64,000 nucleotides of DNA from Coriobacteriaceae bacterium (GTDB taxonomy: Bacteria; Actinomycetota; Coriobacteriia; Coriobacteriales; Coriobacteriaceae). Shown one piece after another: positions 1-64,000 of the stretch. The first letter of the stretch is position 1. Every line of letters begins with the position of its first letter. Position numbers and translations under genes: made by a program. The DNA lies in NCBI GenBank assembly GCA_030525945.1, contig JAUNDT010000003.1:101319-165318 (forward strand), in the 5' to 3' direction. Below the pieces are notes generated by a model. The model did no database searches and was not told the DNA's origin. It worked only from the letters and a program-made list of their open reading frames with translations.

Positions 1-62
1 GCGGCGCACTGGCTGCATGGTATGCTGAAACAACTACTGTCCTATTTCGAGGGGGACTCACT

Positions 63-1730
63 ATGCCTACCGATATCGAAATCGCACACTCCGTCGAACC
101 GTGGCCCATCCAGCAGGTTGCCGAGGCTGCTGGCGTCGACGCCAAGCACCTGATTCCCTACGGCTTCGACAAGGCCAAGGTCGATTACTCGCTGTTGAAC
201 GAGCCGTCCGACCACGAGGCCAAGCTCGTGCTCGTGACCGCTATCAACCCCACGCCCGCAGGTGAGGGCAAGACCACCACGACCATCGGCCTGGCTGACG
301 CCCTGCGCCGCCGCGGCGTCAAGAGCGCCGTCGCGCTGCGCGAGCCCTCCCTCGGCCCGGTATTCGGTGTCAAGGGCGGTGCCGCGGGCGGCGGGTATGC
401 CCAGGTGGTTCCCATGGAGGACATCAACCTGCACTTCACGGGCGACTTCCACGCCATCGGCGCGGCGAACAACCTGCTCGCCGCTATGCTCGACAACCAT
501 ATCCAGCAGGGCAACGCGCTCGGCATCGATGTGAAGCGCGTCACCTGGAAGCGCGTCGTGGACATGAACGACCGCCAGCTGCGCCATGTTATCGACGGCC
601 TGGGCGGCAAGGCCCAGGGTGTTCCGCGCGAGGATGGCTTTGACATCACCGTCGCCTCCGAGGTCATGGCGATCCTGTGCCTGTCCACCTCCATCTCCGA
701 TCTCAAATCCCGCTTGGGCGAGATCGTGGTCGGTTACACCTATACGGGCGAGCCCGTTCGCGCGAGCCAGCTCAAGGCGCAGGGCGCCATGGCGGCCTTG
801 CTCAAGGACGCGCTCAAGCCCAACCTGGTTCAGACGCTCGAGCACACCCCCGCGTTCGTGCACGGCGGCCCGTTCGCGAACATCGCGCACGGCTGCAACT
901 CCGTTATGGCCACGCGTATGGCCATGCGCTTCGGTGACATCGCCATCACCGAGGCCGGCTTTGGCGCGGATCTGGGTGCCGAGAAGTTCCTCGATATTAA
1001 GTGCCGCATGACGGGTATTCGCCCGAGCGCTGTTGTGGTCGTCGCCACCGCGCGCGCTCTCAAGTACAACGGCGGTGTTGCCAAGGCCGACCTCAATGCC
1101 GAGAACCTCGAGGCCCTGCGTGCCGGCATGCCGAACCTCCTGCGCCATGTTGAGAACATCCAGACCGTGTACGGGCTGCCGTGCGTCGTTGCCATCAACC
1201 GCTTCCCGTCCGACACCGAGGCCGAGCTCGCGCTCATTGCCGAGGAGTGCGAGAAGGTCGGCGTGAACGTTCGCCTGTCTGAGGTGTGGGCCAAGGGCAG
1301 CGAGGGCGCCCTTGAGCTTGCCGACGAGGTCATGCGCTTGGTCGAGCAGTCCAGCGAGTTCCATTTCGCCTACGAGGACGGCGCGGATATCGCCGATGCC
1401 CTGGAGGCTATCGCCACGAAGATCTACCACGCCGATGGCGTCGACTTTGCTCCTGCGGCGAAGCGCCAGCTCGCCGAGCTACGCGCCAACGGTTTTGGCA
1501 ACCTGCCCGTGTGCGTGGCGAAGACGCAGTACTCCTTCTCCGATTCTGCAACGCTTCTCGGCGCGCCCGAGGGCTTCCGCATCACCGTGCGCGAGCTCAA
1601 GGTGAGCGCCGGCGCGCACTTCGTCGTCGCGCTTACCGGCAATGTGCTGACCATGCCGGGCCTGCCGAAGGTCCCCGCGGCGGAGAATATCGACGTGGAC
1701 GACAACGGCGTGATTACCGGACTTTTCTAA
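63..1730 (+). CDS. fhs: Formate--tetrahydrofolate ligase
   Basis: This 555-residue cytosolic enzyme joins formate to tetrahydrofolate using ATP, giving 10-formyl-THF, the entry step of the one-carbon pool. The length matches the family. The P-loop-like motif [11 protein letters not shown] lies at about residues 63-73. The family signature [13 protein letters not shown] follows near residue 95, and a glycine-rich stretch and HFTGDFHA come after it. The ATG at 63 follows the purine-rich site GAGGGGGA at a good distance. folD starts one base after the stop, so the two genes should be co-transcribed and act in sequence on THF. Identification is essentially certain. Confidence 0.98.
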
Positions 1731-1731
1731 T

Positions 1732-2592
1732 ATGGCGACGATTATCGATGGTAAAAAACTCGCCGCCGAGGTGCGTGAGCGCGCGGCGGCCGATGTGGCG
1801 GATCTCGCGGCTCGCGGTATCGCCTGCGGACTTGCGGTGGTGCTTGTGGGCGACGACCAGGGGTCTGCCACCTATGTGCGTGCAAAGCTGCGCGACTGCG
1901 AGGAGTGCGGCATTCCATCGCAGGACTACAAGCTGCCGGCGAGCACCTCGCAAGAGGAGCTTATGGAGCTCGTGCAGCGCCTGAATGCCGATGCTGGCAT
2001 CGTGGGCATCCTCGTTCAGATGCCCCTGCCCCGTCATTTGGACGAGGAGGCGGTCGTTGCCGCCATCGACCCCAAAAAGGATGTGGACGGCTTTCATCCC
2101 GAGAACTTGGGGCGTCTGGTTCGCGGTCTGCCCGGCCTTCGACCGTGCACCCCTGCCGGCATCATGGAGATGCTGGATGCCTACGGTATCGATCCCGCTG
2201 GGAAGAACGCCGTTATCGTGGGACGCTCTTCCATCGTTGGCAAACCCATGTCGCTCATGCTCCTTGCGCAAAACGCCACCATCTCGGTGGCGCACTCGCA
2301 TACCGACCCGCGCGAGTTGGCGCGTATCTGCCAGAGCGCAGACATCCTGGTGGCTGCCTGCGGCATCCCCAAGATGATCAAAGGGCCGTGGATCAAGCCG
2401 GGCGCAACGGTGATCGACGTCGGTATGGACCGCGATGAGAACGGTAAACTGTGCGGCGATGTTGATTTTGCGTCTGCCGAGCTCGTTGCCGGCGCCATCA
2501 CGCCGGTCCCGGGCGGCGTGGGCCCCATGACTCGCGCTATGCTCATGAGCAATGTTGCCTTTGCGGCGAAGCTGCAGAATGGCTTGATCTAA
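1732..2592 (+). CDS. folD: Bifunctional methylene-THF dehydrogenase / methenyl-THF cyclohydrolase
   Basis: FolD (286 residues, normal length) interconverts 5,10-methylene-, 5,10-methenyl- and 10-formyl-THF with NADP. The catalytic YVRAK motif places the active lysine near residue 52. Further family motifs are [10 protein letters not shown], the nucleotide-site signature [11 protein letters not shown], and the C-terminal [12 protein letters not shown]. The ATG lies one base beyond the fhs stop codon, so translation is probably coupled and the pair forms an operon. Together the two enzymes connect formate to methylene-THF. A structured intergenic element begins seven bases after the stop. Confidence 0.98.
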
Positions 2593-2598
2593 ACTGAC

Positions 2599-2696
2599 CG
2601 GCTTTTCCAGGCACCCACCTTGCCCTTCAATCGTTGGGCGCCGTACGCAAGGCGCGGCCCTCACTCTCAGGGTGATCTGGGGTACCTGAAAAGCCG
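2599..2696 (+). ncRNA. Structured intergenic element, copy R1
   Basis: A 98-nt segment closes on itself through an outer stem, CGGCTTTTC-AGG pairing with CCTGAAAAGCCG, which encloses a core containing CTTG, TCAATCGT, the hairpin GCGCC/GGCGC, and CAGGG followed by CTGGGG. The same core, at roughly three-quarters identity over about 75 nt, recurs at 48843-48926 inside a different outer stem that still pairs. That pattern points to selection on structure. It could be a 3'-UTR element of fhs-folD or a leader of the following dipeptidase gene. The + strand is assumed from gene direction. I do not recognise it as a named RNA class. Confidence 0.55.
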
Positions 2697-2737
2697 TAAC
2701 GTCCGGGCAGGTCAAAGTAGGAGGATATCCGTTTTAG

Positions 2738-2796
2738 GGAGAAATCCGTCTCCTTTTATTTCACGCGCGTGACCGCTCGGCGGCCGCGCGTTTTTT
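2738..2796 (+). terminator. Two consecutive terminator hairpins after folD
   Basis: The first hairpin, GGAGA/TCTCC, is followed by TTTTATTT. The second, CGCGCG with an inner CCGC/GCGG, is followed by six T residues at 2791-2796. Both fit intrinsic termination on the + strand. They end either the fhs-folD transcript or a transcript that starts within the R1 element. Confidence 0.7.
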
Positions 2797-2852
2797 GTCT
2801 GGACGGCTGGGTACACTAGGCTCAAGTGATTGTTTCCCTACAAGGAGGACGT

Positions 2853-4505
2853 ATGGCCTGCACTACGATTTTGGTTGGTAAAAACGCGAGCTACGACGGA
2901 TCGACCATCGTCGCCCGTAACGAGGATTCGCCGAACGGCCAGTTCGAGCCCAAGAAAATGCAGGTTGTTCACCCGCAGGACCAGCCGCGTACGTACACGA
3001 GTGTGCTTTCCCACTTCACGGTCGAGCTGCCCGATAACCCCATGCGTTACTCCAGCGTGCCCGACGCGATTTCGGGTCACGGCATCTGGGCCGCCGCGGG
3101 CTTTAACGAGGCGAACGTGTCCATGAGCGCCACGGAGACCCTCACGAGCAACGAACGCGTGCTGGGTGCCGATCCGCTGGTCGAGTACGTTCCCGCCCAG
3201 GGCAAGGAGGGCGATCCGGATTACGTGCCGGCGCGCCCCGGCGGCTTGGGCGAGGAGGATATGGTCACGCTCGTGCTGCCCTACATTCACTCCGCGCGCG
3301 AGGGCGTTGAGCGCTTGGGTGCATTGCTCGAGGAATACGGCACCTACGAGATGAACGGCATCGCGTTCTCCGATGTTGACGAGATTTGGTGGTTCGAGAC
3401 CGTGGGCGGCCATCATTGGATCGCTAAGCGCGTGCCCGATGATGCGTACGTCACCATGCCCAACCAGCTCGGCATCGACTACTTCGACCTGTTGGACGCC
3501 GAGGGCGAGCAGGTCGAGCACATGGCGAGCGCGGATCTGCGCGCCTGGATGCAGGAGAACCATCTCAATCTCACCAATACGAGCCGTCTTGATCCCGAGG
3601 ACGTGCTCGATGAGGAGTTCTTCGACGACGATCTCGATGACATGGACGATGAGGAGGCGGACGCCTACGAGGCCTATATGGCCGACCTCATGGACCTCAT
3701 CGCCGACGTGCGTGAGGGCATGCTCTCGGGCGAGATCTTCAACCCGCGCGAGGCCTTTGGCTCCCACTCCGATTCCGACCACGTGTACAACACGCCGCGC
3801 GCCTGGTACATGCAGCGCTTCTTGAACCCGCGCGACGGCTGGGACGGACCGGATGCCCCGTTTACCCCGGAGTCCGACGATATCCCGTGGAGTCGTGTTC
3901 CGGAGCGCAAGATCACCATCGAGGACGTGAAGTACGTGCTTTCCGCCCATTACCAGGGCACGCCCTATGACTGCTACGGCTCCAAGGGCACGCCGGCGAG
4001 CCGCAACGCCTACCGCCCCATTGGCATTAACCGCAACAGCCAGCTCGCCGTGCTGCAGATCCGCCCGTATGTGCCCGAGCCGCTGCGCTGCGTGCAGTGG
4101 ATGGCCTTCGGTTCCAATGTGTTCAACGCGCTCGTGGCGCTCTACGCCAATGTCGATGAGTTCCCCGAGTATCTCTCGAACACCACCGATCGCGTGACGA
4201 CCGAGAACTTCTATTGGGCGAATCGCGTTATCGCCGCCCTCGCCGATGCGCGCTTCCATGAGACGGGTGCCAAGGTCGAGTCCTACCAGGAGAAGATCGG
4301 CGCACTCGGTCACCGGATGCTGCGCGAAGCGGACCGTGCCGCAGCTGGCATGGGCGATGTCGAGGTTCGCGAGCTGCTTGCCAAGGCGAATAACGGTCTT
4401 GTCCACACCTTGAAGGCGGAGACCGAAAAGCTGCTGGGGCAGGTGCTCTACACCACGAGCTGCGCCATGAAGAACGGCTTTGCGATGTCTGACAACGAGC
4501 GTTAA
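2853..4505 (+). CDS. C69-family dipeptidase
   Basis: A 550-residue N-terminal-nucleophile hydrolase of the PepD/C69 family, which cleaves dipeptides. The protein starts MACTTILVGKNASYDGST, so Cys3 is the expected N-terminal nucleophile exposed by processing. The following segment IVARNED is typical of the family. An in-frame GTG at 2826 lies upstream, but the ATG at 2853 is preceded by a strong AAGGAGG at 2842-2848 and gives the conserved N-terminus. An unusually acidic stretch lies near residues 250-280. There is no signal peptide, so it probably works in the cytosol on imported peptides. The substrate range cannot be read from sequence. Confidence 0.93.
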   Translation: MACTTILVGKNASYDGSTIVARNEDSPNGQFEPKKMQVVHPQDQPRTYTSVLSHFTVELPDNPMRYSSVPDAISGHGIWAAAGFNEANVSMSATETLTSNERVLGADPLVEYVPAQGKEGDPDYVPARPGGLGEEDMVTLVLPYIHSAREGVERLGALLEEYGTYEMNGIAFSDVDEIWWFETVGGHHWIAKRVPDDAYVTMPNQLGIDYFDLLDAEGEQVEHMASADLRAWMQENHLNLTNTSRLDPEDVLDEEFFDDDLDDMDDEEADAYEAYMADLMDLIADVREGMLSGEIFNPREAFGSHSDSDHVYNTPRAWYMQRFLNPRDGWDGPDAPFTPESDDIPWSRVPERKITIEDVKYVLSAHYQGTPYDCYGSKGTPASRNAYRPIGINRNSQLAVLQIRPYVPEPLRCVQWMAFGSNVFNALVALYANVDEFPEYLSNTTDRVTTENFYWANRVIAALADARFHETGAKVESYQEKIGALGHRMLREADRAAAGMGDVEVRELLAKANNGLVHTLKAETEKLLGQVLYTTSCAMKNGFAMSDNER

Positions 4506-4557
4506 ATCACGTATCGCCGCGCATGCACTGTGCGCGGCGCCTTTGCAAGGAGGAGCC

Positions 4558-5022
4558 ATGACCACCAAATTCGAGGAACTCGTTACCAATATGGTCAACG
4601 TGGGCTTTGGCGCCGCCGCGATTACGGCGGAAAAGGGCAAGGAGGTCCTTGCCGATTTGAATGCGCGTGGCGAGGAGGTTTTGAAGGACCTGAACGAGCG
4701 CGGCGAGCAGGTGCGCCACGATCGCCAGTCCTCGGATTTCGCCCGTTCGATGTCGGATATCTTCGAGCAGGCGGGCGGCACGTTCTCCGAGGTAACCGAG
4801 CGCTTGAGCGAGCAGGGCGCCACGGCCGCCGAGCGTGTGCTCGACGAGCTCATCATGGCGCGCGCCCGTATGCTCACCAAGACCGAGCGTGTCTCATTCA
4901 TGGCCCATGTGCGCGATCTGATCGACTCAATCGACGATGACACCGTAACTGTTGAGGTTGAGGACGCCGTGGTCGTCGATACCGAGCCTGCGCAGGCAAC
5001 GGCAGGGGAGCAAGGCGAATAA
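4558..5022 (+). CDS. Phasin-like coiled-coil protein
   Basis: A 154-residue protein, mostly charged helix. It opens with a short amphipathic segment (VTNMVNVGFGAAAITAEKGK) followed by heptad-like repeats rich in Glu, Arg and Leu, and ends in an acidic tail. This layout resembles the short phasin-like proteins often found beside AarF/UbiB-type kinase genes; that link is from general knowledge and not proven here. The ATG at 4558 follows AAGGAGGAG, so an in-frame upstream ATG at 4480 inside the dipeptidase gene is rejected. The stop lies seven bases before the next start, so it is very likely in one operon with the kinase. Confidence 0.6.
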   Translation: MTTKFEELVTNMVNVGFGAAAITAEKGKEVLADLNARGEEVLKDLNERGEQVRHDRQSSDFARSMSDIFEQAGGTFSEVTERLSEQGATAAERVLDELIMARARMLTKTERVSFMAHVRDLIDSIDDDTVTVEVEDAVVVDTEPAQATAGEQGE

Positions 5023-5028
5023 CACGTT

Positions 5029-6816
5029 ATGACGGTTGATGCGCAGGATACGCGAGTTGGCGCCGGGGCGTCTGCAAAGCAGCCAGATGCCCCGTTGAGC
5101 CCTGAGGATACGGTGAATCTCGAAGGCGTTGAGGAGGCGCTGCGCTCGTCGTGGCGTGCCCCTCGCGCCGTCGATGCCTTTCCCGAGGAGCCTGAGGCCA
5201 TGGCGCCTGAGGAGGAGTTCAAGCTCACAGCGGCGGGTCGGCGAAAGCGCATCGGGGAGATTTTCGGCATTGCCCGCAAATACGAGCCGTGGCACAATCT
5301 CACGCCGCGCCGTTTGCGCCGCATGCTCGAGGACCTGGGCCCCATGTTCGTGAAAATGGGGCAGATCCTGGCGAATCGATCGGAGATCTTGCCGCAGGAG
5401 TACTGCGATGAGCTGAGGTTCCTGCGTTCAGACGTCGAGCCCGTTCCCTTCGCCGTGGTCAACGATTGCCTTATGGCCGAGTACGGTAGGCCCCTGTCTG
5501 AGATTTTCTCCCATATCGACCGCAAGCCCCTGGGCAGCGCCTCTCTGGCGCAAGTCCACCGGGCGACCCTCGTGACTGGTGAGGATGTCGCCATTAAGGT
5601 GCAGCGCCCAGGTGCCCAGCAGGTCATGGCGCAGGACATCGACATCATGCGCTCCATCGTGCGCCATGCCACGCGTTTTGTGAAAACCGACCAGTTCATC
5701 GACTTGCAAGGTGTGGTCGAGGAGCTCTGGCAGTCATTTCGCGAGGAAACGAACTTCCTCATGGAGGCGCGCAATCTCGACGACTTCCATCGCTTCCACG
5801 AGGGTGTGGACGGCATCTCCTGCCCGCGCTCGTACCTTGCCTACTGCACCGAGCACATCGTGGTCATGGACTATGTGGACGGCATCTCCATCGCCGACCC
5901 CTCCGAGCTGGAAAAAGCGGGCTACAGCCTGCGACAGGTCGGCTCCGCCATCGTGGACGACTACGCCACGCAGGTGCTCGACGACGGTTTTTTCCATGCC
6001 GATCCCCATGCGGGCAACATCATCGTCAAAGACGGGGTGGTGTACTTCATCGATCTGGGCATGGTGGGGCGTATGTCGAGCCATGACCGGGGCATCGTGA
6101 AGGACATGATTTACGCCGTTGCCAGCGGAGACGTGCCCAAGCTCAAGGATTCCCTCATGCGCTTTGCCGTTACGCGCGGCGATTCTTCCGAACTCGATCA
6201 CTCGACGTTTTTGTCGGACCTCGATTTCATCATCGCCGATTTCGCCGGGCTGGATTTGAAGGACCTGGACATCGGTGAGTTCCTCACCTCGCTCATCAGC
6301 TTGGCGCGTAAGAACAACGTGGAGCTGCCGAGTGTGGTAACGATGTTCGCCCGCGGTATGGTTACGCTTGAAGGCCTGCTCACCGAGTATCTGCCCGATG
6401 TGAACATGGTCGATATCATCACCGACCATATTCGCCACGAGAAGAGCTCGTACAAGCGGGCGCGGGAGGCCGCAGATTCACTTGCCAGCGCATCGTATCG
6501 GGCGCTCAAGGGGCATCTTGAGACGGCCGAGCAACTGGGCCTGGCCTCGCGCATGCTAACGCGCGGACAGCTCAAGATCAACGCACAGGTCCTTGGGTCC
6601 GAGCAGGTTTTGCGCCATATCGGCGGCATCGTTGACCGCCTGTCCATGTCCATCGTGATCGCGGGCTTGTTCATCGGCTCCTCGGTGGTGTATTACGCCA
6701 AAATCGAGCCAGTGATCTTCGGCATTCCGGTCATCGGATTTTTGGGATACGCGTGCGCGTTGTTCCTGGCACTGGGGTTGGGCCGCGAAATATGGCGCAA
6801 CGGTCACGGCAAATAA
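5029..6816 (+). CDS. AarF/UbiB (ABC1) family atypical kinase, membrane-anchored
   Basis: A 595-residue ABC1/ADCK-type protein kinase-like ATPase. Visible family features are KMGQ (the KxGQ motif) at residues 109-112, the loop GSASLAQVH at 169-177 where many relatives have an alanine-rich loop, the ATP-site lysine near 190 (VAIKVQRPG), the catalytic-loop-like HADPHAGN near 323, and the metal-binding DLG in FIDLGMVG. Two hydrophobic helices at the C-terminus should anchor it in the membrane. In ubiquinone makers UbiB aids quinone synthesis. No quinone genes lie nearby, so the role here is unknown, perhaps lipid or menaquinone handling. It is probably cotranscribed with the phasin-like gene. Confidence 0.92.
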   Translation: MTVDAQDTRVGAGASAKQPDAPLSPEDTVNLEGVEEALRSSWRAPRAVDAFPEEPEAMAPEEEFKLTAAGRRKRIGEIFGIARKYEPWHNLTPRRLRRMLEDLGPMFVKMGQILANRSEILPQEYCDELRFLRSDVEPVPFAVVNDCLMAEYGRPLSEIFSHIDRKPLGSASLAQVHRATLVTGEDVAIKVQRPGAQQVMAQDIDIMRSIVRHATRFVKTDQFIDLQGVVEELWQSFREETNFLMEARNLDDFHRFHEGVDGISCPRSYLAYCTEHIVVMDYVDGISIADPSELEKAGYSLRQVGSAIVDDYATQVLDDGFFHADPHAGNIIVKDGVVYFIDLGMVGRMSSHDRGIVKDMIYAVASGDVPKLKDSLMRFAVTRGDSSELDHSTFLSDLDFIIADFAGLDLKDLDIGEFLTSLISLARKNNVELPSVVTMFARGMVTLEGLLTEYLPDVNMVDIITDHIRHEKSSYKRAREAADSLASASYRALKGHLETAEQLGLASRMLTRGQLKINAQVLGSEQVLRHIGGIVDRLSMSIVIAGLFIGSSVVYYAKIEPVIFGIPVIGFLGYACALFLALGLGREIWRNGHGK

Positions 6817-6859
6817 CCAAACCGTCTGCCGTTTCGGTGTATTGGCCAGATCGTTCGCG

Positions 6860-6976
6860 GAACCGCGTATTAGGTCCGGTGCTCGGGCAGTCCTACTCAC
6901 GTTGAAGGCCACGTTTGGTGGCCTTCTGTTCGTGCGGAACTTGCGGCGGGCCGTATGTACGGCGCTGCAGGCTACG
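6860..6976 (+). repeat. Conserved-core hairpin element, copy 1 (decayed arms)
   Basis: The core at about 6880-6945 carries TGCTCGGGCAG, CTCACG, a perfect inner hairpin GAAGGCCAC/GTGGCCTTC, and TTCGTGCGGAA. The same core occurs at 45874-45940 on this strand and at 8679-8737 on the opposite strand. Unlike those copies, the flanking arms here pair only weakly, so this looks like an older copy. It fills the gap between two convergent genes (the AarF-like gene and the methyltransferase gene). Confidence 0.65.
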
Positions 6977-7906
6977 TTAGTTGGCCTTTTTTGCGCAAAT
7001 AATCTCGGCGTCCACGGTTATCTGGTCAAGCTTTTCGAGCTTGAGCTCGGCTGCATCTAGGCCGAAGGTCACGGGGCTCATTCGGGCGAGGTCTTCCGCA
7101 AGTTCAGGGGTGACGGGTGAGGTCTGCGTCACGCGGCTGCGGGAGATGACCTTCATGTGGCGGGAAAGATGCTCGGCCACGCCGTGGTCTTGCGCCTCGA
7201 CATGGGAGAGGCGCTGGCCTGCCAGCTCGCGAAGCTCTCGCATGTGGTTCTTGGCGGGAACAACCTTGATGAGCGTGCCGTTCAGCGTGAGGACGCGCGA
7301 GAACTCGGCGTAATTCGCCGGGGTGAAGACGTTTAAGATGACGTCGGCACAGTGATCTTGCAGCGGCATGTTGGCGAGGTCGGCTACAAGCCAGCGCTCG
7401 GGCCCGCCGCCGCGCGCCGCGCAGCGGACGGCCTCCTTGACGATGTCGATCCCGATGAGCGTAGCCTCAGGGCGTTCGCACGCTTTTTCTGAAATGGGGC
7501 CAGAGCCGCCTGCCTTGAGGGCTTGAGCGGGAAAGGTGCTGCAGACGGGCCGCGAAAAAGCATCACCAAGCGACTTGAGATGAGACCCCTCGCCGCATCC
7601 CGCATCGACGATAACGGGGCGAGCGGGGAGCTCGAGGCTTGCGAGCGTTTCCGTAAGCGCGCGGTTGAGATCGCGGTAAAATCCTGCCTTCATGACGCGC
7701 TGGCGGCTGGTGAAGAACGCTTCGTCATACCCTTTGAGCGGAGCTTGCTGGGGGATGAGATTCGCAAAACCCTTTGCCGAAATGGTGAAGTCGTGCCTGT
7801 TGTCGCAGGCAAGCGATGCCTCGCGAGCCTGCAACGCGCCGCCGCACAAGGGGCAGCGCAGGAGATGCGCGATGTCGAGGTGCTTTTGGATGCCGGGGCG
7901 TGCCAT
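6977..7906 (-). CDS. RlmA-type 23S rRNA guanine-N1 methyltransferase (putative)
   Basis: A 309-residue SAM-dependent methyltransferase. An N-terminal zinc-finger-like region (CPLCGGAL ... CDNRHDF) comes first, followed by the family segment GFANLIPQQ and the SAM motif VDAGCGEGSHL near residue 98. This order is typical of RlmA/TlrB enzymes, which methylate 23S rRNA and can affect macrolide or tylosin sensitivity. A stretch of about 40 residues after the SAM motif is poorly conserved in composition and may be an insertion. The start lies three bases after the stop of the GNAT gene, so the two form a minus-strand operon. Target position (G745 or G748) cannot be told. Confidence 0.85.
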   Translation of the reverse strand: MARPGIQKHLDIAHLLRCPLCGGALQAREASLACDNRHDFTISAKGFANLIPQQAPLKGYDEAFFTSRQRVMKAGFYRDLNRALTETLASLELPARPVIVDAGCGEGSHLKSLGDAFSRPVCSTFPAQALKAGGSGPISEKACERPEATLIGIDIVKEAVRCAARGGGPERWLVADLANMPLQDHCADVILNVFTPANYAEFSRVLTLNGTLIKVVPAKNHMRELRELAGQRLSHVEAQDHGVAEHLSRHMKVISRSRVTQTSPVTPELAEDLARMSPVTFGLDAAELKLEKLDQITVDAEIICAKKAN

Positions 7907-7909
7907 GTT

Positions 7910-8446
7910 CTACAGGACCTTTTCAAACGCGATGCGCAACGGGTCGATTTCATCTTCGTCAAGAAGCGTGATCACGCCGCAACGCTCGTACCCGCATTTG
8001 GCGGCAAGGCCCTGCAACGGTAGGTTATGCGCATGCGTGTCGATACGCATGCTCTTCATGCCGTGTTCGCGTGCAATGCGCTCGCCCTCGGCGAACATCG
8101 CGGTCATAACGCCGCGGTGCGCCGCCGCCGCACTCACCGCGCAGCGATGGATCACGCCGTAGGTGGGGGAGTCCGACGAGGACTCCGTGAGCCATTCGCC
8201 GTCGATCTCGTCGTAGGTCTCATCGCCGTCAAACGAGAGCGCCATGACGCCCAGCACCGTGCCATCCTCGTCCGCAGCGACGTAGGAGGCACCGTGCGAC
8301 ATGTCGTTCATGATATCGATGCGACTGGGGTATTCTCCCTGCCACTGCGGAACCCCCAGGGCAGCCAGCGCCTTCTTCCCATCGAGCAGGCACGATTCGG
8401 CATCATCGACATCGCAATCGGTGGTGGGCCTAACAACGAGCTCCAT
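7910..8446 (-). CDS. GNAT family N-acetyltransferase
   Basis: A 178-residue GNAT-fold acetyltransferase. The acetyl-CoA site is represented by the segment CAVSAAAAHRGVMTAMF, a variant of the usual R/Q-x-x-G-x-G/A loop, followed by IDTHAHNLPLQGLAAKCGY, where the residues around the conserved Asn and the FxxxGF-like end are visible. AAGGATCG precedes the ATG at 8446. It is the first gene of a pair with the RlmA-like methyltransferase. The acceptor substrate cannot be predicted; many such small GNAT enzymes acetylate amines or peptides. Confidence 0.85.
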   Translation of the reverse strand: MELVVRPTTDCDVDDAESCLLDGKKALAALGVPQWQGEYPSRIDIMNDMSHGASYVAADEDGTVLGVMALSFDGDETYDEIDGEWLTESSSDSPTYGVIHRCAVSAAAAHRGVMTAMFAEGERIAREHGMKSMRIDTHAHNLPLQGLAAKCGYERCGVITLLDEDEIDPLRIAFEKVL

Positions 8447-8648
8447 AATCGATCCTTTCGAATGCGGAGGGCATCTCTCAATACTGAGCGCGCCATCATG
8501 TTGACGTCGCCGATCTGTTGGATGCCCAGGTCCCGCGACAGATCGGCTTGATCCCCCTAGAATCTCCGCCGGTCAAAGCAAACATCCAGTGAGTTTTCAG
8601 AACAGCCCAATTCCAGCCTGAGAGAATCCCCGAGAGTATTTCACCTCA

Positions 8649-8767
8649 GCTGGGATGCGGGGCTCCCCGAGATTTTTGTAGATTCCGCACGAACAGAAGC
8701 GCCGGTGGCGCTTCGTCGTGAGCAGGACCTGACCGAGCAAAAATCTCGGGGAGCCCCGCATCCCAGC
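8649..8767 (-). repeat. Conserved-core hairpin element with perfect 30-bp arms, copy F
   Basis: The arms at 8649-8678 (starting GCTGGGATGCGGGG) and 8738-8767 are perfect 30-base inverted repeats. Between them, read on the minus strand, lies the core TGCTCGGTCAGG, CTCACG, inner hairpin GAAGCGCCA/GGCGCTTC, then TTCGTGCGGAA, matching copies at 6.9 and 45.9 kb. The outer arms differ completely from those at 45.8 kb. It sits just downstream of metG in the 328-bp gap before the GNAT gene. It may also act as a terminator for metG readthrough, but no T-tract is present. Confidence 0.75.
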
Positions 8768-8774
8768 GGCTCGG

Positions 8775-10940
8775 TTAGTACTGGCTCGGGTGCTTCTCGA
8801 AGAAGTCGGTGCGCGGAGGCAGCGGCTTGATGGCGTGCTCGCCGGCATGCTCGCCCAGCACCTCCACCAGTTCGTCACACGTCTTGAAGATGTGCTTCCA
8901 GGAGAAGAACACCTCCGGCGCGATGGCGAAGTGCTCGCAGATCTTCTCGCAGCCCGCAGGTACGATGCCGTGCATGAGCACGGTCGCCACGCGCAGCTCG
9001 TGGAACGCGTCGACGAGCGCCTGGGTCATGAGCACGTCCGCCTCGGCACCTTCTGCATTCTTAGCTGCCTTGGAGGCATCGCTCCAGCGCTTGTTGGCCG
9101 TGCGCAGGAACTCGTCGCACACACCCAGCGCATGATGAAGCTCAAAGGTGCTCATGGCCTGCTCGAACGCGAGGATCGCCTGCTCGGCCTCGGCCATGAC
9201 GGCTTCGCTCGGGGCACCTGCGGGAATGCATCCGGTGCGATAGGGGGCCTCGTCGCCCTCCTTGATGGCCACGCCGTAGAAAGCCGAGCGCGCTAGGCGG
9301 TTGAAAACGCCGGTGAGCAGCGCGCCCTCCTTGAGCGCCGGGTCGATCACGCGTTTGTCGTCGCGTGCGAGCACGGGGTTGCCGTCCTTGTCCTTGCCGG
9401 TCTCGCGCAGGTCGAAGGCCTTGGGACTAAAGCTCACGGGTTTTTCGCCCAAACCGAGCGAGAGCCAGTGCGCACGCAGCTGCTCGGGCGTGTAATGATC
9501 GAGCATCTCGTGCGCGAGCGGCGGCGGCGTCTGGGAGCTGGAGCTCGCCTTCTTGCCCATGTAGAGGATGTGGTAGTTGGCAGCCACGCAGGACTGCTGC
9601 ATGTTCCAGTCGAGCGCCTCCCACATGCCGGACTGCGCGATGCAGTAGAAGTAGATGTTGTCCTGGCCGATGAATTGGTACGCGCGGGCGTCCTCGCTCG
9701 CCCACCAGTCGCGCCAGTCGAGACTCGCGTGCGTGTAGGTGGGCTCGTCCATGATCGTGGCCGGGGCATCGCCTACGAGCTTTGCGTCGGCAACGGCGGC
9801 GTCGGCGAGCTCGGAGGCGTTCGCGCCCTCGTGCTCGAGCTTGGCGGCGTCGCGCGCGAGCACGGCGCGGGTGAAGCTGATGGGCGCCCACAGGCTCTCG
9901 GGCCACACCCAGGCGGTGAGGTCGCGGCAGCCCTCGACCTCGGGCAGCGGCACGCCCCACTCGACATTGCCCGAGATGCGGAACGGCACGAGCGCCTTGC
10001 CGGAGCGGAAGCGCACGCCGGCGCGGTTGAGGACCTCGTGGGCCTCGTCGCGCTCGCGCCAGGTGGGGAAGACCACCGTGAAGGAGCCCTTGTTGCCCTC
10101 TGCCTCGATGACCTCGTGGCTGGGCAGCTCGGCACGAACCGCCTCGAATTCGTCGCGGAACTTCACCTGGATGAACAGGCGCGGCGAGTCGAGCCACTCC
10201 TGCATGGTCTTGGAGACCACGGAGCGCACCGTGGGGTCGGCGGCCAGGCGCTCGGTGTACTCGCGCATGAACTCGGTGTAGGAGGGCAGGTCGAAGTAGA
10301 GGTTGTCGACGGGCACGAGCTCGGGCGTCTCGCCGGTGAGCGCGCTCTTGGGGGCGATGAGCTCCTCGGGCTCGAACTGATGGCCCAGGTCGCATTCATC
10401 CGCGTACGCCTTCTCGGACTTGCAACCCTGGATGGGGCAGCGGCCGAGTACCTGGCGGCCGTTTAGGAACTGCTTGGCAGCCGGGTCGTAGAACTGCTTG
10501 GTGCTCATCTTGGTGAGCTTGCCCTGCTCGTGCAGTCGCTCCACGATCTCGGCGGTCATACGCTCGTGGATATGCACGGCGGGTTCGAGGGCGCTGCCGG
10601 CGTACAGGTCGCAGGAAACGCCAAAGCTTGCGAGGTCGCGCTCCTGGCTGTCGTGGTTCTCGCGCACGTAGTCGGAGATGTGCTTGGTGTAGCCGTCCGT
10701 CTCGCGGCGCTTGCGGAAACCCTCCATGATGGGGGAGCCGTAGCAGTCGGTGCCCGAGACGAAGATCACGTTCTCGCGGCCCAGGCGGTCGCGCAGGAAG
10801 CGCGCGTAGAAGTCGGCGGGCACGAACACGCCGCCCACATGGCCGAAGTGCAGGCCCTTGTTGCCGTAGGGCATGCCGGCGGTGACGACGGCGCGACGGG
10901 GCCAGGTGGGTCGGTCGGCGCGGCTGAGCTTCTGTGCCAT
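8775..10940 (-). CDS. metG: Methionine--tRNA ligase
   Basis: A 721-residue class I synthetase that charges tRNA-Met. The HIGH-type motif appears as LHFGHVGG after MPYGNKG near the N-terminus. A zinc-knuckle region (CPIQGCKSEKAYADECDLG) lies near residue 145. The KMSKS-type loop is unusual: at the expected place after ILYMG the sequence is KKASSSSQT. The ATG at 10940 is preceded by AAGGAG; an in-frame ATG at 10994 would overlap the divergent promoter region and is rejected. No C-terminal tRNA-binding (Trbp111-like) domain is seen. It diverges from queH with a 74-bp gap that must hold both promoters. Confidence 0.93.
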   Translation of the reverse strand: MAQKLSRADRPTWPRRAVVTAGMPYGNKGLHFGHVGGVFVPADFYARFLRDRLGRENVIFVSGTDCYGSPIMEGFRKRRETDGYTKHISDYVRENHDSQERDLASFGVSCDLYAGSALEPAVHIHERMTAEIVERLHEQGKLTKMSTKQFYDPAAKQFLNGRQVLGRCPIQGCKSEKAYADECDLGHQFEPEELIAPKSALTGETPELVPVDNLYFDLPSYTEFMREYTERLAADPTVRSVVSKTMQEWLDSPRLFIQVKFRDEFEAVRAELPSHEVIEAEGNKGSFTVVFPTWRERDEAHEVLNRAGVRFRSGKALVPFRISGNVEWGVPLPEVEGCRDLTAWVWPESLWAPISFTRAVLARDAAKLEHEGANASELADAAVADAKLVGDAPATIMDEPTYTHASLDWRDWWASEDARAYQFIGQDNIYFYCIAQSGMWEALDWNMQQSCVAANYHILYMGKKASSSSQTPPPLAHEMLDHYTPEQLRAHWLSLGLGEKPVSFSPKAFDLRETGKDKDGNPVLARDDKRVIDPALKEGALLTGVFNRLARSAFYGVAIKEGDEAPYRTGCIPAGAPSEAVMAEAEQAILAFEQAMSTFELHHALGVCDEFLRTANKRWSDASKAAKNAEGAEADVLMTQALVDAFHELRVATVLMHGIVPAGCEKICEHFAIAPEVFFSWKHIFKTCDELVEVLGEHAGEHAIKPLPPRTDFFEKHPSQY

Positions 10941-11014
10941 GAACAGCTCCTTTTCCAGTATCATTTGTATGCGTAACCTTGAATTATCGCACATCGGGAT
11001 AGGGAAATGCTGCC

Positions 11015-11593
11015 GTGACGAAGCTTTTGCTGCATGCCTGCTGCGCTCCGTGCTCGCTCGAGCCGGTGCGCCTGCTTATGGAGGAGGGGTTCGAGCCCAC
11101 GATTTGCTGGACGAATCCCAACATTCAGCCTGTCGACGAGCATGGACGTCGTCTTGAAGAGCTGCGCCAATGGTGTGCAGGCAGCGGCCTGCCGCTGATT
11201 GAGGCAGGGGACGATCGCGCGCGTTGGGACAGAGCGGTGGCTCCGTTTGGGGCAGACCGCGAGCGCCGATGTCGTGCGTGCTATGCCCTGCGTCTTGCCG
11301 AGGCGTGCCGTGTGGCCCGGGACCAGGGGTTCTCGCATGTCGCCACCACACTCGCCGTTTCCCCGTACCAGCTGTTTGACACCTGCAATGACGTGCTGGA
11401 GCGACTTGCCGCAGCGCATGGGCTCACGCCGGTGATCCGGGATTTCCGTCCCTGGTACCCCGAAGCCACGCGCCGCTCGCGCGAACTCGGGATGTATCGC
11501 CAGAACTACTGCGGCTGCCGCTTTTCCGCCGCTGAGGCCGCACTCGACCGTGCCCGCCTGCGCGATGAGCGCAAGGCTGCCCGGGGCAAGTGA
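11015..11593 (+). CDS. queH: Epoxyqueuosine reductase QueH
   Basis: A 192-residue DUF208/QueH protein, the non-orthologous replacement for QueG that reduces epoxyqueuosine to queuosine in tRNA. The start is GTG, giving MTKLLLHACCAPCS. The HACCAPCS motif and a second pair of cysteines (RRCRACYALR, NYCGCRFS) fit the iron-sulfur/metal ligands of the family. The N-terminal region around Glu17-Pro-Val is typical. It lies just upstream of queA, which makes epoxyqueuosine, so substrate and product enzymes are neighbours, though about 390 bp of repeat DNA separates them. Confidence 0.94.
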   Translation: MTKLLLHACCAPCSLEPVRLLMEEGFEPTICWTNPNIQPVDEHGRRLEELRQWCAGSGLPLIEAGDDRARWDRAVAPFGADRERRCRACYALRLAEACRVARDQGFSHVATTLAVSPYQLFDTCNDVLERLAAAHGLTPVIRDFRPWYPEATRRSRELGMYRQNYCGCRFSAAEAALDRARLRDERKAARGK

Positions 11594-11624
11594 GGCATAT
11601 CGGGCTGTTTTTGCCCTGGTGCGG

Positions 11625-11853
11625 CAAACTACCCTTGCATTGGGGGTGGTTTTGCCCTGCCCGAAAGAAACCTCCCCTATATTGGGGGTGGTTTGGCTCG
11701 AGTTTTTGCCTCACTGCCGTTTCGGCGCTCTGGAATCCTGCGGTTTTGCTGTGCTCCGCGCGGGTTCGCAGCCTATCTGCGCACAAACCACCCCCAATAT
11801 AGGGGACTTTTTCTTGGGAGGGTGCCAAACCACCCCCAATGCGCGGTAGTTTT
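11625..11853. repeat. Nested double inverted repeat between queH and queA
   Basis: Outer arms (about 11625-11654 and 11823-11853) read AAACTACC, a two-to-three base difference, then GCATTGGGGGTGGTTT and its complement. Inner arms at 11674-11695 and 11784-11805 are perfect 22-base inverted repeats starting CCCCTATATTGGGGGTGG. The motif TTGGGGGTGGTTT thus occurs four times, twice on each strand. The central 88 bases show no match to the other elements here. This fills most of the 392-bp gap, and no gene is seen in it. Confidence 0.8.
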
Positions 11854-11985
11854 TCGAAAACGGCCTCAGGCGCCTGCGACTTTGAGGCTGCTGGGCTAGA
11901 ATTAGGCGCTGTTTGCGGCCGCACGCTTGGGACACGAACTGTGGGGCCGCAACGATAACCGGCAACAGAATGCGGAGCGATGATT

Positions 11986-13212
11986 ATGCGCACTGATGAC
12001 TTTGATTACAACTTGCCCGACGAGCTTATAGCCCAGGCGCCCGCGGAGCCTCGCGACTCCTGTCGTTTGCTGGTGCTAAATCGTGAGCTTGAAGGCGGTA
12101 TGCTGCGAGCCGAGGACGCTGTTGCCCTGGCGCATGGTGGCTCGGTGGAGCACCGCCATTTTTACGACATCGTTGATTATCTTGAGCCGGGCGACCTGCT
12201 TGTCGCGAACCAAACGCGCGTTATGCCTGCGCGTCTGATTGGCAAAAAGCCCACGGGTGGCGTCGCCGAGACCCTGCTGCTGCGTCGTCGCGAGGACATC
12301 GATGCGCTCGGTCATGTGTGGGAGTGCCTGGTCAATCCCGGCAAGCGCCTCAAGCCCGGTAACGTGGTCGAGTATCGAGCGGGTGGTCTCTTGGCCCCCG
12401 AGGGCGCTCCGGTGGTTCTTCGCGCCGAGATCGTGGACTTTATCGACGACTCTAAGGGCGGCCGCCTCGTGCGTTTCGAGCCCGTGGGCGAGAACGAGGA
12501 CGGTTCTTCTCGCACGTTGGACCAGGCGATTCACGCGGCCGGCCATGTCCCGCTGCCCCCGTATATCACCGGTTATGAGGGCGACCCCGAAAAGTACCAG
12601 ACCGTGTACGCTATGAGCGAGGAGCATTCCGCGGCGGCGCCCACGGCCGGCCTGCATTTCACGCCGGAGCTCATCGACCGAATTAAGGCCAAGGGCTGCG
12701 GCTGGGCGACCGTGGAACTCGAGGTGGGTATCGACACCTTCCGCTTGGTTGAGGAAGACGACCCTACCGAGCACGTTATGCACACCGAGCGCTATCACGT
12801 TCCGGCGGGGGTCGTCGAGGCAGTTCATGCCACAAAAGCCGCGGGTCATCGCGTGATCGCCGTGGGCACGACCGCCGTGCGCTCGCTTGAGAGCGCCTGG
12901 AGCGCCGAGGCGCCGGCAAGCGTTCCGCCGGTGTGCGCCCGTGGTTTTTCGGGTCGCGAGGACAGCGCGGACGTAACCGGGCTGGGCGACATCGTGACGC
13001 GCGAGGACGCGACCACCAACCTGTACCTCATGCCCGGATCGACCTACCACGTGGTCGATGCACTCATCACGAACTTCCACGTGCCGCGCTCGACGCTCAT
13101 GATGCTCGTGAGCGCGCTTGCCACGCGCGACCAGGTGATCGATGCGTATGAGGAGGCCGTGCGCGAGCGTTACCGCTTCTTCAGCTTTGGCGACGCCATG
13201 CTCATCGAATAG
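11986..13212 (+). CDS. queA: S-adenosylmethionine:tRNA ribosyltransferase-isomerase
   Basis: QueA transfers and rearranges the ribosyl group of SAM onto 7-aminomethyl-7-deazaguanine in tRNA, forming epoxyqueuosine. The 408-residue product starts MRTDDFDYNLPDELIAQ and contains the family segments VANQTRVMPARLIG, AAPTAGLHFTPELI, VGTTAVRSLES, and ITNFHVPRSTLMMLVSA. Two ATGs, 11980 and 11986, are in frame. GGAG at 11974 is only two bases from the first but eight from the second, so 11986 is preferred. It works with QueH upstream. Some length (about 60 residues) beyond the E. coli protein lies in internal loops. Confidence 0.97.
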   Translation: MRTDDFDYNLPDELIAQAPAEPRDSCRLLVLNRELEGGMLRAEDAVALAHGGSVEHRHFYDIVDYLEPGDLLVANQTRVMPARLIGKKPTGGVAETLLLRRREDIDALGHVWECLVNPGKRLKPGNVVEYRAGGLLAPEGAPVVLRAEIVDFIDDSKGGRLVRFEPVGENEDGSSRTLDQAIHAAGHVPLPPYITGYEGDPEKYQTVYAMSEEHSAAAPTAGLHFTPELIDRIKAKGCGWATVELEVGIDTFRLVEEDDPTEHVMHTERYHVPAGVVEAVHATKAAGHRVIAVGTTAVRSLESAWSAEAPASVPPVCARGFSGREDSADVTGLGDIVTREDATTNLYLMPGSTYHVVDALITNFHVPRSTLMMLVSALATRDQVIDAYEEAVRERYRFFSFGDAMLIE

Positions 13213-13250
13213 CGCGCGGGCAATACGAGTAGCGCAGGGGCAATAACGAG
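13211..13250 (+). repeat. Two-copy 20-bp tandem repeat at the queA stop
   Basis: The units AGCGCGCGGGCAATACGAGT and AGCGCAGGGGCAATAACGAG lie head to tail, the first overlapping the queA stop codon. It is one of several short locus-specific tandem arrays in this window. Confidence 0.55.
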
Positions 13251-13364
13251 CGCGTTGGGAGCCGCTGCATTGGGTGGCGGCGTCCTCATGGGGGCTTCAT
13301 GCGGGCAATATGCTGCTTTGAGGATTCTCGTGCGGGATAGGCAAGGCGATGCTCATCCGGCACA

Positions 13365-13420
13365 TACCGTTTGCGGATAAAAACCTACCGTTCGCCGGAT
13401 ACTGGCATTCGATGTATATA
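13365..13420 (+). promoter_or_regulatory. Candidate promoter with direct repeats for the 13.4-kb RNA
   Basis: A candidate -35 TTCGCC (13391-13396) and -10 TATATA (13415-13420) are 18 bases apart. TACCGTTTGCGGATA at 13365 and TACCGTTCGCCGGATA at 13386 form a direct repeat spaced 21 bp, two helical turns, overlapping the -35. That suggests a regulator binding on one face of the DNA. No protein-coding start lies downstream on this strand for over 2 kb. Confidence 0.4.
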
Positions 13421-13426
13421 ACCAGT

Positions 13427-13743
13427 TAAACCGGGAATAACAGCAATGTAAAGAAAGCGTCGCGAAGGTACGGCGACTGAAGTAGGAGGTGGTACCGATG
13501 GGTTTGGATGAGATAGCAGCCTTCGGGCCCGCCGCCTGCGAAACCGAGGTCGGGTAGCGCGCAAGGCGAGCGTAGCGCCGTTTGTTGTTCCACCGATTGG
13601 TTGGGTTTACGGCCGATGAGGGAACGCCCGGCAGGCTCGATGTAATAGGATAGCCCCGTCCCAGCGGTAAGAGAAAGCGGGCGAGTCCACCGTAAGATGT
13701 GAGAACGCGGCGGCATCGCGAGGAGCGGTGTCGCCGCGTTTGC
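13427..13743 (+). ncRNA. Free-standing structured RNA, raiA-motif candidate
   Basis: About 315 nt with no coding content, between a candidate promoter and a strong terminator. Visible pairing includes GTCGC/GCGAC (near 13459), long-range GGTGG (13488) with CCACC (13590), ATTGG/CCGAT, GGCT/AGCC, and CCC/GGG around AGCGGTAAGAGAAAGC. Purine-rich unpaired runs (GATGAGATAG, GCGAAACCGAGGTC, GATGAGGGAAC, AGAGAAAGCGGG) look like conserved loop or tertiary-contact sequence. From memory these resemble the raiA RNA motif of Firmicutes and Actinobacteria, but I could not compare with the model. It is not RNase P (found elsewhere here), tmRNA or SRP RNA by recognisable motifs. Confidence 0.55.
13704..13743 (+). 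terminator. Terminator of the 13.4-kb RNA
   Basis: The hairpin AACGCGGCG-CATCGC / GCGGTGTCGCCGCGTT is followed by TTTG. The stem is strong, and together with the upstream promoter it delimits the RNA. The A residues on the 5' side are few, so it reads mainly on the + strand. Confidence 0.65.
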
Positions 13744-13874
13744 TGTCGAGGGGCGACGGGACACTTGGTCTGCGGGATAGGTGCTTACACCAAAATGGCG
13801 AAGGCGGCGACGCGTGCGAGGGCGGTGTTGCCGTCCATGTAACGGGAGCGCCGGGCCGCAGGGACCCGCGTCTG

Positions 13875-15107
13875 CTAGGCGCGCCCGCCCGAGAGACGCA
13901 CCGTGAGTGCGGTGAGTCCCCAGGCAACGATGGAGAACAGCGCGCCCACCAGGCCGACGAACTCCATGCCAGGCCCCGAGATCACCGCGCCGCCCACCGC
14001 GGTGCCGAACGCGATTCCCGTATTGAAAGCCGTGGGCTCAAGGGAGCTCGCCAGCGTGAGCGCCTGTGGGTACTCGGCGCTCGCGGTGTTCATGAACAAC
14101 GATACGCACGGGGTGCTCACGATATACATAACCAGGCCGATTCCCAAAATAACCGCGAAGGCCCAGGGCATGGAGTCGCCGAGCGCCCACAGCGCGAGTA
14201 GCAGCGCGCCTTGGATGGGAAACGTCGCAAGCAGGGCCTTGACGCCAAATCGCGTGTCAAGCAGGCCGGAGAGTAGGTTGGAGACAAAGCACATGCCTCC
14301 GTACGCCATGAGGGCCGCACTCGCCTCGAGCGTTCCAAAGCCCAAGATGTTCTCCAAATAAGGCGTGACATAGCCGTAAAAGACATAGATCGAGCCCACG
14401 CCGAACACGAAGATGGCCATACCGGACAGCATGCGCGGGTCGGTGAGCAAAGGGAGCTGCTCACGCGCCGTGGCGGGCGCGTCCGTCGCACCGGTGCGGG
14501 GCAAAATGAGCACGAGCGCGCCGCAGATCAGGACGGCCATGACGAACGTGCCCACCATGGCGATGTGCCAGTCGAGCGTGGCGGCGATAAAGCGCCCCGA
14601 CGAGGTGGCGATCACCATGGCGACCGAGAAGGCGGCGTACACGAGCGAGACGCACAGGGAGATGCGCTTCATCCCGGCGAGCTCGGGAATGTAGGTCACG
14701 CCCACGGCCAGCAGGGCGCCGGAAACGAGGCCGATGAGGACGCGCGCTGCAAGCAGCATGATAAAGCTCGATGCGACCACGGCGGCAAGGTTGCCCAGGC
14801 AAAACAGCGCGCAATAGGCGATGAAGAGCGGCCGGCGGGCGAATCGTCCGGTGCTGAGCGCCAGGATGGGCGTGGCGAGCGCGTAGGTGATTGAAAACGA
14901 GCTCATAAGCAGGCCGGTCTGCGCGAGCGTCACCTCAAAGGTCTGGGCGATTTCGGGCTGAATGCCAATGACGATGAACTCGGAGCACCCGAGGGTAAAG
15001 CCGAGCGCCACAATGAGCGCGATGCAGAGCAGGGCATATGCGGACAGCCCGCCGCCCGCGTTGTTGGCGGCGGAGTCGGTATGACGAGATTCGGCGTGCG
15101 AGCTCAT
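13875..15107 (-). CDS. MFS transporter, AraJ/Bcr-like efflux type
   Basis: A 410-residue major facilitator with about 12 hydrophobic segments. The first helix carries GFTLGCSEFIVIGIQPEIA, typical of the DHA1 AraJ/YdhP-type exporters. The loop LSTGRFARRPLF is the 2-3 loop motif A variant. ATG 15107 has GGGAG seven bases upstream and is preferred over the in-frame ATG at 15128. The substrate is unknown; relatives export sugars or drugs. It points away from the second MFS gene, leaving a 425-bp divergent intergenic region. Confidence 0.88.
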   Translation of the reverse strand: MSSHAESRHTDSAANNAGGGLSAYALLCIALIVALGFTLGCSEFIVIGIQPEIAQTFEVTLAQTGLLMSSFSITYALATPILALSTGRFARRPLFIAYCALFCLGNLAAVVASSFIMLLAARVLIGLVSGALLAVGVTYIPELAGMKRISLCVSLVYAAFSVAMVIATSSGRFIAATLDWHIAMVGTFVMAVLICGALVLILPRTGATDAPATAREQLPLLTDPRMLSGMAIFVFGVGSIYVFYGYVTPYLENILGFGTLEASAALMAYGGMCFVSNLLSGLLDTRFGVKALLATFPIQGALLLALWALGDSMPWAFAVILGIGLVMYIVSTPCVSLFMNTASAEYPQALTLASSLEPTAFNTGIAFGTAVGGAVISGPGMEFVGLVGALFSIVAWGLTALTVRLSGGRA

Positions 15108-15532
15108 GCGGTTACTCCCATCGGTCATGAGGCGGGGCGCGTTTCGTTTGTTCGGTTTGGTGCGAATGCTTGTATTATGCCATTCCTATATGTCAAGGGC
15201 TATTCGGTTGACGATGCCGTTTTGCCGGTTGTATGGTACTTGCCATGTTCAATCACTGCCGACATATCTTCTGGCTTGTTGTCCGACGCGACCTCCATGC
15301 GTTCCGCGGGGAGAGCGTGCGCATGGGCGCCGTGCCCACCATGAGGTCGTGCTCGCTGATTTGATGTGAACCGCCGGGGGCATCCCGGCCTTGAGTGCGC
15401 GGGCATACAGGCCCGGCGCGCGCTCGCATCCATGTCTCACAACGTAATAGTCGCCTTGTGTCGTACGCCCCCGCGGCGTAGGTACAGGCTGTGTTTCCCG
15501 CGCGCTTTGCGGGAGAAGGGAGTGCATCGCGC
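15108..15532. other. Divergent intergenic region between two MFS genes
   Basis: A + strand promoter is possible at 15208-15237 (TTGACG, 18 bases, TATGGT), which would leave a leader of nearly 290 nt before the MFS start at 15533. On the minus strand TTGACA occurs near 15190-15195, but no well-spaced -10 is evident. No convincing small ORF, riboswitch core or inverted repeat is seen. Confidence 0.35.
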
Positions 15533-16978
15533 ATGACGCATGCAAAAGTAAAGCCACATGTTGAGAAAAGCGCCGTCACCATCGTGGGGGTGATCACCCT
15601 CGGCGCGTTCGTGTCGCTGTTCAACCAGACCGTTATGGCCCCGGCGCTGCCCGCGCTGATGCGCGAGTTCGCGGTTACTGCTGGCACCGCGCAGTGGGTG
15701 ACGACCATCTACATGCTCATCTCGGGCATTATGGTGCCGATCTCTGGCTACTTTATGGACAAATATCCCACGCGCAAGCTGTTCTTCCTGTCCATGGGCC
15801 TGTTCGCGGCCGGCACGGTTCTGTGCGCCGTATGCCCGAGCTACGGCTTTTTGATTGCGGGTCGCGTGGCTCAGGCTGCGGGCGCCGGCATTCTCATGCC
15901 GCTTGTGGGCACGGTTCCGCTGCTCGTGTTCCCTGTTGAGCTCCGCGGCACGGCTATGGGCGTCGCTGGTATCGTCATGGCGGCGGGTCCGGCCGTGGGC
16001 CCGGTGCTCGGCGGACTCGTGATCGACTCCTGGGGCTGGCGCCCGATGTTTTTGATCATCGCCGCTCTGGCGTTCGCCATCATGCTGCTCGGCATTCCGC
16101 TTATGAAGAACGTGGGCACGCTCAAGGACCCCAAGCTCGACATTCCCTCGGTGGTTTTGTCCACCATCGCCTTCGGGGGCCTGCTCTTCGGCTTTTCCAG
16201 CGCATCCGACGCGGGCTGGACGAGTCCCATGGTGATTGCGCCGGCGGTTGTGGGTGTTATCGCACTGGTGCTGTTCGTGCGCCGACAGCTCACGCTCGAG
16301 GTGCCCATGCTTGAGCTGAAGTGCCTCAAAACACGCAACTTCCTCATCGCCGCACTCATGGTCACGCTGATTAACGCCGCCGTCGCGGCAACGAACGTCA
16401 TCTTGCCGCTGCTGGTGCAAAACGGCATGGGCGCGTCTGCCACCACAACCGGCATGGTTATGCTGCCCGCCTCGATCGCCGGTATCGTTTTGTCGCCGAT
16501 CTCGGGCATGCTGTTCGACCGTATGGGTCCGCGCCTGGTGACGGTGGGCGGCATGGCGATCATCGTCGGCTCCCTGTTCGGCTTCGGGGCGCTGGGGACG
16601 GGGCTTTCGGTGGGCCTTGCCGCCACGCTGTGCGCCCTGCAGGCATGCGGTCAGGGTTTGGCGAACATGCCGGTCAACACGTGGGGCGTTAATGCGCTGC
16701 CCGACGAGCTGATCGCACACGGCAACGCCATCGCGAACACCGGCCGCCAGGTATTCGGCGCGATCTCCACCGCGCTGCTCGTGACCGTGATGTCGAGCGT
16801 GCAGGCAAGCGCGCTCGCCGCTGGCGCAAGTACTGCGGAGGCCACAGTCGCAGGCGCGGGCGCGGCGTACTTCGGTTGCGCTGCCGTCGCGTTGGCGGGC
16901 TTTGTCGTAGCCGTCCTCTTTGTGTTCGAAAACCGCCGCGGCACCGCCGCCCCCGCAAAGGTGGCCAAGGTCAAGTAG
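15533..16978 (+). CDS. MFS transporter, EmrB/QacA (DHA2, 14-TM) type
   Basis: A 481-residue drug/proton antiporter-like permease. N-terminal FNQTVMAPALPALMREF is the classic DHA2 helix-1 signature (Asn/Asp near the membrane face). The 2-3 loop MDKYPTRKLFFLSM and helix-5 motif GPAVGPVLGGLVID (motif C, antiporter) are clear. The ATG at 15533 has GGGAGAAGGGAG upstream; an ATG at 15491 lacks a site and is rejected. Relatives export lipophilic compounds or antimicrobial agents. The possible long leader upstream could allow attenuation, but nothing in it is recognised. Confidence 0.92.
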   Translation: MTHAKVKPHVEKSAVTIVGVITLGAFVSLFNQTVMAPALPALMREFAVTAGTAQWVTTIYMLISGIMVPISGYFMDKYPTRKLFFLSMGLFAAGTVLCAVCPSYGFLIAGRVAQAAGAGILMPLVGTVPLLVFPVELRGTAMGVAGIVMAAGPAVGPVLGGLVIDSWGWRPMFLIIAALAFAIMLLGIPLMKNVGTLKDPKLDIPSVVLSTIAFGGLLFGFSSASDAGWTSPMVIAPAVVGVIALVLFVRRQLTLEVPMLELKCLKTRNFLIAALMVTLINAAVAATNVILPLLVQNGMGASATTTGMVMLPASIAGIVLSPISGMLFDRMGPRLVTVGGMAIIVGSLFGFGALGTGLSVGLAATLCALQACGQGLANMPVNTWGVNALPDELIAHGNAIANTGRQVFGAISTALLVTVMSSVQASALAAGASTAEATVAGAGAAYFGCAAVALAGFVVAVLFVFENRRGTAAPAKVAKVK

Positions 16979-17040
16979 CAAGATCAAGCTGCAAAGACAC
17001 CCGTTCTATAGTGAAGAGCATCAAGCCAGAAACGGCAATA

Positions 17041-17079
17041 AGGGCAGGGACTCGTTCCGTCAGGAACGGTCCCTGCCCT
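17041..17079. repeat. Hairpin palindrome after the MFS gene
   Basis: AGGGCAGGGACTCGTTCC and its complement are separated by GTCA, an almost perfect 18-bp stem with a four-base loop. There is no T-tract on the + strand; on the minus strand it is followed by TATTG. It probably stabilises or ends the MFS transcript. Confidence 0.6.
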
Positions 17080-17193
17080 CCTATGTAGCCCCTGCGACCC
17101 CGGGCCAAGGCTCCAGCAACCCACGTAGCCGAGCTGACCAACGTCCACCCCGCAACAAAGATATTCATTCAAAAGGCCCTGTGAACGAGGTCC

Positions 17194-17285
17194 GGCCCTC
17201 CCTCCCCGGGCGGGTGCGCCACTGCGCGATTTCTGAGCGAAGCGAAGCTGAGCGCAGGGACGCACCCGCCCGGGGAGGGAGGGCC
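17194..17285. repeat. Inverted repeat with shared loop, copy G
   Basis: Perfect 25-base arms (17194-17218, starting GGCCCTCCCTCCCC, and 17261-17285) enclose GCGATTTCTGAGCG followed by AAGCGAAGCTGAGCGC. The same loop is found at 19454-19520 inside different arms. Together the two copies bracket the metal ATPase gene. Copy G lies 15 bases beyond that gene's stop codon. Confidence 0.75.
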
Positions 17286-17300
17286 AAAACCCGGACAGAG

Positions 17301-19358
17301 TTACACCCTTTCCACCCGCATGGCCCGCATGGCGTTCAGGATCGCGATGACCGCCACGCCCACATCGCCAAACACGGCAAGCCACATGCCCGCAACACCG
17401 AGCGCCGCGAGCGCGAGGATGAGCACCTTGACGCCGATGGCGAAGACGATGTTCTGCCAAACGATGCGCATGGTGCGGCGCGCAAGGCGAATGGCGCGCG
17501 CGATATTGCTCGGCTTGTCGTCCATGAGCACCACGTCGGCGGCCTCGATGGCGGCATCCGACCCCATGGCGCCCATGGCGATGCCCACGTCGGCGCGGGT
17601 GAGCACGGGCGCGTCGTTGATGCCGTCGCCCACAAAGGCGAGATTGCCGCGGCTTGCCTGGAGCAGCTCCTCCACTTTGCTCACCTTGTCTTGCGGAAGC
17701 AGCTCCGCCTTGATCTCATCGATGCCGAGCTGGGAGCCGACCGCATGGGCGACGTCGGCGCGGTCGCCGGTGAGCATCACGCAGTGTTCCACGCCTGCAC
17801 GGTGCAGCTCCTCAATGGCACGTGCGGCGTCGTCTTTGACGGTGTCGGCAATCGTGATGCTGCCGGCATAGGCACCGTCGACTGCCACGTGCAGGATCGT
17901 CCCCGCGCCTCCAGAGGCAGGGCAGTCGATGCCATGCGCTTTCATGAGCTTGCCGTTGCCCACGAGCACGGCGTGCCCGTCGATGGTTGCCGCCACGCCA
18001 TGTCCGGCCTTTTCATGCGCATCGCTCACGCGGGCCTGATCTATCACGCCGCCTGCGGCTTCATAGGCGCGGCGCACCGAAGCCGCGATGGGGTGGTCGG
18101 AGAGGGCTTCGGCGTGGGCGGCGAACTCGAGCACGAGATTCTCCGCTGCATTGTGGGGCGCACGTGCACGGCTCTTTGCCGCGCTGCTTGCTTCGAGCAG
18201 CGTCGAATCGGGCGCTTCAATCCCTGTAGGTTCGGGCTCTGCCGCAACACGCGCCGTCTCTGCCCCCTCCGCCATTGCAGAGGCATTCAGGACCTGAGGG
18301 ATCGCCGTCACCTCAACCACATCAAACGTTCCGGAGGTGAGGGTGCCCGTCTTGTCGAACACCACGGTGTCCACCTGTGCGAGCGCCTCGAGATAATTGG
18401 AGCCCTTGACGAGAATGCCGAGCTTGGAGGCGCCACCGATGCCGCCGAAGAACGACAGAGGCACGCTGATAACGAGCGCGCACGGGCAGCTCACCACCAA
18501 AAACGTCAGGCCGCGCAAGATCCAGTCCTGCCAGGCCCCCATGCCGGCAAGCGGTGGAATGACGGCGAGTGCGAGCGCCGCGAGCGTCACGATGGGGGTG
18601 TAGACGCGGGCGAAACGGGTGATGAAATTCTCCGTACGGGCCTTTTTCTCACTCGCGTTTTCCACGAGCTCGAGGATGCGGCTCACCGTAGAGGCGCCGA
18701 ACGGCTTGGTCGTGCGCACGCGCAGCACGCCCGTCATGTTGATGCAGCCAGAGATGACCTCGTCGCCCATTTGCGCGTGACGTGGCATGGATTCGCCGGT
18801 GAGCGCCGCGGTGTCGAGTTCGGAGGTGCCTTCGGTCACGACGCCGTCGATGGGGATGCGCTCGCCGGGCTTGACGACGATGACGCTGCCCGGCGCAACC
18901 TCATCCGGATCGACCTGCACAAGCGCGCCGTTTTGCTCGATGTTGGCGTAGTCGGGCGCGATATCCATCATGGCGGCGATGGATTTGCGGCTCTTGCCCA
19001 CGGCATAGCTCTGGAACAGCTCGCCTACCTGGTAAAAGAGCATGACAGCGGCGCCTTCGGCCATGTGTGGGTCGGCGCCGGGGAAGAACACCATCGCGAA
19101 TGCCCCGATGGTGGCGACGCTAATGAGGAAGTTCTCGTCGAACGCCTCGCCGCGGCGGATGTTGCGCCACGCCTTGCGCAGCACGTCATGCCCGGCGATG
19201 AGATAGGGGATGAGGTAAAGCGCAAAGCTGGCGTACAGCGCGCCTGGATCCCCAAAGACCGCGGCGAGCAGCCCCGTCTCCTCGGCAAGCATCACCGCAA
19301 AGAAGATCGCGAGCGCAATGAGAATCCGCTTGAGCCACCGTTTCTGTTTCTTGTTCAT
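17301..19358 (-). CDS. Heavy-metal P1B-type ATPase (Cd/Zn/Pb-like), without HMA domain
   Basis: A 685-residue metal-exporting ATPase. Markers are TGES at 187-190, the transmembrane metal site CPC at 291-293, the phosphorylation motif DKTGTLT with Asp335, the SDHP dipeptide near 422, and GDGINDAP toward the C-terminus. CPC with an HP locus is typical of the P1B class. About 55 low-complexity Ala/Glu-rich residues (352-405) follow the phosphorylation site and are unusual. The N-terminus starts directly with membrane helices, so the HMA domain is missing; a separate HMA protein is encoded upstream. With the ArsR gene it forms a minus-strand metal-resistance unit. Zn/Cd is likely but not proven. 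Confidence 0.92.
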   Translation of the reverse strand: MNKKQKRWLKRILIALAIFFAVMLAEETGLLAAVFGDPGALYASFALYLIPYLIAGHDVLRKAWRNIRRGEAFDENFLISVATIGAFAMVFFPGADPHMAEGAAVMLFYQVGELFQSYAVGKSRKSIAAMMDIAPDYANIEQNGALVQVDPDEVAPGSVIVVKPGERIPIDGVVTEGTSELDTAALTGESMPRHAQMGDEVISGCINMTGVLRVRTTKPFGASTVSRILELVENASEKKARTENFITRFARVYTPIVTLAALALAVIPPLAGMGAWQDWILRGLTFLVVSCPCALVISVPLSFFGGIGGASKLGILVKGSNYLEALAQVDTVVFDKTGTLTSGTFDVVEVTAIPQVLNASAMAEGAETARVAAEPEPTGIEAPDSTLLEASSAAKSRARAPHNAAENLVLEFAAHAEALSDHPIAASVRRAYEAAGGVIDQARVSDAHEKAGHGVAATIDGHAVLVGNGKLMKAHGIDCPASGGAGTILHVAVDGAYAGSITIADTVKDDAARAIEELHRAGVEHCVMLTGDRADVAHAVGSQLGIDEIKAELLPQDKVSKVEELLQASRGNLAFVGDGINDAPVLTRADVGIAMGAMGSDAAIEAADVVLMDDKPSNIARAIRLARRTMRIVWQNIVFAIGVKVLILALAALGVAGMWLAVFGDVGVAVIAILNAMRAMRVERV

Positions 19359-19453
19359 ATAACACCACTCCAATCGGCGATGTCGCCAGCATATGGGGTA
19401 GAGATGCAGCCGGACTGTTGCCCAGCGCCGTTACGAGCGGGATGAAGCAGGCA

Positions 19454-19520
19454 GGGGGCGGGCGAACTCGCCGCGATTTCTGAGCGTAGCGAAGCTGAGC
19501 GGAGAGCTCGCCCGTCTCCG
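19454..19520. repeat. Inverted repeat with shared loop, copy I
   Basis: Imperfect 19-base arms (about 15 of 19 positions pair) enclose GCGATTTCTGAGCG followed by TAGCGAAGCTGAGCG, almost identical to the loop at 17226-17254. It sits between the HMA gene and the ATPase gene, so it may shape the relative expression of these two genes. Confidence 0.65.
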
Positions 19521-19542
19521 GCCGATGGGAATGAGTCGCGTT

Positions 19543-19761
19543 CTAACGCAGAATCTCGCAGTCTGGCTCGATGTCCGCCGTAAGCTTAACGACGGCGTCG
19601 AGCACGCGGTCGAAGTCCTCGTCCGCCGCCTCGAGCGTGAGCTTTTGGGTGAGGTAGTTCACCTTCGCATTCTGTACGCCGTCGAGCTTCTTGATAGCGT
19701 CCTCGAGCTTGCCGGCGCATACCGCGCAGTCGATCTCGTCGAGCTTGAATACCTTACGCAT
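19543..19761 (-). CDS. Small heavy-metal-associated (HMA) domain protein
   Basis: A 72-residue protein consisting of one HMA fold, MRKVFKLDEIDCAVCAGKLE onward. The metal ligands would be the two cysteines of CAVC at about residues 12-15. The DCAVCAxK pattern, with Asp before the first Cys, is typical of the Zn/Cd/Pb group and differs from copper chaperones. The start at 19761 has AGGATC upstream; an in-frame ATG at 19818 is rejected. It lies between the ArsR regulator and an ATPase lacking its own HMA domain, so it probably passes metal to that pump. Confidence 0.85.
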   Translation of the reverse strand: MRKVFKLDEIDCAVCAGKLEDAIKKLDGVQNAKVNYLTQKLTLEAADEDFDRVLDAVVKLTADIEPDCEILR

Positions 19762-19862
19762 GGTGTGATCCTTTCGGGATTGCGCCGGACCATCGGAGGG
19801 GCGGGCGTTGGGTTGCATGGGTTGCCGTGGGGCGGTTACGTTCGGGTTCGTACCGATGGCGT

Positions 19863-20210
19863 CTACTCGCAGATGTGGGTCATGCCCTGGTCAAGGATGG
19901 TGAGCACGTGGTCATCGGCGAGGGAGTACAGGATGCTGCGCCCATCGCGCCGGAATTTGACCAGGTGCGACTGCTTGAGAATACGCAGCTGGTGTGAGAC
20001 CGCGGATTGGGACGTGCCCGTTGCCTCGGCGATATCGTTGACGCTCAGCTCGGAAACGAGCAGCGCGTACAGGATCTTGATGCGCGTGGTGTCGCTGAAC
20101 ACCTTGAACAGATCAGCGAGGTCGTAGAGCAGCTCCTCGTCGGGCAGGTCGCCGCCATGCGCCGCGTCGCAGCGGCAAGGCTCGGCGTGCGAAGCCGTTT
20201 CGGGATTCAT
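19863..20210 (-). CDS. ArsR/SmtB-family metal-sensing repressor
   Basis: A 115-residue winged-helix regulator. The N-terminus has clustered Cys/His (PCRCDAAHGG), then LADLFKVFSDTTRIKILYAL, the ELSVNDIAE segment where CadC-like proteins carry their alpha-3 cysteines (no Cys here), the recognition helix TSQSAVSHQLRILK, and a C-terminal DHVLTILDQGMTHICE that resembles the alpha-5 site (Asp/His...His). So N-terminal or alpha-5 metal sites are likely, typical of Zn/Cd/Pb sensors. AGGAG precedes the ATG. It is the first gene of the operon with the HMA protein and ATPase, and two matching operators lie just upstream. Confidence 0.92.
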   Translation of the reverse strand: MNPETASHAEPCRCDAAHGGDLPDEELLYDLADLFKVFSDTTRIKILYALLVSELSVNDIAEATGTSQSAVSHQLRILKQSHLVKFRRDGRSILYSLADDHVLTILDQGMTHICE

Positions 20211-20225
20211 GGCAATCTCCTCTCA

Positions 20226-20284
20226 TATGAACAAGCATTCATACCTTCTATAACTGATTATATGAGCGCATGTTCATAAGTCAA
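20226..20284 (-). promoter_or_regulatory. Promoter and two ArsR-type operators of the metal operon
   Basis: Read leftward, -35 TTGACT (20279-20284) and -10 TATAAT (20257-20262) are separated by 16 bases. A dyad TATGAG-N6-TTCATA (20261-20278) fills that spacer exactly, and a second, perfect dyad TATGAA-N6-TTCATA lies at 20226-20243, between the -10 and the start codon. The half-sites match the AT-rich 6-6-6 operators known for ArsR/SmtB repressors, so the adjacent regulator most likely represses its own operon from here. Confidence 0.82.
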
Positions 20285-20409
20285 GCAGATACGTGATGCA
20301 TTTGTTTTGCCGGTTGGGCCGGCTGCCTGTCCTGCCGAGGTGGCCGTTCGTCGGGCTCATTGATTTGATTTCCATGTTTGGATGCGAGAGTCGCGCGTTG
20401 TGGGGGAGC

Positions 20410-20549
20410 GCAAATACGCAAATGCGCGGATAAACTCCGATGAACGGAGATCCGTGCAATGTTGTGTAGATAAAACCGCAGGTAATTGGCTCGTGTGTTT
20501 TTGCGATACTCCGGCAGGTCAGATTTTATCCGCGCATTTGCGTATTTGC
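20410..20549. repeat. Perfect 25-bp inverted repeat, 90-base interior
   Basis: Arms at 20410-20434 (starting GCAAATACGCAAATGCGCGG) and 20525-20549 are exact complements. The interior contains a small CTCCG/CGGAG hairpin and no recognisable gene. It occupies the centre of the 605-bp gap between the metal operon and the exonuclease gene. Nothing else in this window shares its arms. The rest of the gap beyond the promoter shows no feature I can name. Confidence 0.75.
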
Positions 20550-20815
20550 AGCCTGAAGGGCCGCTGGATGCCAAAGGCAACCGATTGCTGTCGGTCTTTT
20601 AAGTCGGTATCGGGCACATGCGGGCTGGTGTTGGGATTGCTTGTCAGCATAAAGGGGATACTGGAAGTCCGGAGTAATGGACTTTCATTTATACCTGGAT
20701 AATTCACTCGCATGCAAACGGCCGGCCCGCAGTGTAGGCGCGGGCCGGCCGGTGCGATGGATCTTGATGCGAGCTGTGGGAGAACGGCGCGTTTATGATG
20801 CCGCGCTACAAGTCG

Positions 20816-21781
20816 CTACTCCTTGAACATGTTCTTGCCGTTGAACTCCGCCTGCACGGTGCGCAGCATGAGGTCGGTGTCATCGAGGCCTAGGTGCAGC
20901 TCGTTCTCGTCGGCGGCGAGCGTGCCGCGACGGCGGGCCCAGTTCTGCAGGCTCGCGGGAGCGCTCTCACGCGGCAGGGTACGAACCTCGCCGTCGATGG
21001 AGCGGCAGATGTGGCGCGAGTCGATCACGATGATCTTTCCCGTGCGGCGAGCCTCGGCGTAGCCGGGGAGATGCAGCATGAACCAGCTGTCCTCAAAGGC
21101 CGCGTTGTGCGCCATGATGGGGTAGCGCTTCATGAGCTTGAGCAGTTCTTTTTGCAGCTTGGCATCCAGGCGGAAGGGCGTTTTGCCCTCAAGGTCGGAC
21201 CACTGGATGTGGTGGATATCCGCGAGCGGGACGCCGGTCTCGCGATAGAGCTCGGGGATGCCGCAGTAGAAGGCCTGCGGGTCGCGCGGGACGGCGTCGC
21301 TCTTGAGGTCCATGAGCTCCCAGCCCACGTTGATGATGTAACCGCGCTCGGGTGCGCGCCCGGTGGTCTCGATGTCGATGCCCAGCACCGTGCCCTTGAT
21401 GGGCTTGCGCACGTAGGCGACGGAGTACGCGTCGCGGTCGCCGCGGACCTCGCGAGCCACGCCGGCGGCAGTGCGGCCCTGCATCTTGGCGATGCCGGCG
21501 CACAGGTCCGCATCGCTAAGGTTGCGCGCGAGCAAGGGGCTGGACAGGTTGCGCAGACGGCCCTCGCCGATCTGGTCGCACAGCTCACGGTTCTGGTCGG
21601 CCAAGCGCAGGATCACCTCGAAGTCGAATCCAGGCTCGTCGTTGGTGCGCCACTCGTCGATGAGGGCCTTCATGGCCTCCTCGCCGCGCTGGCGCTCGGA
21701 CTCCATGGCGTCGTAGTCGCCGTAGATGAACATGGGGATAAAGGGCTGCATCGAATATTCGAGCGCCTGCTGTACGTTCAT
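20816..21781 (-). CDS. DEDDh-type 3'-5' exonuclease domain protein
   Basis: A 321-residue protein. An N-terminal helical region of about 130 residues without clear homology is followed by a DnaQ-like exonuclease domain. GIDIETTG carries the first Asp/Glu pair, NAAFEDSWF (with HNA) the second Asp, and HLGLDDTDLM the final His and Asp. The His five residues before the last Asp marks the DEDDh class. ATG 21781 follows AGGAG; a longer in-frame start at 21832 lacks a site. Such proteins trim DNA or RNA 3' ends; the substrate here is unknown. It appears monocistronic. Confidence 0.85.
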   Translation of the reverse strand: MNVQQALEYSMQPFIPMFIYGDYDAMESERQRGEEAMKALIDEWRTNDEPGFDFEVILRLADQNRELCDQIGEGRLRNLSSPLLARNLSDADLCAGIAKMQGRTAAGVAREVRGDRDAYSVAYVRKPIKGTVLGIDIETTGRAPERGYIINVGWELMDLKSDAVPRDPQAFYCGIPELYRETGVPLADIHHIQWSDLEGKTPFRLDAKLQKELLKLMKRYPIMAHNAAFEDSWFMLHLPGYAEARRTGKIIVIDSRHICRSIDGEVRTLPRESAPASLQNWARRRGTLAADENELHLGLDDTDLMLRTVQAEFNGKNMFKE

Positions 21782-21959
21782 GGGAACTCCTATCTTGGCG
21801 CGCGCCGGGCGACTCTGCTGCGAGCGCGGCACACTGGGTTCAGGGTCGGTTTGTTCGCACCTGAGTATAAAGGCTCATAGCGACAGGGAAGTGTTTGTCA
21901 GATGAAACTTTCTGTTCGTCCCCCCCATGATGTTTGTTCGTCCCCATGGTGTCGCTGTG

Positions 21960-22031
21960 AGTTATCCATCTATAACTTGAGAGTATACTTGTGCATTTGC
22001 CCCGCGTGCGTCTGTTGCGTGGCATGCGGGG
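21960..22031 (+). promoter_or_regulatory. Operator-like dyad, promoter and 5' hairpin ahead of the His-rich permease
   Basis: AGTTAT-N6-ATAACT (21960-21977) is a perfect 6-6-6 dyad upstream of -10 TATACT (21984-21989), in the place of the -35. The architecture matches the ArsR-type operators at 20.2 kb although the half-site differs. Just after the predicted start point, CCCCGCGTGC (22000) pairs with GCATGCGGGG (22022-22031), a hairpin at the very 5' end of a leader of about 150 nt. Confidence 0.5.
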
Positions 22032-22148
22032 TATGAGAATACCTACCTTGTTCCATCACGGGCGCTTCGGGCACCATGATGCCCCCGCCGTTGTTGCCGT
22101 ATCGTGGCGCCCATCGCAGGCGTGCCGTTCAGGTGAGGAGATTCAGCC

Positions 22149-23429
22149 GTGGAGCTGCTGTTACATATGGTTGAGCATGCGCTCGAGGATACCGTGGCGC
22201 TTGTTCCGTTTTTATTCGTGACCTACATCGCGCTCGAGGCACTTGAGCACGCTGCGGGAAATCGCGCGAATGCCGTGGTGCGCCGTGCGGGCGCCGCGGG
22301 TCCGGTGGCGGGCGCGCTGTTGGGCGTTGTGCCGCAGTGCGGGTTTTCCGCGATGGCGGCGACGCTCTACGCGGGCCGCGTGGTGACGCTCGGTACGCTG
22401 GTGGCCGTGTTTTTGTCCACCTCAGACGAGATGCTGCCCATGCTGGTGGCCGAGCGCGTCGAAGCGTCGCTGCTGGTTAAGGTTCTGGGCACCAAGGTGG
22501 CGATTGCGCTTATCACGGGTGTCGCTGCGGATTTGACGATTAGGGCCCTGCGCAAGAACGCCCGCGTCCACACGTTTCTGCGTAAGACCGTGCTGAGCGT
22601 GCGACGAGATGGCGTCGAGGCTGATGTGGTTGACCAGATGGCCGAAGGCGGAGAGAACGCCGAGCACATCTGTCGTTTGTGCGAGCAGGACCACTGCGGA
22701 TGCGGTCATGCGCACAGGCACGACCATGAGCACGGCCACGGTCACGAGCATGGACTCGACCAGGATCGCGACCACGGCCACGGGCTCGACCACGGCCACG
22801 GGCTCGACCACGGCCACGGCCATGGTCACGGGCGCGACAAGAGTCGCGATCACGGCCACAGGCTCGACCGGGGTCGCGATCACGTCCAGAGCCAGCGCGG
22901 CACGCTTGGACCCGAGGACGCTCAGCCCCATGTCGCCGCCGCCTGCGATGCTCGCCATCACGAGCCCGGTTATGCCGAGGAAGGCACGCACGTCGATTGC
23001 TGTGACCATGGCCACGACAGTCATCGCCACGGTCTTATTGGCTCCATCGTGAAGAGCGCCGTGTCGCATACCGTCCAGGTGAGCCTTTTCATTTTTCTCG
23101 TGACCTGCGTCCTGGTACTTGTGCTCGAGACGGTGGGGGAGGGCGCCCTGGCCTCATTCCTTTCGGGTAACCAGGTTCTCGCGGTGTTCGCTTCCGCCTT
23201 GGTCGGTCTGGTCCCCAATTGCTCTGCGAGCGTGGTGATCACGCAGCTCTATCTTGAGGGCGTTCTTGGCTTTGCCTCTCTAATGGCTGGATTGCTTACC
23301 TCGGCGGGCGTGGGTTACCTGGTGCTTTTCCGTACCAACCGGCATCCGCGCGAGAACACCGTAATCGTTGTCGGGCTCTTTTTCGTGGCAAGTTTTTGGG
23401 GCTTTGCGTTGGGGCTCTTGGGGCTGTAA
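22149..23429 (+). CDS. Putative arsenic/metal efflux permease with His-rich loop
   Basis: A 426-residue membrane protein of the putative manganese/arsenic efflux family. It has an N-terminal block with GVVPQCGFSAMAATLYAGR and a C-terminal block with ALVGLVPNCSASVVITQLY. These two halves are inverted-repeat-like and each holds a P-x-C motif, as in such permeases. Between them is a long cytoplasmic or external loop (about residues 180-300) rich in His-Asp-Gly, partly encoded by 18-bp DNA repeats. GTG at 22149 follows GAGGAG. The His loop could bind metal. Direction of transport and exact ion are inferred from the family only. Confidence 0.82.
   Translation: MELLLHMVEHALEDTVALVPFLFVTYIALEALEHAAGNRANAVVRRAGAAGPVAGALLGVVPQCGFSAMAATLYAGRVVTLGTLVAVFLSTSDEMLPMLVAERVEASLLVKVLGTKVAIALITGVAADLTIRALRKNARVHTFLRKTVLSVRRDGVEADVVDQMAEGGENAEHICRLCEQDHCGCGHAHRHDHEHGHGHEHGLDQDRDHGHGLDHGHGLDHGHGHGHGRDKSRDHGHRLDRGRDHVQSQRGTLGPEDAQPHVAAACDARHHEPGYAEEGTHVDCCDHGHDSHRHGLIGSIVKSAVSHTVQVSLFIFLVTCVLVLVLETVGEGALASFLSGNQVLAVFASALVGLVPNCSASVVITQLYLEGVLGFASLMAGLLTSAGVGYLVLFRTNRHPRENTVIVVGLFFVASFWGFALGLLGL
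22770..22823 (+). repeat. 18-bp coding repeat in the His-rich loop
   Basis: GACCACGGCCACGGGCTC occurs at 22770 and 22788 with no change and begins again at 22806. In frame it encodes DHGHGL. The number of units could vary by slippage without breaking the frame. Confidence 0.85.
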
Positions 23430-23450
23430 GGGCATTGCCCGATTGGGTGC

Positions 23451-23963
23451 CTACTCCCGCAATGCTTCTTTGATCAGGCGGGTAAGGTTGCAACGAAAGC
23501 GCTCGCGGTCATCGTCGGTAAAAGCCGACGGTCCCTGAGTTCGCCCGCCTGCGCGGCGCACCTTCTTTTCTTCGTGCCTAATGAACAGCTGCATATCGAT
23601 GGTGGCTTTGTTGTACGCATGCCCGCGCACGCCAATGGCAAACGCGCTGCGGCCAAGTACCATGCTCGCGAGTCCGATGTCCTGCGTGACCACGATGTCC
23701 CCTGCGCTCAGGCGCTCTACGATGGCAAAGTCAGCGCTATCCGCCCCAGTGCTGACATCCAGCGTTTCGACCCAAAACCCTGGGTGCTTCGCATCCTCCC
23801 CGCGTGCGTTTTCTGGGGAGCGCGGGTCGTTGCGCTGAATGCGGCGCTCGAGGTTTTGCGTGGAGTTGCCTGCGATGACAACGGGAATCCTCGCCGCGCG
23901 GGCGCAGGCGAGCGCTTCCTTGGTGACGGGGCATGCGTCGGCATCGATGAACAAGGTGGGCAT
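23451..23963 (-). CDS. YaiI/YqxD family (DUF188) PIN-like protein
   Basis: A 170-residue DUF188 protein. MPTLFIDADACPVTKEAL at the N-terminus, ADFAIVERLSAGDIVVTQDIGLA in the middle, and GRTQGPSAFTDDDRERF near the C-terminus are the family signatures. The acidic residues suggest a PIN/NYN-like metal-dependent nuclease fold, but no activity is established for the family. It ends 21 bases from the stop of the convergent permease gene. It appears to be a single-gene unit. Confidence 0.93.
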   Translation of the reverse strand: MPTLFIDADACPVTKEALACARAARIPVVIAGNSTQNLERRIQRNDPRSPENARGEDAKHPGFWVETLDVSTGADSADFAIVERLSAGDIVVTQDIGLASMVLGRSAFAIGVRGHAYNKATIDMQLFIRHEEKKVRRAGGRTQGPSAFTDDDRERFRCNLTRLIKEALRE

Positions 23964-24119
23964 GAGAATCCCTTCGGACGGGTGCGGAGGTCTTTACGGT
24001 TTGCCAACCATGCGGGCATGCGCTTTCGGGTAGAGCCCATACTGAGCGCCGGACGGTTGAGCATTTCTCGGCGTGCGGGTTGGTTTACACGCGTTGGAAA
24101 TGCGTTGACCCTCATTATG

Positions 24120-24245
24120 ACTGAGTGGGATGGTCGCGGATGATTGAGATGTGGGTGCTTACGGGCGATTGAGCTCGGATGCTCGCGGCTGAGTGAGATT
24201 CGAATACTCGTGGGCAATCGAGATGCGGAGCCCTGCGAGTAATTG
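24120..24245 (+). repeat. Degenerate 25-bp tandem array upstream of the phosphatase gene
   Basis: About four full units of 24-25 bp with consensus close to ATTGAGATNCGGATGCTCG followed by CGGGCG, plus part-units on each side. For example ATTGAGATGTGGGTGCTTAC, ATTGAGCTCGGATGCTCGCG, and AGTGAGATTCGAATACTCGT start at about 24143, 24168 and 24192. The units differ at many positions, so the array is old. A 25-bp period is not a multiple of three, which argues against coding. The remaining part of this 420-bp gap shows no other feature. Confidence 0.6.
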
Positions 24246-24383
24246 TGGTGTGAGCGGTTTTGGGGTTATCTTTACGATTGATGTCGGCTGCGACGCCCCG
24301 GGTGGCAAGGCCTTGAACATGCTCGCGAGGTCGACGCCGCCGGTTGGCCCGTCCAATTAAGGGAAACATGGATAGGAGTTGTC

Positions 24384-24974
24384 ATGTCAAAAGAACTCTA
24401 TCTCGTTCGTCACGGTAAGACGATGTTCAACGAAAAGCGGGTGATCCAAGGCTGGTGCGATGCGCCACTTACCACGGAGGGGGAGCAGCAAGCAGCACGC
24501 ATCGGCAGGTACTTTTTGCAGGAGAACATAACGTTCGACCATGCGTATACATCTACGCTTACACGTACGCAGCAAACCATGGAACGCATTACCGACATGC
24601 CATACGACCGCGTTGAGGATTTGCGCGAATGGGGCTTTGGGGCGTTTGAGGGCGAGCGTGTTGACCTTATGCCACCGTTTCCATGGGTAGATTTTTACGT
24701 TCCGTTTGGCGGGGAGGCACAGCTTGATGTGAGGAAGCGCGTTTGCAATGCGCTGACAGATATCATGAGCCGTCCCGACCATGAGAAGGTGCTGGTGGTG
24801 AGCCATGGCTCTGCCTGTCGAGAGTTTCTTACACAGTGGGTGCCCGATGGCGGATATGATCGCGGCGGTGTGCCCGGTAACTGTAGCATCATGCGTTTTA
24901 CGTTTGAGGATGATGCATTTTGCTTGCAGGAGATTATCGAGCAGCAGCGTCTTGTGGAGCTGCTTGGGGAGTAG
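24384..24974 (+). CDS. Histidine phosphatase family protein (phosphoglycerate-mutase-like)
   Basis: A 196-residue cofactor-independent-looking member of the histidine phosphatase superfamily. LYLVRHGKTMFNEKRVIQGW gives the catalytic RHG near residues 8-10. The second His lies in VLVVSHGSACREFL, and the acidic residue in WGFGAFEG. The start follows ATAGGAG. Members dephosphorylate small phosphometabolites; without a close match the substrate stays open. No neighbouring gene explains its role. Confidence 0.93.
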   Translation: MSKELYLVRHGKTMFNEKRVIQGWCDAPLTTEGEQQAARIGRYFLQENITFDHAYTSTLTRTQQTMERITDMPYDRVEDLREWGFGAFEGERVDLMPPFPWVDFYVPFGGEAQLDVRKRVCNALTDIMSRPDHEKVLVVSHGSACREFLTQWVPDGGYDRGGVPGNCSIMRFTFEDDAFCLQEIIEQQRLVELLGE

Positions 24975-25057
24975 TTTTACAAGCTGGTTTGCCGCCTGCT
25001 TTTGTGGGCGCTGGCTTTATTGCAAACCGGCTGGCGTCTTGAGCTGAGATCGTTCGG

Positions 25058-25100
25058 AGAAAAGAGGGTCAAGGGACGGCGTCCCTTGACCCTCTTTTCT
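25058..25100. terminator. 20-bp perfect terminator hairpin
   Basis: AGAAAAGAGGGTCAAGGGAC pairs with its exact complement across the loop GGC. The A/T-rich ends give TTTTCT on the + side and an equal run on the minus side, so it can stop transcription both ways. It follows the phosphatase gene by 83 bases. Confidence 0.8.
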
Positions 25101-25173
25101 AGTATAGAATAATCCGTATCAAATATAAAAGAATGTGAATACAGTTTCCACTTCACGTTTTTAGGTCTAATTC

Positions 25174-25405
25174 GGATTGGCCGCAATGGTCAAAACACTC
25201 GAATATTGCGCTATTTGTGCAGTCGTCTTTGCGTGGTGCGTCCCTAAAATGAGGTGTGAGCTAGGTCTTTTCCACAATGAAGGGAAGAATTCGTTGTCGA
25301 AAAGGCCGAAAACATGTTTAAGAGGCGCGCGGGAGAATATGCATAGCCTCTTGGCGCGGGTGAATTGCGCAATATTCGAGTATTTTGACCACTAAAGCCG
25401 ATTTG
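25174..25405. repeat. Long inverted repeat with 150-base interior
   Basis: The inner arms GGTCAAAACACTCGAATATT (25188-25211) and the complement at 25367-25390 differ at one base of 24. Pairing continues outward less perfectly (GGATTGGCCGCAAT against AAATCGGCTTTAGT complement) for about 14 more bases. The interior shows no ORF, promoter or hairpin of note. It sits in a 740-bp gene-free stretch between the phosphatase and DUF1015 genes. Confidence 0.75.
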
Positions 25406-25425
25406 CGCGGAAGACGGCAATAATT

Positions 25426-25452
25426 CCGAGCCCGAGCCCGAGCCCGAGCCCG
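25426..25452 (+). repeat. CCGAGC hexamer microsatellite
   Basis: Four perfect CCGAGC units followed by CCG. The next 90 bases contain loosely related GGTTCGAG/GGGCTC words, so the hexamer may be the intact remnant of a longer array. Confidence 0.85.
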
Positions 25453-25714
25453 GTTTCGGGTCTGGGCTGGGTTCGGTTTCGAGTTCGAGTACAGTCTTGG
25501 GCTCAGGTTCGAGGGTGCGGGCGCTTGGCATCGTGCGAAGTCCATTGATGCGTCCTACTTCGCTGCTCAGAAGTCTTTGCAGCTGATGCCAGGTGATGCG
25601 CACTGACTCGCTCCGGCCTCGTTCTCTGGGTATTCGCGTGACTGCGCGGGGCGCCAGGTCAGGAGCATTGGCCGAGAGGGATGTCTGGGCATGGGTATGG
25701 GTGCGGATTATATG

Positions 25715-26539
25715 CTAGGCACCAATCTTTTTGGCAATACGGTGAACGAACAGCCCGATACCGCGGCTTGACGTAAGTGAATCGCTCTCGGTTGATTCGG
25801 CAGACGCAATTTTCTCGCTGGTAGACGACGCATTTACATCGGGTTCATTTTCGGCGACGTTGCGCTTGCAATCCGAGCTGATGACGTGGCTTTCCGGGAA
25901 CAGGATGGATAGGAAGAAGTTGAACGGCTCCTTGCCACTGTATGTGCCCAACTTCTGTGCCGCCGCACGCATATCACGCGCAGCTATCATCGCGCCCGCC
26001 GCGCTTGCGCCGCCATCGAAGACTCGTGTGTGGGGGATGGTCGCGAGCATGGCGCGCAGGGCGTCAACTGCATCGCGGCGGACGACCTCCCAGACTTTGT
26101 GACGCGTGCCCGTCTCATCCAAAAAAGAGTACAAGGGCGTCGAAGTTTTTGCCGCTGCGATGATCATGTCGAGCACTGGCTGGTCGGGGTACGCGAGGCA
26201 AACGGGGTCGTTTTGGCAGCCGAGTGCCTTGATGAGCTCGAAAGTGGGCAGTGCCTCTCTGGATGCAAACTCCTGATGCTCGGTCAGGCTGCTCTCGTAT
26301 TCGTCGACTGCGCATACCGCGACGATGCCCGTGCGTGAGCGGGCTGCATCGGTAATTTCATAGATGTAATAGGCAAGGTTTTTGTCCTCGACGAGCGTGC
26401 CGTTTTCAATAAACGAACGGAGGCGCTCGGCGGCATCATGGGCGGCGCCAGCGTCACGAAGTGCCGCGTGCGATGTGGATGCGAATTCGGCCGCGCGCTC
26501 GGGGACGGGCCGGATGCAAGGAAAGGGAAGTGCCTTCAT
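25715..26539 (-). CDS. Degenerate/truncated DUF1015 family protein
   Basis: A 274-residue protein whose first two-thirds match the DUF1015 family, some members of which are free serine kinases. IRPVPERAAEFAST is the family N-terminus; AYYIYEITDAARSRTGIVAV and EPFNFFLSILFPESH are internal family blocks. The usual proline-rich PPYDV segment after the N-terminus is absent. The protein stops soon after the LFP block, whereas full members continue for well over 100 residues. The last 60 residues are Ser/Glu-rich and unlike the family. It may be a decayed or repurposed copy. AGGA lies before the ATG. Confidence 0.6.
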   Translation of the reverse strand: MKALPFPCIRPVPERAAEFASTSHAALRDAGAAHDAAERLRSFIENGTLVEDKNLAYYIYEITDAARSRTGIVAVCAVDEYESSLTEHQEFASREALPTFELIKALGCQNDPVCLAYPDQPVLDMIIAAAKTSTPLYSFLDETGTRHKVWEVVRRDAVDALRAMLATIPHTRVFDGGASAAGAMIAARDMRAAAQKLGTYSGKEPFNFFLSILFPESHVISSDCKRNVAENEPDVNASSTSEKIASAESTESDSLTSSRGIGLFVHRIAKKIGA

Positions 26540-26685
26540 GGGAGTCCTTTCAAAATAGTGATGCTCTTACGTTACCGCATGTTGTTTCAAATGAACGCGG
26601 GGACATTCGGAGGCGGGACAGGCGTCTCGCGTAAAGTCTCCTGCTGCCCTTTCGGTGCGGGTCAATGCCAATGTCGCATGGGACG

Positions 26686-26915
26686 GCGTCCTTCCGGCGT
26701 AGGGCGATCCCGCGGCGGTGGCGGCACTCTTTCGCTCGGGGGAGTGCCTTTGCGGCGTGGTGCCCTTACGGCATACGGCGAAGCCCTCGCGACACGCCGT
26801 CCTTCCGGCGTGAGGCGGTGTCTTGACGGCGCAGCTTCCTTGGCGGCATGGGAGCGGGCCCCTGCGGCGTAGGGGGCGCTGCTCTTATGGTGCGCGATGC
26901 CCTTAATAGCAAAAC
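26686..26915 (+). repeat. Degenerate CCTT-CGGCGT tandem array
   Basis: About ten loosely related units of roughly 15-22 bp, such as TCCTTCCGGCGTAGGGCG, GCCTTTGCGGCGTGGTGC, CCCTTACGGCATACGGCG, TCCTTCCGGCGTGAGGCG, TCTTGACGGCGCAG and CCCCTGCGGCGTAGGGG. It fills most of the gap between the DUF1015 and metallophosphoesterase genes. The changing period argues against a reading frame. No promoter is evident within it; none of the remaining 519-bp gap is coding. Confidence 0.55.
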
Positions 26916-27058
26916 CGCTCAACGGCGGAGCGCTCCTCAAGGAGCGGGCTTCCGGTGTAAGCAAGCAATCGCGCGCGGGCACCTGATGTTTGAGCCTGAG
27001 CGCTATCGGGAATACAATAACCCTAACGTTCAAGTTGACCTTGAAGGAGAATCGCGAC

Positions 27059-27928
27059 ATGGCGACATACGTGACATCCGACGCCCACGGGCATGTTCGA
27101 GCGCTCGACCAGGCGCTGTCGCTGGCGCAGCCTGGACGCGATGACGCCGTGTACGTTTTGGGCGACATGGTCGATCGCGGGCCAGACCCCGTGGGAGTCG
27201 TCAACCTCGTACGATCGCTGCAGAATGCCGTGGTGCTCGCGGGCAATCATGAGATGCTCATGCTCGAGGGCATGCGCGCGGCGGACGCTCGCGATAAGGC
27301 AGGCTGGCAATTCAACGGCGGCTTTGCGACGTCCGAGCAGCTCGAGCGGATGCCTCAGGAGCTTGTGATCGATCTACTTGAATGGGTGGAGAACCTGCCG
27401 ACCTTTGCGGTGGTGACCGCTCAGGAGCAGCGCGCCTCAATGGTCGCTGGCACGACCCGCGCGTATATCCTGACCCACGCGGGCATCGATGCCCCGCGCC
27501 TGAGGGCGAATTTGGCAGAAATGAGCATTGCTGCGGGTGCGCACGGCGGCTACGGCAATGTGGGCGCACGAGAGCTCGCCGTTGCCATGGGCGGGCAGGA
27601 TGCCGAGGACCTGCAGTGGATCCGCCAGGGATTCTGGGATGTGCCGACGGGCCTCGTGGGCCGCGACGGGCGCGGTCCGGTGGTCGTTGCGGGGCACACG
27701 CCCTCTATCTCGCTCGCGCGTTTTTCCAAGCTGATGTGCGGCGCAGGTATAGACGAGAAGGAGCGCGGCGTGGTTGTCGAGGTCGGGCCTTCGCGCGACA
27801 CCGGCGGGGTGCCCGATCGCGTTTGCATCGACTGCTCAGCTGCGGCGGGGTTCCCGAACGGACGCGTGGGGGTTATGCGCCTGGAAGACCGCCGCGTGTG
27901 GTACGCCGACGTCAACGAGGGCGAGTGA
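27059..27928 (+). CDS. Calcineurin-like metallophosphoesterase
   Basis: A 289-residue PPP-type phosphatase. The metal-binding motifs appear in order: TSDAHGHVRAL (D-x-H), VLGDMVDRGPDP (GDxVDRG), and LAGNHEMLML (GNHE), with later His residues in LTHAGID and VVAGHTPS. This order is typical of PrpA/ApaH-like Ser/Thr phosphatases and related enzymes. The ATG at 27059 has GAAGGAGA upstream; an in-frame ATG at 26990 is less likely. It may be a protein phosphatase or a dinucleotide hydrolase; sequence alone does not decide. No kinase gene is adjacent. Confidence 0.92.
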   Translation: MATYVTSDAHGHVRALDQALSLAQPGRDDAVYVLGDMVDRGPDPVGVVNLVRSLQNAVVLAGNHEMLMLEGMRAADARDKAGWQFNGGFATSEQLERMPQELVIDLLEWVENLPTFAVVTAQEQRASMVAGTTRAYILTHAGIDAPRLRANLAEMSIAAGAHGGYGNVGARELAVAMGGQDAEDLQWIRQGFWDVPTGLVGRDGRGPVVVAGHTPSISLARFSKLMCGAGIDEKERGVVVEVGPSRDTGGVPDRVCIDCSAAAGFPNGRVGVMRLEDRRVWYADVNEGE

Positions 27929-28006
27929 CGGCGCGCTCGGCGTCCCGTCATTGAGGTACGGCTGCAGAGTCCCGTGCGTATGACGGGGCTGGGGAGCCCA
28001 TGCTCA

Positions 28007-28054
28007 TGACCGTTGATGGGCATGACGTTTGATGAGTGCGACCGTTGATGGCAC
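28007..28054 (+). repeat. Three-copy 16-bp tandem repeat
   Basis: TGACCGTTGATGGGCA, TGACGTTTGATGAGTG and CGACCGTTGATGGCAC lie head to tail. They are in the 311-bp gap between two convergent genes, with no coding function seen. Confidence 0.65.
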
Positions 28055-28175
28055 GCGGTGTTGGATTCGCGCCTGGGGCTTTGGAATGCGCATCGAGTAC
28101 GTCTCGATCTGCCCTCGGAGCTGGGCGCGCCGTCGGCATTGAGGCCGCACTCGCAAAGCGACGCGTCGAGGAGAC

Positions 28176-28227
28176 GGCGTTGCATGCATGGGGCCCAAGC
28201 GGGCGTTGCATGCATGGGGCCCAGGCA
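28176..28227 (+). repeat. Two-copy 26-bp tandem repeat
   Basis: GGCGTTGCATGCATGGGGCC plus CA occurs at 28176 and again at 28202 without change over 22 bases; the remaining four bases differ slightly. It contains the palindrome TGCATGCA. It lies just beyond the stop of the flippase gene. Confidence 0.8.
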
Positions 28228-28239
28228 GGCGAACCTTGG

Positions 28240-29733
28240 CTAGGACCTGAACGGAGAGCGGTGCTTGTCCGACAGGTTTTGCCGAATGCGGTAATACTCG
28301 ATGGCCAGCAGCACGAGGAGCAGCGTCATCGAGGCGAGATATCCCGCGACCGCGCCCGTCAGGCCAAACAGCCAAATGAGCGCCGTGGGAACGACCGGCG
28401 CAAAGGCGAACGTGATGAGATAGGGCTTGGTTGCCGAGCTCTGGTGCCGCAAAACCGTGACGATCGCGTACAGGAAGTCGATCGCCGCGCTCACGCCTCC
28501 GGCAATGACCATAAGGTAGGCGAGCGTACGGAACTTCTCGAAATCAAGGCCGTACATGAACCCCATGACGGGGATGCCGATCCAACCCATAAAAACGAGC
28601 GTACCGGCGGTGAGCGCGCAGATCACTCCGATCATGGCGAGCACGATAAGGTCGAAGCGCTTGCGCCGCCTCGGGTTAGCCCAAATGTTGGCAAGACGCA
28701 AGAGCTGCGGCTTGTACATAAAGCTCGCGGCCAGCAAGATGCCCTGAGCGGGGAAGAACAGCGCGTTGAAGTACAGCTGATTGTCGTAAGAGAGCATGCC
28801 CTCCATGGCAAACTTGGGCAGGCTCTCGATGAGATTGAACAGGAAGAGCGCGGAAAACAGCGGGAAGCAGTGGCGGAACAGCTTTCCGACCTCCTGCGTT
28901 TTCCAGGGGCGCGATGCTTCGGTCTCAAGCAGAGCGAGGGGCACGGACACGATAACGAGCGATGCCACGGCGGCGATGGCCATACCTACGGCCGCGATGC
29001 CGATCGAGCGCGTGAGGAAGAGCAGTACGGAGAACACGACGATAGCGGCCAATGAGCGCAGCGCCTGGCTCACACCCGCCAGGTATAGCTTGTCCGCCTG
29101 CTGCAGACGCCCCTCGTATACGTCGGCCAGGCCATCCACCACCTTGTAGACGTACACGCCCATCGAAAGCATGAACATTGCGGGGCCGTAGTCGCGTATG
29201 GTGCAGTACAAAAGGCCCACGAGCAGGGCGATTGCCGAGGTTATCAGGCGATTGACCTGGTAGGACGAAAAAGAGCTCTTCTCGTCGATGTCGGAGACCT
29301 GGAAGTTACGCACGCCGTAGTTTGCCAAGAACATGAGCAGCGTGCCGGCGGCGAACGCCATGGAGAACATACCGGCCTTCTCGGCGCCGACCAGCTGCGT
29401 GGATACGACCGTGAGCACGGGGAATACCATGCCCCACACGCCGATGCCGAGCGTGTTCCACAGATAATCGCGCGCGGTTTCGCCGCTTTCGTATTCGGCT
29501 TCTTGAGCCGACAGGCCGCCCTCGTAAACAGATGTGTAGAGGCGCGTCCACCAGGCGTTGGCCAGGCGGGCGAGGGGGCCGGGCTCATGGGCGGCGTGCG
29601 GGGTGCTCGCCGTGCGTTGTGACGGCGCCATGGTGCGGTTGCCGCCAAAGAGCGTGACGCTATGGCGCTCGTCATGCCGACGATGCAGGTCGCGGACCTT
29701 ACGGCGGAGATTGTCCAGAGGGTTGTGCTGCAC
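28240..29733 (-). CDS. Polysaccharide/lipid-linked oligosaccharide flippase-like membrane protein
   Basis: A membrane protein of about 497 residues with roughly 12-14 hydrophobic segments, resembling Wzx/MOP-type flippases of surface polysaccharides. An N-terminal cytoplasmic part (DNLRRKVRDLHRRH onward, then a Pro/Ala-rich linker) precedes the first helix, near YLWNTLGIGVWGMVFPVL. The start is uncertain. GTG 29733 has GGAAGG close upstream and lies just after a -10 like TATACT (29761-29766), whereas an ATG at 29631 lacks a clear site. Longer reading to 29937 would lie upstream of that promoter. No glycosyltransferase genes are adjacent, which is unusual for a Wzx. Confidence 0.75.
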   Translation of the reverse strand: MQHNPLDNLRRKVRDLHRRHDERHSVTLFGGNRTMAPSQRTASTPHAAHEPGPLARLANAWWTRLYTSVYEGGLSAQEAEYESGETARDYLWNTLGIGVWGMVFPVLTVVSTQLVGAEKAGMFSMAFAAGTLLMFLANYGVRNFQVSDIDEKSSFSSYQVNRLITSAIALLVGLLYCTIRDYGPAMFMLSMGVYVYKVVDGLADVYEGRLQQADKLYLAGVSQALRSLAAIVVFSVLLFLTRSIGIAAVGMAIAAVASLVIVSVPLALLETEASRPWKTQEVGKLFRHCFPLFSALFLFNLIESLPKFAMEGMLSYDNQLYFNALFFPAQGILLAASFMYKPQLLRLANIWANPRRRKRFDLIVLAMIGVICALTAGTLVFMGWIGIPVMGFMYGLDFEKFRTLAYLMVIAGGVSAAIDFLYAIVTVLRHQSSATKPYLITFAFAPVVPTALIWLFGLTGAVAGYLASMTLLLVLLAIEYYRIRQNLSDKHRSPFRS

Positions 29734-29808
29734 GTGCCTTCCAATCAACGGGTGCAAATCAGTATAGCGCGCCGTGCGGACGCGCATGATACACCAGGCC
29801 GGGCGGGG

Positions 29809-29880
29809 CTGGCAGGAAGGGCCGGACCGAGCGGACTTGGCAGGGAAGACCTGGCAGGGCGGTTCCGCAGGGAGGAGGGC
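29809..29880 (+). repeat. Degenerate GGCAGGGA-type tandem array
   Basis: Roughly 15-bp units around the word TGGCAGGGAAGACC, for example at 29838 and 29852, with weaker neighbours on both sides (TGGCAGGAAGGG, CGCAGGGAGGAGG). The array lies in the divergent gap before the lactate permease gene. The rest of the 371-bp gap holds only the flippase promoter. Confidence 0.45.
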
Positions 29881-30104
29881 TTGCTGCCAGCGGGTCCTCC
29901 TGGCCCCGCGCACCGCCGCCAGCTCGCGCGAAACCACACTTCGGCAGCCGCGCTCCGCCGACCCTGAAACGCGCCCGCCAGGCCCGGTGGGATGCCGGTG
30001 AATGGATGCCGGCGCACTCTCAAATCGCGCGCTTTGGGGTATCCTTTGTGGGCTGCGTGCTCTGCGCGCTCGTAGATAACCCGAACAGACGTGAGGAGCT
30101 CTTG

Positions 30105-31673
30105 GTGTCTATATCCGCTTTGGCGCTGCCGTTCGCGCTCGCCTTGCTGCCCATCCTTTGGCTGGTCGTGGGCCTGATCGCCCTGCGCCTACCCGCGTGG
30201 AAAGCCGCCGCGGGCTCGTTTGTCATTGCTTGCGGACTAGCGCTCACGTGGTGGCGGCTTCCCGCCTTTGAGGTGCTCACCGCGAGTCTCGAGGGCTTTT
30301 TGATGGCGCTGTGGCCCATCGTGCTGGTGATCATCGCCGCGGTGTTCACCTATAACCTGTGCGTGCGCACCGGGGCCATGGACACCATCAGCGCCATGAT
30401 CACCTCGCTTTCGAGCGACCGCCGCGTTCTCGCGCTGCTGGTTGCATGGTGCTTCGGCGGCTTCATGGAGGGCATGAGCGGTTTCGGTACCGCCGTGGCC
30501 ATCCCCGCGGGTATGCTCGCGGCCCTGGGATTCGGCCCGCTGCGAGCGGTTCTCCTGTGCGTGGTCGCCAACGGCGTGCCCACCTGCTTTGGCTCGGTCG
30601 GCGTCCCCACGGTCTCGCTTGCGGGCCTGACGGGCCTCGACCCCGTTCAGCTCGCGTTTACCGAGATGCTGCAGCTTGCGCCGTTCTTTATCATCGTTCC
30701 GTTCATCATCGTTCTTATCGCGGGTGAGCCCGAGGACGCCGGCAAGTGCCTGGGCATTGCGGAGCGCCTGCGTGGCGTGGGCCTCATCACGCTGGTCGCC
30801 GGCGTTGCTTATGCCCTGCCCGCGTTGGGCGTGGCGGCGGTTATGGGCCCCGAGCTCGTCGTCGTGGTCGGTTCCCTGTGCTCGCTGCTCGCCGTTGCCG
30901 CGCTCGCCCGTCGCAAGCGCTCGGAGGATTCCGCCTTTGCCATGGAGATCGCGCCTTCCAAGGGTGTGTCGATGGGCGAGGCCCTGCGCGCGTGGTCGTG
31001 CTTCATCCTCATCTTCGTCCTGCTGCTCGGCACCTCCAAGCTCGTGGCCCCGGTGAACGGCTGGCTCGCCCAATTTGCCAGCAGCGTGCAGATCTATTCG
31101 GGCGCCAACCCCTCGACCGTGACCTTCACCTGGGTGAATACCCCGGGTGTCTGGATATTCATCGCCGCGTTCGCGGGCGGCCTCATCCAGGGAGCCTCGG
31201 TGCGCACCATGGGCGAGGTTCTGCTCGCAACCATCAAGCAGATGAGCCCTACGGCTATCACGATGCTGTCGGTTCTCGGGTGCGCCAAGGTGATGGGCTA
31301 CGCTGGCATGATCGGCGCCATCTCGTCGTTCTGCATCGCGGTTACCGGCGCGCTCTTCCCGCTGATGGCCCCGGTCATCGGTGCCGTGGGCGCCTTCGTT
31401 ACGGGTTCGGGCACGAGTTCGGGACTGCTATTCGGCTCGGTTCAGCTCCAGGCCGCCGAGGCGCTCTCGCTTGACCCCAGCTGGATCGTTGCCCTGAACT
31501 CGCTGGGAGTGGGCGCGGGCAAGATGATCTCCCCGCAGACGCTCGCCATCGGCATGGCGGCGGTACAGGTCACGGGCGCTGAGGGCAAGCTGCTCGCCCG
31601 CGTCATGCCCATCGCGCTGGCGTTCATGGTTCTCATGGCCCTCGTTGGATTTGTCGGAGCGGCGTTGATGTAG
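30105..31673 (+). CDS. lctP: L-lactate permease
   Basis: A 522-residue LctP/GlcA-family carrier importing lactate or glycolate with protons. The family core GGFMEGMSGFGTAVAIPAG near residue 120 and VTGSGTSSGLLFGSVQLQAA toward the C-terminus are diagnostic. There are about 13 membrane segments. GTG at 30105 is preferred because GAGGAG lies at 30093-30098; an ATG at 30006 would add 33 residues of non-family sequence. No lactate dehydrogenase gene lies nearby. Confidence 0.94.
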   Translation: MSISALALPFALALLPILWLVVGLIALRLPAWKAAAGSFVIACGLALTWWRLPAFEVLTASLEGFLMALWPIVLVIIAAVFTYNLCVRTGAMDTISAMITSLSSDRRVLALLVAWCFGGFMEGMSGFGTAVAIPAGMLAALGFGPLRAVLLCVVANGVPTCFGSVGVPTVSLAGLTGLDPVQLAFTEMLQLAPFFIIVPFIIVLIAGEPEDAGKCLGIAERLRGVGLITLVAGVAYALPALGVAAVMGPELVVVVGSLCSLLAVAALARRKRSEDSAFAMEIAPSKGVSMGEALRAWSCFILIFVLLLGTSKLVAPVNGWLAQFASSVQIYSGANPSTVTFTWVNTPGVWIFIAAFAGGLIQGASVRTMGEVLLATIKQMSPTAITMLSVLGCAKVMGYAGMIGAISSFCIAVTGALFPLMAPVIGAVGAFVTGSGTSSGLLFGSVQLQAAEALSLDPSWIVALNSLGVGAGKMISPQTLAIGMAAVQVTGAEGKLLARVMPIALAFMVLMALVGFVGAALM

Positions 31674-31710
31674 CAGCTTTGGGCCCTGAGCCTGATCGCC
31701 TCTGGCATTT

Positions 31711-31765
31711 GCGGGTGTTCGCGCTGTGCTGCCGCGGGTGCTCGCATCGCGCTGTCGCGGACGCG
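31711..31765 (+). repeat. 23-bp tandem repeat after lctP
   Basis: GCGGGTGTTCGCGCTGTGCT plus GCC at 31711 and GCGGGTGCTCGCATCGCGCT plus GTC at 31734, then a partial GCGGACGCG. It begins 37 bases beyond the lctP stop. Confidence 0.6.
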
Positions 31766-31863
31766 TACCCGCCGGCCCCGCCGCGCTCAACCACGAAGGC
31801 GGCCGCGGCGTTCGCGCCGTCTTTCCGTATCCAACCGTTCGCTCCGTGCGCTACGGGTAAAAA

Positions 31864-31900
31864 CGCGCCCTCCCCGTGTGATGTGCATGGGGAGGGCGCG
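31864..31900 (-). terminator. Terminator hairpin with minus-strand T-tract
   Basis: CGCGCCCTCCCC pairs with GGGGAGGGCGCG. On the minus strand it is followed by TTTTTACCC, so it stops leftward transcription from pckA. On the + strand it has no T-tract after lctP. Confidence 0.7.
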
Positions 31901-31931
31901 ATGCTTAAGGGCGAAAAGCGGTTCCGCAGAA

Positions 31932-32007
31932 GGCGGCGCTCAATGCACCGCTCATGCGCCGCCAGGCTCGCTCAGGCCCGCGACACCGCTATGACGCGGG
32001 CCTGAGC
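31932..32007. terminator. Two hairpins downstream of pckA
   Basis: GGCGGCGC/GCGCCGCC (31932-31963) and GCTCAGGCCCGCG/CGCGGGCCTGAGC (31970-32007) stand side by side just after the pckA stop. Neither has a T-tract, so they may protect the 3' end, with final termination at 31864-31900. Confidence 0.5.
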
Positions 32008-32019
32008 TTGCGAAAGGAG

Positions 32020-33636
32020 CTACCCGCGCGGGCCGGCGCTCTTGACGTTCTCGGGCAGGTGGGCGTACTTCTTCTCGAAGTTCTCCTGGAACATACCGGC
32101 GAGGGTATGGGCGGTCTCGTCGTAGAGGGACTTGCTCGGCCACAGCTCCCAGGGAACCATCACGTTGTCCGGCACGCCGGGGCAGGTGGTGGGGATATCG
32201 AGGTTAAAGATGTCGTCGTGGATGAACTTGGCGTTCTCGAGCGTGCCGTCGAGCGCGCGTGCGACGAGGTTACGCGTGTAGACGAGCTCGATACGGTGAC
32301 CGGTGCCGTAGCTGCCGCCGATCCAGCCGGTGTTCACCAGGTACACGCGGGTGTTGCCGCGCTCAATGCGCTCACCGAGCATCTTGGCGTACACCATGGG
32401 GTCCAGCGGCATGAACGGCTCGCCGAACAGCGAGGAGAACGTGGGCACGGGCTCCTCGATGCCGACCTCGGTGCCGGCGACCTTGGCGGTGAAGCCGGTG
32501 ACGAAGTGATACATCGCGGCATCGGCGCTCAGGCGCGAGATGGGGGGCAGCACGCCGAAGGCGTCGCAGGTGAGGAACACGACGACGGACGGCTCCTGGC
32601 CGCAGCCCATGGTCCACGCGTTGGGGATGTGCTCGACGGGGTAGCCCACGCGCGTGTTGCTCGTAAGGCTGACGTCGTCGTAGTCGGGCTGGCGCGCGTC
32701 GTTGAGCACGACGTTCTCGCACAGGCTGCCAAAGCGCACGGCGCGGAAGATCTCGGGCTCGTGGCGCTCGTCAAGGCCGTCGCACTTGGCGTAGCAGCCG
32801 CCCTCGATGTTGAAGATGCCCTCGCCAAGTGCCCAGCCGTGCTCGTCGTCGCCGATGAGCAGGCGCTTGGGGTCGGCGGAAAGCGTGGTCTTGCCCGTGC
32901 CGGACAGGCCGAAGAACACCGCGGTCTCGTGGGACACGGGGTCCATGGAGGCGGAGCAGTGCATGGAGAGCACGTTGTCCTCGACCGGCAGCAGGTAGTT
33001 CATAACGGAGAAGATGGACTTCTTGATCTCGCCGGAGTAGCCGGTGCCCGCGACCACGATGGTGCGCTCGGCGAAGTTGATGATGACGGCCGCCTCGGAG
33101 TTCACGCCGTCGCGCTCGGGGTCGCACTTGTAGCCGGGGGCGGCGAGGATGGTGAAGTCGGGCTCGCCGTAGAGCTTGCGCTCGCCGTCGGTGGGACGGA
33201 CGAGCAACTGCGTGATGAAGAGCGCCTGGCTCGCGCGCTCGCAGGTAACCATGAACTTGCGCGCGTGCTTGCGGTTGGCGCCGGCCATGCCGCGTACGAC
33301 GAACAGGTCGCGCTCGGAGAGATAGGCGGCGACGGCGTCGCGGATCTTTTCGTACTTCTCCTGGGAAATGGCGACGTTGGTGGTACCCCAGGCGATCTTC
33401 GAATGCACGTCGGGAGTGTCCACCACGAATCGGTCCTTGGGGCTGCGGCCGGTGTACTTGCCGGTCTCGACAACAAGGGAGCCGTTGGCGGCGAGCTTGC
33501 CCTCGTGGCGGTTGAGCGCCTCCTCAACCAGGGCCGCGGGCGGCATGTCCACGTTCACGACGTGCTTGGCCTTGCCCTTGCCCTTAGCGCCAATGCCGTA
33601 GCGCTCAAGAACTTTGGTGACGGAATCAGTTGCCAT
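32020..33636 (-). CDS. pckA: Phosphoenolpyruvate carboxykinase (ATP)
   Basis: A 538-residue ATP-type PEPCK interconverting oxaloacetate and phosphoenolpyruvate. The kinase P-loop GLSGTGKTTL lies near residues 241-250, followed by DPKRLLIGDDEHGW with the second metal ligands. The N-terminal block GSLVVETGKYTGRSPKDRF and the segment AGTEVGIEEP are family marks. ATG 33636 is preceded by GGAGGAACG. In anaerobes the enzyme often runs toward oxaloacetate with ATP gain; that direction is inference. A LacI-type palindrome lies in its leader. Confidence 0.97.
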   Translation of the reverse strand: MATDSVTKVLERYGIGAKGKGKAKHVVNVDMPPAALVEEALNRHEGKLAANGSLVVETGKYTGRSPKDRFVVDTPDVHSKIAWGTTNVAISQEKYEKIRDAVAAYLSERDLFVVRGMAGANRKHARKFMVTCERASQALFITQLLVRPTDGERKLYGEPDFTILAAPGYKCDPERDGVNSEAAVIINFAERTIVVAGTGYSGEIKKSIFSVMNYLLPVEDNVLSMHCSASMDPVSHETAVFFGLSGTGKTTLSADPKRLLIGDDEHGWALGEGIFNIEGGCYAKCDGLDERHEPEIFRAVRFGSLCENVVLNDARQPDYDDVSLTSNTRVGYPVEHIPNAWTMGCGQEPSVVVFLTCDAFGVLPPISRLSADAAMYHFVTGFTAKVAGTEVGIEEPVPTFSSLFGEPFMPLDPMVYAKMLGERIERGNTRVYLVNTGWIGGSYGTGHRIELVYTRNLVARALDGTLENAKFIHDDIFNLDIPTTCPGVPDNVMVPWELWPSKSLYDETAHTLAGMFQENFEKKYAHLPENVKSAGPRG

Positions 33637-33687
33637 GGTCGTTCCTCCTTGGAGCGTCAGTTCGGTGTAACGAGGTGGCTGAGCACC

Positions 33688-33722
33688 TAAAACGTTTTAC
33701 CGTTGCATCTTCTCCATTAATA
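33688..33722 (-). promoter_or_regulatory. pckA -10 and operator-like palindrome
   Basis: The 12-base palindrome TAAAACGTTTTA (33688-33699) has the AANCGNTT centre typical of LacI/CcpA-family operators. A -10-like TATTAA (33717-33722, read leftward) is 17 bases upstream of it, so a bound repressor would sit over the start of transcription. A catabolite-type control of pckA is plausible. Confidence 0.45.
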
Positions 33723-33811
33723 CCCCATACCTTTACGCGTGAGAATCATCGCCTCGGTAAAGGGGGCTCGTCTTTCGGCGAGCGGTAGGAGGGGCGGGCG
33801 CTCGCCGGCTT

Positions 33812-34033
33812 TTACGCCTCTTCGACGGAGAGCGCGCGGAACTTCTCGCCGGCGGCCTCTACCGCTTCGGCGAGCTGCTGGGGCGTGACGCTGGCGTCGC
33901 ACTCCACCGTGGCGGTCTGCGTCTCGTGATCTGCCTCGGCGTCCGTCACGCCCAGGACTCGGAGCAGCGCCGTTTCGACCTTGGCGTCGCAGTGGCCGCA
34001 GGACAGGCCCTCGGTTTTGATGATGTAGTTCAT
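33812..34033 (-). CDS. copZ: CopZ-like copper chaperone (HMA domain)
   Basis: A 73-residue HMA-domain protein. MNYIIKTEGLSCGHCDAKVE holds the metal motif CGHC at residues 12-15, with Gly-His between the cysteines. It is predicted to carry Cu(I) to CopA, whose gene lies 33 bases upstream in the same direction. GTAAGGAG lies before the ATG. The C-terminal half (beta-alpha-beta) is complete and the length is normal. Confidence 0.9.
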   Translation of the reverse strand: MNYIIKTEGLSCGHCDAKVETALLRVLGVTDAEADHETQTATVECDASVTPQQLAEAVEAAGEKFRALSVEEA

Positions 34034-34066
34034 GGGATTCTCCTTACGTTTACGGCTTTTACCAGG

Positions 34067-36400
34067 TTACCTTGACGGCTTGAACCCCCGCAACCTGAGG
34101 GCGTTCGAGACCACGCAGACGCTCGACAGGCTCATGGCGGCGGCGCCGAACATCGGCGAGAGCTGCCAGCCCAAAAGTGGGTAGAACACGCCGGCGGCGA
34201 GCGGGATTCCCAGGGCATTGTAGAAGAGCGCCCAGAACAAGTCCTGCTTGATATTGCGGATCACGGAGCGCGAAAGCTCGATGGCGCGGGCGACGTCGAG
34301 CAGGTCGCTGTGCATGAGGACCACGTCGGCGCCCTCCTTGGCAACGTCCGCTCCGGCTCCAATTGCCAGCCCCACATCCGCTCGGGCGAGGGCGGGGGAG
34401 TCGTTGATGCCGTCGCCCACCATCGCCACGCAGTTGCCGGCGGCCTGCAGCTCACGAACGTGGCGCTCCTTTTCCGCGGGAAGCACGTTTGCGATGACGG
34501 TGTCGACGCCCACTGCCTCGGCGATGGCGCGTGCGGTGAGCTCGTTGTCTCCGGTGAGCATGACCGTGCGAACGCCGATGTCTTTGAGCGCCTGAATGGC
34601 GGGCGCACTCGTCTGCTTGACCTCGTCCGCCACGGCGATGGTGCCCATGAGCTCGCCGTTCTTGGCAAAGAAGAGCGGCGTTTTGCCCGCGTTCGCATAT
34701 GCGGCAAGCTGCGCTCGGTCGACCTCGATGCCGAGTTCGCCCATGAGGGCGGCGTTTCCCGCGGCAATGCGATTGGCCCCCTCGCGTGCCGTGACCCCGC
34801 GGCCGGGGACGGCTTGGAAGTCCTCCACGGTGCGCGCGACGATCCCGCGCTCGTCCGCGCAGGCCATGATCGCCTCGGCGAGCGGGTGCTCGCTCATGCG
34901 CTCGAGCGCTGCCGCGAGCTTGAGCAGTGCCTTGTCGCTCATGGCAGCACGCCCGTCCACGCGCGTGGCGGGCAGGATATCGGTCACCGTGGGCGCGCCC
35001 TTGGTGATGGTCCCGGTTTTGTCGAGCATCACGGTGTCGACGCCGCGCAGGGTTTCGAGCGCCTCAGCGCTTTTAAAGAGAATGCCCATTTCGGCGCCTT
35101 TACCGGTGCCCACCATGATCGCCACGGGTGTGGCCAGACCGAGCGCGCACGGGCAGCTGACCACGACGACGGCCACGCCCGCTGTGAGGGCCTCGTGCAC
35201 GTTGTCGGTGAAGGCGATCCAGACGGCAAACGTGATCGCGGCGATGGCGAGCACCGCGGGCACGAAGATGGCGGCGACTTTGTCCGCCATGCGGGCGATG
35301 GGCGGTTTGGTGGCGTTCGCGTCCTCCACGAGGCGGATGATCTGGGCGAGGCTCGTGTCCGCCCCTACGCGTGTGGCGCGGAAGGTGAACGCGCCCGTGC
35401 GGTTGATGGTCGCGGCGCATACGGTGCTGCCTGCGGTCTTCTCAACGGGGATGGACTCGCCGGTGAGGGCGCTCTCGTCAACCGAGGAGGCGCCCTCAAG
35501 TACGATGCCGTCGACGGGGATCGCCTCGCCTGGGCGCACGCGGATAACGCTGCCGAGCTGGATATCCTCGACGCTCACCGTGTGCTCGGCACCTTCGGCA
35601 TCGACGACGCGGGCGGTCTTCGGCGCGAGGTCGATGAGCGCCTCGATGGCGCTTCCGGTTTTGGACTTGGCGCGCGTTTCGAGATATTTGCCCACAGTGA
35701 CCAGGGTGAGGATGGTTCCCGCGCCCTCGAGGTACAGGCTGTCCATGGCGATGGCGTGGGCGCCCGCGACGTCGCCCGTGGAGATGGCCGCGGCCACGCG
35801 GTAGATTCCGTAGATGGACCAGGCGATGCTCGCGGTGGCGCCGACGGCGATGAGCGCGTCCATGGTGGGCGCGCCGTGGGCGAGAGACGCAAAGCCGTTC
35901 TTAAAGTAGCTGTCGTTGACGTGGAGGATGGGCGCGAGTAGCAGCAGCTCGGTGAGGGCGAGGTTCAAGATGTTGCGGTGATCGGCGAAAAACGCGGGGA
36001 GCGGCCAGCCGAGCATGTGGCCCATGCCCAGGTAAAAGAGCGGGATGAGAAACACCACCGAGACGATCAGCCGGCCTTTCATGGCATGCGCGGCCGCCTC
36101 GAGCTTTTTGGTGGGAGAGGCGAACGAGCCGCCGGAAGTCGCGCTCCCGCTGGCGGAAGGGGTCGCTGCGGCGCCCGCGCTCGATCCGCCCGCCGGAGCC
36201 GCGGTGTATCCGGCTCGGTCAACGGCACTCGCGATGTCATCTGCGCTCAAGGCGTGCTCGTCGAACGTCACGCGCATGCTGCCCGCGAGCAGGTTCACCG
36301 TCACATCGCTCACGCCCTCGAGCTTACGCACGGCCTTTTCCACATGCGCTTGGCACGCCGCGCACGTCATACCCCCAACATCGAAGGTTCGCTGTGCCAT
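34067..36400 (-). CDS. copA: Copper-exporting P1B-type ATPase
   Basis: A 777-residue Cu(I) pump. An N-terminal HMA domain with CAAC at residues 13-16 is followed by a Ser/Gly/Ala linker. Then come the membrane helices, TGES, the copper site CPC near residue 417, DKTGT near 458, the SEHP dipeptide, and [10 protein letters not shown]. Family C-terminal residues ([16 protein letters not shown] with M-SS) are typical of CopA and complete the copper path. AAAGGTGG precedes the ATG. It is the first gene of the copA-copZ unit. No CopY or CsoR gene is adjacent, so its copper-responsive control must come from elsewhere. Confidence 0.96.
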
Positions 36401-36437
36401 AAAGCCACCTTTCTCATGTCATTTCTGCACCCATGGT

Positions 36438-36486
36438 ACCCAAAATGCGTCATTTAGGGTCTGACCCTCAATGACGCATTTTGGGT
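36438..36486. repeat. AATGCGTCATTTAGGGTC palindrome, copy 1
   Basis: ACCCAAAATGCGTCATTTAG followed by GGT and the complement forms a 49-base near-perfect palindrome with a CT centre and one mismatch. The same palindrome is at 48929-48967. It lies between the copA start and the helicase gene (310-bp gap). It can form a hairpin on either strand. Confidence 0.85.
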
Positions 36487-36710
36487 GGGTGGGAGACATC
36501 CGTAGCTTTTGTGAGCGCTGGCGCATCGCCCCTATACTTAACCGCTGTGGAATCTGCTCTACGCATGCCGTTCGCATCCCGCCGGGGACGCATGCGCTCC
36601 ACCGCGCGGACCGGCCCGCGCCTTTTTCATATCGATAACCCAAGCGCGGACGGTTTGGCGAGCGTGCCCTGGCGGCGCGTCGCGGCTGTTTCGCGCGGAA
36701 ACGGATTACC

Positions 36711-38516
36711 TTGACTTCTACAAATACAAACGAAACCGCATCCGTTACCTTTGCCGACCTCGGTCTTTCCGAGGATGTGCTCGCGGCCGTGCGCGACATG
36801 GGCTACACCGAGCCCACGCCCGTTCAGGCGGCGTCGATCCCGCATGCGCTCGATGGCGAGGACGTGCTTGCAGCGGCTCAGACCGGCACGGGCAAGACGG
36901 CGGCGTTTTTGCTCCCGACGATGAACAATCTGCCCCATGTCCCGCGCTCGCGTGGCCGTAAGGGCGACGCCGCCCAGGGCCCGCTCATGCTCGTGGTCAC
37001 CCCCACGCGCGAGCTTGCCCAGCAGATCGAGGCCGTGTGCACGGCGGTTGCCAAGCGCACCGGTCACAGGAGCGTCACCGTGGTGGGCGGCGTGAGCTAC
37101 AACCCGCAAAAGGAGAAGCTCCGTCGCGGCTGCGACATCCTCATCGCCACCCCGGGCCGCCTGGAGGACCTCATCAACCAGGAGGCATGCAGGCTGGACC
37201 AGGTGCAGGTGCTCTTGCTCGACGAGGCGGACCGCATGCTCGATATGGGCTTTTTGCCCGCCGTCCGCCGCATCGTGAGCCAGACGCGCGACGACCGTCA
37301 GACGCTGCTGTTCTCCGCCACGCTCGACGAGGGCCAGGTGGGCTCCATCACCGACCTCGTGCGCGATCCCGCCCGCGTTGAGATCGCCCCGGTTACCTCG
37401 ACCGCCGACACGGTTGAGCAGTTCGTGTGCCCCGTTTCGCCTGAGGCGAAAAACGCCCTGCTCATCGATGTGCTCAAGCGCGAGGGCGCCCATCGCTCCA
37501 TCGTGTTTTGCCGTACCAAGCACCGCGCCGACGCCTGCAGCCGCCGCTTGGCCCGCGCGGGCATCACCTGCGCCGCGATCCACGGCGACCGCAGCCAGGC
37601 CCAGCGCGAGCGTGCGCTCAAGGCCTTCCGCGCGGGGTCGTGCGACGTGCTGGTGGCAACCGACGTGCTCGCGCGCGGCATCGACATCTCCGACGTGCGC
37701 TACGTGGTGAACTTCGACGTCCCCGGCGATCCGGTCGACTATATCCACCGCATCGGCCGTACGGGTCGCGCGGGCGAGGAGGGCTGGTCCGTGACGTTCG
37801 TGACGGACGAGGACATCGCCGAGTTCTTCGACATCGAAGCCCTTATGGGCAAGACCGCGGATCTCTTTGACGTTGAGGGCCTCGATCTGGGCGCCCATGC
37901 ACCCGAGATCGACCCCGAGCGCATTCCCGCCAAGGCGCCTGCGGGTAAGAAGGAGAAGAAGCGCCGTCGTAAGGCGACCGCGCGTAAAAAGGAGAGGGTG
38001 GCGCGGGGTGACGCGCCCAAGCAGGGGGCCACGGGCGATGCCGTGCACGCCGAGCCCGCAACGCCTAAGCCCTCACGTCGCAAGCGCGGCGGCAAGACTC
38101 GCGTGCATGGTGACGAGGGCGCCGATTTCGAGCTGCTCAGCGCCCGTGAGGCGCGCGGGGGCCGTGCGACTGCCGAGAAGGCCGAGGACCGTGCGGGCCG
38201 CTCCCGCAGGCGTTCGGAGCGCTCGGCGGGCGAGCGCGACGGCCGTGGTCGTTCCGACTCCCGTGGTCGTGGGGAGGCTCGTTCTTCCTCGAAGAAGTCC
38301 GGACGCGCGGGCCTGGTAAACGGTCGCAAGGCCGATGGCGAGCGCACGTCGCGCGAGGGCCGCGATGCGTGGCGCAATTACGACGAGGTTTCCGAGCGTC
38401 GCGGTCGTGGGCGTGCGGCTCGCACCAAGCAGATGACGGTGGGTCGCGGCTCGGCGCAAAAGAGCCAGGCTTCCCGCTCGAGCCGTCGCCCCGGCGATCA
38501 CGGCGGTCGTCGATAG
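36711..38516 (+). CDS. DEAD-box ATP-dependent RNA helicase
   Basis: A 601-residue RNA helicase. Motifs in order: AAQTGTGKT (I), TPTRELAQQ (Ia), ATPGR (Ib), DEAD as LLDEADRMLDMGF (II), FSATL (III), RGIDISDV (V) and HRIGRTGRAGE (VI). After about residue 400 the protein becomes a basic, low-complexity tail rich in Arg, Gly, Ser and Lys, typical of RNA-binding extensions in CsdA/RhlE-like helicases. The start codon is TTG with GGAAACGGA upstream. Probable roles are ribosome assembly or RNA turnover. It appears monocistronic. Confidence 0.94.
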   Translation: MTSTNTNETASVTFADLGLSEDVLAAVRDMGYTEPTPVQAASIPHALDGEDVLAAAQTGTGKTAAFLLPTMNNLPHVPRSRGRKGDAAQGPLMLVVTPTRELAQQIEAVCTAVAKRTGHRSVTVVGGVSYNPQKEKLRRGCDILIATPGRLEDLINQEACRLDQVQVLLLDEADRMLDMGFLPAVRRIVSQTRDDRQTLLFSATLDEGQVGSITDLVRDPARVEIAPVTSTADTVEQFVCPVSPEAKNALLIDVLKREGAHRSIVFCRTKHRADACSRRLARAGITCAAIHGDRSQAQRERALKAFRAGSCDVLVATDVLARGIDISDVRYVVNFDVPGDPVDYIHRIGRTGRAGEEGWSVTFVTDEDIAEFFDIEALMGKTADLFDVEGLDLGAHAPEIDPERIPAKAPAGKKEKKRRRKATARKKERVARGDAPKQGATGDAVHAEPATPKPSRRKRGGKTRVHGDEGADFELLSAREARGGRATAEKAEDRAGRSRRRSERSAGERDGRGRSDSRGRGEARSSSKKSGRAGLVNGRKADGERTSREGRDAWRNYDEVSERRGRGRAARTKQMTVGRGSAQKSQASRSSRRPGDHGGRR

Positions 38517-38553
38517 GCATCGCTTAAACCATAGGGTCTAGCAGGCCTTATTT

Positions 38554-38585
38554 GCGCCCCATGGCACGGCTGTGCTGTGGGGCGC
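38554..38585 (+). terminator. Hairpin after the helicase gene
   Basis: GCGCCCCA pairs with TGGGGCGC around an inner GCAC/GTGC stem. There is no T-tract. A second hairpin, GGCTCG/CGAGCC near 38641-38668, follows. The rest of this 329-bp gap shows no other feature. Confidence 0.45.
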
Positions 38586-38845
38586 CTGCATGTCTTCACG
38601 ATTTCTTCAAATATGACTATGCGGGTTTGATGGAGAGGACGGCTCGACAGGCGTTGTAGGCCCGAGCCGCCGACCGCGCGACCAGCGCGCTGACAGAAGA
38701 CACGCAAACACTGCGGGACATTTGGACAGAAAGTGCCTGATAGATGCACAGATGGCGTTGGTGTAAGTTCGCCATGAGCCCTTGTTTTTGCCGGTCTGGG
38801 CGTAGGGTTTTTCTCGTGGGGTGTCACGCGAGAGAAAGGCCCGAT

Positions 38846-39526
38846 ATGGATGTGGATTTGGAAGAGCTCGAGTGCGATATCGCCGCGATGGCGGCGTATT
38901 GGGGAGAGCGGACGACCTGCTGGCGCGCGAGTGCCGCCGATGAGTTCGAGGCGTTTGTGCAACCGTTGGCCATGCGGGAGGCCGATCCGGACTTCGACAT
39001 CATTCAAATGATCAACATGTGCTTTACCGAATGGGTTTTGTTCGAGCGGCCGCTGCATGACGGGCGAACGCCGCTGCAGCTCTATATTGGCCGGGCGCCC
39101 AATTGCATCGGGTCCGAGGCGGTGGAACGCCTGCGGCAGGTCGAACGCACGCAATTCTTCTCTCGTTTCGCCATTTTGGACAAGGATTCGGGCGCCGGGG
39201 TCGCGTTGCTGAGGGACATGAGGGACGACCGCGTGTACGACGTGCACGACCCGGTTTTGTGCGAGGGTCGACGCTGGCGCGACGGGACGATTGCCGAGCG
39301 CATCGCCTGCGTTGACGGCCTATGGCAGGTTGTCGGGCAGGCGCGCCTGTACGACCGTGCGCTTCCCAAGTACACGGAAGAGGACGGCCCAGGCGAGCTG
39401 CATGAGGAGGACGTGGGCGTGCCCGAGATCGCCCATGCCGGCTTTTTCCTGCGGTTCCTTCGTGATGTGTTGGGAGCGGAGGGGCGCTATACCCCCTCGC
39501 TTCGCGCTGTGGCGTTTCAGCCGTAG
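38846..39526 (+). CDS. Uncharacterised protein
   Basis: A 226-residue acidic soluble protein that I do not recognise. MDVDLEELECDIAAMAAYWG starts it, and INMCFTEWVLFERPL and TPLQLYIG lie near residues 60-80. The middle is charged with predicted mixed helix and strand (DDRVYDVHDPVLCEG). The length and codon use fit a real gene, and GAGAAAGG lies eight bases before the ATG. There is no signal peptide or membrane segment. The TEWVLFE-type block is reminiscent of proteins carrying SEC-C-like modules, but no such Cys motif is present. A longer in-frame start at 38744 lacks a ribosome site. Confidence 0.6.
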   Translation: MDVDLEELECDIAAMAAYWGERTTCWRASAADEFEAFVQPLAMREADPDFDIIQMINMCFTEWVLFERPLHDGRTPLQLYIGRAPNCIGSEAVERLRQVERTQFFSRFAILDKDSGAGVALLRDMRDDRVYDVHDPVLCEGRRWRDGTIAERIACVDGLWQVVGQARLYDRALPKYTEEDGPGELHEEDVGVPEIAHAGFFLRFLRDVLGAEGRYTPSLRAVAFQP

Positions 39527-39552
39527 CGGCTTTGCCGTGCAGGCGTCGCCGG

Positions 39553-39586
39553 GGTGCGCGGGTGAGTACGGTGCGCGGGTGCACGC
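39553..39586 (+). repeat. Two-copy 17-bp tandem repeat
   Basis: GGTGCGCGGGTGAGTAC and GGTGCGCGGGTGCACGC lie head to tail just after the uncharacterised gene. The remaining 220 bases before the DegV gene show a possible -10 TATATC and nothing else. Confidence 0.6.
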
Positions 39587-39805
39587 CGTTCAGGTGAGTG
39601 CGGATGGGAGCGAGCGGGCGGGACGCCGGGGCAGGTGAAGTGCGAATAACGGGAGGCTCGTTCTGCTTCGAGGCTCTTCAGCCGCCATGTTTATGGAGTC
39701 AACAAGCTGTTTTGATGGGTTGCGTGCGGGAACGCGCCAGAATGTGCTGCGAAATGATACGGTTCTGCGGACTTTGTCTTATATCGCGTTGTTTGGAGTT
39801 GGAGC

Positions 39806-40669
39806 ATGCCCGTCCGCATCATCACAGATTCTGGTTCCGAGTTCAAAAGCTCCGATCATCCTTCACTCGAAGTACTGCCGCTCGTGGTCACGTTTGGCGA
39901 GGATACCTTCTATGAGGGCGTCGACCTTTCGTATGAGCGCTTTTACGAGATGCTCGTGGAGCGCAGCGAGCACCCCACAACCGGCCAGGTGACCCCGTTC
40001 GTGTTCTCCCAGGCGCTCGACCGTGCGCGCGAGGCGGGCGACGACGTCGTGATCATCACGATGTCGAGCGGGCTTTCGGGCACCTATCAAAGCGCCTGCA
40101 TCGCCGCCGAGGGCGCGCGTGCGGCGGGTTCGAACACGGTTCGCGTGGTCGACAGCCTAAATATGACGCTTGGCGAACGCATCGTGGTTCAGTACGCGCT
40201 GCAGCTGGTGGATGCCGGCAAGAACGCCGATGAGATTGCCGACGAGCTCGATCGCGTAACGGGGCGTGTCCATATCTTCGGCCTCATCGACACGCTCGAG
40301 TACCTCAAACGCGGCGGACGCATCTCCGCGGCCGCGGGCGCCGTCGGTGAGCTGTTGTCCATCAAGCCGGTCATCACCGTCACGAACGGCGAGGTGGTCG
40401 TGCTGGGTAAGGCGCGCGGCGCGAAGAACGGGCGCGGCTTGCTGCATCGCGAGATCGAGAAGGCCGGCGGCATCGATTACGACATGCCCGCGGCTCTGGG
40501 ATATTCCGGCAATACGGACAAGCTGCTGCGCAAGTACCTGAACGATTACCGCGATCTGTGGGAGTCGAGCGTGGATGAGGATGAGCTGCCCATCTCTCAG
40601 GTGGGCGCGGCCATCGGCGTCCATGTGGGGCCGGGCGGCATCGCCGTCGCGTTCTTCGGCGTCGCGTAA
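39806..40669 (+). CDS. DegV family fatty-acid-binding protein (first copy)
   Basis: A 287-residue DegV/FakB-type protein. [13 protein letters not shown] is the N-terminal family block. TTGQVTPFVFSQAL is the second and [15 protein letters not shown] the third; the last contributes fatty-acid carboxylate contacts in Fak[26 protein letters not shown] is fully typical. In Gram-positive bacteria FakB proteins present fatty acids to the kinase FakA. No fakA gene is nearby. The next gene is a paralog. The short GGAGTTGGAGC precedes the ATG. Confidence 0.95.
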   Translation: MPVRIITDSGSEFKSSDHPSLEVLPLVVTFGEDTFYEGVDLSYERFYEMLVERSEHPTTGQVTPFVFSQALDRAREAGDDVVIITMSSGLSGTYQSACIAAEGARAAGSNTVRVVDSLNMTLGERIVVQYALQLVDAGKNADEIADELDRVTGRVHIFGLIDTLEYLKRGGRISAAAGAVGELLSIKPVITVTNGEVVVLGKARGAKNGRGLLHREIEKAGGIDYDMPAALGYSGNTDKLLRKYLNDYRDLWESSVDEDELPISQVGAAIGVHVGPGGIAVAFFGVA

Positions 40670-40691
40670 GTACGCTCGAACGTTCCTGCAC

Positions 40692-40733
40692 GCGCCCGCA
40701 CCAGGCTGTCGAAAGCTCAGCTGGTGCGGGCGC
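40692..40733 (+). terminator. Perfect 13-bp hairpin between the DegV genes
   Basis: GCGCCCGCACCAG pairs with CTGGTGCGGGCGC around a 16-base loop. There is no T-tract. It separates the two paralogs, which probably have separate promoters, since a leader of about 100 bases follows. Confidence 0.55.
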
Positions 40734-40838
40734 TGCTCATAGAAGGCGACCGCACGCCATGTGACAAAACGGTGATGAACCGATTTAGGAGTACACTTCC
40801 TATCAATCTGTTCATTATCTATCCGTAAGGGAGTTCTC

Positions 40839-41696
40839 ATGGCGGTTCGCATTATCACGGATTCCGGTTCAGATTGCCTGCAGGGCGATCACGCTCGGCT
40901 GGACGTCCTGCCCCTGTCCATCGGATTTGGCACGACGGTCTATCAGGCCGATGTCGATTTGTCGCGCGAGCGCTTCTATGAGCTGCTCATCGAGGGCGAG
41001 GATTTCCCCACCACCGGCCAGGTGAACCCGTACGCCTTCTCGCAGGCCATCGCACGCGCCCAGGAGGCGGGGGAGGACGTGGTGATCATTGCCCTGTCCA
41101 GCAAGCTCTCCGGAACGTATCAAAGCGCATGCTCGGCAGCAGCTGAGGCAAGCGATGCGACCGAGGTCCACGTGGTCGACTCCAAGAGCGTGACACTGGG
41201 TCAAAACATCCTGGTTCAATACGCCCTTCGCCTCGTCGACGAGGGTAAGTCGGCCGCTCAGATCGCCGCGGCCGTCGAGGCCGCAGTCGACCGCATCTGC
41301 GTGATCGGCTTGCTCGACACGCTCGAGTACCTCAAGCGCGGCGGGCGCATCTCCGCGGCGGCGGGCGCGGTCGGCGAGCTTTTGTCCATCAAGCCGGTCA
41401 TCACGCTGGCGGATGGCGAGGTCGCCGTGTTGGGTAAGGCGCGAGGCTCCAAGAACGGCCGCAATCTGCTGTATCGCGAGATGGAGGCTGCGGGCGGCGT
41501 CGACTTTTCCATGCCGTTCATGCTGGGGTACTCCGGCCTTTCGGACAAGCTGCTGCGCAAGTACATCGCCGATAGCTCCTCGGTGTGGCGGGGTCATGTT
41601 ACCGAGGATGAGCTGCCTGTCACCCTCGTGGGCGCGACCATCGGCACGCATGTGGGTCCCGGCGCCATCGCGCTCGCGTTCTTCAAGCAGGCGTAA
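40839..41696 (+). CDS. DegV family fatty-acid-binding protein (second copy)
   Basis: A 285-residue paralog of the preceding gene, sharing all blocks: [39 protein letters not shown] and [20 protein letters not shown]. It differs mainly in the segment that lines the lipid pocket (residues 85-200). Different pocket residues suggest that the two copies bind different fatty acids. AAGGGAG precedes the ATG. It likely arose by tandem duplication, and both copies appear intact. Confidence 0.95.
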
Positions 41697-41758
41697 TCGG
41701 GCCGTGTGCCGGTGCTAGAATGAAGGCGTCCGTGCATGTAGGCTACAAGGAGGATCAC

Positions 41759-43450
41759 ATGTCGGTATCTGCTCCCATTGACGCAACGGCGACTCCCGCG
41801 TGGGAGGCGCTCCAGGCGCACTACGACAAGCTGCAGGCCGAGGGCATCAGCTTGAAGGATTGGTTCGCCGCCGACCCCGAGCGCGTGAGCAAGCTCACGT
41901 TCACGGCGGGCGATTTGCACTTCGACCTGTCCAAGAACCTGATTACCGACGAGACGATCAAACTCCTCGCCGACCTCGGCCGCGCATGCGGCGTTGAGGA
42001 GCGCCGCGACGCCATGTTCTCCGGCGTGCACATCAACACGACCGAGGATCGCGCTGTGCTCCATACCGCGCTTCGCCGTCCGGCTGAGCAGAAGGGCCAG
42101 CTTATCGTCGACGGTCAGGACGTCGTAGCCGATGTGCATGAGGTGCTGGACCGCATGTACGCCTTCGCCGAGCGCGTGCGTTCCGGCGAGTGGACCGGCG
42201 TTACCGGCAAGAAGATCGAGCATCTGGTGTCCATCGGCATCGGCGGCTCCGACCTCGGTCCCGTCATGGCCTACGAGGCTCTGCGCCCCTACGCCGACGC
42301 CGGCATCGACTGCCGCTACATCTCCAACATCGACCCCAACGACATGGCCGAGAAGGTCCGTGGCCTCGACCCCGAGACCACGCTCGTGATCATCGTCTCC
42401 AAGACGTTCACCACGCTGGAGACCCTCACCAACGCGCGCGAGGTCAAGGCCTGGATGCTCGAGCAGCTGCGCGCCGCCGGCGCCATCGACGGCACGCCCG
42501 AGCAGGACGCCGAGGCCATTGCCAAGCACTTCGTTGCGGTGTCCACCGCGCTCGATCTCGTCGCCGACTTCGGCATCGACCCCGAGAACGCCTTCGGCTT
42601 CTGGAACTGGGTTGGCGGCCGTTACTCCGTTGACTCCGCCGTGGGTTTGTCGCTCATCATCGTGCTTGGCCCCGAGCGCTTCCAGCAGTTCCTCGCCGGC
42701 TTCCGCGCCATCGACGAGTACTTCGTGAACACGCCGCTCGACCAGAACGTCGTGGCGCTCATGGGCCTCATGAACGTGTGGTACGTGAACTTCTTCGGCG
42801 CCGACACGCATGCCGTGCTGCCCTACACCCAGTACCTGCACCGCTTCCCGGCCTACCTCCAGCAGCTCACCATGGAGTCCAACGGCAAGCAGGTTCGTTG
42901 GGACGGCAGCGCTGTGACCTGCCATACCGGCGAGGTCTTCTGGGGCGAGCCCGGCACTAACGGCCAGCACGCCTTCTACCAGCTCATCCACCAGGGCAAC
43001 GTGATGGTCCCCGCCGACTTCATCGCGTTCGCCAACACGCACAACCCCTTCGTCGACAACGGCCAGGACGTGCATGAGCTGTTCTTGGGCAACTTCCTCG
43101 CCCAGACCAAGGCGCTTGCGTTCGGCAAGACGGCCGACGAGGTCCGCGCCGAGGGCACGCCGGAGGAGATCGTCCCCGCCCGCGTGTTTACCGGCAACCG
43201 CCCGACCACCTCGATCTTCGGCGACACGCTGACCCCGTTCGCGCTCGGCGAGCTCATTGCCCTCTACGAGCACATCACCTTCGTCCAGGGCACGGTGTGG
43301 GGTATCGACTCCTACGACCAGTGGGGCGTTGAGCTCGGCAAGCAGCTCGCCAAGCAGATCACCCCGGCGTTCCACGACGACGAGGCGCTGGCGGCTCAGG
43401 ATGCCTCCACGCGCGCGCTCATCGAGTACTACCGCGCCACGCGCAAGTAA
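41759..43450 (+). CDS. pgi: Glucose-6-phosphate isomerase
   Basis: A 563-residue PGI converting glucose-6-phosphate to fructose-6-phosphate. [20 protein letters not shown] is the phosphosugar-binding signature. [22 protein letters not shown] (PGI signature 2 region) and TYP-like [15 protein letters not shown] follow, as in bacterial PGI. The C-terminal block [20 protein letters not shown] with Lys in ELGKQL completes the site. The start at 41759 has a perfect AAGGAGG; an ATG at 41720 does not. A bidirectional terminator follows 30 bases on. Confidence 0.97.
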
Positions 43451-43480
43451 CGCACCTCGGCGCATCACTCGTGTTTGACA

Positions 43481-43519
43481 AAAAGGCGGAGGCCCGTTCA
43501 ATCGGACCTCCGCCTTTTG
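43481..43519. terminator. Bidirectional terminator between pgi and the phosphate operon
   Basis: AAAAGGCGGAGG-CC pairs with GG-CCTCCGCCTTTT. The A-run on one side and T-run on the other let it act for pgi on the + strand and the DUF47 gene on the minus strand. Confidence 0.85.
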
Positions 43520-43564
43520 CGTGCGAGGCAGTCGAGCGCCCCGCGCCTAAGGGGCTGTACGCCC

Positions 43565-44188
43565 TTAGCTGTTCTTCATCACGATAGACTCAACCGTGTC
43601 GGCCACGAACTCGCAGGAATCGGCGCAGTACTCGAGGAAGGTGTACACGTCGCGCCAGGAAATCACGGTGAGCGGGTCGAAGTCGCCCGTGTGCAGCTCG
43701 CGCATGGCGGCGATGTAGATGTCGTCGCACTCGCTCTCGATGGTGTTCACGGTGACCACGTGCTCGCGCAGGCTCTTGGAGCGCTTGAACTGCGGCAGCT
43801 CGAGTACCAGGTCGTGCATCTGCTCGGTGGCGCGCATGACCTTGGCCGAGATCTCGAGTGCATCGGGGCGCATCTCCTGGATATTGGTGAAGTAGATGCG
43901 GTGCAAAACGCCCTCGATGCGGTCGATCACCACGTCGAGGCTGTTGCTCAGCGTGGCGATGTCCTCGCGCTCGATGGGGGTGATGAATGCGGTCACCAGG
44001 GCGTCGTTCACCTTGTGGACGATCTCGTCGGCCTCCTGCTCGATCTCGTGCATCTCAGCGACCGCCTGCTCGATGTTGGCGGGGTCGAAGTTGCGCATGA
44101 TCTCGTCGAGCTTCTGGGCTGCCTTGCAGGCGAGTTCCGCAGCGCTCGCGAAGCTGTCAAAGTAGAAGGCGTCGTTTTTCTTGGCCAT
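43565..44188 (-). CDS. DUF47 (PhoU-like) Pit accessory protein
   Basis: A 207-residue helical protein of the DUF47 family, which pairs with Pit phosphate transporters. MAKKNDAFYFDSFASAAELA is the family N-terminus. The E-x-x-x-D metal-site-like motifs appear in MHEIEQEADEIVHKVN and VNTIESECDDIY, and FITPIEREDIATLSNSLDVV is highly typical. It lies 18 bases downstream of the pit gene. It is thought to adjust the transporter. GAAAGGACC lies before the ATG. Confidence 0.94.
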   Translation of the reverse strand: MAKKNDAFYFDSFASAAELACKAAQKLDEIMRNFDPANIEQAVAEMHEIEQEADEIVHKVNDALVTAFITPIEREDIATLSNSLDVVIDRIEGVLHRIYFTNIQEMRPDALEISAKVMRATEQMHDLVLELPQFKRSKSLREHVVTVNTIESECDDIYIAAMRELHTGDFDPLTVISWRDVYTFLEYCADSCEFVADTVESIVMKNS

Positions 44189-44206
44189 AATCCGGTCCTT
44201 TCAAAG

Positions 44207-45286
44207 TTACATGAACAGCAAGAAGAGCTTTGCCATTACGAAGCTGATGATGCCGCAGCCGGGGAAGGTGAACACCCAGGTGAGCATCATGTCCTTAACT
44301 ACGCCGAAGTTGATGGCCGAGATGCGCTTGACCGCGCCCACGCCCATGATGGAGCTCGTCTTAACGTGCGTGGTCGAGACGGGAATACCGGTGAGCGTGG
44401 CGAACAGGATGCACAGGGAGCTCGCCATGTCAGCGGAAAAGCCCTGGTACTTCTCGAGCTTGACCATGTCCATGCCCACGGACTTGATGATCTTCTCGCC
44501 GCCCACGGACGTGCCCACGCCCATGACCACCGAGCACAGCAGCATGAGCCACACGGGGATGACCATGTTCTCGACGCTCGGCTGGCCGTTGCAGAACGCC
44601 ACGCCCAGGAACAGCACGCCGATGAACTTCTGGCCGTCCTGCGCGCCATGCATGAAGCTCATGCCCGCGGCGCCGGCGATCTGCGCCCATTTGAAGAACG
44701 TGTTGGAGCGCCGGCGGTCGGTGCCGGCGAAGAGCAGCGTGACGCCCTTGCTGATGATCCAGCCCATGCCAAAGCCCATGCCGAGCGAAAGGACCAGGCC
44801 GTAGAGGACTTTGACCCATTCGTTCATGTTGATGCCGTCGGTGCCGCCCAGGGCGATGGCCGCACCGGTGAGGCCCGCGATCAGGCTATGGCTCTCGCTG
44901 GTGGGGATGCCGAAGATGCTCGCGCCCACGGAATACACCACGATGGAGAAGAGCGCGGCGCACAGCGCGATGAGCGCGATGTCGGTGTTGGCGCCGAAGT
45001 CGACCATATTCGAGATGGTCGAGGCCACGCTCGCGTTGATGTGCGTCATGATGAACACGCCGAGGAAGTTGAAGATGGCGCTCATGATGATTGCCGCACG
45101 CGGGGGGAGGCAACGCGTCGTCACGCAGGTGGCGATGGCGTTGGGCGCGTCAGTCCAGCCGTTGACAAAAATAACGCCCAGCGTGAGCAGGACGGTCATT
45201 GCCAGTATTGGGTTGGAGAAGACTTGCGCGATAAAGTAGGAGAAGGATACGTCCACGAATACCACGTTCCAAATCGGCGCTTGCAA
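44207..45286 (-). CDS. Inorganic phosphate transporter, Pit family
   Basis: A 359-residue Pit permease with about ten membrane helices, importing metal-phosphate with protons. VNGWTDAPNAIATCVTTR is the Pit signature, repeated in the second half as KTSSIMGVGAVKR and related blocks. The start is uncertain. A TTG at 45286 gives the longest frame, while GTGs about 20-30 bases further in are possible. Direct repeats resembling a phosphate box lie about 75 bases upstream. It forms an operon with DUF47. RNase P RNA lies upstream in the same direction. Confidence 0.93.
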   Translation of the reverse strand: MQAPIWNVVFVDVSFSYFIAQVFSNPILAMTVLLTLGVIFVNGWTDAPNAIATCVTTRCLPPRAAIIMSAIFNFLGVFIMTHINASVASTISNMVDFGANTDIALIALCAALFSIVVYSVGASIFGIPTSESHSLIAGLTGAAIALGGTDGINMNEWVKVLYGLVLSLGMGFGMGWIISKGVTLLFAGTDRRRSNTFFKWAQIAGAAGMSFMHGAQDGQKFIGVLFLGVAFCNGQPSVENMVIPVWLMLLCSVVMGVGTSVGGEKIIKSVGMDMVKLEKYQGFSADMASSLCILFATLTGIPVSTTHVKTSSIMGVGAVKRISAINFGVVKDMMLTWVFTFPGCGIISFVMAKLFLLFM

Positions 45287-45357
45287 GCGCCCGTGTACAT
45301 AACCTCTTAATTGTACTCCTTACAAAACATTTACCAGCTCTTAATATTCGCGGTCAT

Positions 45358-45374
45358 TGTAAGGAGTCTGTAAG
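45358..45374 (-). promoter_or_regulatory. Pho-box-like direct repeat upstream of pit
   Basis: Read leftward, CTTACA occurs twice with start positions 11 bases apart. Eleven-base spacing of T-A-rich repeats is the layout of PhoB/PhoP sites. A TACAAT -10 candidate lies at 45310-45315. This fits phosphate control of the Pit operon but is a short motif. Confidence 0.4.
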
Positions 45375-45422
45375 GCATTGCGGCGCCTGGGGCACGCGGT
45401 AGGTGGTATGGGGGAGAAAGGA

Positions 45423-45805
45423 CGCAAAGCGGGCCGATAAGCCGGGTTCTGTCGTGGACGATCATTTATCTTGCCTGCACGTCGCCGTGCAGTTCCTCGC
45501 ACGCTACCCGAGCGCGGACCGGGCCGGCCCATGGCGCTCCTATTCGCGCTTGCTCCGGAAGGGGCTTGCCAAGCCACCGTGTTGCCACGGCGCTGGTGGT
45601 CTCTTACACCACCGTTTCAGCTTTTCTCTTTACGCGCGAGGACCATAAAGGCCCAAGCACGCAGGTGGGAGTCTTCTTTTCTGCGGCGCTTTCCGTCGGG
45701 TTGCCCCGCCTGGCCGTTAACCAGCTTCCTGCCCTGTGGAGCCCGGACTTTCCTCACGCCCGCTGCGGATGCGGTGGGTCGCGCGATCGCCTGGCCCGCT
45801 TTGCG
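45423..45805 (-). ncRNA. rnpB: RNase P RNA
   Basis: The catalytic RNA that matures tRNA 5' ends, here about 383 nt. Near the 5' end (minus strand) the universal GAGGAAAGTCCGGGCTCC occurs, and near the 3' end ACAGAACCCGGCTTAT. The terminal helix P1 is CGCAAAGCGGGCC pairing with GGCCCGCTTTGCG, which fixes both ends. The layout is type A. The promoter ends seven bases before the 5' end. A long inverted-repeat element abuts it upstream. Confidence 0.96.
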
Positions 45806-45812
45806 AGGAGGT

Positions 45813-45840
45813 ATTGTACCATGAGGCAGGGGTTTTGCCA
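45813..45840 (-). promoter_or_regulatory. rnpB promoter, -35 inside a repeat arm
   Basis: Read leftward, TGGCAA (about 45835-45840) and TACAAT (45813-45818) are 16 bases apart, with transcription expected at the first base of P1. The -35 hexamer belongs to the left arm of the inverted-repeat element that starts at 45832. Confidence 0.6.
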
Positions 45841-45983
45841 GCCTGCGCACCGGCTGCCCCGCATATCACCCCGTGCTCAGGCAGTCCTGGCTCGCACGGA
45901 GGCCACATTAAGTGGCCGTCCGGCTCGTGCGGAACTGCGCGCGGGACGATATGCGGGGCAGCCGGTGCGCAGGCTGGCAAAAC
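45832..45983 (+). repeat. Conserved-core hairpin element with perfect 36-bp arms, copy 2
   Basis: Arms at 45832-45867 (starting GTTTTGCCAGCCTGCGCACC) and 45948-45983 are perfect 36-base complements. The core between them carries TGCTCAGGCAG, GCACGG, an inner hairpin GGCCAC/GTGGCC, and CTCGTGCGGAACT, matching copies at 6.9 kb and (reversed) 8.7 kb. All three inner hairpins differ in sequence yet pair. It lies between rnpB and yigZ. Confidence 0.85.
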
Positions 45984-46056
45984 GAGCCCGCAATGACAAA
46001 TACGGGGGAACGAGATCTTCGTCCACTTTGGGCGCTTTGTTTAATGGGGCTTTGAG

Positions 46057-46704
46057 ATGGAGGGGTGCGTGGAGAGCTACATTACCATGCGTGCCGGCGT
46101 TGAGGCGACGGGCGAATTCGTGGACCGCAAGAGCCGGTTCATCGCGCAGCTGATTCATGTCGAGTCTGCCGAGGAAGCCTCGGCGCATCAGGCGGCCGTG
46201 CGCGCCAAGCACTATGACGCCCGGCACAACGTGCCCGCGTTCATCTTGGCCGACGGCACCGAGCGGGCAAGTGACGACGGGGAGCCGCAGCGTACGAGCG
46301 GTATGCCGACGCTCGAAGTGCTGCGCGGCGCAGGCCTTAAGGATATTTGCTGCGTGACCACGCGGTACTTCGGCGGCACGCTGCTGGGGCCGGGAGGGCT
46401 GGTGCGCGCGTACACCGCCGCTGCCCAAGAGGCCGTTGAGACGGCGCGCGCCCAGGGCATGCTCGTGGAGATGACGAGCGTGGTGTCAGTGGATGTGACC
46501 GTCGCGTACCCGATGTATGAGCAGGTTGCGCGCATGATCTCCGATACGGGCGGTAAGGTTGCCTCTACGGATTACACCAGCGAGGTCGTTATCCACGCGG
46601 TCTACAAGGCCGGCGAGGAGCTCGCGCTCATGCCCAAGCTCACAGAGCTCATGGCCGGGCGCGAGCGCGTCAAGGTGGGAAAGCCGCGTTTCGCGGAGTT
46701 TTAG
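46057..46704 (+). CDS. yigZ: YigZ/IMPACT family protein
   Basis: A 215-residue protein of the YigZ (UPF0029/IMPACT) family. KSRFIAQLIHVESAEEASAH, AFILADGTERASDDGEPQRTSG, and CCVTTRYFGGTLLGPGGLVRAY are the hallmark blocks of its N-terminal domain; a ferredoxin-like C-terminal domain follows. The biochemical role is not settled, with links to translation control in relatives. The start may be the ATG at 46057 or GTG 46069, which has GGAGGGG just upstream. It is unlinked to the neighbours. Confidence 0.93.
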   Translation: MEGCVESYITMRAGVEATGEFVDRKSRFIAQLIHVESAEEASAHQAAVRAKHYDARHNVPAFILADGTERASDDGEPQRTSGMPTLEVLRGAGLKDICCVTTRYFGGTLLGPGGLVRAYTAAAQEAVETARAQGMLVEMTSVVSVDVTVAYPMYEQVARMISDTGGKVASTDYTSEVVIHAVYKAGEELALMPKLTELMAGRERVKVGKPRFAEF

Positions 46705-46758
46705 GGCCGAGAGCCCGAGGGGCGGGCCGAGGAGCTCAGACCATCGGCGAGAGGATGC

Positions 46759-46828
46759 GCGAATGTGTACACTCGCGACCTCAAAAGCTCAATTTTGGCC
46801 GTTTCGTGCCGCGAGTGTACACATTGGC
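46759..46828. repeat. GTGTACAC-centred inverted repeat, copy B
   Basis: GCGAATGTGTACACTCGCG (46759-46777) and its complement at 46810-46828 (one mismatch) are separated by 32 bases. The same arms with the same 32-base spacing recur at 50369-50438. Each arm is itself partly palindromic at GTGTACAC. Confidence 0.8.
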
Positions 46829-46887
46829 AGGCTCTCGGGGTCGGGGGCAAGCCGCAAGAGCCGCGAGCGAGTCGTAGGGTCGGAGAC

Positions 46888-46940
46888 GAGCCAGAAGCCC
46901 GGGTCAAGCCGGAAGCCCGAGACAAGCCGGAAGACCAGCG
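46888..46940 (+). repeat. Three-copy 17-18-bp tandem repeat
   Basis: GAGCCAGAAGCCCGGGT, CAAGCCGGAAGCCCGAGA and CAAGCCGGAAGACCAGCG lie head to tail between copy B and the stop of the C_GCAxxG_C_C gene. Confidence 0.6.
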
Positions 46941-46968
46941 CGTGCCGCGTGCCTCAGGGCGCCTGCGC

Positions 46969-47427
46969 TTACGCCTCGCGCGCGCCCTGCTCAATCACAA
47001 CGTCGCAGAACAGGTCGATGGCGTCGTCGATGCATCCGGCGCAGCTGCGCAGCGGGCCCGCCTCGGAGCCGACGCCCTTGAGCTCGCGGCACACGTTGGA
47101 GCCGTTCTTCTCGGCAAAGCGGGCGCAGAGCGTGCGGGCGAGCTTGTAGGTGCGGCCCTTGCTCGTGGGCTCGTCAAAGCCGGTGCTCTCCACCTGGCCG
47201 AGCGCCACCACGGCTCCGCTGATGGCGCCGCAAGTCTCGGTCATGCCGCCCATGCCGGCGCCGAAGCCCTCGGTGAGCGTGAACACGGTGCGCTCATCCA
47301 TCCTGAGCGCGGGTGCGAGGGCGCATGCCACCGACTGGGCGCAGTTGAAGCCGCGCGCATGGAATTCGGCGGCAGCCGCTTTGAGCTCGTCGCGGTTAAG
47401 CAAGATTTCATCTTTATTTAATGACAC
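46969..47427 (-). CDS. C_GCAxxG_C_C family protein
   Basis: A 152-residue protein of the redox-type C_GCAxxG_C_C family. Conserved cysteines lie in FNCAQSVA (first), TETCGAISGAVVALG (second, the central block), SNVCRELKG (third) and CAGCIDDA (fourth and fifth). Such proteins are thought to bind a metal or cluster, but no function is established. The start is GTG with GGAAG upstream; it diverges from the metY gene, sharing a 135-bp promoter region with TATACC-like sequences. It may be linked to sulfur or redox metabolism with metY, by position only. Confidence 0.9.
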   Translation of the reverse strand: MSLNKDEILLNRDELKAAAAEFHARGFNCAQSVACALAPALRMDERTVFTLTEGFGAGMGGMTETCGAISGAVVALGQVESTGFDEPTSKGRTYKLARTLCARFAEKNGSNVCRELKGVGSEAGPLRSCAGCIDDAIDLFCDVVIEQGAREA

Positions 47428-47562
47428 GGTTCTTCCTTTCAGCGTGTTTCAAACGGTATACCATCTTACCCGTATGAAAGCGGCGCAGCGCCGTGTGGCG
47501 CCCGGGATTCGGGTACTCGCGGTTTGCTCGCCGCGCTCGTTTTGCAACGAAAAGGAGCCCAC

Positions 47563-48846
47563 ATGGCCGAGCATCTTGGAACCACCTGCGTGCAGGGCGG
47601 CTACCGCCCGGGCGACGCCGAGCCGCGCCAGGTCCCGATCTACCAGTCCACCACGTGGAAGTACGACACGTCCGAGCATATGGGCAGGCTGTTCGACCTC
47701 GAGGAGGCCGGCTACTTCTACACGCGCCTGCAGAACCCCACGAACGACTACGTCGCGGCAAAGATCTGCGAGCTCGAGGGCGGCGCCGCGGCCATGCTCA
47801 CGAGTTCCGGCCAGGCGGCGAACTTTTTCGCCGTGTTCAACATCGCCGGCGCGGGCGATCACGTGGTTGCGAGCTCGGCCATCTACGGCGGCTCCTACAA
47901 CCTGCTCGCGCACACCATGCACCGCATGGGCCTGGAGTGCACGTTCGTCGCCCCCAACGCGACCGACGAGGAGCTCGAGGCTGCCTTCCGCCCCAACACC
48001 AAGTGCGTGTTCGGCGAGACCATCGCCAACCCGGCGCTCGCGGTCCTCGACATCGAGCGCTTCGCCCGCGCGGCCCACGCCCACGGCGTGCCGCTGATTG
48101 TGGACAACACGTTCCCCACGCCCATCAACTGTCGCCCGATCGAGTGGGGCGCCGATATCGTGACGCACTCCACCACTAAGTACATGGACGGCCACGGCGC
48201 CGCTGTGGGCGGAGCCATCGTGGACTCCGGCAACTTCGACTGGGCGGCGCACGCGGACAAGTTCCCGGGCCTCACCACGCCGGACGAGACCTATCACGGC
48301 GTTACGTACGTTGAGAAGTTCGGCCAGGCAGGTGCCTTCATCACCAAGGCGACCGCGCAGCTCATGCGCGACTTCGGCTGCATCCAGAGCCCGCAGAACG
48401 CCTTTTTGCTCAACATGGGCCTGGAGAGCCTGCACGTGCGCATGGCGCAGCACTGCAAGAACGGTCAGGCGGTCGCCGAGTACCTGCAGCAGCACCCCGC
48501 GATCCGCTTCGTGCGCTACCCGAGCCTGCCGGGCGACGAGTATTACGAGCTCGCGCAGAAGTACCTGCCGGACGCCTCCTGCGGCGTGGTGAGCTTTGGC
48601 TTTAACGGCGGGCGCAGTGCTGCGGAGCAGTTCATGAAGAGCCTTGAGCTCGCGCAGATCGCCACGCACGTGGCCGACGCGCGCACGTGCTGTTTGCACC
48701 CGGCCAACGCCACGCACCGCCAGATGAACGACGCCGAGCTCGCCGCGTGCGGCATCGAGCCCGATATGGTGCGCTTCTCCTGCGGCATCGAGTCCACCGA
48801 GGATTTGATCGCCGATATCGAGCAAGCCCTGTCTGGGTTGCTGTAG
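47563..48846 (+). CDS. metY: O-acetylhomoserine sulfhydrylase
   Basis: A 427-residue PLP enzyme of the Cys/Met metabolism family that makes homocysteine from O-acetylhomoserine and sulfide. TTCVQGGYRPGDAEPRQVPI is the OAH-sulfhydrylase N-terminus. The PLP lysine lies in STTKYMDGHGAAVGG, and SSGQAANFFAVFNIAGAGDHVV and DNTFPTPINCRP are also typical. ATG 47563 has AAAGGAG upstream. A structured element copy starts exactly at the stop codon. It could also accept cysteine-type substrates, but the length and N-terminus favour MetY. Confidence 0.94.
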   Translation: MAEHLGTTCVQGGYRPGDAEPRQVPIYQSTTWKYDTSEHMGRLFDLEEAGYFYTRLQNPTNDYVAAKICELEGGAAAMLTSSGQAANFFAVFNIAGAGDHVVASSAIYGGSYNLLAHTMHRMGLECTFVAPNATDEELEAAFRPNTKCVFGETIANPALAVLDIERFARAAHAHGVPLIVDNTFPTPINCRPIEWGADIVTHSTTKYMDGHGAAVGGAIVDSGNFDWAAHADKFPGLTTPDETYHGVTYVEKFGQAGAFITKATAQLMRDFGCIQSPQNAFLLNMGLESLHVRMAQHCKNGQAVAEYLQQHPAIRFVRYPSLPGDEYYELAQKYLPDASCGVVSFGFNGGRSAAEQFMKSLELAQIATHVADARTCCLHPANATHRQMNDAELAACGIEPDMVRFSCGIESTEDLIADIEQALSGLL

Positions 48847-48926
48847 CGCCCCATCTTGTCTCTCAATCGTCCCGCGCCGCACGGTAGGCGTGCGCGCTCC
48901 TCTTTCAGGGCAACCTGGGGCACTAC
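48843..48926 (+). ncRNA. Structured intergenic element, copy R2
   Basis: An 84-nt segment starting at the metY stop. The outer stem GTAG-GCCCCA pairs with TGGGGC-CTAC, with single unpaired bases. The core shares CTTG, TCAATCGT, GCGCCG-ACG, AGGCG, and CAGGG-CTGGGG with the copy at 2599-2696. The outer stem sequence differs from that copy while the pairing is kept. It may be a 3'-end element of metY or a leader for the next gene. Confidence 0.55.
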
Positions 48927-48928
48927 GG

Positions 48929-48967
48929 AAATGCGTCATTTAGGGTCTGACCCTAAATGACGCATTT
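48929..48967. repeat. AATGCGTCATTTAGGGTC palindrome, copy 2
   Basis: AAATGCGTCATTTAGGGTCT and the complement form a perfect 39-base palindrome. It is the same sequence as at 36438-36486. It directly follows R2 and precedes the nitroreductase promoter region. Confidence 0.88.
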
Positions 48968-49012
48968 TGTGGGTATCCTGTAGCCGAATGCACCGCAACG
49001 AAAGGAGCCGTC

Positions 49013-49567
49013 ATGTCGTACGCCGAACTCACTCGCGCCCGTTATTCCTGCCGCAGCTACGAGGACCGTCCCGTGGAGGCGGAGAAGCTCGCTGCCATCC
49101 TCGAGGCGGGACGCATCGCGCCTTCCGCCTGCAACAAGCACCCGACGCGCGTGCTCGTGTGCGACACGCCGCAGCTCCGCGAGAGGGCCGCGACGGCGGC
49201 GCACCACTTCGCCAAGGACGGCAGCGTGTTCGGCGCGCCGCTCGTTTTGGTGGTGTGCGAGAAGATGGGCGAGGCCTGGCTGCGCAAGTACGACCAGATG
49301 AGCTCCTCCAGCATCGACTCCTCGATCGTGGTCGATCAGATGATGATGCAGGCGGAGGACCTGGGCCTGTCCACGTGCTGGGTGTGCCACTTCGATCCGC
49401 GCGTGGCCATCGACGAGCTCGGGCTTTCATCCGAGCTCTATCCGGTGCACATGCTCACGGTGGGCTACGCCGCTGACGAAATCGCCGACGCCGCGTCGCG
49501 TGAGGCGCGCACGATTCCGATGAGCGAGTTCAGGATTACCACCGAGTTTTCCGCCCAGCAGGCTTAA
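49013..49567 (+). CDS. Nitroreductase family protein
   Basis: A 184-residue FMN-dependent nitroreductase-fold protein. RARYSCRSYEDRPVEAEKL (the R-S-R-type phosphate-binding start), AGRIAPSACNKHPTRVLV, and DSSIVVDQMMMQAEDLGLST are the family blocks. It is probably a flavin-bound NAD(P)H oxidoreductase acting on quinones, nitroaromatics or other small acceptors; substrate unknown. GAAAGGAG lies before the ATG. It is alone in its transcription unit, about 150 bases ahead of xpt. Confidence 0.9.
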   Translation: MSYAELTRARYSCRSYEDRPVEAEKLAAILEAGRIAPSACNKHPTRVLVCDTPQLRERAATAAHHFAKDGSVFGAPLVLVVCEKMGEAWLRKYDQMSSSSIDSSIVVDQMMMQAEDLGLSTCWVCHFDPRVAIDELGLSSELYPVHMLTVGYAADEIADAASREARTIPMSEFRITTEFSAQQA

Positions 49568-49717
49568 GCCTGAAGCTGCCGCGTTTCGGGCGGACTCGAG
49601 CGCGGGGGGCGCTGGGAGGCGCGCATCGAGGCATGAGCTGCGCTACGCGGTGGAATCGTCCTGCGCCCTCAATCCGGCCACGCGCTCATATACAACCTGT
49701 TTAGGAGGGCTTTCCGT

Positions 49718-50296
49718 ATGAAGGAGCTTGAGGACCGCATTGTCCAGGACGGCGTTGCCAAGGCGGGCAACGTGCTTAAGGTCGATGCGTTTTTGAATCA
49801 TCAGTGCGACGTGGAGCTCTTCGACCACATGGGCGCGGAGTGGGCGCGCCTGTTCGCGGGGGAGCGCATCGACAAGATCTTGACCATCGAGGCAAGCGGC
49901 ATCGGCATCGCGTGCGTTGCCGCGCGCCATTTTGGCAACGTGCCCGTGGTGTTCGCCAAAAAGGCGCAGTCGGTCAACTTGGACGGTGAGCAGTACTCCA
50001 CCACGATCTACTCCTTCACCAAGAAAAAGGAGTATCCGGTCATCGTGTGCAAGCGTTTCCTCAGCGCGAGCGAGCGCGTGCTCATTATCGATGACTTTTT
50101 GGCGAACGGCTGCGCGCTCGAGGGCCTGATTGAGATTGTGGAGAGCGCGGGCGCCGAGGTCGCGGGCATCGGAATCGCTATCGAGAAGGGCTATCAGGGC
50201 GGCGGCGATAAGCTGCGCGAGCGCGGGTACCGCGTGGAGAGCCTGGCACGCATCTCCTCCATGAACGACGAAACCGGTGCGATCACGTTCGCATAG
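49718..50296 (+). CDS. xpt: Xanthine phosphoribosyltransferase
   Basis: A 192-residue purine salvage enzyme making XMP from xanthine and [24 protein letters not shown] and KVDAFLNHQ are Xpt-type N-terminal blocks. [11 protein letters not shown] and the PRPP loop [14 protein letters not shown] are conserved. The start follows TTTAGGAGG. The 150-base leader does not show the purine riboswitch core, so the usual guanine control is not visible. No xanthine permease gene follows; repeats and a tRNA do. Confidence 0.96.
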
Positions 50297-50317
50297 GTGG
50301 CGTAAGGGTCGGCGCTC

Positions 50318-50438
50318 CGAATGTGCACACTCGAAGCACTGATTCGCGGAAATCGGCCCCAAGAGATCGCGAATGTGTACACTCGCGTCACCAAGGGGGC
50401 AAAAACGGCCCTTTGGGTTCGCGAGTGCACACATTCGC
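50318..50438. repeat. GTGTACAC-centred inverted repeat, copy C
   Basis: A pair of arms, GCGAATGTGTACACTCGCG (50369-50387) and its near complement CGCGAGTGCACACATTCGC (50420-50438), encloses 32 bases. An extra direct copy, CGAATGTGCACACTCG, lies at 50318-50333. The spacer shares GGCC-TTT with copy B. It lies between xpt and the tRNA gene. Confidence 0.8.
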
Positions 50439-50572
50439 GAACCCGCGCGCATGGAGCCGGCGCGCTCGCGAGCCATCGCACGTGAACGAATACTATGGAA
50501 CTTGGATAGGGAAGGGGCGCGCGTGCACGCATGCGTCCCTTTTTGCTATCATGTTCGCCTGTGTGACCAGCT

Positions 50573-50656
<84 letters not shown>

Positions 50657-50727
50657 GTCCACACAAGGTTGTTTTAAGAGGGCCCCGGCGCCCATCAACA
50701 CGCCGGGCATGTACCAGAGGAGGAACG

Positions 50728-52011
50728 TTGAACATCACTTCTGACGTGAAGGACGCCAAGCTCACCGCTACGGTCACCATCCCTGCCGCCGAGGTCGACG
50801 CCGTCATCAAGAAGGCGTACAAGGAGGCCGCGAAGAAGTACCGTTTCCCCGGCTTCCGCGCCGGTAAGGCCCCGCGTCCCGTCATCGACTCCGCTCTGGG
50901 CAAGGACGCCGTGCTCGTTCAGGCCACCAACGAGCTCATCGGCTCCAACGAGGGCAACGTCCTGAACGAGCTCGATATCGTCCCGGTCAAGGAGGGCAAC
51001 TACTCCGAGATCGACCTGTGCGCCGACGGCACCGACTACACCTACACCGTCGAGTTCGCCCTGCGCCCGGCTCCCGCGCTGTCTTCCTACGACGCCGTTG
51101 CCATCGAGATGCCCCCGGCGGAGGTCACCGAGGCCGAGATCGACAACCAGGTCGAGATGCTCATGAGCTACCACGCCACCTTCGAGGACGTTGAGCGCGC
51201 CGTTGAGGGCTCCGACTACGTCACCGTCGACATCAAGGACGTCAAGGGCGCCGAGTCCCTCGCCGGCGAGGGTCGCATGATCGCCATGGGCACCGGCAAC
51301 CTGCCCAAGGAGTTCGACGAGGGCCTGCTCGGCATGAACGTCGACGAGACCAAGACCATCTCCTGGACCCCCGAGGTCGAGGGCGCCGAGGAGGCCTCCG
51401 TTGAGGTCACCGTCAAGGGCGTCAAGGAGCGCAAGCTCCCCGAGCTCACCGACGAGTTCGCAAAGACGAACTTCGGCTTTGAGGGCGTTGACGCCATGCG
51501 CGACGCCGTCAAGCTCGAGATCGAGTCCGACAAGGCTTCCTCCCTGCCGCAGCTCAAGGAGAACCGCGCCGTCGCCAAGCTCGCCGAGCGTCTTGAGCTC
51601 GACGAGATGGACGAGGACTACGAGCAGTCCGTGTTCCAGGAGCTCGGCCAGAACTTCCTGCAGAGCCTCTCCGCTCGCGGCATGAGCCTCGACGGCTGGC
51701 TGCAGGCCAACCGCATGTCCTCTGAGGCCTTCATCGCCGACCTGCACAAGCAGGCCAACGACGTGGCCCGCGAGTCCCTCGCCCTCGACGCGCTCGCTCG
51801 TGAGCTCAAGGTCGAGGTCACCGAGGAGGATGTCGACGGCGAGTTCGAGCGCGCCGGCATCGAGGACATCGCCGCTTCCAAGGCCCAGTTCCTCGCCGAT
51901 GGCCGCATGCCCGCCATCCGCGACTCCATCCGTCGCTCTAAGGCCGTTGAGTGGCTCGTCGAGAACGCTCAGGTCACCGAGGTTGACGAGGCTGCCAAGG
52001 CTGCTGAGTAG
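50728..52011 (+). CDS. tig: Trigger factor
   Basis: A 427-residue ribosome-bound chaperone and prolyl isomerase. The N-terminal ribosome-binding signature GFRAGKAPRPVID is at about residues 36-48. The FKBP-type domain follows around SDYVTVDIKDVKG, and the C-terminal helical arms occupy the remainder. The start is TTG at 50728 with AGAGGAGG upstream. A longer in-frame reading from 50323 would cross the tRNA and is rejected. It heads the conserved tig-clpP-clpX arrangement. Confidence 0.97.
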   Translation: MNITSDVKDAKLTATVTIPAAEVDAVIKKAYKEAAKKYRFPGFRAGKAPRPVIDSALGKDAVLVQATNELIGSNEGNVLNELDIVPVKEGNYSEIDLCADGTDYTYTVEFALRPAPALSSYDAVAIEMPPAEVTEAEIDNQVEMLMSYHATFEDVERAVEGSDYVTVDIKDVKGAESLAGEGRMIAMGTGNLPKEFDEGLLGMNVDETKTISWTPEVEGAEEASVEVTVKGVKERKLPELTDEFAKTNFGFEGVDAMRDAVKLEIESDKASSLPQLKENRAVAKLAERLELDEMDEDYEQSVFQELGQNFLQSLSARGMSLDGWLQANRMSSEAFIADLHKQANDVARESLALDALARELKVEVTEEDVDGEFERAGIEDIAASKAQFLADGRMPAIRDSIRRSKAVEWLVENAQVTEVDEAAKAAE

Positions 52012-52059
52012 CACGCAACGCGCGTGTGCGTAACATAGCGGCTGTACTGCCTAATCGCG

Positions 52060-52110
52060 TACGGTGCCATCCACGCGCTGCAGCGCCGGGCGGCACCGTA
52101 TGTTTGTATT
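52060..52110 (+). terminator. Hairpin between tig and clpP
   Basis: TACGGTGCC pairs with GGCACCGTA across a 23-base loop, followed by TGTTTGTATT. It may attenuate readthrough from tig into clpPX. The T-tract is weak. Confidence 0.5.
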
Positions 52111-52137
52111 GAAACTACCCGTGTAACAGGAGGCGCC

Positions 52138-52757
52138 ATGATCAATCGCATCAACTCCGCGCTCGTGCCGTACGTCATCGAGCAGACTCCGCGTGGCGAG
52201 CGCAGCTACGACATCTACTCGCGCTTGCTTAACGACCGCATCGTCTTTTTGGGCGAGGAGGTCAATTCCGTGACGGCGAATCTCGTGATCGCGCAGCTTT
52301 TGCATCTCGAGAGCCAGGATGCGGAGAAGGACATCTCGCTCTACATCAACTCTCCGGGCGGCGAGGTGTACTCGGGCCTGGCGATTCTGGACACCATGAA
52401 CTACATCAAGCCCGATGTCTCCACGATCTGCGTGGGCATGGCCGCGTCCATGGCCGCCGTGCTGCTCGCCTCCGGTGCCAAGGGCAAGCGCTTCTGCCTG
52501 CCGCACTCCAAGATCATGATCCATCAGCCGAGTGGCGGCGCCCAGGGCCAGCAGACCGAGATCGAGATCGCGGCACGCGAGATCCGCGAGACCCGCACCA
52601 CGCTCAACCATATCCTCGCCGATGCGACGGGCAAGCCGTTCGAGCAGGTTGAGCTGGACACCGAGCGCGACCATTACCTGCGTGCCGAGCAGGCACTCGA
52701 GTACGGCCTGGTCGACCGCATCGTGACGTCCCGCAACGACTCGGGGAGCGCACGCTA

Positions 52758-52758
<1 letters not shown>
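52138..52758 (+). CDS. clpP: ATP-dependent Clp protease proteolytic subunit
   Basis: A 206-residue serine peptidase. Catalytic residues are visible: Ser in [14 protein letters not shown], His in [14 protein letters not shown], and Asp in [14 protein letters not shown]. It forms the two-ring ClpP chamber, fed by ClpX. ACAGGAGG precedes the ATG. Its stop codon overlaps the ClpX start by one base, so the two are translationally coupled. Confidence 0.98.
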
Positions 52759-54281
<1,523 letters not shown>

Positions 54282-54426
54282 CAGTGCGTTGAGCGTGCGT
54301 TGCCGGCCGAGCCGGTGATGCTGTAGCGGCTACCGGCACGCTGCTATGCGCGTTTGAGCTTGCGATGTGAGCCGCGCCTGAGCGCGCGCCGGCATGCACG
54401 CAAGCACCGCATGCCAAAACCTTTTC

Positions 54427-54457
54427 AAAACCCGGGTGTCCGCGCACCCGGGTTTTT
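54427..54457 (+). terminator. Terminator after clpX
   Basis: AAAACCCGGGTG pairs with CACCCGGGTTTTT across TCCGCG. Two weaker hairpins (AGCGTGC/GCACGCT and GCTTGCG/CGCAAGC) lie between it and the clpX stop. This 348-bp gap shows no T-box motif ahead of valS. Confidence 0.85.
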
Positions 54458-54629
54458 GTGTTCCTACGCTCCGCTGGCGGGCGAGGGGAGGCGGCGCTTG
54501 AACACCTTGGCCGCATGGAGGCCGGTGGGGAAGTGGAGGACGGATAAGCCCCGCCCGGCTCCTGTGTTATCCTTTTGAACCAAGTATGACGATATACCTT
54601 CGCATCGCTCGAACGAGGAAGGAACGCCC

Positions 54630-57344
54630 ATGGCAGAAGAGATGCCCAAAACTTACGATCCGGCGGTCAACGAGCCGGCTATCCTGCAAAAATGGCTCGA
54701 CGGCGGCTACTACAAGCGCCGTGAGGGCGTGGGCGACTGCACCGTCACCATCCCGCCGCCGAACGTCACCGGCATCTTGCACATGGGCCACGCCACCGAC
54801 GACTCCATTCAGGACGCCATCGTACGCATGGCGCGCATGCGCGGCCGTTCTACCCGTTGGATCTTAGGCACCGACCACGCCGGTATCGCCACGCAGACTA
54901 AGGTCGACAAGAAGCTCAAGAACGAGGGAATCTCGCGCCTGGAGATCGGCCGCGACAAGTTCATTGACGCCTGCTGGGACTGGACGCACGAGTACGGCGG
55001 CACCATCGTCGAGCAGATCAAGCGCATGGGCTGCTCCGTCGACTTTGAGGGCGAGCGCTTCACCATGGATCCGGAGTACGCCGAGGCGGTGCGCCGCGTC
55101 TTCTGCGACTGGTACCACGACGGCTTGATCTATCGCGGCAAGCGCATCGTGAACTGGTGCCCCAACTGCACCACGGCCATCTCCGATGACGAGGCCGAGT
55201 ACGAGGACGAGAAGGGCCATCTGTGGCACCTGCGCTACCCGCTCACCGAGCCGGTGAACGGCCAGGAGTACATCGTGGTCGCCACCACGCGTCCCGAGAC
55301 CATGCTCGGCGACACGGGTGTGGCCGTGAGCTCCAAGGACCCCGAGAAGGCCGCCTTCGTGGGCAAGACCGTGAAGCTCCCCATTGTGGACCGCGAGATC
55401 CCCATTTTCGACGACTGGCACGTCGATCCCGACTTCGGTTCCGGTTTTGTCAAGGTCACCCCGGCGCACGACCCCAACGACTACGCCATGGGCGAGGCCC
55501 ACGGCCTTGAGAAGATCAACATCTTCGACGAGCACGCCGTGGTGGTCGAGGGTTATGGCGAGTTCACCGGCATGACCCGCGACGAGTGCCGCGAGGCCGT
55601 GGTCGCGTGGTTCGAGGAGCACGGTCTGCTCGACCACATCGACGAGCACGACCACTCCGTCATGCACTGCTACCGCTGCGACAACACGCTTGAGCCGTGG
55701 CTGTCCGAGCAGTGGTTCGTGGCTGTGGACAAGTTGAAGCAGCCCGCGCTCGACGCCGTGAAGGACGGCCGTGTGACCTTCCACCCGGCGCGCTGGACCG
55801 ACACCTACACCACCTGGATGGAGAACCTCAAAGACTGGTGCATCTCCCGCCAGCTGTGGTGGGGTCACCGCATCCCCGTGTTCTACTGCGAGGACTGCGA
55901 TTGGGAAGACGCCTGCATGGACGACGTGACCGTGTGCCCCAAGTGCGGCGGCGTGCATGTGCATCAGGACGAGAACGTGCTCGATACCTGGTTCAGCTCC
56001 CAGCTGTGGACCTTCGCCACGCAGGGCTGGCCGCAGAAACCTGAGCTGCTTGAGGGTCATCACCCCACCACGGCGCTCGTCACCGCGCGCGACATCATCG
56101 CCTTGTGGGTCGCCCGTATGGTCATGAGCTCCCTGTACTTCCTGGACGAGGTCCCGTTCAAGGACGTCGTGATCTACCCCACGATCCTTGCCAAGGACGG
56201 CAGCCGCATGTCCAAGTCCAAGGGCAACGGCGTGGACCCCATGGATCTCATTGACATGTACGGTGCCGACGCCATGCGCTTCAACCTGCTCACGCTGTGC
56301 ACCAACAACCAGGACGTCAAGTTCGACGCCGACATCGACAAGAAGACCAAGCAGCTCAAGGGCAGCCCGCGCACCGAGCAGGCCCGCGCGTTCGTGACCA
56401 AGATCTGGAACGCAAGCCGCTTCCTGCTCATGAACATGGACGGCTACACTCCGGGCGAGCCGGTGGCCCAGACCGCCGCGGACGCCTGGATGTTCAGCCG
56501 CCTGGCCAAGGCGGTCAAGCTCGTGACTGAGGGCATCGAGAACTACACCTTCGGCGAGATGGCCCGCGGCGTGCAGAACTTCTTCTGGAACGAGGTTTGC
56601 GACTGGTACGTCGAGGTCACCAAGACGCGTCTCAAGGACGACGACGCCCGCCTGCAGGCGCAGCGCAACCTCATGTTCGTGCTCGACGCGTCTTTGCGCA
56701 TCATGCACCCGCTCATGCCGTTCGTGACCGAGGCTATCTGGGATCAGATGCCCGCGAGCTGGCTCGACATGAGCGAGTCGGGCGTGTGCGAGCGCGCCGA
56801 GGCGCTGATGGTCGCCGCCTGGCCCGAGCCCGCCGACTTCGAGCGCTTCATCGACGAGCCCGCCGAGCGCTCCTTCGAGCTCGCACGCGCCGTGGTGTCC
56901 GACGCCCGCTCCACCCGCGCCCGTTACCGCATCTCGCCCAAGCAGGCGCTGCCCGTGGTTGTTGCCGCGCATTCCGTCGAGGCCGCCGAGGCGCTTGAGG
57001 GCATGTCCTCCTTCATCTGCGGTCTTGCCAACATCCCCGAGATGACGGTGGCAACGGACGAGACGTTTGCCGGTAAGCCCGAGGCCTCCATTGCTTTGGC
57101 CGGTCCTGACTTCGACGCGTACGTTGTCGTGGGCGACCTGGTTGACTTTGCCGCCGAGAAGGCTCGCCTGGAGAAGGAGCTGGCGGCTGCCGAGAAGGAG
57201 CTGACGGCCGCCGAGCGCACGCTTTCCAACGAGGGCTTCGTGGCCAAGGCCGCACCCGAGGTCGTTGCCAAGAAGCGCGAGCGTGCCGCCGAGCTGACTG
57301 ACACGATCGCCGCGATCAAGGCGCAGCTGGTCGACTTCGCTTAA
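54630..57344 (+). CDS. valS: Valine--tRNA ligase
   Basis: A 904-residue class I synthetase. PPPNVTGILHMGHATDDSI holds the HIGH-type HMGH motif near residue 50. LGTDHAGIATQ and the editing domain (GDTGVAVSSKDP) follow. KMSKS appears as SRMSKSKGNGVDP. A C-terminal coiled coil rich in Glu/Lys/Ala (EKELAAAEKELTAAE) is normal for bacterial ValRS. GAGGAAGG lies before the ATG. A terminator closely follows the stop. Confidence 0.98.
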   Translation: MAEEMPKTYDPAVNEPAILQKWLDGGYYKRREGVGDCTVTIPPPNVTGILHMGHATDDSIQDAIVRMARMRGRSTRWILGTDHAGIATQTKVDKKLKNEGISRLEIGRDKFIDACWDWTHEYGGTIVEQIKRMGCSVDFEGERFTMDPEYAEAVRRVFCDWYHDGLIYRGKRIVNWCPNCTTAISDDEAEYEDEKGHLWHLRYPLTEPVNGQEYIVVATTRPETMLGDTGVAVSSKDPEKAAFVGKTVKLPIVDREIPIFDDWHVDPDFGSGFVKVTPAHDPNDYAMGEAHGLEKINIFDEHAVVVEGYGEFTGMTRDECREAVVAWFEEHGLLDHIDEHDHSVMHCYRCDNTLEPWLSEQWFVAVDKLKQPALDAVKDGRVTFHPARWTDTYTTWMENLKDWCISRQLWWGHRIPVFYCEDCDWEDACMDDVTVCPKCGGVHVHQDENVLDTWFSSQLWTFATQGWPQKPELLEGHHPTTALVTARDIIALWVARMVMSSLYFLDEVPFKDVVIYPTILAKDGSRMSKSKGNGVDPMDLIDMYGADAMRFNLLTLCTNNQDVKFDADIDKKTKQLKGSPRTEQARAFVTKIWNASRFLLMNMDGYTPGEPVAQTAADAWMFSRLAKAVKLVTEGIENYTFGEMARGVQNFFWNEVCDWYVEVTKTRLKDDDARLQAQRNLMFVLDASLRIMHPLMPFVTEAIWDQMPASWLDMSESGVCERAEALMVAAWPEPADFERFIDEPAERSFELARAVVSDARSTRARYRISPKQALPVVVAAHSVEAAEALEGMSSFICGLANIPEMTVATDETFAGKPEASIALAGPDFDAYVVVGDLVDFAAEKARLEKELAAAEKELTAAERTLSNEGFVAKAAPEVVAKKRERAAELTDTIAAIKAQLVDFA

Positions 57345-57354
57345 GCTCGCATAT

Positions 57355-57388
57355 GCCCGGGCTCGCGCTTCGCGGGCCCGGGTTTTTG
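57355..57388 (+). terminator. Terminator after valS
   Basis: CCCGGGC-CGCG pairs with CGCG-GCCCGGG across a short loop, followed by TTTTTG. It isolates valS from folC. Confidence 0.85.
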
Positions 57389-57458
57389 TTTTGCGCCGTT
57401 GGGCCCACGCTTACGCCCGCCTATTCGTTTGCCGTGCCGTGAGGGAGTTGCGTTCGAT

Positions 57459-58832
57459 ATGCCAAAGAACACGTCGAATTTCGCGTTGCCGTTTTCGTTT
57501 GAGGAGCTCGCCTACGAGCGTGCCGTTGCGATCGCGGCTGATACCGGTAAGATCCCCGGCGGAACGGGTCCGCTGCTCGAGACGGTCGTGGACATGCTCG
57601 AGGAGTGCGGACGCCCCGATGAGCATTTTGACTGCATTCAAGTGGCGGGCACGAACGGCAAGACCTCGACGACTCGCTTTGCCGCAGCCATCCTGCGCGG
57701 CGAGGGGCTGCGCACGGCGCTTTACACGTCGCCGCAGCTCGTGGCATACGAGGAGCGCATGGAGATCGACGGGCGAGTGGTCGACCCCGCGGACTTCGCC
57801 CATGGCGTTTCCGCCGCCGCGGAGGCAGGGCGTCGCGTCAGCTGCCGTCGTGGGGACGCGGGGTTGCCGCCCTATACAATTACGCCGTTTGATCTGCTTA
57901 CGGTCGCCGCCATGATTATCTTTGCCGAGGCTCGCGTCGACGTCGCGGTGCTCGAGGTCGGCTTGGGCGGGCGATGGGACGCCACGAGCGCCACCGATCC
58001 CGTGGCGGTTGCCATCACGGGCATCGGACTCGATCACATCCATATCCTGGGTAACACGCTTGGCGAGATCGCCCGGGAAAAGGCGGCCGTCATTAAGCCC
58101 GGCCGCGCGGTGGTGCTGGGCGAGGGGACGCACGACCCGGTGGTTGAGGACGTCATGGCAAAGCGGTGCGATGCGTGCGGTGTTGAGCCCTGGATCGTTT
58201 CCCGCACAACGACCCGTGAGCCCCGGTCCCTGCGCGAGGCGGTTTCGTTCAGCTGCGAAGGTCCGTTTGGGAGCTATGAGCTGAGCATGCATAAGCCGAG
58301 TTATCAGCCGCAAAACGCCTCGTGCGCCATCGCGCTTGCCGAGCTCTATCTCGGGCGTGCTTTGAATACGGACAAGTTGGAGCGCAGCCTCGATGCCTGC
58401 CCGATTCCCGGGCGCTTCGATATGGTGCGCACGGACCCGATGGTGCTGGTGGATGCCTGCCACAACCCGCAGAGCTGCGAGAACTTCGTCGCGGCGCTGG
58501 GGGAGGTCGCGCCCACGGTTGCGGAGCGCCCTACGCTGCTGGTGGCCGCCCTGTCTGACAAAGACGTTTCGGGCATCATCGACGTGCTCATCCCCGCATT
58601 TCCCCGCATCGCCGTTACGGCGACCGTGAGCGATCGCGCCTGTCCGGCACACGAGCTTGCCAAGTTGGTAGAGGAAAAACTCGCCGAGCTCGGTCGGCCG
58701 GCGTCTGATCTCGTTGCCGTGCACGCAACCGTCTCAGAGGCGCTCGATGCATTCACGGAGCAGCGTGAGCCGGTCGTGGCGGCGGGAACGATCACGTTGG
58801 CAGGTGAGGTCGCGGGCTCGCTGCGAGGATAG
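57459..58832 (+). CDS. folC: Folylpolyglutamate synthase / dihydrofolate synthase
   Basis: A 457-residue FolC that adds glutamates to folates. The ATP loop GTNGKTSTTRF lies near residue 50; ITGIGLDHIHILGNTLGEIA and EKAAVIKPGR are diagnostic blocks. Family segment IPGRFDMVRTDPMVLVDACH, with N-P following, marks the C-terminal domain. The ATG at 57459 is chosen; GAGGGAG lies upstream. It complements fhs and folD as a third folate gene in the window, though 55 kb away. Confidence 0.96.
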   Translation: MPKNTSNFALPFSFEELAYERAVAIAADTGKIPGGTGPLLETVVDMLEECGRPDEHFDCIQVAGTNGKTSTTRFAAAILRGEGLRTALYTSPQLVAYEERMEIDGRVVDPADFAHGVSAAAEAGRRVSCRRGDAGLPPYTITPFDLLTVAAMIIFAEARVDVAVLEVGLGGRWDATSATDPVAVAITGIGLDHIHILGNTLGEIAREKAAVIKPGRAVVLGEGTHDPVVEDVMAKRCDACGVEPWIVSRTTTREPRSLREAVSFSCEGPFGSYELSMHKPSYQPQNASCAIALAELYLGRALNTDKLERSLDACPIPGRFDMVRTDPMVLVDACHNPQSCENFVAALGEVAPTVAERPTLLVAALSDKDVSGIIDVLIPAFPRIAVTATVSDRACPAHELAKLVEEKLAELGRPASDLVAVHATVSEALDAFTEQREPVVAAGTITLAGEVAGSLRG

Positions 58833-58876
58833 CGCGTGCGTCGAGCGCACCGCGGCTGCCGGTAGGGCCGCCCCTC

Positions 58877-60004
58877 TTACAGGAAGCGGTACTGAACCGT
58901 GCCCACGCCTACGCTGACAAAGTTGAGGGCGCGCGCAACCGCGGGCTGCATGTCGATCACACGACCGTGTGCGTACGGCCCGCGGTCGTTCACGTAGGCG
59001 ATGACGGAGCGGCCGCCGTAGCGGATCTCAACGCGGGTTCCGAACGGCACGTTGAGCATGGCGACGCCCATGGAGGTCTCGGTGACCTTCTCGCCGCTGG
59101 CGGTGGTACCGCCCATGAAGCCGTCGCCGATGCCGTAGTAGGATGCGACGCCGGTGAGCCAACCGCCGTTGTCAGGGGTCTGCGTCGACCCACCGCCTGA
59201 GTTATCCGGCTGGGAGGGAGGTGCGACCTGCTGCCCGCCCTGGTCCTGCCCGGTGGTATCTCCGCCGTTGCCGGCGTCCGTGTTGGGCTTCGACGGCTCG
59301 GACGTCTCGGGGACCACGGGCTTGCTTGCAGAGGCATCATGCTGAGCCTGCAGCTGCGCCGCCTGCTCGGCCGCCTTGCGCGCCATCTCCATCTCGGCGG
59401 CATCCTCGGCGCTCGCCTTCTCCTGCATTTTCGCGGCGGCGGATTGCGCCGTGCCAAGCGCCTCGGATGCGCGCGCGAGCTCGGCGTTCGCCTTGTCCTT
59501 GGTCTTGCTGAGCTCGTCGAGCTTGCCGTTGAGCTCGGCTTCGAGCGCGTCGAGCTCCTCAAGGGCGCTCACATGCGCGTCGCGCACGGAGGAGAGGTAC
59601 TTGTTCAGGTTCAAAAAGTCCTCGAACGACGAGGCGTTGAGCAGCAGGCTGAGTGCACCGCCGCTGTTCGTGCGCGTCTTGTACAGATCGCGCGCGGCTC
59701 TCGAGGCGCTTTTCTGCCGAAGCGGCATGAGCTCCTGCTCAATATGAAGGATCTCGTCGGCGATGTCGTCGACCTTACCGTCCAGCTCCTGCGCACGGGC
59801 CGATGCGTCATTAAAGGCGCTCGCCGCACCCGACACTTCCTCCTGAAGGCGCGAAAGCTCGGCGCGCGTGGCATCCGTAGCGGCAAAAGCAGGGGAAGGG
59901 CAGGCTCCGAGTGCTCCGCCAAGCGTGAGCGTCAGGGCGAGGCCGGCTGCGCATGCGGCGCGGGCGCTGCGAAAACTTGAACGATGGTTGGAAATACACG
60001 ACAT
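58877..60004 (-). CDS. Secreted RlpA-like double-psi beta-barrel protein with coiled coil
   Basis: A 375-residue exported protein. A signal peptide covers about residues 1-40 (RSSFRSARAACAAGLALTLT then CPSPAFA). Then comes a long coiled coil (about 40-220; the first part resembles CwlO/PcsB-type N-terminal domains). A Pro/Gly/Gln-rich linker follows, and a C-terminal RlpA-like domain closes with VASYYGIGDGFMGGTTASGE and VNDRGPYAHGRVIDMQPA. The domain has the catalytic-type Asp of RlpA (VNDRGP). It probably binds or cleaves peptidoglycan. ATG 60004 is preferred; a longer start lies upstream without a site. Confidence 0.85.
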   Translation of the reverse strand: MSCISNHRSSFRSARAACAAGLALTLTLGGALGACPSPAFAATDATRAELSRLQEEVSGAASAFNDASARAQELDGKVDDIADEILHIEQELMPLRQKSASRAARDLYKTRTNSGGALSLLLNASSFEDFLNLNKYLSSVRDAHVSALEELDALEAELNGKLDELSKTKDKANAELARASEALGTAQSAAAKMQEKASAEDAAEMEMARKAAEQAAQLQAQHDASASKPVVPETSEPSKPNTDAGNGGDTTGQDQGGQQVAPPSQPDNSGGGSTQTPDNGGWLTGVASYYGIGDGFMGGTTASGEKVTETSMGVAMLNVPFGTRVEIRYGGRSVIAYVNDRGPYAHGRVIDMQPAVARALNFVSVGVGTVQYRFL

Positions 60005-60266
60005 AGGGTACGACCGCTTTCTCAGTTCGTTTTGACCCAGTATAAACCGAAGCCTCACCTTAAAGTAGAGCTTCAAGGTTTGCACACGCGCACGGGCTGT
60101 ACACGCGCGGCCGAGCACAGGCGAGCCGAATGACTGCCTCGTGTGATGGCCGTACCGCCGACCCCCGTGGCGCGCCTGCGTGCGCAAAACGCGCGGCGGG
60201 TATACAATGTCCTGCAGTTATGACCAGATGCGTGCCCGCACGCGCACGGCCGAAAGGTTCACCCCT

Positions 60267-60698
60267 ATGTCAAAGTACCTTGAGGAGATCATGTCGCCCC
60301 AGCTCATGATGGTGGTGTATGCCTTCATCGCGTTTGTGGTCGCGCTGTACCTGCTCTCCGTTGCCTACGTGTTCATCGACGCCAAGCGCCGCGGCGTTCA
60401 GGCGTACGTGGCATGGGGCCTCGTGGCGCTCGTCCCGTTCATCGGCCTGGTCGCCTACATCGCCCTGCGCCCCGGCACCTATGCGTCCGACCGCGAGGAG
60501 CAGGAGCTCGAGATGGCCCTGCGCGAGCGTGAGCTCGCCCAGTATGGCAGCTGCCCCAACTGCGGCACCACCATCGAGAAGGACTTCATCGTGTGCCCCG
60601 TGTGCAACACGCAGGTGCGCAACGTGTGCCCCACCTGCAAAAAGCCGCTCGAGGCCCACTGGAAGGTCTGTCCCTACTGCCGAACTCACATCCAGTAG
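60267..60698 (+). CDS. Membrane protein with C-terminal double zinc ribbon
   Basis: A 144-residue protein. Two hydrophobic helices (about 12-34 and 45-65, like the N-terminal region of PLD-type membrane proteins) are followed by a charged helix and two zinc-ribbon units: CPNCGTTIEKDFIVCPVC and CPTCKKPLEAHWKVCPYC. The cysteine pairs would bind two zinc ions on the cytoplasmic side. The function is unknown; such proteins are often scaffold-like. ATG 60267 has GAAAGG upstream. A terminator follows before thrS. Confidence 0.75.
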   Translation: MSKYLEEIMSPQLMMVVYAFIAFVVALYLLSVAYVFIDAKRRGVQAYVAWGLVALVPFIGLVAYIALRPGTYASDREEQELEMALRERELAQYGSCPNCGTTIEKDFIVCPVCNTQVRNVCPTCKKPLEAHWKVCPYCRTHIQ

Positions 60699-60750
60699 GC
60701 GCGCGGCTGCGCTCGTGTGACGCACGGGCGCTGTCCTAACGTGCCGCTTA

Positions 60751-60784
60751 GCACCCGTCACCTGCAAGGATGGCGGGTGCTTTC
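60751..60784 (+). terminator. Terminator before thrS
   Basis: GCACCCG pairs with CGGGTGC around a 16-base loop, followed by TTTCG. The 86-base stretch after it must hold the thrS promoter; no T-box is visible. Confidence 0.65.
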
Positions 60785-60869
60785 GTGTAGAGGAGGGTAA
60801 GCGCCTCCAAAACAGGTACAATTTGGAAGTTCAACTGCGTACTAACGCCCTATGAGGAAGGTTCAGATA

Positions 60870-62633
60870 ATGAAGGCACTGCACAACGACGGCTCGGTGG
60901 CCGAGGTCGAGAGCGCCGAGGAGGCCCTCCACATCATCCGCCACTCCGCCGCCCACATCATGGCCCAGGCCATCAAGCGCCTCTACCCCGAGGCCGACTT
61001 CGCTTACGGCCCGGCGACCGACAACGGCTTCTATTACGACGTCGACCTGGGCGACAAGACCCTCTCCGAGGACGACCTGCCCGCCATCGAGGCCGAGATG
61101 AAGAAGATCGCCAAGGAGAACCTCAAGTTCTCCGTCTTCGAGCTTCCGCGCGAGGAGGCCATCGCGCTCATGGAGGAGCGCGGCGAGAAGTACAAGGTCG
61201 AGCACATCGGCGACCTGGCCGAGGACGCCCGCATCACCTTCTACCAGCAGGGTGACTACATCGACATGTGCGTGGGCCCGCACCTCACCTACACCAAGGC
61301 GCTCAAGGCCTTCAAGCTCACCGGCGTGTCCGGCGCGTACTGGAAAAACGACGCCAACAACAAGATGCTCACCCGCGTGAACGGCACTGCGTTCGCCACT
61401 AAGGACGAGCTCGACGCGCACCTCACCATGCTCGAGGAGGCCAAGAAGCGCGACCATCGCCGCATCGGCCGCGAGATGGACCTCTTCATGATGCGCGACG
61501 AGGCCCCGGGCTTCCCGTTCTTCCTGCCCAACGGCATGATCCTCAAGAACACGCTGCTCGACTTCTGGCGCGAGATCCACCACAAGGCCGGCTACGTCGA
61601 GATCTCCACACCGCAGATCATGAACAAGAGCCTGTGGCTCACCTCCGGCCACTGGGACCACTACAAGGACAACATGTACTCCACCCTCATTGACGAGGAA
61701 GAGTACTGCATCAAGCCCATGAACTGCCCGGGCGGCGTGCTCGTGTACAGCTCCAAGCCGCATAGCTACCGCGAGCTGCCCATCCGCGCCGGCGAGATCG
61801 GCCTGGTGCACCGCCATGAGCTCAAGGGCGCGCTGCACGGCCTGTTCCGCGTGCGCTGCTTCAACCAGGACGACGCGCACCTGTTCGTCACGCCCGAGCA
61901 GCTTACCGACGAGATCGTGGGCGTGGTGAACCTCATCACGAGCGTGTACGACAAGTTCGGCTTCACCTACCACCTCGAGCTCTCCACGCGCCCCGAGGAC
62001 TCCATGGGCTCCGATGAGGACTGGGCTGCCGCCGAGGAGGGCCTCAAGGTCGCACTTGAGCAACTCGGCATGGATTATGTGGTGAACGAGGGCGACGGCG
62101 CCTTCTACGGCCCCAAGATCGACTTCCACCTGGAGGACTCCCTCGGCCGCACCTGGCAGTGCGGCACCGTGCAGCTCGACTTCCAGATGCCGCAGAACTT
62201 CGACCTTACCTACGTCGACGCCGACGGTGAGAAGAAGCGCCCGGTCATGCTGCATCGCGTGTGCTTCGGCTCCATCGAGCGCTTCATCGGCATCCTGATC
62301 GAGCACTTCGCCGGCAAGTTCCCCGTGTGGCTCGCGCCCATGCAGGTCAAGGTTCTGCCCGTCTCGGAGAAGAGCCGCGACTACGCGCACGAGGTCACCG
62401 CAAAGCTCGAGGCCGCCGGCATCCGCGTGGTGTGCGACGATCGCGACGAGAAGATCGGCTACAAGATCCGCGAGGCCCGTGGCACCGACCGCGTGCCCTA
62501 CATGCTCATCCTGGGCGAGAAGGAGGTCGAGGCCGGCAACATCTCCGTCCGCGACCGCACCAACGAGACCGTCCCCATGGGCGTCGACGAGTTCATCGCC
62601 AAGGTGTGCGAGGAGATCGCCACGCGCGCGTAA
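60870..62633 (+). CDS. thrS: Threonine--tRNA ligase, lacking the TGS domain
   Basis: A 587-residue class II synthetase. Only about 24 residues precede the editing domain, which begins ALHIIRHSAAHIMAQAIKRL, with the HxxxH metal motif, and includes CVGPHL. The aminoacylation core has MNCPGG with the zinc Cys, then FRVRCFNQDDAH, and the anticodon domain follows. Common bacterial ThrRS starts with a TGS domain of about 60 residues; this is absent. The ATG at 60870 follows GAGGAAGG with a seven-base gap; an ATG at 60852 would add six residues only. Confidence 0.97.
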   Translation: MKALHNDGSVAEVESAEEALHIIRHSAAHIMAQAIKRLYPEADFAYGPATDNGFYYDVDLGDKTLSEDDLPAIEAEMKKIAKENLKFSVFELPREEAIALMEERGEKYKVEHIGDLAEDARITFYQQGDYIDMCVGPHLTYTKALKAFKLTGVSGAYWKNDANNKMLTRVNGTAFATKDELDAHLTMLEEAKKRDHRRIGREMDLFMMRDEAPGFPFFLPNGMILKNTLLDFWREIHHKAGYVEISTPQIMNKSLWLTSGHWDHYKDNMYSTLIDEEEYCIKPMNCPGGVLVYSSKPHSYRELPIRAGEIGLVHRHELKGALHGLFRVRCFNQDDAHLFVTPEQLTDEIVGVVNLITSVYDKFGFTYHLELSTRPEDSMGSDEDWAAAEEGLKVALEQLGMDYVVNEGDGAFYGPKIDFHLEDSLGRTWQCGTVQLDFQMPQNFDLTYVDADGEKKRPVMLHRVCFGSIERFIGILIEHFAGKFPVWLAPMQVKVLPVSEKSRDYAHEVTAKLEAAGIRVVCDDRDEKIGYKIREARGTDRVPYMLILGEKEVEAGNISVRDRTNETVPMGVDEFIAKVCEEIATRA

Positions 62634-62694
62634 GCTCGCTGCCATATATGCCGTCTGGGCTGCCAGCCTGTTGTGTGGCCCCCCGGATTCTCGA

Positions 62695-62722
62695 GCGCCC
62701 CTTATCGCGAGGGGCGCTTTTG
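62695..62722 (+). terminator. Terminator after thrS
   Basis: GCGCCCCT pairs with AGGGGCGC, followed by TTTTG. It separates thrS from the regulator gene. Confidence 0.85.
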
Positions 62723-62804
62723 TGTGGCGCGCGGCATTGAGCGCGACGCGGTGCGGATTGGCTACAATGGCATATGAAAACGATGTCAGAAGGGGCGATG
62801 TTCG

Positions 62805-63776
62805 ATGACGATGCGTGAGGTTGCGGATCTGGCGGGCGTGTCGGTCGCAGCCGTGTCCCGCTATCTGAACGGCGGATATGTGTCGGCCGACAAGTCGGAG
62901 CGCATCAAGCGGGCAATTGAGGAGACCGGTTATGTGCGCTCCAATCAGGCCCGCTCCCTGCGGACCGGCGCCACGCGGCTCATCGGCGTGGTGGTGCCAA
63001 AAATCAACTCGGAGTCCATCAGCCGTCTGACCGCGGGCATCAGTGCGGTGCTGCAGCGCAACGGCTACCAGATGCTGCTTGCGAACACCGCCAACGACCC
63101 GGGCGCCGAGCTCGAGTACTTGGAGCTGCTGCGGAGCCATCCCGTTGACGGCATCATCATCGCGGGCACGGTGGTCACTGAGCGTCACCGGGAGTTCTTC
63201 GCCTCCGCGGGCGTGCCCGTTGTGGTGACCGGCCAGCAGGTGAGCGACTGCAGCTGCGTGTACTTCGACGACTATGAGGCCGCGCGTGACCTGGGCTCTC
63301 ATATCGCGTCCCAGGCTCCAGGCCCGATCGCCTATATCGGCGTCACGCGCGAGGACACGGCCGCCGGCGCTGCGAGGCAGGACGGCTTTTGCGCGGGCCT
63401 GCGCGATGCCGGCGTGCCCTTTGACCCTGAACTGTACCGCGAGTCGCCCTTTTCCATCGAAGGCGGCTATCAGGCGGCCTGGGACCTGATGCGACACGAC
63501 CCCGCCCCGGCGTTTGTGGGCTGCGCCACGGACATGATTGCCGCGGGGGCCCTGCGCGCGCTTACGGAGTCGGGCATAAGCCATCCGGAGACTCGCGTGT
63601 CCGGATTTGGCGACAACCAGTTGCTCGCCATGCTCACCGGCGGCATCGCCACGGTGCACTACGGCTATAAGACCTGCGGGGAGACCGCGGCACGCATGGT
63701 ACTGGACGAAATCAAAGAGGGGGGACGCGCGGAGCATCAAAGCGCGTGCATCGAGCACACGCTCATCACCCGATAA
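62805..63776 (+). CDS. LacI-family sugar-responsive repressor
   Basis: A 323-residue regulator. The HTH region MREVADLAGVSVAAVSRYLN is at residues 3-22, followed by the hinge region and a periplasmic-binding-protein-like effector domain (RLIGVVVPKINSESISRLTA onward). Effector-pocket residues such as DDYEAARDLG and GFGDNQL are typical. The next gene starts like a sucrose or beta-glucoside PTS EII, so it is probably a ScrR-type repressor. Two matching operators sit in the gap before that gene. Confidence 0.92.
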   Translation: MTMREVADLAGVSVAAVSRYLNGGYVSADKSERIKRAIEETGYVRSNQARSLRTGATRLIGVVVPKINSESISRLTAGISAVLQRNGYQMLLANTANDPGAELEYLELLRSHPVDGIIIAGTVVTERHREFFASAGVPVVVTGQQVSDCSCVYFDDYEAARDLGSHIASQAPGPIAYIGVTREDTAAGAARQDGFCAGLRDAGVPFDPELYRESPFSIEGGYQAAWDLMRHDPAPAFVGCATDMIAAGALRALTESGISHPETRVSGFGDNQLLAMLTGGIATVHYGYKTCGETAARMVLDEIKEGGRAEHQSACIEHTLITR

Positions 63777-63831
63777 GCGCGGCACTTCAACCGTTTACCG
63801 ACAAAATTCAACCGTTCGCCGTGTGAAAAAC

Positions 63832-63867
63832 TGTAAACGATTACATACCAATATGAAATCGTTTACA
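63832..63867 (+). promoter_or_regulatory. Two LacI-type operators before the PTS gene
   Basis: TGTAAACGATTACA (63832-63845) and TGAAATCGTTTACA (63854-63867) both match the TGTAAACGTTTACA-like pattern of LacI-family sites. Their centres are 22 bp apart, two helical turns. Half-site-like repeats TTCAACCGTTTACC and TTCAACCGTTCGCC lie 25-45 bases further upstream. The adjacent regulator is the obvious candidate to bind them. Confidence 0.75.
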
Positions 63868-63912
63868 GTCAGGGTGTCAGAAGTTAGTTCATGGAGAAGA
63901 GGAAGGGGCTCC

Positions 63913-64000
63913 CATGGATTACGCAAAGACCGCGGAAGAGGTCATCAAGCTCGTAGGCGGTGCCGACAACGTCGCGTCCGCCGCTCACTGCGCAACGCGC
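63913..64000 (+). CDS. PTS sugar transporter EIIBC, N-terminal fragment cut by window end
   Basis: Only the first 29 residues are visible: MDYAKTAEEVIKLVGGADN then VASAAHCATR. The pattern IxLVGGxxNVxSxxHCATR is the N-terminus of the EIIB domain of sucrose/beta-glucoside-type PTS permeases. Its Cys (in HCATR) is the phosphorylated residue. GAAGGGG precedes the ATG. The specific sugar is inferred only from the neighbouring LacI-family regulator. Confidence 0.82.

Follow-up and report, generated by a model that had tools for sequence, protein, structure and literature searches.

Quasipalindrome correction, i.e. template switching between the arms of an inverted repeat, has been described in E. 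coli and yeast (PMC7202029, PMC8604942), and arm homogenisation and spacer inversion are among its reported products (PMC8604942). In REP and REPIN elements, which are mobilised by RAYT (PMC3116915, PMC3733652), the copies have in common their stem sequence as well as a GTAG or CGTC tag, and they usually outnumber by far the repeats studied here; one of these papers (PMC3733652) does not mention Collinsella, Eggerthella or Slackia. Long perfect inverted repeats are also maintained in the mitochondrial genomes of Nematomorpha (PMC6649704), and Rfam-type cis-regulatory RNAs present a conserved core with covarying stems. The repeats of Collinsella and related gut bacteria (Coriobacteriia) that we analysed resemble each of these systems in part. 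As in quasipalindrome template switching, the repeats can form hairpins, their arms are made identical, several bases change at once and the spacer can be inverted. However, the known template-switch cases are scattered short repeats, whereas here an order-wide dispersed family has a conserved spacer and its arms are replaced wholesale at fixed sites. Like REPs and REPINs, these repeats are extragenic, dispersed, palindromic and likely recognised as folded DNA, but what their copies have in common is limited to an internal motif and the loop region: as a family, they have neither a common stem sequence nor the GTAG or CGTC tag at the stem foot. The palindromes of Nematomorpha lie in coding mitochondrial DNA and have no common core. 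Finally, some copies are apparently located in the 5' UTRs of tRNA-synthetase genes, as for Rfam-type regulatory RNAs, from which the family differs by its few wobble intermediates, the lack of a fixed sense and the lack of any Rfam match.

The window, i.e. the whole stretch of 64 kb that was analysed, belongs to a Collinsella-like genome of 1.88 Mb in 23 contigs. A sequence-only reading of this window had described three copies of an intergenic element with a common core, two of them enclosed by perfect arms of 36 and 30 bases and the third with decayed arms. This observation is confirmed and stands out: the three cores are all matched by a covariance model (Table 1), no fourth core is present in the window (next match with an E of 0.22), both arm pairs are exact reverse complements and copy 1 keeps mere remnants of its arms. 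No target-site duplication was evident by eye at these copies. Copy 3 is located upstream of the presumed rnpB promoter, and the other genes near the window copies are of the UPF0029/YigZ, ABC1 kinase and RlmA methyltransferase types.

Table 1. Location of the repeats, their arms and neighbouring genes (window positions unless a locus or genome is given).
Feature	Position	Strand	Support or remark
Copy 1, conserved core, arms decayed	6881-6940	+	model R1 62.2 bits, E 3e-13; arm score 4
Copy 2, conserved core, type B ends (..TTTTT/core/ATCTAC..)	8682-8738	-	model R1 59.1 bits, E 2e-12
Copy 2, metG-distal arm, 30 bp	8649-8678	-	exact reverse complement of 8738-8767
Copy 2, metG-side arm, 7 bases downstream of metG stop codon	8738-8767	-	exact reverse complement of 8649-8678
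metG, class I methionyl-type tRNA synthetase	8775-10994	-	adjoins copy 2
RNase P RNA gene	45422-45802	-	neighbour of copy 3
Copy 3, conserved core	45875-45935	+	model R1 64.9 bits, E 7e-14
Copy 3, left arm, 36 bp, facing RNase P RNA gene	45832-45867	+	exact reverse complement of 45948-45983
Copy 3, right arm, 36 bp	45948-45983	+	exact reverse complement of 45832-45867
Copy 3, apical covarying hairpin GGCCAC ATTAA GTGGCC	45901-45917	+	sequence; family covariation
Seven other long inverted repeats	11673-11806, 17194-17285, 20410-20549, 25058-25100, 36438-36486, 46762-46825, 48929-48967
Inverted cores	def-fmt in G012; gap upstream of gene reading as HPr; thrB 5' in G021
Facing pairs of elements (G060:C1)	313959/314173, 731387/731663, 1555123/1555413, 1636121/1636412
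Second-family copies, mostly just after thrB	L164:2499-2627, L290:2400-2482, L301:1237-1345		unrelated perfect arms
Further second-family loci	L160, L167, L184, L269, L274, L282, L285, L297

A strict two-block pattern found 15 copies in the source genome and its reversed control none. With the covariance model, built from 40 distinct cores, the count rises to 34 copies in the source genome, and near-complete aerofaciens-like genomes contain 22-32 copies each. Most other Collinsella possess 0-13 copies, with two exceptions (G035, 23 copies; G029, 28 copies). Across the class, matches were obtained in 98 of the 248 genomes, nearly all within one order and including Collinsella, Ellagibacter, Adlercreutzia and Slackia, so the further copies anticipated in related genomes do exist. 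All copies share an intergenic core of about 58 bases. It reads, in order, GCTC.G.CAG(G)TCCTG, one of three left modules, the apical hairpin (8-10 bp), the right module that matches the left one, and TGCGGAA. The TCC/GGA internal stem pairs without exception across the core alignment, the loop types are group-specific, and at the stem foot one strand carries GTAGAT in type B and GCGAGT in type A (76 of 99 copies). In Rfam, at gathering and relaxed thresholds, only generic hairpin matches were obtained, none above the gathering threshold, and no account of Collinsella or Coriobacteriia repeats was found in the literature searched; this order-wide repeat superfamily thus has no match in either. 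In low-copy genomes, where a neighbour gene common to the elements was sought as a clue to a trans-acting factor, none was detected. Several copies adjoin tRNA-synthetase genes, namely leuS, metG and valS (L372, window 8775, L232). In one genome, elements also occur in pairs: two elements of opposite orientation share a single gap, at a distance of about 215-290 bp, with their cores facing each other.

The arms, of 20-50 bp on either side of the core, are specific to the locus. Arm sharing among the different loci of one genome shows no excess over shuffles, which bears out the earlier claim of unrelated arms from locus to locus and excludes that they are common by descent; for the same reason, a copying of arms between loci was rejected. 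An origin of the arms elsewhere in the genome was likewise discarded: a genome-wide search with a mid-arm 22-mer of copy 3, allowing up to 3 mismatches, returned the two arms and no third copy.

Then, we compared the same sites between species, where the arms are sometimes alike and sometimes wholly different. Among the orthologous pairs whose two flanks are each at least 90% identical (264 pairs), arm identity falls below 60% in 56, as compared with a median of 47% and a 95th percentile of 63% for random arms; this proportion is a description rather than a test because the pairs are not independent. Elements in these 56 pairs nevertheless display only about 0.5 mismatch each. At the gyrA/tRNA-Ile site, an identical core between flanks of 99% and 90% identity is enclosed by two different 34-bp arm pairs, both without mismatch; at another orthologous site, arms of 49 and 35 bp are each free of mismatches. 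At valS, GGCGTGTCCGCCTGCTTGGTTTTC arms in seven genomes and GGGGAGGAATGTAGGCCCG arms in others lie between the same flanks. Several unrelated arm pairs per site were found at thrB 5', thrB 3', gyrA/tRNA-Ile and def-fmt. Between G060 and G025, most elements have 0-2 within-arm mismatches despite a strong divergence of arms between the two genomes, and several pairs have their outermost and innermost arm bases in common but a middle that is replaced on both sides. At the rnpB site, two related species without palindrome (L293 and L295) have an alignable outer left arm and no detectable right arm, which suggests that the right arm is a copy, or that it was lost in these species; the degenerate core remnant of L300 favours some loss at this site. 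The thrB 3' element has an outer right strand that mirrors the region of the thrB stop codon.

Other forms of the repeat were identified. Six hybrids combine the left arm of one allele with the right arm of another (L150, L385, L401, L402, G060:2234372 and G060:1470396), and three loci have an inverted core between flanks that are unchanged (Table 1). Core-less palindromes with the same GGGGAGGAATGTAGGCCCG arms occur at valS in six genomes, and one genome has a core-less palindrome with the same arms at thrB 3'. Moreover, multi-base changes are mirrored between near-perfect arms. Arm replacement, inverted cores, hybrids and core-less palindromes bear the mark of inter-arm template switching or conversion, and both the mirrored multi-base changes in near-perfect arms and the spacer inversion expected from template switching are present. 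Arms that remain perfectly matched while being almost completely rewritten between species point to DNA copying between arms; neither a conserved RNA nor a transposon of the ordinary kind would be expected to behave in this way.

The most economical mechanism, which we regard as probable, is that of a REP/MITE-like core lying in locus-specific palindromes homogenised by inter-arm copying. Each site would be a palindromic DNA locus with two layers, a common structured core dispersed between genes like a REP or a MITE, and arms belonging to the locus. One arm would serve again and again as the template of the other, through polymerase template switching in an extruded hairpin or through inter-arm gene conversion. 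The arms would stay perfectly complementary because of this repeated copying, and a change in one arm would therefore be either lost or mirrored in the other. The spacer, i.e. the core, would sometimes be inverted, and alleles would recombine through the common core, producing hybrid arms open to re-homogenisation. We infer template switching as the enzymatic route, and a putative protein recognising the folded-DNA core would spread or retain it.

Such palindromes would be able to persist in the absence of the hairpin nuclease SbcCD. An SbcD model gave no match over the cut-off in 45 Collinsella genomes (two weak partial matches), while 13 of 14 control genomes gave a signal, 8 of them above the cut-off. 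Collinsella therefore seems to lack SbcCD, as judged on the absence of a recognisable SbcD. In addition, the window contains 9 inverted repeats per 64 kb at an arm score of 16, vs. 2.35 per 64 kb over 790 kb of assorted other bacteria; simulated sequence came near zero, with at most one of that strength per window. These genomes, in which SbcCD seems to be missing, offer tens of natural replicates each for measuring the rewriting of inverted repeats.

Alternatively, the core might be a mobile element inserting at the tip of pre-existing terminator-like palindromes, the arms being its target sites. The core-less valS palindromes, the many other long palindromes of the source genome and the swapping of core modules within unchanged arms (L178 vs. 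L194/L206) would fit such insertions. This reading is nonetheless unlikely: an identical core is found with different arms at several sites (G060 1215983 and 1759705), the core-less thrB 3' case looks by its sequence like a deletion derivative, and none of the sites compared showed an intact palindrome cleanly interrupted by a core.

We then considered whether the element is a structured RNA (leader or 3' UTR element), with stems selected on the transcript and arms acting as a basal helix. Compensatory change in the inner hairpin, proposed from the three window copies, holds across the family: 79 two-sided pair changes were counted vs. 24.5 +/- 3.5 in shuffles, 95.7% of cells are paired vs. 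80.0% in shuffles, and the covariation score is far above background (0.399, vs. at most 0.118 for slid structures). Besides these covarying helices, an RNA would account for the fixed places near valS, leuS, metG, lepA and thrB, for the valS element located in an inferred 5' UTR in the aerofaciens-like clade (promoter judged by eye), and for the outer stem at thrB 3', which pairs with the stop-codon region and covaries. However, hardly any one-sided or wobble intermediates were found. Two-sided and one-sided changes number 79 and 2 in the inner hairpin, vs. 74 and 64 in RNase P RNA from the same genus (Fisher test, P = 7e-14, indicative only, as the RNase P control comprises 16 orthologous Collinsella loci with a predicted structure and the repeat cores are paralogous). 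Only 4 of 628 inner-hairpin pairs are non-Watson-Crick, and the mid-arm mismatches of type A (19 G-T, 16 A-C) are not mostly G-U. Wobble strand bias by core orientation alone is not informative, since the copies occur in either direction, and was set aside in favour of the totals and the RNase P control. Furthermore, elements are found between convergent, divergent and co-directional genes, in both orientations (gene calls are crude), one window copy lies upstream of a presumed promoter, the core is inverted at three loci and no Rfam family corresponds. The few one-sided or wobble changes and the two orientations argue for a process or a selection acting on DNA, and the RNA reading is also unlikely, although the sequences are compatible with some copies, e.g. 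that of valS, acting as RNA as well. The sequence-only reading had left two alternatives, selection for RNA structure or a process by which inverted repeats are created or repaired; hybrids, inversions, core-less palindromes and mirrored changes fit the latter, and the former is not favoured. Strong two-sided covariation usually serves as proof that an RNA helix is functional; these results suggest that it can also be produced or preserved at the DNA level, in which case a lack of wobble intermediates tells the two levels apart.

Inter-arm copying does not account for every observation. Copying cannot invent sequence, yet arms differ in length and by whole mid-arm segments, and a donor of new arm sequence was found neither in the source genome nor at other loci. 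The third window copy, which lost its arms while the other two are perfect, also counts against it. Some arm replacements may be old alleles introgressed by homologous recombination, and thrB alleles do diverge where homologous recombination tracts end; arms may also evolve fast as only their complementarity is kept. The elements at thrB 5' and 3' have long been retained in much of the genus, which suggests selection, a factor that is not needed if copying alone operates. A dedicated arm-writing system, in which a protein on the folded TCC/GGA core would lay a new arm and mirror it in the opposite one, giving every locus its own perfect palindrome around the common core, seems quite improbable. 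As for a plain MITE or REP family with arms as common terminal repeats, the dispersed intergenic copies, about 30 per genome, and the group-specific loops recall one, but it is hardly tenable, being ruled out, as the sequence-only reading had argued for the copying of a single MITE, by the absence of family-wide terminal inverted repeats, by arms unrelated between copies and by their change at fixed sites.

Finally, two other core families have the architecture of the first and a motif akin to its own. The second family reads GTCCTCG..hairpin..CTGCGGAAT. Its core is located about 20-25 nt past the thrB stop codon, with unrelated arms, in 28 of 29 oriented Collinsella loci (one core-less derivative included; the exception is G018). 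A third family (ATTCTCGC..GCGAAACT) lies between def and fmt (L383-L404); TTC/GAA replaces TCC/GGA there, a C-G pair of the motif having become T-A on both sides. This site has five arm alleles, and the gap is missing in G000, G005 and G029.

The seven other long inverted repeats of the window have arm scores of 16-25, unrelated arms and no core of the first family. Those starting at 36438 and 48929 share AAATGCGTCATT, and the loop of that at 17194 loosely resembles the second core family. Palindromes resembling other repeat families were also observed (L149:1665-1745, L255:1222-1302, and L353 upstream of an HPr-like gene), e.g. with AGGGACAGGTTTATTTTGGT arms or with TAAGTTGCGGTGAAATAGGGACTG. 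In addition, L287:3163-3259 contains a near-perfect 46-bp palindrome with a 5-base loop.
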